A DNA stretch of 35,428 bases. Source: Bacteroidota bacterium. GTDB taxonomy: Bacteria > Bacteroidota > Bacteroidia > Bacteroidales > M50B96. Below are positions 1 to 35,428 of the stretch, one piece after another (within the stretch, counting starts at the first letter, position 1; every line of letters begins with the position of its first letter). Location of the stretch: positions 1-35,428 of the forward strand of contig JANTGP010000013.1 in the NCBI GenBank assembly GCA_024762835.1, read 5' to 3'. The notes beneath the pieces are model-generated. The model did not search any database, had not been told where the DNA came from, and was given only the letters and a program-made list of their open reading frames with translations. Position numbers and translations under genes: made by a program.

Positions 1-40
1 ACCCTTATATTTTAAGTATTACCCCCTAGCAAATCCGGAT

Positions 41-101
41 CAGTCAACACTGCATTCATCTCTGGCCTATCGGCGAGACGAATGCTTAGTTGTTGGCAAC
101 C
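41..101 (-). other. attC-like recombination site of cassette A (about 60 bp)
   Basis: On the minus strand the site runs from GGTTGCCAAC to GTTGACTG. Inner arms GCATTCGTC (77-85, reversed) and GATGAATGC (52-60, reversed) are complementary at 8 of 9 positions. The outer ends hold the expected AAC and GTT triplets. The length is close to that of the classical 59-base element. The core GTTGACT nearly fits GTTRRRY. Confidence 0.65.
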
Positions 102-814
102 GTAATTTATTCAATTTTAATTAATTTTATTTGGTCTTGTAACTCGAAAATATCAATTACCAATCTCAAAAACTTGATATTTTTAAAATCTATTCTGCTT
201 GGAATCAATATTTTTTCTCCATTTTTATTCAGAGGTTGATTGATAAATTTCATTAATGATTGGAAATTATCATATCGCTTATTTGTCCAATTGTCACCCT
301 TATACTTTTCAATTTTTGCTTTATCAAAATAATAGGTCAAATTGCTTGAATTTTCTGAAGTAAAATTGTGAATAGTGCTATTTTGTGTTGTCCCTAAATA
401 ATCTTTTATTTTATTAAACTGTGTGTCAGATATATTAGTCAGCCAATATAAATAATTTGGATTTGGGTTTTCATGTCCACTTATTAAATATATCTGTCTT
501 GGTGTAACAACTAAAATATACCTTCCGTCAATGTAAATACTCGGCCAAGAAATCTCTATCAAATTTGTGTTTATCTTATTGTTTAAATTCTTTTCTTGTC
601 CAGAAATAAGTAAGTCAAATTCACCAGTTAATGCGTTATCAGGTAGGATTTGCACACTATAAATGGAATCAAAGTGAGATTTTAATATTTTCAACGAGTC
701 TAAATTAGGTCGTTTTAATGGGTCAATATCAACAAATTGAGAAAAAACTCTCGACGTTGAAATTAAAATCAATATTGTGAGTAGTGCAGATTTCATTTTT
801 TTTATGGTTGCCAA
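48..814 (-). mobile_element. Integron-like gene cassette A (secreted hypothetical gene plus attC)
   Basis: Read on the minus strand, this unit starts at a G|TTGGCAACC junction (near 814), carries one ORF starting 18 bases in, and ends with GGTTGCCAAC followed by a palindromic site that closes at G|TTGACTG (near 48). The 10-base sequence at the start (806-815) is the exact inverse of the one just after the ORF (92-101). That is what an integron cassette predicts, because a circularised cassette must rebuild a self-complementary R''/R' pair. The cut points follow the canonical G|TT rule. No integrase is visible, and the rest of the array would lie before position 1. Confidence 0.7.
107..796 (-). 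CDS. Secreted protein of unknown function (cassette A cargo)
   Basis: I do not recognise this 229-residue protein. The listed ORF starts earlier, but the likely start is the internal ATG at 796, which opens a clear signal peptide (MKSALLTILILISTSRVFSQ) with cleavage probably after the Gln or nearby. The listed upstream part lies across the cassette junction and the attC site, so it cannot belong to the gene. The mature part is rich in Asn, Ile, Lys and Tyr, with no cysteine cluster, lipobox or catalytic motif that I can see. It has a mixed alpha/beta look with a segment IYIDGRYILVVTPRQIYLIS. It is the only gene of its cassette and would depend on an outside promoter or a weak one of its own. 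Function is unassigned. Confidence 0.7.
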   Translation of the reverse strand: MKSALLTILILISTSRVFSQFVDIDPLKRPNLDSLKILKSHFDSIYSVQILPDNALTGEFDLLISGQEKNLNNKINTNLIEISWPSIYIDGRYILVVTPRQIYLISGHENPNPNYLYWLTNISDTQFNKIKDYLGTTQNSTIHNFTSENSSNLTYYFDKAKIEKYKGDNWTNKRYDNFQSLMKFINQPLNKNGEKILIPSRIDFKNIKFLRLVIDIFELQDQIKLIKIE

Positions 815-941
815 CGGTTTAAATATGGTGCGTACCGCATTTTGAAACAATTATTTTTCAAGTTACGATAATCTTTATTTTGTGTATTAACTCTCATATT
901 TACAACTACTTGCGGCATGCACTATATTTTTTGTTATGGGC
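806..941 (-). other. attC-like recombination site of cassette B (about 135 bp)
   Basis: Read on the minus strand, the site starts at GCCCATAAC (933-941) and ends at GTTGGCAACC (806-815). The internal arms at 911-929 and 821-839 can pair at 16 of 19 positions (plus-strand TGCGGCATGCACTATATTT against AAATATGGTGCGTACCGCA). The roughly 70 bases between them form the variable terminal part. Length is within the known range for attC sites. The outer GCCCATAAC matches the GTTATGGGC found at the 5' end of the same cassette (1755-1763), as the cassette model requires. Confidence 0.7.
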
Positions 942-1762
942 TGCTATTTATTCAAGTCTCTATCAATTTAATCACTTCCTTTTTATGTTTTATCATTTTA
1001 ATATTTAGCAAAATATCCATATTATCTGCAACAGATTCTTCTTTTATAGTCAAAATAGGTTCATCAAATTCAATTCTGTATTCTGTCTTATCTTCATTTC
1101 TTTCCATTTGAAAACTCCTTCCTTTAAAACTAAATTCTGCAATCTCATCTCCAAATACATTATCAGGATAATATTTAGGATGCCATTCTGATAATTGTCT
1201 TAATCCTTCTGCTTGAAAAGTCTCAATAAAATATTTATAAAACTCACTTTCAAAAGAATATTCAAAGCAATTAACTTTTTCAGAATTAGGACACCTTTCA
1301 ATTTCCTCATTTTCAATTTCTTTAATTGAAATAGATAGTAATTCAGTTAGTGTTTTAAATGGTTGTATTTCCCCTAATTTTTCATTATCGTCTATGACTT
1401 TGTATACCATTTCACTTTCCAGATTTGATGTGCTCATTAAATAAATAGTATCAACTTCATCTATGTCTACAAAAATCGGAAAATAATCAGGTAATTTATT
1501 TTTTAAATAATCTACATCCTCAAGTATTGATTCTTGTGAAGTATTTATTTTATCAAGTATGTCTTGCACTAATCCGAATGTTGATAAGAACAAGCGATAT
1601 ACAGAATTGAGACGTTTTCCAATCTTTTCTTCAAAATCAATTATTTCTTTCTCTGCCATTGGTTCATAATAAACCGTATTTGAAAATCTATCAATTCTAT
1701 TTTGAAATTCTTTAAACATATAGTTCTTTATTTATCTGATACTTATTCATAGTTGCCCATAA
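815..1762 (-). mobile_element. Integron-like gene cassette B (SUKH-domain gene plus attC)
   Basis: Minus-strand unit that starts at G|TTATGGGC (near 1763), carries one ORF starting 43 bases later, and ends with GCCCATAAC followed by a long attC-like palindrome that closes at G|TTGGCAACC (near 815). The 9-base end sequences 933-941 and 1755-1763 are exact inverse copies. The gene points the same way as its attC, the usual cassette arrangement. It abuts cassette A directly. Confidence 0.7.
952..1719 (-). CDS. SUKH/SMI1-KNR4 family protein (cassette B cargo)
   Basis: This 255-residue soluble protein has the SUKH (SMI1/KNR4) signature in its first 55 residues: an acidic helix with IIDFEEKIGKRLNSVYRLFLSTFG, matching the family pattern of an E-x-x-LG-x-x-LP-x-x-Y-x-x-F-L helix pair. 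The middle part (VDEVDTIYLMSTSN) also fits the family. Many bacterial SUKH proteins are immunity proteins against polymorphic toxins (family knowledge), but no toxin gene is visible next to it, so an orphan immunity role is inference. No signal peptide or membrane segment is visible. The C-terminal half (after about residue 140) is not recognised. The gene fills its cassette almost completely. Confidence 0.7.
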   Translation of the reverse strand: MFKEFQNRIDRFSNTVYYEPMAEKEIIDFEEKIGKRLNSVYRLFLSTFGLVQDILDKINTSQESILEDVDYLKNKLPDYFPIFVDIDEVDTIYLMSTSNLESEMVYKVIDDNEKLGEIQPFKTLTELLSISIKEIENEEIERCPNSEKVNCFEYSFESEFYKYFIETFQAEGLRQLSEWHPKYYPDNVFGDEIAEFSFKGRSFQMERNEDKTEYRIEFDEPILTIKEESVADNMDILLNIKMIKHKKEVIKLIET

Positions 1763-1763
1763 C

Positions 1764-1988
1764 TAGTAAATATATGGACAAATATACTCAATTTGTCGGT
1801 TTTTTTGTCTTTTAGCCCAAGATATTCAATTGAGCTGGTTAGGTTCTTTTTCATATTGTTGCTTACATCTGTATAAATTAATGTTGTTTTAATGCTCGAA
1901 TGTCGTATTTATTAGTTGAATTTATTTCAAACTATACCATTCTTAAGGCTTGACTAGTTATTATCAAAATACATCTTAAATAAAAGCC
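1764..1988. other. Non-coding junction between wzc and the cassette array
   Basis: About 225 bases without a credible gene. ATAACTAGT (1759-1767) recurs as its inverse ACTAGTTAT at 1953-1961, roughly 190 bases apart, and could be the ends of a long or decayed attC or array attachment site. A small hairpin GACAAAT/ATTTGTC lies at 1777-1797, with a T-run to its right on the plus strand. No integrase promoter or ORF is present here. Confidence 0.35.
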
Positions 1989-4415
1989 TTATGCTTCTGT
2001 GTTCTTTTTCCCCGACACGAAAAGCTTCCTAATCTTTAATAGAAGATTTGATTGTTTATAGTCATCGGCATAATAGCCATAACCGTAACCATAGCCGTAG
2101 CCATAACCATATGAGGAATAAGCATAGCTGCTATTTAACTTAATATCGTTAATTATTATACCCATATTACGGAAACTCTTCTTTTTAAAATGTTCGTCAA
2201 TTATTGACAATAATTCTTTTTTCGTGAAATTCTGTCTAACAACAAAAAGATTAATATCGGAATATTTGGCTAAAAGAAGAGGGTCGGTAACCAAAGCAAT
2301 GGGTGAAGTATCGAAAATAATAAATTCAAATTCCTTTTTCAGGTACTCAACTAATTCTTTCATCTTATTTGATTCAATAAGTTCGGCAGGATTAGGCGGA
2401 ATAGGTCCTGAGGGGATAAAGTATAAATTGTCGATATGGGTTTTGAATAAAATATCGCTAAGTGAATTTCTATTGCTAAGATATGTTGTTATTCCTTTTT
2501 CGTTGTTAATATTCTCAAAAACATGATGCAATTTAGGCTTTCTTAAATCAAGACCTACAAGTGCAACCTTTTTATCCGACATTGCAAGTATTGCAGCAAG
2601 ATTAAGAGAACAAAAAGTTTTTCCTTCGCCACTAACAGTTGATGTAACTGTAATAGTATGACTTGTGCTATTTACATCAAAAAATTGCAAATTAGTTCGT
2701 AATGACCTGAATGATTCTGAGATTGCTGAACGAGGATTAGTAAATACGGGAATTTGTGATTTTACATTATTACTACCAATATTTCCTATTATATCAAGCT
2801 TTGTTTTACTTAAAATATCTTTTCTACTTACAACAGTATTATTCAAATAATCTTTAACTATCAACAAAACTAATGGAAACAAAAGGCCTAAAACAAAAGC
2901 AAATGAATAGTTTCTCGACTTTTTAGGAGCAACCTGCTCAACATTTGTAATTCTTGCTTTATCTAAAATTTTATTATCCGAAATATTTGATGCTTTGGCG
3001 ATTCCTGCTTCGGCTCTCTTTTCGAGAAGATAATTATAGATATTATTACTTAGGTTAAAATCTCGCTTAATACTTAACAGCTCTCTCTCGGTAATCGGCA
3101 ATTTGCTTATTTCCCTGTTTACTTTGTCTATTCTCTCGTTTAAATTCTTAATTGTAATTTGCGAGTTGTTAATTATATTATTCACATTCTCAATCAATGC
3201 TTTACGAGTATTTTGTATTTTTTCTTCAACAATATTAAGTGCAGGATTTGAATCGGTTGCACTATATGACAACGAAGACCTTTCATGTGAAAGCTCGCTT
3301 AAATAAGCAATTGTTGAATTAAGCATAGCATCGTCAATACCCATTGTTGCAGGAGCAATAATATCATTAAACTCAGTTTTACTTTTCACATAAGACAACA
3401 GATAATTGTAATAATCAAGCTTAACCTCTTCTTTAGCTTTTGCTGATTGAAAGTTCTCGTATTTCTCAAGATATACTGAACCTTCCTGCGAAAGATTTAC
3501 AATTCGGTTACGCAATAAAAAATTTTGGAGGTTATCCTCAGCAATATTAAGAGAATCTAATATTTCTTCAAGCTGTCTGTCAATAAACTGCATTGTATTT
3601 ACAGCGGTACGGTTTTTTTCTTCCAGTTCGGTTTTGATATAAACTTCACCTAACTTATTTAAAAAATTGACTTCTTTTAATGGAACATTTCCTTTGTTAG
3701 AAAGTACTAAAATTGAGCTTTCTTTATTTAATAATTCTACCTTTATACTTCCTTTATACTTATTAGCTAAAGAATTTTTATCATTTATAATAAAATAATA
3801 GTCATTACCGATTATGCTTTCAATTTTATCTTCAAAAGCTTTTCTTATCTCAACAGTAAATGAAATATTTTCATTACTTATCTTTTTGCCGATTTCTCCA
3901 TCTACATTAAAATCAAACAATTCATTATTATCGAGGTATACTTCATAGGCTTCGAGATGTACCCGCTCGGAAGACAAAAACTTAATATTAATCTGATGTC
4001 CGTATATCTGAGCATGGCTTGTGTCAAGATGTATAATAAAAGGGCAATTCTGATAAAGCTCTTCTGCTTTAATAGCTGCCGGCTCAAAATATGAAACATC
4101 AAAATCAAGTTCATCAATTACTTTTCTGGTTAAACTATATGAATGTAATATTCCTATTTCGTTATCGATATTTTTTTTACCTGTAAATATACTTAAGCCT
4201 GAAATAAATTTCTCTGCTCCCCCCTTGGTATTATCCGAATCAATTAATATAGTTGACTTAACATTATATACCGGAGTTGTGAATTTATTTAAATAATATG
4301 CAACCACCAAAGCTGCAAAAACAAATAACAAAAATAAATACCAATTACGGATAATGAGAAATAAGTATTTCTTTATCTCAATATTTTCATCATGTATTCC
4401 TTCAAAATTATCCAC
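1989..4415 (-). CDS. wzc: Wzc-type polysaccharide co-polymerase / BY-kinase
   Basis: This inner-membrane protein is expected to control chain length and export of a capsule or exopolysaccharide and to autophosphorylate on tyrosine. A Wzz-like N-terminus has a membrane segment at about residues 18-42, followed by a long periplasmic region with coiled coil and a second membrane segment near 503-522. The cytoplasmic BY-kinase domain has Walker A (SGEGKT, near 597), Walker A' (VGLDLRKPKLH) and Walker B (FIIFDTSP). The tail is a tyrosine cluster, an unusually regular (Gly-Tyr)n run ending YYADDY, the usual phospho-acceptor site. The start codon is GTG, sharing one base with the stop of the upstream wza (TAGTG), so translation is probably coupled. 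No glycosyltransferase or flippase gene follows. The cassette array does. Confidence 0.92.
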   Translation of the reverse strand: MDNFEGIHDENIEIKKYLFLIIRNWYLFLLFVFAALVVAYYLNKFTTPVYNVKSTILIDSDNTKGGAEKFISGLSIFTGKKNIDNEIGILHSYSLTRKVIDELDFDVSYFEPAAIKAEELYQNCPFIIHLDTSHAQIYGHQINIKFLSSERVHLEAYEVYLDNNELFDFNVDGEIGKKISNENISFTVEIRKAFEDKIESIIGNDYYFIINDKNSLANKYKGSIKVELLNKESSILVLSNKGNVPLKEVNFLNKLGEVYIKTELEEKNRTAVNTMQFIDRQLEEILDSLNIAEDNLQNFLLRNRIVNLSQEGSVYLEKYENFQSAKAKEEVKLDYYNYLLSYVKSKTEFNDIIAPATMGIDDAMLNSTIAYLSELSHERSSLSYSATDSNPALNIVEEKIQNTRKALIENVNNIINNSQITIKNLNERIDKVNREISKLPITERELLSIKRDFNLSNNIYNYLLEKRAEAGIAKASNISDNKILDKARITNVEQVAPKKSRNYSFAFVLGLLFPLVLLIVKDYLNNTVVSRKDILSKTKLDIIGNIGSNNVKSQIPVFTNPRSAISESFRSLRTNLQFFDVNSTSHTITVTSTVSGEGKTFCSLNLAAILAMSDKKVALVGLDLRKPKLHHVFENINNEKGITTYLSNRNSLSDILFKTHIDNLYFIPSGPIPPNPAELIESNKMKELVEYLKKEFEFIIFDTSPIALVTDPLLLAKYSDINLFVVRQNFTKKELLSIIDEHFKKKSFRNMGIIINDIKLNSSYAYSSYGYGYGYGYGYGYYADDYKQSNLLLKIRKLFVSGKKNTEA
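2074..2113 (-). repeat. Hexanucleotide-like repeat coding the Gly-Tyr tail of Wzc
   Basis: On the plus strand the sequence alternates imperfect six-base units such as CCATAA, CCGTAA, CCATAG and CCGTAG. They encode about six consecutive Gly-Tyr dipeptides in the C-terminal tyrosine cluster. Units differ at synonymous positions. Confidence 0.7.
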
Positions 4416-5197
4416 TACAAATGCGTTAAAGTAAGTACTAATACAATTGCCGTTAATGTTGCCGAAACAATAGATAAAATAGCACTATAATCATTTGCCA
4501 TTAAACTTATTGCTTTAGACTTTAAAGGTTCGACATAGACAATATCATTTGGTTCTAAAAAATAATCTGCCGAATTGAGCATTTCCTTTTTCGACAAATC
4601 AATTCTATAACTTGCAGAGCCATTTTCGGTTGCTCTTATTATTAATATGTTTTGCCTGTTTCCATAATCGCTTAAATCGCCGGCTTGACCAATTGCATCA
4701 AATATTGTAACTCTATCTTGAAACAAATAATAAATACCCGGGCTTCCAACCTCCCCAAGTACGGTAATTTTAAAACCCGGTAGCCTAACATCAACAACCG
4801 CATCAGTAATAAAAGATTTGGCTTTTTCGCTAATCAGAGTATTAGCAGTTTTAATATCTAAACCGCTGAGCTTAACTTTTCCAATTACAGGCAAAGAAAC
4901 ATAACCCGAATCGTCAACAAGATAGCTGTCAAAATACAACGAAGCCTGGTCAAATCTCTGACTATAAGATTGAGAATCTGCATTTTTATTAAACATCTTA
5001 TTAATAGCCTCATTCTGACTTGAAATATTTATATACAATAAATCAGCATTATGAATTTTATATTCATCAATCTTTTCGGTTCGCGTAAAGTTATTCTCCA
5101 ATGAATCTATCCCTTGAAGATAAACTAAGTCTTTATTATTCCGGCATGATGAGAATAAGAAGATCAATAATATCAGATAAATAAATCGTTTTAACAT
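4415..5197 (-). CDS. wza: Wza-type polysaccharide export lipoprotein
   Basis: This 260-residue outer-membrane export protein has a lipoprotein signal peptide ending in LFSSC, with Cys18 as the lipid site. A Poly_export domain follows (IHNADLLYINISSQNEA, then YLVDDSGYVSLPVIGKVKLSGL), then an SLBB-type domain (FKITVLGEVGSPGIYYL). The C-terminus has one hydrophobic segment (LSIVSATLTAIVLVLTLTHL), as in E. coli Wza and Bacteroidota homologues, likely forming the outer-membrane helix. It is the first gene of the wza-wzc unit. A Bacteroidota-like -7 element lies 17 bases upstream of the start. Confidence 0.92.
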   Translation of the reverse strand: MLKRFIYLILLIFLFSSCRNNKDLVYLQGIDSLENNFTRTEKIDEYKIHNADLLYINISSQNEAINKMFNKNADSQSYSQRFDQASLYFDSYLVDDSGYVSLPVIGKVKLSGLDIKTANTLISEKAKSFITDAVVDVRLPGFKITVLGEVGSPGIYYLFQDRVTIFDAIGQAGDLSDYGNRQNILIIRATENGSASYRIDLSKKEMLNSADYFLEPNDIVYVEPLKSKAISLMANDYSAILSIVSATLTAIVLVLTLTHL

Positions 5198-5213
5198 TAG
5201 TCTAATTTTTTCT

Positions 5214-5221
5214 CAAAAATA
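5214..5221 (-). promoter_or_regulatory. Candidate -7 element for wza-wzc
   Basis: The minus strand reads TATTTTTG, an exact match to the Bacteroidota TAnnTTTG element. It is 17 bases before the wza ATG. No good -33 TTTG is seen at the normal spacing, so support is moderate. Confidence 0.4.
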
Positions 5222-5303
5222 AGGTTTTATTCCATTATATGGAAGTTTTGGCAGAAATTAAACTACGATATTTATTTTATGCTATCAGATAATCATATTT
5301 GAA

Positions 5304-5334
5304 TTTGAAAAAATAAACATTATTCCTATTATTG
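5304..5334 (+). promoter_or_regulatory. Candidate promoter for the symporter operon
   Basis: TTTG (5304-5307), 19 bases, then TATTATTG (5327-5334), one mismatch from TAnnTTTG. Spacing fits the Bacteroidota housekeeping promoter. A start near 5341 would give a leader of about 10 bases before the ATG at 5351. Confidence 0.45.
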
Positions 5335-5350
5335 TTAGCCTTAAAAATAG

Positions 5351-7255
5351 ATGAATATGAACAGACTTAGATTATTAATTTCGATACTTTCTTTTCAGTT
5401 AATATTTAGTTCCATCTCTTTTACGGCTAAAGCCGGAAATCAAAATAATGAACAGAATGAAATCTTACGCCCAATTGGGAATAATGCACCACTAGAACTT
5501 AGTTTTGAGAAAAGTAATCCATCACCCAAGATTAAGAATGGACGAGTAACTATTTATGTTACAGGTGGACAGCCACCATATACATACAAATGGTCGAAAC
5601 AGGATGTTGCTCTTAATTCAAACAAAGCAGAATCGCTTGTTGAAGGAAAAACTTATTCTCTTACCATAACCGACAGTAAAAATAATACTAAAATTGGAAG
5701 TTTTGAAATTTCTGCCGAGTCTGTTAGTGAATCAATAAATGCTGGCTTTGTCCCTGTTGTTGAATTTATAGAAGGGATAATAATGTATGATATTTTTGCA
5801 AAGATGGGTGTTTATGATCCGATAATACACGATGAAAACAGTAATATTCTTTATCACGAAAACGGAGACCCTCGAAAAATGAAAATCCCATTCGTTGTTG
5901 TTTGGTTAATACTGGGTGCTTTATTTTTTACAATATTTATGCGTTTTGTAAATATACGAGGTTTTAAGCATGCTATTCATTTGGTTCAAGGAAAATATAC
6001 CGACCCTAAAGCGAAAGGAGAAGTTTCACATTTTCAAGCCTTGGCAACTGCACTTTCTGCTACAGTAGGTTTAGGAAATATTGCAGGTGTAGCCATTGCT
6101 ATATCTATTGGCGGTCCGGGTGCAACATTTTGGATGATACTTGCAGGACTGCTTGGCATGTCATCAAAATTTACAGAATGTACGCTTGGTGTGAAATATC
6201 GTAAGATTGACAAAGACGGAACCGTACATGGTGGGCCTATGTATTATTTGAGTACTGCATTAAAAAAGAAGAATCTTGGGACTTTAGGTAAAGTTCTTGC
6301 TGCAATTTTTGCGGTATTAATTATTGGAGGTTCATTTGGTGGAGGTAATATGTTTCAAGCAAATCAGGCATTTTCGCAGCTAACGGTAATTGTACCTGCA
6401 CTTGGAGGAAAAGGCTGGATGTTTGGGGTCATTCTTGCTTTTTTGGTTGGTGCTGTAATAATTGGCGGAATAAAAAGTATAGCACGTGTTACTGAAAAGA
6501 TTGTCCCATTTATGGCTATATTATATGTATCAATTGCATTAATAATTATTGGTATAAATATAGCTCATACAGGTGAAGCTTTTCGATTAATTTGGGATGG
6601 TGCTTTTGCCCCCTCTGCAATGAAAGGTGGAATTATAGGAGTCTTGATTGTAGGATTTCAACGAGCAGCTTTCTCTAATGAAGCGGGTGTTGGTTCTGCA
6701 TCAATTGCACACTCAGCAGTAAAAACTACTGAGCCGGTAACTGAAGGTTTAGTATCTCTTTTAGAACCATTTATTGATACTGTTGTAATTTGTACAATGA
6801 CTGCTTTGGTTATAATCTTTACAGGATATCATGACCCTAATTTAGCACAAGGTTTAGACGGAGCACAGTTAACATCAAAAGCTTTTGAGAGTGTATTCTC
6901 ATGGTTTCCGTTTCTTCTTGTAGTTGCAATTATGCTTTTTGCTTTCTCAACCATGATATCATGGTCATATTACGGTATGCAAGGCTTTAATTACCTTTTC
7001 GGAAATATTTTTGAGAAGTATCTGCATTTTAACAAAAAGCAATTAAGAATTACCTATCAGTTAATATTTCTTGCATTTATAATTGTAGGTTCATCCTCGC
7101 AATTAGGAGCTGTTATTGATTTCTCCGACATGATGATATTATCAATGGCATTCCCAAATATATTAGGATTAATAATCTTAGCACCTGAAGTAAAAAAAGA
7201 TTTGGCATCATATCTTAAACGAGTTAAGAGTGGCGAAATAAAACGCTACAAATAA
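5351..7255 (+). CDS. AGCS-family sodium:alanine/glycine symporter with secreted N-terminal domain
   Basis: An inner-membrane carrier of the alanine or glycine:cation symporter family, with the diagnostic run [23 protein letters not shown] near residues 238-256, then [12 protein letters not shown] and [22 protein letters not shown]. Membrane segments occupy about residues 138 to 620. The N-terminus is unusual. A signal peptide (about residues 1-29, ending TAKAG) is followed by a beta-rich segment of about 90 residues with [12 protein letters not shown], which looks like an SprB-type or Ig-like repeat of Bacteroidota surface proteins. The usual AGCS start comes only after this ([16 protein letters not shown]). 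Family length is about 450-550, so the 634 residues reflect this extension. It heads a plus-strand gene run, and the next start is 32 bases after the stop. Confidence 0.9.
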
Positions 7256-7287
7256 ACTATTTGTTAAGCAAATAACTGCATATTATT

Positions 7288-8403
7288 ATGTGGAAAAACT
7301 ATTTCACATTTACAAGAACAGAGCGAAACGGGATGTTCGTATTGCTGGCAATTATTATTTTAATTGTTACGCTAAAGTTATTACTACAAAATAATAAATC
7401 TCATTCTAAAGTAGATTATTCAGAGTTTATACAAAAAGTAGATTCATTTGAGAATTCACTTCATGAAATAACTCAAAATGACTCAGACAGTTCTTTACTT
7501 AAATATGACAGTCTGAAGTTATTTAGGTTTAACCCTAACAATACAAGTAATGAAGATTGGAAAAGCTTGGGTTTATCAGATTATCAAATTCAAATTATTA
7601 ATAACTATCTTAACAAAGGAGGTCATTTTTATAATAGTTCCGATTTTAAGAAGGTTTACGGAATATCAAAAGCTCAGGCTGATATTCTTATCCCTTTTAT
7701 TGATATCCCCGGTTCCGAAAGCAAAAAAGAAACTGTACAAAAAGAACTAATCAAAGCCTTTGTTTTCGACCCAAATACAGCAAGCGATACAGATTTTATA
7801 AAACTTGGATTGTCGCAATATAATATTTCAACAATAAGAAATTACCTGAATAAAGGTGGACATTTTTACACTCCTGATGATTTTGAAAAAATTTACGGCA
7901 TCAGCGAAAGTACATATAAGCAGTTGAAAGATTTTATATTAATAGAGAAATCAAACAAAGACTATTCAAGTCAGCAATACGATTCATTAAAAAGAAATAA
8001 GTCTCAGCTAATCAATATTAATACAGCCGATAGCATTGCCATATTACAATTGCCGGGCATTGGGACGGTGTTTACAAGTCGTATAATCAGTTACAGAAAT
8101 AAGCTCGGTGGATTTTACAGAAAAGAACAGATTCTTGAAGTTTACGGAATGTTGAAAGACAGATACAATTTGATTAAAGATTTAATTGTAATTGATAGTA
8201 CTGCAATAAAAAAGATACCTCTAAATTTTGTAACTGATGTTGAGCTAAGTAAGCATCCATACATCAATTATACAGATGCACAAGCAATTATCAAATACCG
8301 GACAAAAAACGGGAATTATACAAATATCAACCAACTTGTAGAAAATAATATAATCAACGAAAGTACATTCAGAAAAATAAAGGTATATTTGGAATTAAAA
8401 TAA
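7288..8403 (+). CDS. Membrane-anchored helix-hairpin-helix (ComEA-like) repeat protein
   Basis: This 371-residue protein has a short cytoplasmic N-terminus and one membrane segment at about residues 15-33 (GMFVLLAIIILIVTLKLLL). Several helix-hairpin-helix units follow. Two near-identical ones (FNPNNTSNEDW..LGLSDYQI and FDPNTASDTDF..LGLSQYNI, each with NYLNKGGHFY) precede a canonical ComEA-type unit (ININTADSIAILQLPGIGTVFTSRII) and a degenerate last one. HhH units of this type bind DNA backbone non-specifically. With the anchor, a periplasmic DNA-binding role similar to ComEA is possible but is inference. Such proteins are common in Bacteroidota. The next gene begins 10 bases after its stop. 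Confidence 0.82.
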   Translation: MWKNYFTFTRTERNGMFVLLAIIILIVTLKLLLQNNKSHSKVDYSEFIQKVDSFENSLHEITQNDSDSSLLKYDSLKLFRFNPNNTSNEDWKSLGLSDYQIQIINNYLNKGGHFYNSSDFKKVYGISKAQADILIPFIDIPGSESKKETVQKELIKAFVFDPNTASDTDFIKLGLSQYNISTIRNYLNKGGHFYTPDDFEKIYGISESTYKQLKDFILIEKSNKDYSSQQYDSLKRNKSQLININTADSIAILQLPGIGTVFTSRIISYRNKLGGFYRKEQILEVYGMLKDRYNLIKDLIVIDSTAIKKIPLNFVTDVELSKHPYINYTDAQAIIKYRTKNGNYTNINQLVENNIINESTFRKIKVYLELK

Positions 8404-8413
8404 GAATTGTAGA

Positions 8414-9190
8414 ATGAGTACTATAATTGGTGCAATTGCTGGCGATGTGATAGGTTCTGTTTTTGAATGGAACAATATAAAAACTACAAAGTTTTCTCTA
8501 TTTACTGAAGAAACAACTTTCACCGACGATACAATATTAACAATTGCTGTTGCAGACAGTATTCTTAATAATAAAGATTTTGAAAGCACGATTAAACATT
8601 ACGCAAATAAATATAGCGATTACGGATATGGTGCATCTTTTCGCAAATGGTTTGAAAGTGAAAAGCCTGAGCCGTATAATAGTTGGGGAAACGGTTCAGC
8701 AATGCGGGTTAGTCCGGTTGGATTTGCATTCAACAGCTTAGATGAGACACTGACAAAAGCAAAAGAGAGTGCAATAATTACCCACAATCACCCCGAAGGA
8801 ATAAAAGGAGCTCAAGCAGTTGCAGCAGCTATCTACCATGCACGAAACGGGAAAAGCAAAGAATTTATTAGAAATTATATCTCTCAATCATTCGGGTATA
8901 ACTTGAAGCGGTCAATAGATGAGATCAGACCTTCTTACAAATATGACGTTAGCTGTCAAGGCTCTGTTCCCGAAGCAATTATATCTTTTATCGACAGTAC
9001 AGGATTTGAGGATGCAATAAGACTAGCAATATCCATAGGTGGTGATAGTGATACAATTGCCTGTATTGCAGGAGGCATTGCATCATCATTTTATAAAACC
9101 ATACCCGATAGTATTTTAGTAAAACTTTATAAACTTTTACCTCTTGAATTTATAAATATTATTGATAAATTTGATAGGAATTTTAATTGA
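8414..9190 (+). CDS. ADP-ribosylglycohydrolase family protein
   Basis: A cytosolic hydrolase of the DraG/ARH family (258 residues), which removes ADP-ribose from proteins or related substrates using two Mg ions. Metal-binding motifs are visible: GAIAGDVIGSVFEW at the N-terminus, FTDDT near residues 36-40, a middle GNGSAMRVSPVGFAF, ITHNHPEGIKGAQAVAAAIY, and the C-terminal GGDSDTIACIAGGIA near 209-221. No ADP-ribosyltransferase gene or macrodomain is adjacent, so the substrate is unknown. The reading frame ends in TGA just before the ATG of the SDR gene, which suggests coupled translation. Confidence 0.92.
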   Translation: MSTIIGAIAGDVIGSVFEWNNIKTTKFSLFTEETTFTDDTILTIAVADSILNNKDFESTIKHYANKYSDYGYGASFRKWFESEKPEPYNSWGNGSAMRVSPVGFAFNSLDETLTKAKESAIITHNHPEGIKGAQAVAAAIYHARNGKSKEFIRNYISQSFGYNLKRSIDEIRPSYKYDVSCQGSVPEAIISFIDSTGFEDAIRLAISIGGDSDTIACIAGGIASSFYKTIPDSILVKLYKLLPLEFINIIDKFDRNFN

Positions 9191-9195
9191 TAAAT

Positions 9196-9960
9196 ATGGA
9201 ACAAACTCTGAAAGGCAAAACGATTCTTATTACAGGAGGATCAAGAGGCATTGGGGCAGCAACAGCCAAGCTTCTATCTGAAATGGGTGCTTTAATAATT
9301 ATGAATTATAACCAAAACAAAGATGCAGCTTTAAAGTTAATGTCAAGCCTGACAGGCAAAGGGCATATTATGATGCAAGCTGATTTTTCAGACCCGGATA
9401 CAATAGAAAAATTTGCAGAACAAGCACTCAGTAAAGTTGAGAAAATTGATATTCTTATAAATAATGCGGGAATATACATTGAAAAATCTTTTGATGAATT
9501 AGACTTTGCCGAATGGAAAAGTATTTGGCAGCGAACAATTGAAATTAATCTAAGCAGTGTAGCTCATCTGTCGTTTATTATTGCAAAACACATGAAAAAA
9601 TCAGGTGGGGGTAAAATTATTAACATAAGTTCGAGAGGAGCTTTTAGAGGTGAGCCAAATGCCTTGGCCTACGGTGCAAGCAAAGCCGGACTTAACAGTT
9701 TAGGACAGTCAATGGCAAAAGCTCTTGCAGCCGATGATATATTTGTTTACACAATTGCACCCGGATTTGTTGAAACAGATATGGCAAAACTTGCTCTGGA
9801 GCAAGCACGTGGCGAATCAATCAGAAACCAAAGTCCATTAGGAAGAGTTGCCGAACCTATAGAGATAGCCGAAACAATTGCTTTTCTTGCCACAGGTAAA
9901 AACGAATACCTTACCGGCTCTATAATTGATATTAACGGAGCATCATATTTAAGAATGTAG
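9196..9960 (+). CDS. SDR-family NAD(P)-dependent oxidoreductase (FabG-like)
   Basis: A 254-residue short-chain dehydrogenase/reductase. The Rossmann motif is TGGSRGIG (near residues 13-20), the structural NNAG motif is near 88-91, the serine lies in IINISSRGA, and the catalytic Tyr-Lys lies in YGASK (near 158-162). The C-terminus PGFVETDMAK and LATGKNEYLTGSIIDINGA is classical. The ORF track begins at a TTG inside the previous gene. I prefer the ATG at 9196, five bases after that gene's stop, because it gives the normal family N-terminus. The substrate cannot be read from sequence. The position between an ADP-ribosylglycohydrolase and an antiporter gives no pathway, and no acyl carrier protein is nearby to suggest fatty-acid synthesis. 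Confidence 0.9.
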   Translation: MEQTLKGKTILITGGSRGIGAATAKLLSEMGALIIMNYNQNKDAALKLMSSLTGKGHIMMQADFSDPDTIEKFAEQALSKVEKIDILINNAGIYIEKSFDELDFAEWKSIWQRTIEINLSSVAHLSFIIAKHMKKSGGGKIINISSRGAFRGEPNALAYGASKAGLNSLGQSMAKALAADDIFVYTIAPGFVETDMAKLALEQARGESIRNQSPLGRVAEPIEIAETIAFLATGKNEYLTGSIIDINGASYLRM

Positions 9961-10071
9961 GATTCAAACCTTCTATTTAGACATCCTAAATTAAATGACA
10001 CAAAAATGTTTTGTTCAAGATGATATTTATAGCTAATATTAGTGCCTCTAAAAAAAACAACATCATAGTAA

Positions 10072-12003
10072 ATGGTAAAAAAGTTATTAATACTTATTTT
10101 AATCCTTGGAGCTTTTTCAATCTCCTGCTTTGCCGTTTCCTCTAAAAGTGAAAATGAATCAATCTTTAAAATTGAATTTGATGATATAATATTATCAAAT
10201 ATTGAAAGTGAAATAAGCATTAGTTTTTCAAGTGATTCTTTATTTGCAAAATTCATAATATCACCAAATATTATCATAAACGGGGAAAATTTTATCCCAA
10301 ATATTAATAAAGGTAAAATTACTTTACCTTATACCTTTAAGGAGAATACAGAATTAAATATTAAGGTCTTAAATGAAGAACAAAGGGTGAATATTAAACC
10401 AATTCCCTTATGGCTGTCTGTTTTACCTCCGCTTTTTGCCATCATTATTGCTCTGTTATTCAGGGAAGTATTTTCAGCTTTATTTATTGGAATTTTGTTT
10501 GGGGCATCAATCATTTCATGGTATCAGGGCAATCTCTTAATAATAGCGGTATTTAAGGCTCTTTTTGCAGTAATAGACACTTACCTTTTACAATCCTTAA
10601 ACCACTCAGGACACCTAAGTATTATTGTTTTTTCGATGCTAATTGGTGCAATGGTAAATCTAATCTCTCGAAATGGCGGAATGCAAGGCGTTGTTAATTA
10701 TCTGTCGCGTTTTGCAGACTCACCACGCTCGGGACAGTTTATTACATGGTTACTCGGTATAGCAATCTTTTTCGACGACTATGCAAATACTTTGGTAGTT
10801 GGGAATACAATGCGGCCAATTACCGACCGTTTACGAATATCAAGAGAAAAGCTAAGTTATATTGTTGATTCCACAGCTGCTCCAATAGCTGCAATTGCAT
10901 TTGTCACTACATGGATAGGTGCAGAATTAAGCTATATTCAAGATGGGATATCAAAACTCGGACTTGACGAAAATGCATATCAGGTATTTGTCAATTCACT
11001 GTCATATTCTTTTTATCCGGTTTCTGCTTTACTTTTTATTGTAATTCTTTTTTGGCAGAAAAAAGATTTTGGACCGATGTACAAAGCCGAAGTAAGAGCA
11101 AGGTCAGGAAATGTCACTTCAATTAGTGATAAAAATGCTAGCACATTTAACGACCACAATCTTGATATTTCCAAAAACGCAAAGCCAAGGGCAATTAATG
11201 CAATTATTCCTGTTCTGGTAGTTGTATTTGGTACCATTGCCGGCTTAATTTATACTGGCATGGCTGAAAAATCATGGAGTAATGAACTTGGTTTCTCAAA
11301 AAATCTCTCAATGATAATTGGGGTTGCTGATACTTATTCTGCATTGCTTTGGTCTTCAATATCAGGTGTTGCTGCTGCTTTATTTCTAACTCTAAGTCAA
11401 AGACTAATGAGCCTGAAAGCCAGTATTGACAGTTTAACCGACGGTTTTAAAACAATGTTGCCTGCAATTCTTATATTATCGCTTGCATGGTCACTTGCAT
11501 TAGTTACCGAAGATTTACAAACAGCAACATTTATTTCCGAAACCTTATTGAGCTTTAAAATATCACCTTATCTTATTCCTGCACTAACTTTTGCTATGGC
11601 GGCAGTAATATCCTTTTCTACCGGCTCGTCATGGGGGACAATGGCTATTCTTTATCCGCTCATTCTTCCTGCAAGCTGGTTAATATCTATGGATTATGGC
11701 CTAAACTACGACACATCAATGTTACTGTTTCATAATGTTGTTTCTGCTGTGCTTGCAGGCTCTGTAATGGGTGATCATTGCTCTCCAATATCCGACACAA
11801 CAATACTAAGCTCACTCGCAAGTTCTTGTAATCATATCGACCACGTTAATACTCAATTGCCTTATGCAGTAACTGTTGGAAGCGTTTCTTTATTTTTCGG
11901 GACGCTACCGGCTGCTTACGGTGTTTCGTCATGGATATTGTTTCCCGCTAATTTAATTATCCTCTATTTTATAGTAAAGATATTTGGGAAAAAGACGGAA
12001 TAA
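10072..12003 (+). CDS. NhaC-family Na+/H+ antiporter with secreted N-terminal domain
   Basis: An inner-membrane antiporter of the NhaC/ion transporter superfamily. It has FFDDYANTLVVGNTMRPITDRL near residues 232-253, STAAPIAAIAFVTTWIG, TGSSWGTMAILYPL near 516-529 and GSVMGDHCSPISDTTILSS near 562-580. The first membrane helix begins near residue 108. Before it are a signal-peptide-like start (MVKKLLILILILGAFSISCFA) and about 85 residues of beta-prone sequence with no helix, absent from standard NhaC proteins. The segment FSISC could also be read as a weak lipobox. The protein is 643 residues against about 450-550 for the family. It follows the SDR gene by 111 bases and probably ends the run that began with the AGCS symporter, which is also sodium-coupled. 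Confidence 0.9.
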   Translation: MVKKLLILILILGAFSISCFAVSSKSENESIFKIEFDDIILSNIESEISISFSSDSLFAKFIISPNIIINGENFIPNINKGKITLPYTFKENTELNIKVLNEEQRVNIKPIPLWLSVLPPLFAIIIALLFREVFSALFIGILFGASIISWYQGNLLIIAVFKALFAVIDTYLLQSLNHSGHLSIIVFSMLIGAMVNLISRNGGMQGVVNYLSRFADSPRSGQFITWLLGIAIFFDDYANTLVVGNTMRPITDRLRISREKLSYIVDSTAAPIAAIAFVTTWIGAELSYIQDGISKLGLDENAYQVFVNSLSYSFYPVSALLFIVILFWQKKDFGPMYKAEVRARSGNVTSISDKNASTFNDHNLDISKNAKPRAINAIIPVLVVVFGTIAGLIYTGMAEKSWSNELGFSKNLSMIIGVADTYSALLWSSISGVAAALFLTLSQRLMSLKASIDSLTDGFKTMLPAILILSLAWSLALVTEDLQTATFISETLLSFKISPYLIPALTFAMAAVISFSTGSSWGTMAILYPLILPASWLISMDYGLNYDTSMLLFHNVVSAVLAGSVMGDHCSPISDTTILSSLASSCNHIDHVNTQLPYAVTVGSVSLFFGTLPAAYGVSSWILFPANLIILYFIVKIFGKKTE

Positions 12004-12502
12004 AGCAACAGCCTTAAACTGAGTTTTATGAGCAGGATATTTTATCAGATAGATACAAGAAGACTCTCAAACTCTTATTATTTACTCCCTGGTTTATCCT
12101 TTTTCTAATTTATTTAATTGTTTGTCAGCTAAAAATTCTAGCAATTACGTTGTTGGATAGATACTTGAAACAGCAGCCCCTTTTATACTCTTTCTCATTT
12201 TAAATAATCTGCTAAAGATGAAGATTATGAGACAGTAAATTGTTTTCCTTGCCTGATTTCTTACAAAACTAAAGATGTCTTAAGGCGTATAAGTAGAGTA
12301 AAGTTTCTCGCTAAAACAGTGCTAAGTTCCACACCGTACTCTTGGCAATGAAGAAATAGAAATACTCATTTATGTCTAAACACCATGCCCACAAATTTTA
12401 CTTCTCTGATCAAAACAGATTTACATTAAGTTTATTTATGGAATTTGAAATTTACATACCCTTATAATTGACAGCAGATTTATAATTTAAAACTTATTTG
12501 TT
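12004..12502. other. 499-base non-coding stretch between nhaC-like and tonB-like genes
   Basis: All frames on both strands are broken by stops. The longest open stretches are too short and lack recognisable motifs. I see no clear hairpin terminator, tRNA or repeat. It may contain decayed coding sequence, but I could not identify a source. Promoter elements for the following gene probably lie in its last 60 bases. Confidence 0.4.
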
Positions 12503-13198
12503 ATGGAAAAGAAGAAATCAAACAAAGCAGAGCTTGAAACAAAACGTAAATTATTCTTACAACTTGGATTTATTATTACTCTTGCTTTAATAATAATGGC
12601 ATTTGAATGGAGCACAGAGGAATCAGAAACTCTGATATTATCAAATAATGGTAATATCGAAATTGAAGAAGACTTAGATAATATAATTCAGAAAGATATA
12701 AAACTTATTAAACCAATACCAAAATTACAACTTACAGATGTTATTAACATGGTTACCGATGATGTGATTATTGATGATGATTTAGAGTTCTCTTCAGAAG
12801 ATGACCAGGATAATAAAATGGAAGTAAATTTTACACTTGACGATGAAGAAGGGGATAACACACCTTTTATATTGGTTGAAAATATGCCTATTTTTCGTCC
12901 TAAGATAAACACCACCGAGGAAGAAGGAAAGATAGACCTTCATAGATTTGTTGCCAAACAGGTAAAATACCCTAAAATGGCAGTTGAAGCAAACCTGCAA
13001 GGAAAAGTATATGTAACTTTTGTTGTAAACAAAAAAGGAGAAGTTACCGATGTAAAAGTAGCAAGAGGCGACTATCCTATTCTTAATAATGAAGCAATAA
13101 GAGTTGTAAAGAATCTTCCAAAATTCAGCCCGGGAAAACAACGGGGAAAAGCCGTCAACGTTCAATATAATGTTGCAATCAATTTTAAGTTGTCTTAA
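12503..13198 (+). CDS. TonB-family energy transducer
   Basis: A 231-residue protein with a cytoplasmic N-terminus (MEKKKSNKAELETKRKLF), one membrane segment at about residues 21-38 (LQLGFIITLALIIMAFEW), an acidic periplasmic spacer and a C-terminal TonB domain (FVAKQVKYPKMAVEANLQGKVYVTFVVNKKGEVTDVKVARG to GKQRGKAVNVQYNVAINFKLS). TonB proteins pass proton-motive force from ExbB/ExbD to outer-membrane receptors. No exbB, exbD or receptor gene is in the window. The spacer is Asp/Glu-rich rather than the classical Pro-Lys repeat, as in many Bacteroidota homologues. A likely terminator hairpin follows about 30 bases after the stop. The same C-terminal module recurs in the anti-sigma fusion at 24599-25435. 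Confidence 0.85.
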   Translation: MEKKKSNKAELETKRKLFLQLGFIITLALIIMAFEWSTEESETLILSNNGNIEIEEDLDNIIQKDIKLIKPIPKLQLTDVINMVTDDVIIDDDLEFSSEDDQDNKMEVNFTLDDEEGDNTPFILVENMPIFRPKINTTEEEGKIDLHRFVAKQVKYPKMAVEANLQGKVYVTFVVNKKGEVTDVKVARGDYPILNNEAIRVVKNLPKFSPGKQRGKAVNVQYNVAINFKLS

Positions 13199-13228
13199 TA
13201 CTTCAAAACAGTTATTTGATAAAGAAGG

Positions 13229-13252
13229 TTTCTGTAAATTTATTTACAGAAA
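13229..13252 (+). terminator. AT-rich hairpin after the tonB-like gene
   Basis: TTTCTGTAAA and TTTACAGAAA form a perfect 10-base stem with a TTTA loop, 31 bases after the stop. The T-tract that follows is weak (TAAATAAT), so termination may be partial. Confidence 0.5.
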
Positions 13253-13298
13253 TAAATAATTGGAATATATTTCAATTTTACTTTAATTTGCAAGCATA

Positions 13299-13364
13299 AT
13301 GCAAAAGACAATAAATAATATTTGGCAATGGCGTAATTATTCTTCAATAAAAAGGAATGATTAG
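13299..13364 (+). CDS. Candidate trp leader peptide (21 residues, Trp-Gln-Trp)
   Basis: A short ORF not in the supplied track: MQKTINNIWQWRNYSSIKRND then TAG. Two of 21 residues are tryptophan, at positions 9 and 11, in TGG CAA TGG. It ends about 30 bases before a strong intrinsic terminator, which is itself 25 bases before the trpB start. A Trp-rich leader followed by a terminator and then a tryptophan gene is the classical arrangement of ribosome-mediated attenuation. Ribosome stalling at the Trp codons when charged tRNA-Trp is scarce would favour read-through. I did not find a convincing antiterminator pairing by eye, and no strong Shine-Dalgarno is visible, which is usual for Bacteroidota. 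Confidence 0.6.
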   Translation: MQKTINNIWQWRNYSSIKRND

Positions 13365-13394
13365 CTAAGCTGTTTATTTTAAAAAGATAAGTAT

Positions 13395-13427
13395 AAAGCC
13401 GCAGAATTATTTCTGCGGCTTTTTTTT
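13395..13427 (+). terminator. Intrinsic terminator / attenuator before trpB
   Basis: AAAGCCGCAGAA pairs with TTCTGCGGCTTT over 12 bases with a TTAT loop, followed by a T run. It is the most GC-rich, stable hairpin in the neighbourhood. Its place between the Trp-rich leader ORF and trpB argues for an attenuator rather than a simple terminator of the tonB-like gene, which has its own hairpin about 150 bases earlier. Confidence 0.85.
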
Positions 13428-13451
13428 GTTTAATTTTTTAAATGTTTAATT

Positions 13452-14615
13452 ATGGAAAAAGAAGTAATGATTGAAAAGGAAGAGGGATTCTTCGGAAAAT
13501 TCGGAGGAATGTATGTGCCGGCTGTATTAGCAGGAAAACTGCAAGATTTGTATGACAATTTTGTAAAATTCAGCCAAGAAGATAACTTTAAAAAAGAGTA
13601 TCTTAATTTGCTAAAGAATTATGTAGGTCGTCCTTCGCCTTTATACAAAGCAAAAAGGTTGTCAGAATATGTAGGAAGTGAGATTTACTTAAAAAGAGAG
13701 GATTTGAATCACACAGGCTCACACAAAATTAACAACACCATTGGGCAAATCTTGCTGGCAAAACGAATGGGTGCAACTGAAATTATTGCAGAAACCGGTG
13801 CAGGACAACATGGAGTTGCAACAGCTACTTCTGCTGCATTAATGGGTATAAAGTGTAAAGTATTTATGGGAAATACCGATACCGAACGACAAAAAATGAA
13901 TGTTAACCGAATGCGTCTGCTAGGTGCAGAAGTAATAGAGGTAAAGCAAGGTCAAGGGACATTAAAAGATGCTGTTGATGCTGCTTTAGGATACTATGTT
14001 GAGCATCCTGAGTCATATTATTTATTAGGCTCGGCAGTTGGTCCTCATCCATATCCTACTATGGTAAGATATTTTCAATCGGTAATAAGCCAAGAAATAA
14101 AGAAGCAGATATTGGAAGAAGAAAATCGTTTACCAGAAACAGTTATAGCATGCATCGGCGGTGGCTCAAATGCAATAGGAGCTTTTGCTAACTTTTTAAA
14201 TGACGATGTTGAACTCCTTGCAGCTGAAGGAGCTGGCGAAGGATTAGACACAAATAAAACGGCAGCAACACTTACACTTGGGAAACAAATGATTTTTCAA
14301 GGAGCAGATTCGCTTTGCTTGGTTGACAAAGAAGGTAATCCAATGGACTCATATTCAGTTGCAGCTGGTTTAGATTATCCGGGAATAGGTCCTGAACATG
14401 CATATTTAAAAGAGATTGACAGAGTACAATATCATCCGGTGACTGATGAGGAAGCTTTAGATGCTTTTAAGCTATTATCTGAATTAGAAGGAATTATTCC
14501 GGCTATTGAATCTGCACATGCCATAGCTTTAGCAATAAAAGAGCTTAAAGGCAAAAATAAATTGGCAGTAATAAACCTATCAGGAAGAGGAGATAAAGAT
14601 GTTCATAGATTATAG
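13452..14615 (+). CDS. trpB: Tryptophan synthase beta subunit
   Basis: A 387-residue PLP enzyme that joins indole and serine to make tryptophan. The PLP lysine is Lys92 in HTGSHKINN. The phosphate-binding GGGSNAIG lies near residue 236, and ETGAGQHGVATAT, the serine-side loop, is intact. The N-terminal FGKFGGMYVP and the C-terminal NLSGRGDKDVH are typical of the main TrpB1 class. It stands alone: no trpA, trpC, trpF or other pathway gene adjoins it, and the next gene is convergent. A leader ORF and attenuator precede it, so it probably responds to tryptophan supply. The protein looks complete and functional. Confidence 0.96.
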   Translation: MEKEVMIEKEEGFFGKFGGMYVPAVLAGKLQDLYDNFVKFSQEDNFKKEYLNLLKNYVGRPSPLYKAKRLSEYVGSEIYLKREDLNHTGSHKINNTIGQILLAKRMGATEIIAETGAGQHGVATATSAALMGIKCKVFMGNTDTERQKMNVNRMRLLGAEVIEVKQGQGTLKDAVDAALGYYVEHPESYYLLGSAVGPHPYPTMVRYFQSVISQEIKKQILEEENRLPETVIACIGGGSNAIGAFANFLNDDVELLAAEGAGEGLDTNKTAATLTLGKQMIFQGADSLCLVDKEGNPMDSYSVAAGLDYPGIGPEHAYLKEIDRVQYHPVTDEEALDAFKLLSELEGIIPAIESAHAIALAIKELKGKNKLAVINLSGRGDKDVHRL

Positions 14616-14657
14616 TTAATAAATTAATGATTTGAAAAAAGGTAATCTTTAAAAAAA

Positions 14658-14688
14658 GAAAGGCACACCAAATACCGGTGTGCCTTTC
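14658..14688 (-). terminator. Shared terminator between trpB and the PKD/T9SS gene
   Basis: GAAAGGCACACC and GGTGTGCCTTTC form a perfect 12-base stem with a 7-base loop. On the minus strand it is followed by a run of eight T residues, so it is a strong terminator for the PKD gene. On the plus strand no T-run extends beyond the stem's own TTT, so it would serve trpB less well. Confidence 0.85.
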
Positions 14689-14717
14689 AATAACAATCTA
14701 CTACTAACTAACTAACT

Positions 14718-17012
14718 TTATTTAAAAAACCTGAGAGTTTTTATACTTGATTTCTGTCGAATAGTTACAAAATAAATTCCTTCGGCTAGCTTAGCAACAT
14801 CAAGTTTAATGTTTTGATGTCCCCTGCCTAAGTTTTCATTGATGAATAATACTTCTTGACCAAATGAGTTAATAACCGAACAATTAATATCTCCATTTTC
14901 CTTAGTTTCAAAATCGATATTAAGAACATCTGTTACAGGATTTGGATACAATACAAAATTATCCAATTTGTTATTATCAATTTCATCAACTGAATAAGTA
15001 AATGATCCATCAGTAATATTAATAATTATATTATCAACATTTGGATTATTCTCTTCGAGAGTAATTATTGCAGGATACAAATCATAGCTTGGTAAATCGA
15101 TCTGCAATTTATAAGTACCATATGCCAGATGCTCAAATTCAAAATAGCCCGACTCATTAGATAGAGTACTACTTATCAGGTTATTATCCATATCAAGTAA
15201 GAGCAATGATATGTCGCTGACTGTATTATCAGCCCTGTTTTTGTATGTATTGTTTGACTTGAAGCTTGGTGGCCAGATTATTGAACCGGAGATACTACAA
15301 GGGCCTGTTGTTGTAGACGAAAACTCAATCAAATAAATATCAACATTTGAGACATTAGATGATGTTACGCTAAACTCTGTTGCATCTGTCCAGAAGAGTG
15401 CACTGTCGTGATATGTTGGTGCATAATTAGGATAATCAATAAACGATGGCATGGCATAAACTATATATGTTCCGGTATCAACATTAGTAAATAAATAATT
15501 ACCATTAATAATATCAGAAGACCAGAAACCACCTGTGTTATTCATTAATATTGCAATACCACTACTAACCGCATTACTTCCTGCCCAAACAGAACCTGAT
15601 ACATCATAAGTAAGAGTTCCCTGCGAAATTGTGATATTCTCACAATACATGCTATTGCAGCTATCTAAAGTAAAAATTTGAAGACATACTTGATAAGTAC
15701 CGGGTGCATTATACAAATGAACAGGGTTTTGATCCGATGAGATTGTACCATCGCCAAAGTCCCATATCCATGCAAAAACACTACCCGTTGAAGCATCTGA
15801 AAATGATAATTCGAAGTTATTTCCGGCAGAGTTTGAATACGTAAATAATGCATCGCAGTTTCCGCTTCCACCACCTGAGACATATATATACTCGCAGTAA
15901 GTAGATGAACAGCTATCTGAGGTTTGAATTGTTAAACATACTTCATAATACCCCGCACTAACAAAAGTGTGATTTGGGTTTTGGTCAAATGAACCAGTAC
16001 CATCGCCGAAACTCCATATCCAATCGGTAACCATAGTACCTGGGTTTGTAAACGACATATCTGTAAAATCAATTGCTAATGAACCTGCACTGCTATATGT
16101 GAAATAAGCATCGCATCCCGGATTAATAATAGAATCCATTACAAAAACATAATCGCAGTAAGTTGAAGTACAACTATCGGATGTTACTATATCGAGGCAA
16201 ACCTGATATAAGCCCGAAGCTGCGAATATATGATTTGGGTTTTGGTCTGTTGAGCTGCTACCATCGCCGAAATCCCAACTCCATGCAGTTACCATAGTAT
16301 TAGGGTTTGTAAACGACATATCAGCAAAATCAATTGCTAATGATCCTGCACTGCTGTAGGTGAAATAAGCATCGCATCCGGGATTAATAACAGAGTCCAT
16401 TACAAAAACATAATCACAGTAAGTTGAAGTACAACTATCGGATGTTACTATATCAAGGCAAACTTGATATAAGCCCGAAGCTGCGAATATATGATTAGGG
16501 TTTTGGTCTGTTGAGCTGCTGCCATCGCCAAAGTCCCAACTCCATGCAGTTACCATAGTATTAGGGTTTGTAAACGACATATCAGCAAAATCAATTGCTA
16601 ATGATCCTGCACTGCTGTATGTGAAATACGCATCGCAGGAAACAAAGTTAATTGAGTCACAAACAATAAAATCTGCCGTTGCAGTACCTATACCTGTTGC
16701 AGTAACTATTTGCATCACATAATTTCCCATTGGGGAGCAATTATCAATTGTGCTGACAATAAAGCTAGTAACAGTACCTGGAATTACAAAAACAGATGAT
16801 GAATAAAATCCGTTTAAATCAGTCAATACATCAACGTTATACATCAACGAACTGTCGAGACTTGCTATATTAACCAAATGGTTAGATACAGCAGTTCCGG
16901 CAGCGGTTGATACATTGCCTGATATTGTAAACGGATTTTGAGAATACACCAAATTTTGTGACAATGTGAATAAAATTGTCACTAGTAGGGTTAATAATTT
17001 GATTTTTTTCAT
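14718..17012 (-). CDS. Secreted PKD-repeat surface protein with T9SS sorting domain
   Basis: A 764-residue exported protein. The start is set at the ATG at 17012, which opens a signal peptide (MKKIKLLTLLVTILFTLSQNLVYSQ) and follows an AAAGGAA ribosome-binding site. The longer ORF start adds a charged, unlikely leader. In order: an N-terminal carboxypeptidase-regulatory-like beta domain (FTISGNVSTAAGTAVSNHLV), four PKD domains each with W-x-(W)-x-FGDG and two Cys pairs (DSC, YC), a second CarboxypepD_reg-like part (YDVSGSVWAGSNAV), a third (CSISGSIIWPP), and a type A T9SS C-terminal domain (NFVLYPNPVTDVLNI to GIYFVTIRQKSSIKTLRFFK). It should be exported by the PorSS machinery and attached to or released from the cell surface. 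No catalytic domain is visible, so an adhesin or structural role is inferred. Confidence 0.88.
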   Translation of the reverse strand: MKKIKLLTLLVTILFTLSQNLVYSQNPFTISGNVSTAAGTAVSNHLVNIASLDSSLMYNVDVLTDLNGFYSSSVFVIPGTVTSFIVSTIDNCSPMGNYVMQIVTATGIGTATADFIVCDSINFVSCDAYFTYSSAGSLAIDFADMSFTNPNTMVTAWSWDFGDGSSSTDQNPNHIFAASGLYQVCLDIVTSDSCTSTYCDYVFVMDSVINPGCDAYFTYSSAGSLAIDFADMSFTNPNTMVTAWSWDFGDGSSSTDQNPNHIFAASGLYQVCLDIVTSDSCTSTYCDYVFVMDSIINPGCDAYFTYSSAGSLAIDFTDMSFTNPGTMVTDWIWSFGDGTGSFDQNPNHTFVSAGYYEVCLTIQTSDSCSSTYCEYIYVSGGGSGNCDALFTYSNSAGNNFELSFSDASTGSVFAWIWDFGDGTISSDQNPVHLYNAPGTYQVCLQIFTLDSCNSMYCENITISQGTLTYDVSGSVWAGSNAVSSGIAILMNNTGGFWSSDIINGNYLFTNVDTGTYIVYAMPSFIDYPNYAPTYHDSALFWTDATEFSVTSSNVSNVDIYLIEFSSTTTGPCSISGSIIWPPSFKSNNTYKNRADNTVSDISLLLLDMDNNLISSTLSNESGYFEFEHLAYGTYKLQIDLPSYDLYPAIITLEENNPNVDNIIINITDGSFTYSVDEIDNNKLDNFVLYPNPVTDVLNIDFETKENGDINCSVINSFGQEVLFINENLGRGHQNIKLDVAKLAEGIYFVTIRQKSSIKTLRFFK
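15852..16632 (-). repeat. Tandem PKD-coding repeats with a 261-base period
   Basis: The DNA around GCATCGCA recurs at about 16632, 16371, 16110 and 15852, giving spacings of 261, 261 and 258 bases (87 or 86 codons). The first two full units are almost identical at protein and DNA level, suggesting recent duplication. The third is clearly diverged, and a fourth PKD unit beyond it is diverged further. Confidence 0.85.
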
Positions 17013-17139
17013 ATTCCTTTTTTTTTGCTGGGTTAATAATTCTAATTCGATATATATTTTACGTAAAATTCTTTTTAAAAAGAGGGAAGAAGTCAAAAAC
17101 CAGAACGAGTTAATTTTTTAACCTCCTCCCTCATACTAA

Positions 17140-18825
17140 CTATAAATAAAATCTAAAACCGGCATTAAGACCAATAGCATTTGCCTTTAATCCCACAGCA
17201 TGACTATTGTCAAACATAGAATTCAGATTACCTCTGAAATACGGTTCGATATAAATACCCATATATTTCTCAAGTTTGATATACATATTAATACTTGCCA
17301 GCCAGCTTATATTTGTTTTTAAGAAGGGTAAAGAGTTTTTATCAAAGTCAATAACTGATTTGTTGTCGACAAGTGAAAAACTTTTGCCCTTAGCATTTAA
17401 TAATATTCCTATATTACCACCAAGTTTTCCTGTTAAAGTGAGCTTTTTGCTATCATAAAAACTATATCCAAACATTAGAGGAATATTTAAATAGGTATAT
17501 TTGTTTCTGATATTATAATTCTTAGTACTGTTGTTACTTTCGGTTTGATATACCTGCGATGAGTCATACACCATTATTATACTGTCAATAATCATGGGTA
17601 CATACACAAAAAATGTATCTCCGTTAAGGGTATCAATCTGAAACTGATAACCAACTGTATCAAAGCTATGAGTATATCCAAGAGGTGTGTATTCCCAGAA
17701 AGAAGCTGTTGTATCGATTGTGTTTATTTCTTCGGTGTAATTAAAGTTCTCATTTAATTGCAAATAAGAAATTCCTGTTTGAAATTTCCATTTATCAAAA
17801 TCGCAGGTAACATTAGCTCCTAAAGAATAAGACATTGCCAGGGATGTTGAGTTTGTAAGCATTATACCAAGTGTGTCAGTATTTGTATTATAATTGAAAG
17901 AGCTGTTTTCAATACCAGTAAAAATACCAAGCGATAAACCATCAAACAGGCTTTTCTTTTTCTTTTTGTGTTTCTTATCCGGCTCTTTATACCTTATTGT
18001 ATCATAAACGGCAACAGTATCAACATAAAGCACAGTGTCATTAATTGTTACAATTACTGTATCGTAGAAAGTTTCATTCACTTTATTCAATTCCTTATCG
18101 GGATTTGAAATATCATCATTCAAATTCGAGTTACCATTTACGGTTTCTTCATTATTTCCCATAAGGATATTCTCAGATTCAATATCAGCAGACTTAAGTT
18201 GTGAGTTTACAATTGATTGTTTATTCAATTTAGATTTTTGAGTATTGACTATTGCGTCTTTCTTATTTATTTTTCCCTTTGGCTCAATTGAAGATTTATT
18301 AGCTTTTTTGATATTTGGCTTATTAACTATCTTCGATTTAGAATTATCTATAACAGTTTCCTTGCTTAATGAATTATTTGCAAGTGATCGTTTTTTGGAT
18401 TTGTCACTATTCGATTTTACAATAAAATTATTCGTATTATTTTCATTTATAGAATTGAGATTTTTGTTTTTTATTACTCTGTTTATCTTAGTGTTATTAT
18501 TGCTTGAAGGTAATTTGTAATAATTATTTTTATACGATAACCAATCCATTGAATCAATTTCTCTTGTCTGTTGAACTTTTAGGCTCTCATTGTAGTTTTT
18601 TGTATTTTCTGCTTTATCAGTAAAAACAGTAATACCTGAGACAATAATTGCAGCAGTAATAATAGCAGCATAATAAACATTAAAGCTATTTATGCTAAAA
18701 GCCAAAAAGCTTTTAAGCCACAGCTTATGTTTAATACTATTCCATACAGAAGCAGAAGGCGTTGAAACATAACCTTCAAAACTGTCTTTGAATAAATTCC
18801 CTATGTCATTAATTTCGTTTCTCAT
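17140..18825 (-). CDS. Sigma-linked inner-membrane/outer-membrane beta-barrel fusion protein
   Basis: About 561 residues from the ATG at 18825; the ORF track starts 12 codons earlier, also possible. Residues 1-45 are cytoplasmic and hold a motif common in Bacteroidota sigma-linked proteins (LFKDSFEGYVSTPSASVWNSI). One membrane segment follows at about 50-67. A low-complexity Lys/Asn/Ser linker of about 200 residues contains a Thr/Val/Tyr stretch (DTVIVTINDTVLYVDTVAVYDTIRY). The C-terminal 260 residues are alternating beta strands of an outer-membrane barrel (porin family/OMP_b-brl type) ending in GLNAGFRFYL with a terminal aromatic-Leu. It lies 60 bases downstream of an ECF sigma gene, so an anti-sigma or signal-transmitting role is likely. 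This is inference from context and architecture. Confidence 0.72.
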   Translation of the reverse strand: MRNEINDIGNLFKDSFEGYVSTPSASVWNSIKHKLWLKSFLAFSINSFNVYYAAIITAAIIVSGITVFTDKAENTKNYNESLKVQQTREIDSMDWLSYKNNYYKLPSSNNNTKINRVIKNKNLNSINENNTNNFIVKSNSDKSKKRSLANNSLSKETVIDNSKSKIVNKPNIKKANKSSIEPKGKINKKDAIVNTQKSKLNKQSIVNSQLKSADIESENILMGNNEETVNGNSNLNDDISNPDKELNKVNETFYDTVIVTINDTVLYVDTVAVYDTIRYKEPDKKHKKKKKSLFDGLSLGIFTGIENSSFNYNTNTDTLGIMLTNSTSLAMSYSLGANVTCDFDKWKFQTGISYLQLNENFNYTEEINTIDTTASFWEYTPLGYTHSFDTVGYQFQIDTLNGDTFFVYVPMIIDSIIMVYDSSQVYQTESNNSTKNYNIRNKYTYLNIPLMFGYSFYDSKKLTLTGKLGGNIGILLNAKGKSFSLVDNKSVIDFDKNSLPFLKTNISWLASINMYIKLEKYMGIYIEPYFRGNLNSMFDNSHAVGLKANAIGLNAGFRFYL

Positions 18826-18885
18826 TTTATTTATTTCATGTGTTGCAAACAATGCACACATAGCTGTTCCGGCAGCTATATGTAC

Positions 18886-19434
18886 TTAGCTGCCTCTAAT
18901 CTTATTTAATTCTATGAGTTTCTGTTGTATTAGTTTTCGAGCTCTCGAATATTGCGATTTTGATGTACTAATATCAATATTCAACATCTCGGCAATCTCT
19001 TTGTGTTTATAACCTTCAATAGCAAACAAGTTAAAAACTATTTGATAACCTGCCGGCAAAGCCCTGATAACATCCAGCAACTCATTATGTGTAAATTCTG
19101 CTTCGGTGTATGAATTGTTTACAATATTTGTCTCTCTAATATCATTAATATCATTCTGATATGCATGTTTGAGATTTTTTTTGTAAATTGTGATAGCAGT
19201 ATTTACAGCAATTCGTTTCATCCAACCTTCAAAAGAACCTTTGTCTTCAAATTGTCCAAGGCTTTTGTAAATTTTAATGAAAACTTCTTGTAAAACGTCT
19301 TCTGCCTCAGAACGATCTTTAGTATATCTCATACAAACTCCCAATAATATATGCGAGTAGCTATCAAATAACTTCTTCTGTGCTTTTTTATCATTGTTTA
19401 AGCATCCTTGTATTAACTGTTTTTCAGTTTGCAT
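18886..19434 (-). CDS. ECF RNA polymerase sigma factor
   Basis: A 182-residue sigma-70 factor with only regions 2 and 4. Region 2 includes YTKDRSEAEDVLQEVFIKIYKSL and the -10 recognition part GSFEGWMKRIAVNTAI. Region 4 is LLDVIRALPAGYQIVFNLFAIEGYKHKEIAEMLNIDISTSKSQYSRARKLI, a helix-turn-helix for the -35 element. The downstream gene encodes a membrane protein with a short cytoplasmic N-terminus followed by an outer-membrane barrel, a pairing common in Bacteroidota. Targets cannot be read from the window. The divergent upstream neighbour is thyA. Confidence 0.93.
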   Translation of the reverse strand: MQTEKQLIQGCLNNDKKAQKKLFDSYSHILLGVCMRYTKDRSEAEDVLQEVFIKIYKSLGQFEDKGSFEGWMKRIAVNTAITIYKKNLKHAYQNDINDIRETNIVNNSYTEAEFTHNELLDVIRALPAGYQIVFNLFAIEGYKHKEIAEMLNIDISTSKSQYSRARKLIQQKLIELNKIRGS

Positions 19435-19522
19435 TCTCTCGTTCTGTTTTGATTTGACTACAAATGATTTTAAAAGGTTGCAAAGGCTTCAAAAAAAATA
19501 TATAATTTTATCATCAAATAGT

Positions 19523-19530
19523 TACTTTTG
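19523..19530 (+). promoter_or_regulatory. Candidate -7 element upstream of thyA
   Basis: TACTTTTG matches TAnnTTTG exactly but lies about 145 bases before the thyA ATG, and no -33 TTTG is seen at usual spacing. If used, the thyA leader would be long and would contain the palindromes at 19593-19612. Confidence 0.3.
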
Positions 19531-19592
19531 TCAAGTATTCGGCAAATATCAGAATTTTAAATAGTTAATAAAAGAACAGATTATATATCCAT

Positions 19593-19612
19593 GACTATAG
19601 TCTTATAAGACT
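19593..19612. promoter_or_regulatory. Overlapping palindromes upstream of thyA
   Basis: GACTATAGTC (19593-19602) is a perfect 10-base palindrome. AGTCTTATAAGACT (19599-19612) is a perfect 14-base palindrome. They share AGTC, so the middle segment can pair with either side. This could be an operator or a switchable hairpin about 65 bases before thyA. No known regulator is recognised. Confidence 0.35.
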
Positions 19613-19675
19613 CACAGGATAATGATTTTATAACTATAAAAAGCCGATTCTAACAACAAAAAAATAATTATACAG

Positions 19676-20470
19676 ATGAAACAATATTTGAATCTTTTAA
19701 ATCATGTACTAACAACAGGTGTAAAAAAAGAAGACCGCACAGGAACCGGAACTATTTCGGTGTTTGGTCATCAAATGAGATTTAATCTCGAAGACGGCTT
19801 CCCTTTGCTTACAACCAAGAAATTACATATTCGCTCTATCATGCACGAACTGCTATGGTTTTTAAAAGGCGAAACAAATATTAAGTATCTAAAAGATAAT
19901 AATGTAAGGATTTGGAACGAGTGGGCAGATGAGAATGGAAACCTTGGCCCTATATACGGATATCAATGGCGTTCGTGGCCGGCAGCAAACGGAAAGCACA
20001 TCGATCAAATAAGTCAGGTAATAGAATCAATTAAAAATAATCCAAACTCTCGCCGCCATTTAGTAAGTGCATGGAATGTTGGTGAAATTGAAAATATGGC
20101 TCTTCCACCTTGCCATATCTTATTTCAGTTTTATGTTTCAAACGGAAAATTATCTTGTCAGCTTTATCAGCGTAGCGCAGATATTTTCCTTGGAGTACCA
20201 TTTAATATCGCTTCGTATGCATTGCTTCTTGCTATGATGGCACAGGTTACGGGACTTAAACCGGGTGAGTTTATTCATACTCTAGGCGATGCTCATATTT
20301 ATCTTAACCATATTGAACAGGTGAAACTACAATTAACAAGAGAGCCTCTTCCCTTATCACAATTACAATTAAATAAGGATGTTAAAAGCATATTTGATTT
20401 TAAATATGAGGATTTCTCTATTGTAAATTATGAAGCTCACCCGCATATTAAAGGAGAAATATCAGTTTAG
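19676..20470 (+). CDS. thyA: Thymidylate synthase
   Basis: A 264-residue enzyme, the same length as E. coli ThyA, that methylates dUMP to dTMP using methylene-tetrahydrofolate and releases dihydrofolate. The catalytic cysteine is Cys146 in [10 protein letters not shown]. The phosphate-binding RRH lies in [10 protein letters not shown]. The motifs [39 protein letters not shown] and [13 protein letters not shown] are intact. It is followed 46 bases later by folA, which regenerates tetrahydrofolate, so the two probably form an operon. Confidence 0.98.
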
Positions 20471-20516
20471 AACGCATCTCAAATCACTTTACGGAAAATT
20501 TTAATATTTTTATTGC

Positions 20517-21008
20517 ATGAAGAATATATCAATTATAGTAGCAATAGCCGAGAATAATGCCATTGGAAAAAACAATGACCTTCTGTGGCACATCTCTGAT
20601 GATTTAAAAAGATTTAAGAAACTTACCACCGGAAATAATATTATAATGGGTAAGCGAACTTTTCTATCATTGCCCAAGGGCCCATTACCAAACCGTACAA
20701 ATATTGTAATAAGCGACCAAGTGGGTGAATTGTTTGATGGATGCAAAATGGCATATTCAATTGAAGAAGCACTTGAATTGATGGATGAGAATAAAGAGAA
20801 TTTTATAATAGGTGGTGGGATGATTTATAAACAATTCTTGCCTCTTGCAAATAAATTGTATTTAACCCGTGTACACAAATCATTCGATGCCGATACATTT
20901 TTCCCTGAGATTGATTTAGAGAACTGGACTCTTGTTGAAAGTGAAATATATGAGGAAGGTGGTAAGAATCAATATCCACACAGTTTTCAGATTTTAGTCA
21001 GGAAATAA
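20517..21008 (+). CDS. folA: Dihydrofolate reductase
   Basis: A 163-residue NADPH-dependent enzyme that reduces dihydrofolate to tetrahydrofolate. Visible motifs are ISIIVAIAENNAIGKNNDLLWHISDDLKRFK, with the substrate-binding acidic residue in the DD pair, then TTGNNIIMGKRTFLSLPKGPLPNRTNIVIS (NADPH site), FIIGGGMIYKQFLPLANKLYLTRV and the C-terminal beta strands. The family usually has LPWH where this protein has LLWH, a minor change. It is paired with thyA, whose reaction makes its substrate. Confidence 0.97.
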   Translation: MKNISIIVAIAENNAIGKNNDLLWHISDDLKRFKKLTTGNNIIMGKRTFLSLPKGPLPNRTNIVISDQVGELFDGCKMAYSIEEALELMDENKENFIIGGGMIYKQFLPLANKLYLTRVHKSFDADTFFPEIDLENWTLVESEIYEEGGKNQYPHSFQILVRK

Positions 21009-21026
21009 TTACAACTACCTGTCTTA

Positions 21027-21662
21027 TTACAGTTTATAAACTTTCTGTACTTTCTTCAGCATTTCCTCAAAGTGAATATCCATGTCTATTAGTTTCCCGT
21101 TCTTCATGTCGTAAATCCAACCATGAACAGTCGGGTAACCATATTTCAAATAGCTTTTCTGAACAAATGAAGTTTTAATAACATTCTCACACTGTTCAAT
21201 CACGTTGAGCTCAACCAAACGGTCATATTTTGATTCTTCATTCTCAATTAATTCCAGCTCTTTAAAATTAAACCTGTAAACATCTCTAATGTTTTTCAAC
21301 CAATTATCAAGCAAACCGAAAGATTTTTGTTCCATTGCCGTATGAATTCCTCCGCAACCATAATGTCCGCAAACAACAATATGTTTAACCTTAAGGTGCT
21401 CAACAGCATATTGAATAATAGACATCGTATTTAAATCATTATTCGACACTAGGTTTCCAATATTTCTGTGAACAAATAAATCGCCAACATCCAAACCGGT
21501 AATGATATTTGCCGGAACTCTACTATCCGAACATCCGATATACAAGAAATCAGGATTTTGTTCTTTGTACAGTTTTTGAAAATACTCATTATCATTTTCC
21601 GTTTTACTACTAAGCCATTCATGGTTTAGTTTAAAAATCGCATCATATTTATCTGACTTCAT
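21027..21662 (-). CDS. Beta-class carbonic anhydrase
   Basis: About 211 residues from the ATG at 21662. I chose this over the longer ORF because an exact -7 element lies just upstream and overlaps the longer reading frame, and because MKSDKYDAIFKLNHEWLSSK is a normal family N-terminus. The enzyme interconverts CO2 and bicarbonate. Zinc ligands are visible: Cys in YIGCSDSRVP (with the paired Asp and Arg), then His and Cys in VVCGHYGCGGIHTA. The signature GDLFVHRNIGNLV is intact. The protein is likely cytosolic, since no signal peptide is seen. It is convergent with folA and divergent from parE. Confidence 0.95.
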   Translation of the reverse strand: MKSDKYDAIFKLNHEWLSSKTENDNEYFQKLYKEQNPDFLYIGCSDSRVPANIITGLDVGDLFVHRNIGNLVSNNDLNTMSIIQYAVEHLKVKHIVVCGHYGCGGIHTAMEQKSFGLLDNWLKNIRDVYRFNFKELELIENEESKYDRLVELNVIEQCENVIKTSFVQKSYLKYGYPTVHGWIYDMKNGKLIDMDIHFEEMLKKVQKVYKL

Positions 21663-21680
21663 AAGGCTTGTAAATTTTAC

Positions 21681-21708
21681 CAAATATAGTTTTTTTTGTC
21701 GTTTCAAA
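21681..21708 (-). promoter_or_regulatory. Candidate promoter of the carbonic anhydrase gene
   Basis: The minus strand reads TTTG (21708-21705), 16 bases, then TATATTTG (21688-21681), an exact TAnnTTTG. Spacing is a little short. Transcription would start near 21675, about 13 bases before the ATG at 21662. Confidence 0.5.
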
Positions 21709-21796
21709 AAATACATTTGAGATTGTTAATTATGTTGTTGATAATCTATATTGATAATCTTTTGTAAATTAAAGAAGTTTAAGCATTTTTAGCCGT

Positions 21797-23647
21797 ATGG
21801 TAGCAAGTTATACAGATGATACAATAAAGACACTTGATTGGCGGGAACATATCCGGAAAAGACCCGGTATGTATATCGGTAAATTAGGCGATGGCTCTTC
21901 AAAAGACGATGGTATTTATATACTTTTAAAAGAAGTGATTGATAACTCTATTGATGAGTACATGATGGGATTTGGTAAATCAATTGATATTACTTTGAAA
22001 GAATCTTTTGTTGAAGTACGTGATTATGGCCGTGGGATACCGCTTGGAAAAGTGCTTGATGTTGCATCAAAAATGAATACCGGAGCAAAATACGATTCAA
22101 AAGTATTTAAGAAAACCGTTGGATTAAACGGAGTTGGTATTAAAGCGGTTAATGCTCTGTCGATAAATTTTATTATTCGCTCCATTCGCGAAGGAAAAAT
22201 GAAAGCTGTGGAATTCTCACAAGGTAATCTCACAAGCGAAAAAAGAATTGTTAAAAGTGATGAGCCAAATGGTACATATATTTCTTTTATTCCTGATAAA
22301 GAATTGTTTGGCAACTATAGTTTTATTGTTGAATATATTGAGAGCTTATTACGTAACTATTCATTCTTAAATGCCGGATTAAGCATAAATTTTAACGGTA
22401 CAAGATTTTTTAGCAAGAATGGATTATTAGATCTTTTGAATCAAAATCTGGGAACAAGCCAAAGCCTATATCCAATAATTCATTTAAAAGGTGAGGATAT
22501 TGAAGTTGCCTTAACACACGGCAGGCAATATGGTGAGGATTATTATTCATTTGTTAACGGACAGCATACTGTACAGGGCGGCACTCACCTTACAGCTTTC
22601 AAAGAAGTAATAGTCAGAACAGTAAGAGATTTCTTTAAAAAAGATTTTGATGCTTCAGATATAAGAACAGGTATTACGGCAGCCATAAGTATAAAAGTTG
22701 AAGACCCGGTTTTTGAATCGCAGACTAAGACAAAACTAGGTTCAAAAGAAGTTGGACCCGAGGGACCGAGTGTAAGAAACTTTATTAACGACTTTTTAAA
22801 AATATCTTTAGACAATTTTCTACATAAGAATCCCGCTACCGCTGAGATTTTACTAAATAAAATATTAGAGTCGGAAAAAGAAAGAAAAGCGATATCAGGA
22901 ATTAAAAAGCTGGCACGAGAAAGAGCAAAAAAAGCAAGTTTACACAATAAGAAACTTCGAGACTGCCGCATTCATTATAACTCAAATAAAGACGGGCGTG
23001 AACAATCAACCATTTTTATTACCGAGGGTGACTCTGCAAGCGGCTCAATTACCAAATCAAGGGATGTAAATACGCAGGCTGTTTTTAGCCTAAAAGGTAA
23101 GCCCTTAAACACATACGGGCTAACAAAGAAAATTGTTTATGAAAACGAGGAATTTAATCTTTTACAATCTGCTTTAAATATAGAAGAAGGAATTGAGAAC
23201 CTTAGGTATAACCATGTGATAATTGCTACAGATGCTGATGTTGATGGAATGCATATCAGACTCTTACTTATCACATTTTTTCTTCAATTCTTTCCCGAGT
23301 TAATAAAGTCCGGACATTTATACATTTTGCAAACGCCTTTGTTCAGAGTAAGAAATAAGAAAAAAACAATATACTGCTATTCGTCAACTGAAAAACTAAA
23401 TGCCTTAAAAAGTTTAGGAACAAAGACGGAAACAACAAGATTTAAGGGACTTGGGGAGATTTCGCCATCAGAGTTTAAATATTTTATTGGTAAAAATATG
23501 CGACTTGAACCTGTTATTCAAAGCAGGGATGAGTCTATTTCCGAATTGCTCGAATTTTATATGGGAAAGAATACTCTGACACGTCAAAATTTTATTATTG
23601 ACAATTTAAGGGTTGAGTTAGACGAGCTGGAAGAGGAAGAGGTTTAA
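21797..23647 (+). CDS. parE: DNA topoisomerase IV subunit B
   Basis: The 616-residue ATPase subunit of a type IIA topoisomerase, which decatenates chromosomes together with ParC. The GHKL ATP site has [28 protein letters not shown] and DYGRGIP, with [17 protein letters not shown] as the lid. The transducer has the QTKTKLG element. The Toprim domain has TEGDSASGS near residue 409 and [13 protein letters not shown] near 479. [13 protein letters not shown] closes it. Length fits ParE rather than the longer GyrB. In many Bacteroidota parC follows directly, but here the next gene is convergent and unrelated, so parC must be elsewhere. Confidence 0.93.
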
Positions 23648-23692
23648 TTCTTCTTTATTATATAATGTTTGATATCAGGAGATAAATCGTTT

Positions 23693-24574
23693 TTATAGCT
23701 TATTCAGATAATTGTTAATTGCCTCTTTAGCTACTTTCCGTCCTAAGTCAATAATCTCTTTTGACTTGTAAAAATCGTAAGTTCCAAATGATTCATGTGG
23801 AAAACTAATCAAAATATCAGGCTTATATTTCTCTAATGTCAGTTGCGAAATCTTATACAGCATAATGCTTGTTGACTTATCCAATAAATTAATATAGCCC
23901 ATTTTGTCTTTAGAATGTTTCGGGATATGAGAATTTAGCTTTGCCAATATCGCGTTAATGTGATTTGGGTAAGAACTTGTTTCTTCAGTTTTTTCAATCT
24001 TATCCATTTTAAAGGTATTTGGAATGCGTGCATTTACATCTGACACTACAAGGATATCATTATCAGAACGTTCTACTCTGTCTATCGGAATAGGATTTAA
24101 CACTCCCCCATCAATCAGGTATGATTCTTCTTTCTTAACAGGAATAAAAACCGTAGGAATAGATATCGAAGCTCTTATTGCATTATACAAACTGCCGGAT
24201 TTAAAGACAACTTCTTTTTCATTTGTAACATCTGTTGCAGATGTAGCAAAGGGAATTGACAAGTCCTCTATATTTCTATCGGGTATCATCTTTTCCATTT
24301 CCTTTACAACCTTCTCACCTTTTACCAAACCCGACCTGCTGATGGTAAGATCAAGAAGATTAAATACATCACGTTTTTCCAAACTGCACAACCAGTTTTT
24401 ATAAATCTCAAGCTTCCCTGTGGCATACATACCTCCAACCAAAGCCCCCATTGACGTTCCCGATATAGATTTAATATTGAACCCCTGACTTTCAAGTTCC
24501 TCAATTACACCAATATGTGCAATACCACGAGCACCTCCACTTCCTAAAACCAATGCAATATCTTTATTATTCAT
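23693..24574 (-). CDS. Patatin-like phospholipase family protein
   Basis: A 293-residue serine hydrolase of the RssA/patatin class. The oxyanion loop is GSGGARGIAHIGVIEEL (residues 11 onward), the nucleophile Ser is in SGTSMGALVGG (about residue 42), and the catalytic Asp is in DGGVLNPIP (about 155). No signal peptide is seen, so it is probably cytosolic. It starts 24 bases after the anti-sigma/TonB fusion gene and probably shares its transcript. That would make it a third member of an ECF sigma unit and suggests a link to membrane or envelope stress (inference). Confidence 0.92.
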   Translation of the reverse strand: MNNKDIALVLGSGGARGIAHIGVIEELESQGFNIKSISGTSMGALVGGMYATGKLEIYKNWLCSLEKRDVFNLLDLTISRSGLVKGEKVVKEMEKMIPDRNIEDLSIPFATSATDVTNEKEVVFKSGSLYNAIRASISIPTVFIPVKKEESYLIDGGVLNPIPIDRVERSDNDILVVSDVNARIPNTFKMDKIEKTEETSSYPNHINAILAKLNSHIPKHSKDKMGYINLLDKSTSIMLYKISQLTLEKYKPDILISFPHESFGTYDFYKSKEIIDLGRKVAKEAINNYLNKL

Positions 24575-24598
24575 TTTTGCTTTCCCCCATTTACTAAT

Positions 24599-25435
24599 CT
24601 AACACTTTGAAAACTTTATTGGTAATGTATATGATACTTTAACTGCCTGACCGGACTGCTTGCCGGGAATCCATCTTGGCAATTTCTTAACAATCTCAAT
24701 AGCAACCTGATCCAAACCTTTCTTTTTCTTTCCAACAATAACAGGATCTGTTATTTCACCTTTTTCATTTATTAAAAATTCCACAAATACTTTTCCGCAC
24801 GAATGAATATTATAGGTATTCTCGGCATATTCAATCTCCTTATTTATTGTTTTGTCCAATGCAACAACACCCCCCGGAAATTCAGGCATCTCTTCGGTAA
24901 AAGTAAATATTTGATTCGAAAAATCCGGCTTATTCATATTATCAAGTGTAAATAATTTCTTTAGATTTATTTCGCTTTTTGCTACTGAAAGATTGTTAAC
25001 CTTCTTATCTTGTTGCATTTGAACGTCTTCCTTTCCGGGACTCGGCGGAAAATAAACTATATTACTATTATTTTCCTCATCAGTAATATTTTCAGCATTT
25101 TGACTATCGCTTTTTAAATTAAATATATAAAATAAGCCTAATATAAAAAGTATAGAAGCAGCAAATGTTGAAAGAATAAAGATTCTGTTTGATTGTTTAG
25201 CTGCTGATGTTTTTTGCCTGGTCTTATCTTTAATTTCATTCTTTATTTCGGAAATATTTAACTCAGAACTTTCGGATAACTTAATGCCATCAATTGCATT
25301 AGCACAAAAATCACAATTCTCAAGATGACTTAAAACATCTTTTAAGTCTTTCTCGCCAAGTGTTTTTGCAATATAGCTTTCAATTGCTTCGCCTGTAAGG
25401 CATCCAAATTCGTTAAATAATCTGCTGTCACTCAT
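24599..25435 (-). CDS. Anti-sigma factor/TonB C-terminal fusion protein
   Basis: About 278 residues from the ATG at 25435, whose ATGAGTGA overlaps the sigma gene stop; an ATG at 25447 is also possible. The N-terminal cytoplasmic part has a zinc-binding anti-sigma signature H-x3-C-x2-C (HLENCDFC). One membrane segment follows (IFILSTFAASILFILGLFYIF). The periplasmic part ends in a TonB C-terminal domain (YNIHSCGKVFVEFLINEKGEITDPVIVG to GKQSGQAVKVSYTLPIKFSKC). The probable role is to hold the co-transcribed ECF sigma at the membrane and release it on a periplasmic signal sensed through the TonB-like module. Parts are known families; the signalling link is inference. The same TonB module is in the protein at 12503-13198. 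Confidence 0.85.
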   Translation of the reverse strand: MSDSRLFNEFGCLTGEAIESYIAKTLGEKDLKDVLSHLENCDFCANAIDGIKLSESSELNISEIKNEIKDKTRQKTSAAKQSNRIFILSTFAASILFILGLFYIFNLKSDSQNAENITDEENNSNIVYFPPSPGKEDVQMQQDKKVNNLSVAKSEINLKKLFTLDNMNKPDFSNQIFTFTEEMPEFPGGVVALDKTINKEIEYAENTYNIHSCGKVFVEFLINEKGEITDPVIVGKKKKGLDQVAIEIVKKLPRWIPGKQSGQAVKVSYTLPIKFSKC

Positions 25436-26051
25436 CGTTAAATTCATTTAATTTGCTTAAAGCAATTTGTAAATTTCTTTTCCCGTTCTGGATATAACTT
25501 TTAACTTTTGTTATTTCATATCCGGTAATTTCTACTGTTTCTTTATACGATTTCTGTTGTAGATAAACCAACTCAATACATTTTCGCTGTTCATCATTCA
25601 ACTGCTCAATTGCTCTATATAAACTTTCTTCCTGCTGTTTTTTCGTACCATCAATCTTAAGGGCAAGTTTGTCCTCAGTTTCCATAATCGAAATATTAAT
25701 TCCTCGCTTCGTGTATTCCACATATCTACTATTCTGACTTTGTATACGCTTTTGTTTCAGGCAATAATTTTTGCTTACAATGTACAACCAATTCTTAAAA
25801 TTTTGTACTTCATAAGTTTTCAGATCAACTAATATTGTCTCAAATATTTCCATTACAGCATCCTTACAAGCATCTTCGTTTTTCAGGTATTTCATACAAA
25901 CACCATAAACTAAATGGACAAAAGGGTCAAACAGCTCTCCTATTAGCTCAGTGTTACCACTCTTCTTATATTGCTCAATCAGTTTAACATGGTAAACATT
26001 GGTATTTGAAAAACTATCCTTTCTTTTCTTATTTGAAAACTTTAAAAACAA
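25428..26051 (-). CDS. ECF RNA polymerase sigma factor
   Basis: A 207-residue sigma factor with regions 2 and 4. Region 2 is LFDPFVHLVYGVCMKYLKNEDACKDAVMEIFETILVDL followed by FKNWLYIVSKNYCLKQKR. Region 4 is LYRAIEQLNDEQRKCIELVYLQQKSYKETVEITGYEITKVKSYIQNGKRNLQIAL. A spacer of about 40 residues separates them. It is followed by an overlapping anti-sigma/TonB fusion gene, so its activity is probably controlled post-translationally. The upstream gap to the divergent hydrolase holds two inverted repeats that could take part in autoregulation. Confidence 0.9.
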   Translation of the reverse strand: MFLKFSNKKRKDSFSNTNVYHVKLIEQYKKSGNTELIGELFDPFVHLVYGVCMKYLKNEDACKDAVMEIFETILVDLKTYEVQNFKNWLYIVSKNYCLKQKRIQSQNSRYVEYTKRGINISIMETEDKLALKIDGTKKQQEESLYRAIEQLNDEQRKCIELVYLQQKSYKETVEITGYEITKVKSYIQNGKRNLQIALSKLNEFNDE

Positions 26052-26108
26052 ACTATAGTATTTATTTTAATCTAATTTTAAGTAATCACAAGATAGTAAA
26101 ATTATTGT

Positions 26109-26145
26109 AATACTTCATAAAGTATTCTGTCTTATAAATTATAAG
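26109..26145. promoter_or_regulatory. Two inverted repeats between the divergent sigma and hydrolase genes
   Basis: AATACTT-CATA-AAGTATT (26109-26126) and CTTATAA-A-TTATAAG (26131-26145) are perfect inverted repeats lying side by side in a 180-base divergent gap. They may be operators or hairpins. AT-richness makes chance occurrence possible. Confidence 0.3.
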
Positions 26146-26231
26146 GGAAGAAAAAAATAATATTCCATACAAAAAGCAGAAATAAAAATAATTATCTTAG
26201 CTCAATGAAAATTTTATAACTATTTACAAAT

Positions 26232-26774
26232 ATGAGAATACTAAAAGAAGATAGCCTAGCTGTAATTATTGATATTCAGGAATTATTATTCCCTTTGATA
26301 AGTGAAAATGAAAAGATAGAAAAGAATACTGTTACCTTGGTTAAAGGATTAAAAGAACTTGGAATAGATATTATTGTAACCCAGCAATATACAAAAGGTC
26401 TAAAACCTACTATCAACAGTGTTGCAACTGCCATTGGTGAATTTAAGCACATCGAAAAAATGTCGTTTAGCTGTTGTAACGAAGCTAAATTTGTAGAAGA
26501 GTTAGTTGTACAAAATAAGAAAAATATAATTATTGCCGGAATTGAAACTCATGTTTGTGTACTACAAACTGTTGTTGATTTAATTGATTTAGGTTATCAA
26601 CCTGTTGTTGTCGAAGACTGTGTTTCTTCACGAAACCTTAATGATAAAAGTATTGCCATTGAAAGAATGAGAAATGAAGGAGCAATTATTACAACTTACG
26701 AATCACTCCTTTTTGAACTATTACAATATTCGGGGACAGATACTTTTAAAGCAATTTCGCGTTTGGTAAAATAA
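26232..26774 (+). CDS. Isochorismatase-like cysteine hydrolase
   Basis: A 180-residue single-domain hydrolase of the isochorismatase/nicotinamidase superfamily (YcaC-like). Catalytic candidates are Asp14 in AVIIDIQE and Cys109 in GIETHVCVLQTVVDL, with the cis-peptide IE before it. A lysine from QYTKGLKPT may complete the triad. The family includes isochorismatases and amidases, and the exact substrate is not readable. No enterobactin, NAD or pyrimidine-degradation gene is adjacent. It stands alone, divergent from a sigma operon and convergent with an alpha/beta hydrolase. Confidence 0.9.
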   Translation: MRILKEDSLAVIIDIQELLFPLISENEKIEKNTVTLVKGLKELGIDIIVTQQYTKGLKPTINSVATAIGEFKHIEKMSFSCCNEAKFVEELVVQNKKNIIIAGIETHVCVLQTVVDLIDLGYQPVVVEDCVSSRNLNDKSIAIERMRNEGAIITTYESLLFELLQYSGTDTFKAISRLVK

Positions 26775-26788
26775 TTGACAGCCTGCAA

Positions 26789-27601
26789 TTATTCGTAAAT
26801 AAAATACAGAATATTTTTTAAAAGTAATGTTGTCTGCTCGGCATGCACCCAATGTCCGGCATTTGGAATTGTTACCAATTCGGCAAAGGGAAAAATATTT
26901 GCTATTATATTGTCGTAATCCTCTTCCAGAATGTAAGCTGAATTTGCAGCTTTTACAAAAAGCACGGGGAAACCTACTATCTCATTTCCGTTTACAAAAT
27001 CCTGCTCATTCATACCGTCAAGAATTTTTGGCATATTCTTTTCAATAGCTTTTACATTCAATCGCCATTCGTAAACGCCATCGCTATTTCTATTTAAATT
27101 CTTAAGCAAGAATTGTCTTACCCTTTCATAAGGAATTGTTTTAGCAAGCTCATTGTCAACATCCTGACGCGATTTTATTTTGGAGAAATCAATTGCCTTC
27201 ATGGCAGAAATAATCTTCATGTGATTGATTGTTTGAGGTAAATCCTCATCTGGCAGAATATACGATTTTGGTGCAATATCAATCACAATTAAATGGCTTA
27301 TCCTTTCGGGATAGTCCTTAGCAAAAAACATTATTGTTTTCCCACCCATCGAGTGTCCTATTAATACAGCTTTCTCAATGGACATTTTATCCATAAACTC
27401 AAGAAGGTCGTCTTTTAGAACTTCGTAGTTAAAATCGTCGCAGTGTGGCGAGCGTCCATGATTACGCTGGTCGATAAGAAAGACTTCAAAATTTTCTGAA
27501 AGCTTTTTGGCAATTGTCACCCAATTGTCTGATGAACCATATAAGCCATGCACAATTATAACAGCAGGACCTTCACCATATTTTCTATAAAACAATTCCA
27601 T
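26789..27601 (-). CDS. Alpha/beta hydrolase (YbfF-like esterase)
   Basis: A 270-residue alpha/beta-fold hydrolase. The oxyanion motif is VHGLYGSSDNW, the nucleophile is Ser84 in GHSMGG, and the catalytic His is in IPNAGHWVHAEQ near the C-terminus. DQRNHGRSPHCDDFNYEVLKDDL is characteristic of the YbfF/ABHD11 branch, whose members hydrolyse short-chain esters or acyl-CoA thioesters. No signal peptide is seen, so it is cytosolic. An exact -7 element (TAGCTTTG on the minus strand) lies 15 bases before the start. It is convergent with the isochorismatase-like gene with 14 bases between stops. Confidence 0.92.
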   Translation of the reverse strand: MELFYRKYGEGPAVIIVHGLYGSSDNWVTIAKKLSENFEVFLIDQRNHGRSPHCDDFNYEVLKDDLLEFMDKMSIEKAVLIGHSMGGKTIMFFAKDYPERISHLIVIDIAPKSYILPDEDLPQTINHMKIISAMKAIDFSKIKSRQDVDNELAKTIPYERVRQFLLKNLNRNSDGVYEWRLNVKAIEKNMPKILDGMNEQDFVNGNEIVGFPVLFVKAANSAYILEEDYDNIIANIFPFAELVTIPNAGHWVHAEQTTLLLKNILYFIYE

Positions 27602-27615
27602 AATATAGTTTTCTG

Positions 27616-27623
27616 CAAAGCTA
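27616..27623 (-). promoter_or_regulatory. Candidate -7 element of the alpha/beta hydrolase gene
   Basis: The minus strand reads TAGCTTTG, an exact TAnnTTTG, 15 bases before the ATG. No clear -33 element is visible. Confidence 0.4.
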
Positions 27624-27690
27624 AATAAGATTTATAAAATAGATTTCATAAACAGCTTAAAAATGTAATGTCGAATCTCATTTGCTTTAT

Positions 27691-27698
27691 TACTTTTG
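27691..27698 (+). promoter_or_regulatory. Candidate -7 element of the rhomboid gene
   Basis: TACTTTTG matches TAnnTTTG and lies 18 bases before the ATG at 27717. It overlaps the TTG chosen by the ORF track, which supports the later ATG as the start. Confidence 0.45.
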
Positions 27699-27716
27699 TT
27701 TCAAAATTATTTCAAT

Positions 27717-28331
27717 ATGACAATTATAATAATTGTAGTAACATTTGCTGTATCTGTTGTTGCTTTCAAGCAAGCTGAAGTATTTGATAAACTTAAGTTT
27801 AATGCCTACCGCATTGTTCATTACAGAGAATGGAACAGAATGATTTCCCATGGTTTTATCCATGCCGATTGGATACACCTGATAATAAATATGCTGGTTT
27901 TTCTTTCTTTCGGCAGGTCAGTTGAAGATATTTTCAAGCAACTGCAAATTGCAGAATGGCTTAGTAATCCGGTTCTTGATTTTGCTATTCTATATTTTGG
28001 CGGTATAGTTGTTTCTTCTATTTGGACATTAATAAAGCAAAGAGATAATGAATATTATAACTCTGTTGGTGCATCTGGTGCTGTATCTGCCGTTGTGTTT
28101 ACAAGCATCTTTTTCGACCCTTGGGCTAAAATTTATTTTTACGGAATAATTGGCATCCCCGGAATTATTTTAGGATTTCTTTATCTTGCATATTCATATT
28201 ACATGAGTAAAAAAGGTGGTGATAATATCAATCACGATGCACATTTTGCCGGTGCAGTTTACGGATTTATTTTTCCTTTGTTGATTGATTACAAAATGAT
28301 TGATTTATTTTTATATAATTTTCAACATTAG
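27717..28331 (+). CDS. Rhomboid-family intramembrane serine protease
   Basis: A 204-residue membrane protein. The start is the ATG at 27717, since the TTG start in the track lies inside a promoter-like element. Catalytic Ser is in SVGASGAVSAV (about residue 120) and catalytic His in NHDAHFAGAVYGF (about 176). The family motif WNRMISHGFIHADWIHLIINMLVFLSFG, with the conserved His and Asn of the oxyanion hole, sits before them. About six membrane segments are visible, the basic rhomboid core. Substrates are not readable. It is followed by the GmhB-like gene 22 bases later on the same strand. Confidence 0.93.
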   Translation: MTIIIIVVTFAVSVVAFKQAEVFDKLKFNAYRIVHYREWNRMISHGFIHADWIHLIINMLVFLSFGRSVEDIFKQLQIAEWLSNPVLDFAILYFGGIVVSSIWTLIKQRDNEYYNSVGASGAVSAVVFTSIFFDPWAKIYFYGIIGIPGIILGFLYLAYSYYMSKKGGDNINHDAHFAGAVYGFIFPLLIDYKMIDLFLYNFQH

Positions 28332-28353
28332 AGTCATATCTAATAATTATTAA

Positions 28354-28851
28354 ATGAAAAAAGCAGTTTTTATTGACAGAGACGGTGTAATTAATAATGA
28401 GTCTAATCATTATTATATATACAAATTGGATGAATTTATTATTAATGATGGAATTGTTGAAGCCTTACAACTTTTATCGAAAAATGATTTTCTGATAATT
28501 GTAATTACCAATCAGGGAGGTATTTCAAAAGGCATGTATACAAAGGCTGATGTTGATATAATTCATAACTCTTTTGAAATAACAATGGCAGAAAACGGTG
28601 TTGAAATTACCGAGTTTTATTATTGCCCTCATCATTCTGATATTGAGAAATGTTTATGTCGTAAACCCGATTCCCTTATGATTGAGAAAGCAGTTGCCCG
28701 GTTCGACATTGACGTAAAAAAGTCTTATTTAATTGGAGACAGCCAACGAGATATTGAAGCAGGCAAGAAAGCCGGATTAAAATGTTTCTTAATTGAGGCA
28801 AATGAAAATATACTACCCTTGTGTGAATCAATTGTAAATCCCAATCAATGA
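28354..28851 (+). CDS. HAD-IIIA phosphatase, GmhB/histidinol-phosphatase type
   Basis: A 165-residue HAD hydrolase. The nucleophile and acid/base are Asp8 and Asp10 in FIDRDGVIN. The motif II Thr lies in ITNQGGISKG, and motif IV is GDSQRDIEAGKKAG. A structural zinc site C-x-H-x6-C-x-C is present (Cys91, His93, Cys100, Cys102; CPHHSDIEKCLCRKP), diagnostic of the GmhB and HisB-N subgroup. GmhB removes phosphate from heptose 1,7-bisphosphate for LPS core synthesis, and this is the best guess, though no other heptose gene is adjacent. The stop overlaps the next start as ATGA, so translation is probably coupled. Confidence 0.85.
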   Translation: MKKAVFIDRDGVINNESNHYYIYKLDEFIINDGIVEALQLLSKNDFLIIVITNQGGISKGMYTKADVDIIHNSFEITMAENGVEITEFYYCPHHSDIEKCLCRKPDSLMIEKAVARFDIDVKKSYLIGDSQRDIEAGKKAGLKCFLIEANENILPLCESIVNPNQ

Positions 28852-29699
28852 GCCAGCTAAAATATATAAATTTTAACGGAAGATTATTAAAACAAGAACA
28901 GGCGGTTTTAAACTCTAATAATAGAGCTTTTCAATATGGCGATGCTTTATTTGAAACAATGCATGCAAACGGAAGCGATGTCCAGTTTTTTCATGAACAT
29001 TATAACAGATTGGTAAAAAATGCCGGCAAACTTGGTTTTATTATTCCTCAATCCTTTACAATAAGTGCCCTACAGAATGAGATTAAGAGATTATTTCACC
29101 GCAACAAATATTACAAAGGAGCACGTGTGCGATTAACTGTATTTAGAAATAGCGGTGGTTATTATACGCCAAAAGATAATAATTGCACATGGCTAATTGA
29201 GACCTCGAAACTTGAAACAGATAGATACCAACTAAATACAAATGGTTTGCAGATTGACTTATTTAGTGACATTAAAAAGCCAATTAATTTCTTCTCTGAT
29301 ATGAAAACTGCAAACTCACTTCTTTTTGTAATGGCAGGATTAAATAGCCAAATAATGGAAGTTGATGATTCTTTAATTCTTAACGAGAATGGAGATATTA
29401 TTGAAGCAAGCAGCTCTAATATTTTCATTGTAAAAGACAAAACTCTAATTACACCAGATTGCAATTCAGGATGCTTGCCGGGAATTATGAGGCAGCAGAT
29501 TATCAAAATAGCCCTTTCGGGAAATATTCCATTAAAAACAGAAAAGATTAGTCGCAGTAGTTTATTTGATGCTGATGAAGTGTTTTTAACTAATGCCGTA
29601 AAAGGAATAAGCTGGGTAATTGCTTATAAAAGTAAAAGATATTTCAACGAATTTGCAAAGACCTTGATTGAGCCCTTAAATAAACTCGCTTTTAGTTAA
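28848..29699 (+). CDS. Class IV aminotransferase (aminodeoxychorismate lyase or branched-chain type)
   Basis: A 283-residue fold-type IV PLP enzyme. The N-terminal NRAFQYGDALFETMHANG is the family start, the PLP lysine is probably Lys153 in SDMKTANSLLFVMAG, and IIEASSSNIFIVKDKTLITPDCNSGCLPGIMRQQI is the phosphate-binding and closing motif. Length and the FETM/SSSNIF variants fit PabC (4-amino-4-deoxychorismate lyase, folate pathway) or D-amino acid and branched-chain transaminases. I cannot decide between them. It overlaps the GmhB-like gene by four bases (ATGA), and its 3' end overlaps the convergent YqgE gene by eight bases. Confidence 0.85.
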   Translation: MSQLKYINFNGRLLKQEQAVLNSNNRAFQYGDALFETMHANGSDVQFFHEHYNRLVKNAGKLGFIIPQSFTISALQNEIKRLFHRNKYYKGARVRLTVFRNSGGYYTPKDNNCTWLIETSKLETDRYQLNTNGLQIDLFSDIKKPINFFSDMKTANSLLFVMAGLNSQIMEVDDSLILNENGDIIEASSSNIFIVKDKTLITPDCNSGCLPGIMRQQIIKIALSGNIPLKTEKISRSSLFDADEVFLTNAVKGISWVIAYKSKRYFNEFAKTLIEPLNKLAFS

Positions 29700-30276
29700 G
29701 ATTCGGATCTTCAGGAAAGTTTGTCCATGCTTTTTCCTTTTCACCAAGCCCCGACAAACTACTCCGCCAGATATTTTCTTTATAAGCCATGATATCTTCT
29801 GTGCTTAACTCTGATATTAGCCATGAATCGTTTGAGATTTCCTCGTTTAACTGATTTGGTGACCATCCAGAATATCCTAAGAAAAAAAGTATTTGATTCT
29901 TTTTAACCACACCGGTATTTAGCAAGCTCTTTAGCTCATTAAAATCGCCACCCCAAAACAAATCAGGTTTTATTTCAATACATCCGCTAATTTGTTTGCC
30001 AAGTGTATGAATAAACTGAATCATATCGGTACTTACAGGTCCACCAATAGAGATATTAGCATCAAAATCAGGGAATTCGGGCAAAAGGTCATTAAGCTTT
30101 GTGTCTATAGGATTATTAATTACAAAGCCCATAGAGCCCTCTTCATTATGTTCTGTAAGCAAAATTACCGAACGCTTGAAAAAATAATCATTTAACAAAG
30201 GTTCGGAGATTAGAACTCTTCCTTTGGCAGGCTTAAGATTATTATCAATTTTGAAAAAGTTATCAGTAATTTTCAT
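29692..30276 (-). CDS. YqgE/AlgH family protein (UPF0301)
   Basis: 194 residues from the ATG at 30276. The longer ORF runs over a promoter-like element and adds no family sequence. Family motifs are GRVLISEPLLNDYFFKRSVILLTEHNEEGSMGFVINNP and SIGGPVSTDMIQFIHTL, then FFLGYSGWSPNQLNEEISNDSWLI. The function of the family is not settled; AlgH was linked to alginate regulation in Pseudomonas, but a direct role is unproved. The protein is soluble and probably cytosolic. Its 3' end overlaps the convergent aminotransferase by eight bases, and it is divergent from the aldehyde dehydrogenase. Confidence 0.93.
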   Translation of the reverse strand: MKITDNFFKIDNNLKPAKGRVLISEPLLNDYFFKRSVILLTEHNEEGSMGFVINNPIDTKLNDLLPEFPDFDANISIGGPVSTDMIQFIHTLGKQISGCIEIKPDLFWGGDFNELKSLLNTGVVKKNQILFFLGYSGWSPNQLNEEISNDSWLISELSTEDIMAYKENIWRSSLSGLGEKEKAWTNFPEDPNLN

Positions 30277-30292
30277 GGTCAATTGGTTTATG

Positions 30293-30323
30293 CAAATATA
30301 AGTATTGTTGTTTACATAACGAA
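30293..30323 (-). promoter_or_regulatory. Candidate promoter of the YqgE/AlgH gene
   Basis: The minus strand reads TTCG (30323-30320), 19 bases, then TATATTTG (30300-30293), an exact TAnnTTTG. A start near 30287 gives a leader of about 11 bases to the ATG at 30276. Confidence 0.5.
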
Positions 30324-30354
30324 AAGCATCATGATTTTGTTTCATTAATTTCGA

Positions 30355-30383
30355 CTTGAATAAAAAATTTAATAGTAATTTTG
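30355..30383 (+). promoter_or_regulatory. Candidate promoter of the aldehyde dehydrogenase gene
   Basis: CTTG (30355-30358), 17 bases, then TAATTTTG (30376-30383), an exact TAnnTTTG. Transcription would start near 30390, giving a leader of about 50 bases. Confidence 0.5.
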
Positions 30384-30439
30384 AATGATAATTTCAAGAG
30401 GCAATCTTTTACTGAGTTTAAATCAAAATAATTATAAAA

Positions 30440-32023
30440 ATGGAACTTCAAGCTGTTAATTTTATTGGTAATGATACTTCCCGAAATGGAGATGTGTTTT
30501 TTAAAGGCTATGACCCGATTAAAAATAAAGAGCTAGAGCCGGCTTATCCTGAAGCAAGTAACGAAGAAATTAGTTTAGCTGTTGAGAAAGCTGTGAAAGC
30601 ATTTTCTTTGTTTCGTAAAACAACAGCAGCTCAAAGACAAAACTTTTTGCAATCTATTGCCGACGAGATTCTTATGCTGGGTGATGATTTAATATACTGT
30701 TGCATGAATGAAACGGCTTTATCTTTTGATAGACTCACCGGCGAACGAACACGAACGGTAAATCAACTAAAGATGTTTGCTGATTTAATTACAAAAGATT
30801 TTTGGAATGATGTAAGAATAGACAGAGCAATACCCAACAAAAAACCTGTTCCTAAAAAGGATATCAGACAAATGCAAATACCCATTGGGCCTGTTGCAGT
30901 ATTTGGAGCAGGTAATTTTCCATTAGCTTTTTCTGTTGCCGGCGGCGATACTGCTTCTGCTCTGGCAGCCGGTTGCCCTGTCGTATATAAAGCTCATCCC
31001 GGCCATCCTGCAACCTCGGAGATGATTGCTCATGCAATAATTAAAGCAGTAAAAAAGAGTAAAATGCCTGATGGAGTTTTTTCTCTTGTTAATGGATTAT
31101 CAACACGAGTTGGTGAGAAATTAGTTTCAAATCCTAATATTAAAGCAGTTGGTTTTACAGGCTCTTTTAAAGGAGGTAAAGCCTTATTCGACTTAGCGGC
31201 ACTAAGAGATGAACCTATTCCTGTTTATGCCGAAATGGGGAGTACAAATCCAATTTTCCTGTTACCCATGGCTTTACGCAATAATGCAGATTATATTGTT
31301 GAGGGCATAATAAACTCTTTTACATTAGGAAGCGGACAGTTTTGTACAAATCCCGGCTTAATTATTATTTCAAAATCTGACGATACAAGTAAATTTTTGG
31401 AAAAGCTAGGAAAGAGGACAGGCCTGCTCTCACCGGCATTTATGTTATCAAAACGGATGAAAGACAATTTTGAGAATGGAATAAATAAACTTCAAAGCAT
31501 TAAAGATGTGAAGGTAATATCAAAAGGCATTAAGGCTCTTGGAAGTTGCGAAACTACAAGTTATTTATTAGAAACAACAGCAAAGCAATTTGTTAATAAT
31601 GAGAATCTTGAAATGGAAGTATTTGGGCCATCAACATTAATTGTGCTTGCCAAAGACAAAAACGAGATACAAACTATTGCCACTAAACTGGGTGGACATC
31701 TCACGGCATCAATACATTGTAATGATGAAAAAGAGCTTTCGGAATATATGGAATTGGTGGAGACCTTAACATATAAGGTTGGAAGATTAATAATAAACGA
31801 TTATCCAACAGGAGTTGAGGTTTGCGATTCAATGCATCATGGTGGCCCTTATCCTGCCACAAGCGATGTACGCTTTACTTCTGTTGGTACAGCAGCAATT
31901 AAGAGATGGTTAAGACCTGTAAGTTTTCAAAATTTTCCCGAAAGATTATTACCTGATGCATTGAAAAATTCAAATCCTGAGAATATTTATCGATTAATTG
32001 ACGGTATACTTAAGAAAGCTTAA
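30440..32023 (+). CDS. Aldehyde dehydrogenase, 2,5-dioxovalerate (ketoglutarate semialdehyde) type
   Basis: A 527-residue NAD(P)-dependent dehydrogenase. The catalytic Cys302 is in LGSGQFCTNPGL and the general base Glu265 in VYAEMGSTNPIFLLP. The cofactor-binding segment has PIGPVAVFGAGNFPLAFSVAGGDTASALAAGCPVVYKAHPGHP and GFTGSFKGGKALFDLA. Length and these variants (AHPGHP, AEMGSTNP) match alpha-ketoglutaric semialdehyde dehydrogenases, which oxidise 2,5-dioxopentanoate in hydroxyproline or pentose/hexarate degradation. No hydroxyproline or sugar-acid genes are next to it, so the pathway is open. It ends 90 bases before the M16 peptidase gene. Confidence 0.9.
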   Translation: MELQAVNFIGNDTSRNGDVFFKGYDPIKNKELEPAYPEASNEEISLAVEKAVKAFSLFRKTTAAQRQNFLQSIADEILMLGDDLIYCCMNETALSFDRLTGERTRTVNQLKMFADLITKDFWNDVRIDRAIPNKKPVPKKDIRQMQIPIGPVAVFGAGNFPLAFSVAGGDTASALAAGCPVVYKAHPGHPATSEMIAHAIIKAVKKSKMPDGVFSLVNGLSTRVGEKLVSNPNIKAVGFTGSFKGGKALFDLAALRDEPIPVYAEMGSTNPIFLLPMALRNNADYIVEGIINSFTLGSGQFCTNPGLIIISKSDDTSKFLEKLGKRTGLLSPAFMLSKRMKDNFENGINKLQSIKDVKVISKGIKALGSCETTSYLLETTAKQFVNNENLEMEVFGPSTLIVLAKDKNEIQTIATKLGGHLTASIHCNDEKELSEYMELVETLTYKVGRLIINDYPTGVEVCDSMHHGGPYPATSDVRFTSVGTAAIKRWLRPVSFQNFPERLLPDALKNSNPENIYRLIDGILKKA

Positions 32024-32113
32024 TAATCAATGTAACAATTACATGGTTTTAAACGTTAAAATCCTTATTATTAAATAATCGAACACCAAAACACGAAACC
32101 TAAACAAAAACTT

Positions 32114-35044
32114 ATGAAAAAGAGACTTTTTATTTTATTGCTGATAAGCGTTTTCTCATTTGGCATTTCTGCACAACCCGGTGGTAGTTACGACTTCTTA
32201 CATAAAAAGTATAAAGTTGAAATTGGAACAGACAACCCTCTAAATGTTACTACCTATGTATTAGACAACGGGCTTACGGTTTATTTAAATCCCGACCCAA
32301 ACTTATCTAAAGTTTTTGGTGCTGTTGTAGTCAGAGGCGGTTCAAAACGAGACCCCAAAGGCGACGACGGCATTGCTCATTATTTCGAGCATATTATGTT
32401 TAAAGGTACCGAAGATCTTGGAACTTCCGATTACCCCAAAGAAAAAGTTTACCTTGACAGTATTAGGTTAATGTATGATAAACTTGGCGAAACAAAGGAA
32501 GAGGAAAAGCGTATAGCTATTCAAAAAAAGATAAACGATTTATCAATTAAAGCCGGGAAATATGCCATCCCGAACGAATTGAATAAAGTACTGGAAAGCA
32601 TGGGTGGTTCAGGAATAAATGCTTTCACAAATAAGGATGCTATTGTTTATCATAATAGTTTTCCGGGCAACCAAATGGAAAAATGGCTTGAGGTTTACAG
32701 TCACCGTTTTGAGAAACCTGTTTATCGCTTGTTTCAATCGGAGCTGGAAACAGTTTACGAAGAAAAGAATATGCACATGGATGACCCTTTCTCTACACTT
32801 CTTGAAACGTATGAAGCAAATATGTACAAAGGACATCCATACGCAAATACTGTTCTTGGCGAAGTGGAAAACTTAAAGAATCCATCGCTGTCGAAAATGG
32901 ATGAGTATTTCAAAACTTATTATGTAGCAAATAATATGGCTCTTATCCTTTCAGGTGATTTCGATGCTCAGGAGGCTTTACCAATTATTAAGGAAAAATT
33001 CGGGAAATGGCGTTCAGGCGAAGTTCCTCCAATGCCCGATTACGATGTTAAACCCTTAAACGGAAAGGTTAATATTTCAAAAAGACTTACTCCCGTAAGG
33101 ATTGGCCTTTTAGGATACCGAACATTTGCCAAGGGCTCACCCGACGAAACTGCTTTAAGCTTTTTTAATAATCTGCTCACCAATCAATCATCAACCGGTT
33201 TATTAGACAAACTTGTTGTTGATAATAAGATTATGGCTGCTTTTGCCATGCCTCTCACTTATACAATGATGGGCTCTGATATGATTATTTATGTTCCTAA
33301 GTTAATTGGACAATCATTTGATAAAGCGGAGAATTTGGTCGCTTTGGAAATTGAAAAGATAAAATCCGGCGATTTTGATGATGAGTTATTTGAAGCAGTA
33401 AAAGCCGAATTACTTGTTGAAGCACAAAGATCACTTGAAAGCGGATACAGTAGATCATTCCTTATACTGGATGCATTTTTATCGCATCGTACATGGGATG
33501 ATATTCTTTCTGATATTGATAAAATTAACAGTCTTACAAAAGACGATATAATAAAAGTTGCAAATAAATATTTTGGTGACAATTACCTTTCATTCCATTC
33601 GAAAATGGGATTTCCCAAAAAAGAGAAATTAGAAAAACCTCCTTTTGAACCTATTGAAGCTGTAAACTCTGAAAAGGTTTCTGAATATGCAGAAAAAGTA
33701 ATGAATATGCACATAAAGGAAAGTTTGCCAAAATTTATTGAGTTCAATCAGGATGTTTACTTTGATGATGTAAATGATTTGACCCATTATTATTTTACTC
33801 CGAATCCAATTAATGATGTATTTACATTGAAATTAGTATTTGGAGTTGGCACTGAGGAAATCCCAATGCTTGCACAAGTGGCAGAACATATTTCGCTACT
33901 TGGCACAACAACTAAAAGCTTTGAGGAATTTACACGTAGTATGCAATTACTGGGCAGCTCTTATTCAAACTATGCCAGTGGTGATTATTTTACTATTGAG
34001 ATTTCGGGATTGGACAAAAATTTTGAGAAAACTATTGGGTTAATGTCAACATTTCTGGACAGCTTAAAGCCTGATGATAAGAAAATAAAGCAGCTTGTTC
34101 AGAATGCCAAAATGAATATTAAGTTCGAGAAAAAAGACCCTAAAACAATTGGCAAAGCATTAAAAGAGTATGTCTTATATGGCGACAAGTCTTCTTTTAA
34201 AGATCGCTTAAGCGTAAAGCAAATAAAAAAATTAAAGTCACAGCAATTGATAAATGCATTTAAAAAGGTACAGAATTATGAGCTGGATATTCACTATGTA
34301 GGCAAATTACCACAGAAAAAAGCTGAGAGATTAGTGCTTAATAATCTTCTGGCTGTTAAACCTTCGATAAAGACTAAATCGCCTGTTTACAAAGAAAAGA
34401 ATAAGATAAACGAAAATATAGTTTACTATCTCAACGACAAAAAAGCTGTTCAAAGTCAGATTCATTTATTAGTTGAAGGAAAAGTAAACAGTCGCAGCGA
34501 GAGAGTGATAGCCACAACTTTTAATAAATACTTTAGTTCTGATATGTCGTCAATCGTATTTCAGGAAGTGCGCGAATTCCGCAGTTTAGCTTATACCGCT
34601 TACGCCTATCACAGATCGCCTTTTTATAAAGACAAAGAGGGTTATACATTTGGTTATATGAGCACACAGGCAGATAAAACTCTTGATGCTTTAGATGTTT
34701 TTTCCGGTTTATTTACCGATATGCCGAAAAAGCCACAACGTATTGAACATGTACGAAATTCAATCATTCAATCACTTAGCTCAGACAGACCAAGCTTTAG
34801 ATATATGTCGAATACCGTTTCGTATTGGCGAAAAAAGGGATATAAACAAGACCCGAGAAAATACTCTTTAGATATTTACAAACGAATGACTTTTGATGAT
34901 ATTGAGGATTTTTACAACAAAAATATTTATAATCGCCCATTAAACTATGTCATTGTAGGCGATAAGAAAAGAGTAAATCCCGAGAATCTTACTAAATTCG
35001 GAAGAATTGTAAAAGTGAAGCTAAAAGATATTTTTACTGAGTAA
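32114..35044 (+). CDS. Secreted M16-family zinc metallopeptidase
   Basis: A 976-residue peptidase of the pitrilysin/insulinase class. A signal peptide (MKKRLFILLLISVFSFGISAQ) sends it to the periplasm or beyond. The inverted zinc motif HxxEH is HYFEH (His89, Glu92, His93), with the third ligand expected in SELETVYEEKNMHMDD. The N-terminal domain pair is followed by a second, catalytically silent M16 half with HLLVEGK and FREFRSLAYTAYAYHRSP, the usual full-length layout. No T9SS sorting domain or membrane anchor is seen at the C-terminus (VKLKDIFTE). It probably degrades peptides in the periplasm. It lies downstream of the aldehyde dehydrogenase, perhaps with its own promoter. Confidence 0.93.
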   Translation: MKKRLFILLLISVFSFGISAQPGGSYDFLHKKYKVEIGTDNPLNVTTYVLDNGLTVYLNPDPNLSKVFGAVVVRGGSKRDPKGDDGIAHYFEHIMFKGTEDLGTSDYPKEKVYLDSIRLMYDKLGETKEEEKRIAIQKKINDLSIKAGKYAIPNELNKVLESMGGSGINAFTNKDAIVYHNSFPGNQMEKWLEVYSHRFEKPVYRLFQSELETVYEEKNMHMDDPFSTLLETYEANMYKGHPYANTVLGEVENLKNPSLSKMDEYFKTYYVANNMALILSGDFDAQEALPIIKEKFGKWRSGEVPPMPDYDVKPLNGKVNISKRLTPVRIGLLGYRTFAKGSPDETALSFFNNLLTNQSSTGLLDKLVVDNKIMAAFAMPLTYTMMGSDMIIYVPKLIGQSFDKAENLVALEIEKIKSGDFDDELFEAVKAELLVEAQRSLESGYSRSFLILDAFLSHRTWDDILSDIDKINSLTKDDIIKVANKYFGDNYLSFHSKMGFPKKEKLEKPPFEPIEAVNSEKVSEYAEKVMNMHIKESLPKFIEFNQDVYFDDVNDLTHYYFTPNPINDVFTLKLVFGVGTEEIPMLAQVAEHISLLGTTTKSFEEFTRSMQLLGSSYSNYASGDYFTIEISGLDKNFEKTIGLMSTFLDSLKPDDKKIKQLVQNAKMNIKFEKKDPKTIGKALKEYVLYGDKSSFKDRLSVKQIKKLKSQQLINAFKKVQNYELDIHYVGKLPQKKAERLVLNNLLAVKPSIKTKSPVYKEKNKINENIVYYLNDKKAVQSQIHLLVEGKVNSRSERVIATTFNKYFSSDMSSIVFQEVREFRSLAYTAYAYHRSPFYKDKEGYTFGYMSTQADKTLDALDVFSGLFTDMPKKPQRIEHVRNSIIQSLSSDRPSFRYMSNTVSYWRKKGYKQDPRKYSLDIYKRMTFDDIEDFYNKNIYNRPLNYVIVGDKKRVNPENLTKFGRIVKVKLKDIFTE

Positions 35045-35428
35045 GCGGCTGGTTAAGTGGGTAAAGAGGTAGGTAATGTGATATGCGATATGTATCGGAT
35101 GCGTTAATGTGGTTGTATAACAAGCAATAAGTCATTATTTAATAAAAATAATTTCATTTAGGGGGGGTAAAAATTCAACTTCCTGTTATATATAAATAAT
35201 TGACCCTTTTTAATACAATTTTTGTATGGTATTATTTATGCACATAAAGCAATCTGATTTCTGCTGCCAAAAGCAATCAGTAGCATATACCAATTATCGG
35301 AGGATTCATACATACATACACCTGTCCGAATACCGACGAATATTCAAAAAAGCGAATTATCCAAAAAACATTCTTCCGAAAACAATCGGAAAAAAAATTA
35401 TATATTTGTAATTGGAAAAAATAAGTTC
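35045..35428. other. Non-coding 3' end of the window with hairpins and an outward promoter-like element
   Basis: No credible gene is seen. Features are a run of seven G residues (35161-35167), ATACAA-TTT-TTGTAT (35213-35227), three CATA units near 35310, TTCCGA-AAACAA-TCGGAA (35374-35391) followed by an A-run, and TATATTTG (35401-35408), an exact TAnnTTTG pointing towards the next, unseen gene. Confidence 0.45.

Follow-up and report, generated by a model that had tools for sequence, protein, structure and literature searches.

Among gene-capture platforms, integrons are the best known, and Bacteroidota have been thought nearly free of them. The phylum is listed among those that bear integrons (PMC8618304; PMC9668308), and the only complete integron that IntegronFinder 2.0 recorded for Bacteroidetes is that of Salinibacter ruber (PMC9024848). 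The origin of integrons has been tied to the acquisition of the I2 helix by their integrase, IntI; I2 is absent from other proteins, and the absence of known intermediates has been put on record as a 'lack of intermediates' (PMC7790495). According to the work of Messier and Roy (2001), as it is cited in the same article, I2 is necessary for cassette capture. In a survey from 2008, integrases were kept only if they had the additional domain (PMC2426708), so that a class without I2 would be excluded by construction. In the 'integron-like subgroup' of simple tyrosine recombinases defined by Smyshlyaev (2021), the insertion is incompletely conserved, yet it is held to be essential for integron function, and the passages of that paper on the subgroup describe no cassette arrays for its insertion-less members (PMC8138268). 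In the literature searched, outside which lay most subscription journals and preprints, we found no description of cassette platforms that operate without I2. The reverse integrons of Treponema, which have an IntI that carries the I2 domain, belong to another phylum and have another site consensus.

The stretch of DNA that we analysed (the window; 35,428 nucleotides) begins at a contig end, and its first two kilobases very probably represent the edge of a platform and the first two cassettes of an integron-type system with an I2-less recombinase of the IntI clade. A preliminary description made from the sequence alone had seen two minus-strand units here, whose ends carried exact inverse core sequences, and all four cores were present as described. 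Cassette 1 starts with GTTATGGGC (1763-1755) and ends with GCCCATAAC (941-933), and cassette 2 starts with GTTGGCAACC (815-806) and ends with GGTTGCCAAC (101-92). The pairing between the ends is longer than first noted, being GTTATGGGC-AA-CTAT against ATAG-CA-GCCCATAAC for cassette 1 and GTTGGCAACC-A-TAA against TTA-C-GGTTGCCAAC for cassette 2. When ten variable positions were scored, the two ends of each cassette matched each other at 10/10 and 9/10 positions, whereas crossed ends matched at 3 and 2, confirming that each unit pairs with itself and not with its neighbour. Among the 616 GTT-initial 15-mers in the window, the true start was the only one to reach a score of 8 for each end. These matches are far beyond chance and both cassettes are real. 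The units are arranged in tandem and each has a single open reading frame in array orientation (Table 1). Searches with Pfam and PADLOC returned nothing for either reading frame, and the gene of cassette 1 had no homologue in the 149 relatives searched; a fixed order of genes and spacers in relatives, which had been named as evidence against mobile cassettes, was not seen.

Table 1. Features at the start of the window, with the evidence for each.
Feature	Position	Strand	Evidence
Cassette 1 body	936..1763	-	start GTTATGGGC at 1763; own-end complementarity 10/10
Cassette 1 ORF, 255 aa	952..1719	-	open reading frame; no family found
attC of cassette 1, AAC...GTT	813..935	-	16-bp stem, two A.C mismatches (G.T on other strand); match to model R1, 133 bits
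Cassette 2 body	95..815	-	start GTTGGCAACC at 815; own-end complementarity 9/10
Cassette 2 ORF, 229 aa from ATG (247 aa from upstream TTG)	107..796	-	open reading frame
attC-like site of cassette 2, cut by contig end	1..94	-	repeat family A 'AACAACTAAGCATTCGTCTCGCC...GAGATGAATGCAGTGTTGAC..', ~27 genome copies
Decayed 3' end of integrase-like tyrosine recombinase gene (..IKTTLIYTDVSNNMKKNLTSSIEYLGLKDKKTDKLSIFVHIFTS..)	1764..~1921	-	translation; DNA match to 3' end of the C114 ORF and to five genome loci
attI-like site GAGTATATTTGTCCATATATTTACTA|GTT with overlapping -7-like box TATATTTG	1761..1790	-	homology between loci stops at GTT

The site that closes cassette 1 had been described as a palindrome of about 135 bp; the palindrome and its AAC/GTT ends are real, and the true site is 123 nt long (813-935). 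A home-made finder of AAC/GTT hairpins was too noisy, and covariance models, whose E-values are rough, were used instead. Relatives of this site occur in other genera and families of Bacteroidota with identities of up to 89%, and full-length homologues are conserved from AAC to GTT and variable directly outside both ends. RNAalifold analysis of 16 homologues gave the same 16-bp stem that had been drawn by hand. Stem versions CCGC/GCGG and TTGG/CCAA swap by double changes, and the covariation score was 0.245 compared with 0.078 ± 0.017 for shuffled alignments (0/500 shuffles), bearing out the proposal that attC is defined here by its fold and not by its sequence. In place of clear one-sided bulges, the stem has conserved A.C mismatches, two of which recur and are G.T pairs on the opposite strand; a third lies at arm position 11, where 88/90 starts have A and 72/91 R'' arms have C. 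Using DNA parameters, we found that the better-folding strand was the bottom one in 69 and the top one in 20 of 91 sites of this type (Wilcoxon p = 1e-7). The site has the AAC...GTT ends of a canonical attC, an R'' arm complementary to the start of its own cassette and a single-strand hairpin conserved by structure. Whereas the canonical R arm is the 7-nt GTTRRRY, the arm here is about 15 nt long, carries a fixed A.C mismatch and keeps GTT alone, the bases after it being variable (for example, GTTATGG and GTTGGCA); the suggestion of an under-described attC lineage that deviates from GTTRRRY was supported, and an attC-like fold, whose absence would have counted against the array, is conserved at this inner site.

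An Xer-like enzyme might instead recombine ordinary double-stranded sites, the hairpin shape reflecting inverted binding arms only. Such an explanation would avoid crediting an enzyme without the I2 helix with single-strand recombination, and the recombinases described below have the core length of Xer proteins without I2 and count XerA (4A8E, 5HXY) among their best matches. A duplex site that is read by sequence, however, needs no complementarity, covariation or strand bias. In the sites analysed, the arms vary freely yet remain complementary, the stem covaries, folding favours one strand and the mismatches are conserved in one orientation, and we consider the duplex explanation unlikely.

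The array had been called integrase-less and CALIN-like, and this part of the preliminary description was not supported. The segment directly upstream of cassette 1, in which no recombinase had been seen, holds the remnant of a recombinase gene, whose similarity to locus L020 reaches position ~1960 and which ends in an attI-like sequence, ...TATTTACTA|GTT. The same gene end was found at five more loci of the genome (contigs C45, C19, C93, C29 and C110), each time followed by a different cassette, and homology ends precisely at GTT both in the window and in loci L011, L020, L044, L015 and L021. A long parent reading frame of 552 aa without internal stop lies elsewhere in the genome (C114:3-1658); the contig breaks off and truncates it at the very point where the attI-like part would be expected. 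Contigs C8 and C18 also begin inside the end of the recombinase gene, indicating that contigs break at the repeated platform end. A complete unit of recombinase, attI and array was not found assembled in this genome, nor was an IntI above the TIGR02249 cut-off. In the window, the -7-like box TATATTTG precedes the crossover by 23 nt, and the motif TAnnTTTG occurred in 5/19 attI sites against 0.85 expected, making a cassette promoter within attI plausible for some platforms only. The copy in the window is probably a remnant, which would be able to move only with help in trans. It is true that, as in a CALIN, the window cassettes have no functional integrase gene, and that the recombinase persists in the window only as a fossil and the contig comes to its end. 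A true CALIN, or a degenerate array that a canonical integron left behind when it vanished, is nevertheless highly unlikely, because the fossil, with its attI-like site, matches the family of I2-less recombinases, and relatives carry intact platforms of that type, many with the recombinase gene directly upstream of the array. The start of the window is thus apparently the fossil edge of a widespread and apparently undescribed integron variant and not an orphan CALIN.

Covariance model R1 detected sites in 29/60 relatives. Neighbouring sites on the same strand form chains in which the start that follows one site is complementary to the R'' arm of the next, and 13/25 neighbouring pairs scored at least 8/10 compared with 8/1210 background pairs. 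One contig (G027:C3) has five consecutive cassettes of 5.7-19.4 kb with matches of 9-10/10 and a recombinase gene upstream in the same orientation. A search with the recombinase alignment returned at least 590 relatives, mostly from Bacteroidota, and 80 loci were taken (L185-L264), most of which, like the window fossil, have the layout described in PMC3607928. Intact recombinases with attI and ordered one-gene arrays on one strand were found in Algoriphagus, Winogradskyella, Lutibacter, Flavobacterium and others. Almost all sites detected by model R2 share the strand of the recombinase, and most follow it downstream; L197 (Sphingobacteriales), for example, has six within 4.5 kb and L207 (Arundinibacter roseus) has five. 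In the named genomes, own-end complementarity was found in 28/41 neighbouring pairs against 45/4116 in the background; about one-third of the pairs fail, presumably because intervening sites were missed. A GTT 27-155 bp past the recombinase stop matched the R'' arm of the first site in 17/23 named loci (background 7/506), so that attI beside the recombinase gene, followed by the first cassette, is present there in intact form and in the window as a fossil. Cassettes had a median length of 782 bp, and the longest reading frame was array-oriented in 21/22, mostly filling more than 80% of the cassette. R2 sites were present in 133/297 genomes sampled across Bacteroidota (~45%) and in 0/13 non-Bacteroidota genomes with recombinase relatives, a small control. 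The claim that integron-type cassettes exist in Bacteroidota was supported, and core complementarity, whose failure in neighbouring units would have counted against it, holds in many other arrays.

Several arrays in relatives had features of their own. The giant same-strand cassettes of G027:C3:40001-115000 (L143-L146; 5.7-19.4 kb) each contain a reading frame of 0.9-1.4 thousand aa and small reading frames, one block of which is nearly repeated, a layout that resembles a large protein with small genes (toxin/immunity-like). At L162 (G018:C7:15001-30936; sites 5659-10605), four successive attC-like sites end in CCGAT/CCAAT followed by the same GATATAGCATTC, and not in GTT with variable bases. 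An identical R'' arm, TTTGTTTTGTTCAAC, is common to several attC-like sites of genome G052 (L153 and L161). Other tyrosine recombinases adjoin attC-like sites at L158 (G025:C144) and L153 (G052:C146). The G025 enzyme comes from a branch that has a YLHV tail, and behind it lies, as judged by eye, an IS91-type transposase-like gene; IS91-type recombinases near these two sites were set aside as candidates, as they look like a different branch.

In a maximum-likelihood tree, the array-associated recombinases and IntI formed one clade (100/100) apart from the XerC/XerD branch, and IntI was nested weakly inside the recombinase clade (86/66 with G027C3 and G001). They share the C-terminus of IntI (YTHV...SPLDxL), with the SPxD motif in 60/73. 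Unlike XerA, XerC and XerD, they have this IntI-like end, vary in copy number and adjoin cassette arrays. The stretch that holds I2 was 45-46 aa in three IntI proteins but 14 aa (range 12-20) in 73/73 of these recombinases, and also 14 aa in the C114 protein, demonstrating that the IntI-specific I2 domain is missing. Modelled with AlphaFold (pLDDT 86, pTM 0.58), the Algoriphagus enzyme had the integron integrase of V. cholerae (2A3V) as its best PDB match, followed by XerA, and an N-terminal beta-beta-alpha-beta-beta-alpha-beta domain, which the longer recombinases, that of C114 included, seem to repeat up to three times. A HARP-like domain at the N-terminus was weighed as a possible stand-in for I2 and not retained, the Pfam matches being below cut-off and confined to few proteins; it is only a lead. 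One relative (G010) has a genuine IntI gene (L163, G010:C50:52308-53159; 367 bits), with the I2 region present and an apparently altered C-terminus.

If I2 is necessary for cassette capture, as reported (PMC7790495), a canonical IntI acting in trans could move the cassettes and the neighbouring I2-less recombinase would be unrelated to them. The gene in G010 would fit, being the one IntI above the family cut-off among 60 relatives; none was found in the other 59 or, at the TIGR02249 cut-off, in any of 20 array-bearing named genomes. Moreover, the I2-less gene lies directly beside attI and is strand-matched with the arrays, making action of IntI in trans very improbable.

We propose that the minus strand at the start of the window reads recombinase gene (here its decayed 3' end), attI, cassette 1, attC, cassette 2 and attC. 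In living versions, the I2-less enzyme, a tyrosine recombinase from the IntI clade, would act on double-stranded attI and folded attC and cleave a single strand at G|TT. The attC strand used would probably be the bottom one, on which G.T pairs stand in place of the conserved A.C mismatches. Insertion of circular cassettes would take place at attI and excision between attC sites. Recognition would rest on structure and not on sequence, as the 15-nt start arm is variable and complementary to its own R'' arm. Such a system would share with canonical integrons a recombinase, attI, tandem one-gene cassettes in one orientation and attC sites with G|TT, own-end complementary R boxes and a better-folding bottom strand, and would differ in a recombinase without I2 and with added N-terminal beta-beta-alpha repeats and in cassettes of up to 19 kb in one genome (G027). 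We think it probable that integrons spread throughout Bacteroidota depend on recombinases without I2, which form either the sister group or the stem group of IntI, in which case structure-directed attC recombination would predate or dispense with I2 and these enzymes would be the missing intermediates in the origin of integrons. Because the system appears to depend on a recombinase that lacks a protein part hitherto regarded as essential to integrons, current searches overlook it. If ~45% of sampled Bacteroidota genomes carry such sites, there is a large overlooked pool of mobile genes, and I2-less recombinases on cassette arrays in culturable isolates make the question of integron origin directly testable.

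The site of cassette 2 differs from that of cassette 1. The ~60-bp palindrome noted at 41-101 forms a strong hairpin on both strands (z -4.6 and -3.1) and belongs to repeat family A. As a complete attC it was rejected: conservation continues beyond its GTT, and in L013 a 12/14 match was found to an end ~190 nt further on. The complete site probably extends past window position 1, given the conservation beyond GTT; it does not show the standard stem, and where it truly ends on the right is uncertain. A search of the genome and viral collections with an exact 20-mer from the repeat gave zero matches, suggesting that family A is confined to its own lineage, and Rfam held no relevant family. That all these sites are dispersed non-mobile repeats (MITE- or REP-like) that flank genes by chance is scarcely credible, as MITEs are not expected to show own-end complementarity or exact AAC/GTT boundaries in many genomes; these features refute the idea for the 813-935 type, while the conserved flanks of the ~27 family-A copies and MITE-like insertions in some of them allow it for parts of the family-A tail. 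A sequence like the 3' end of a group II intron (domain V, by eye) lies just downstream of the family-A site in L011 (minus strand, ~14470-14620); the group IIC-intron targeting that it brought to mind was rejected, as it leaves the arrays unexplained. The insertions in the site tails of L012 and L014 are ~190 bp long with ends GTGTTAAATCAAG / CTTAACAC. Elsewhere in the window, positions 5351-7255 encode an unusual fusion, in which a sodium:alanine symporter carries a SprB-repeat segment at its N-terminus.
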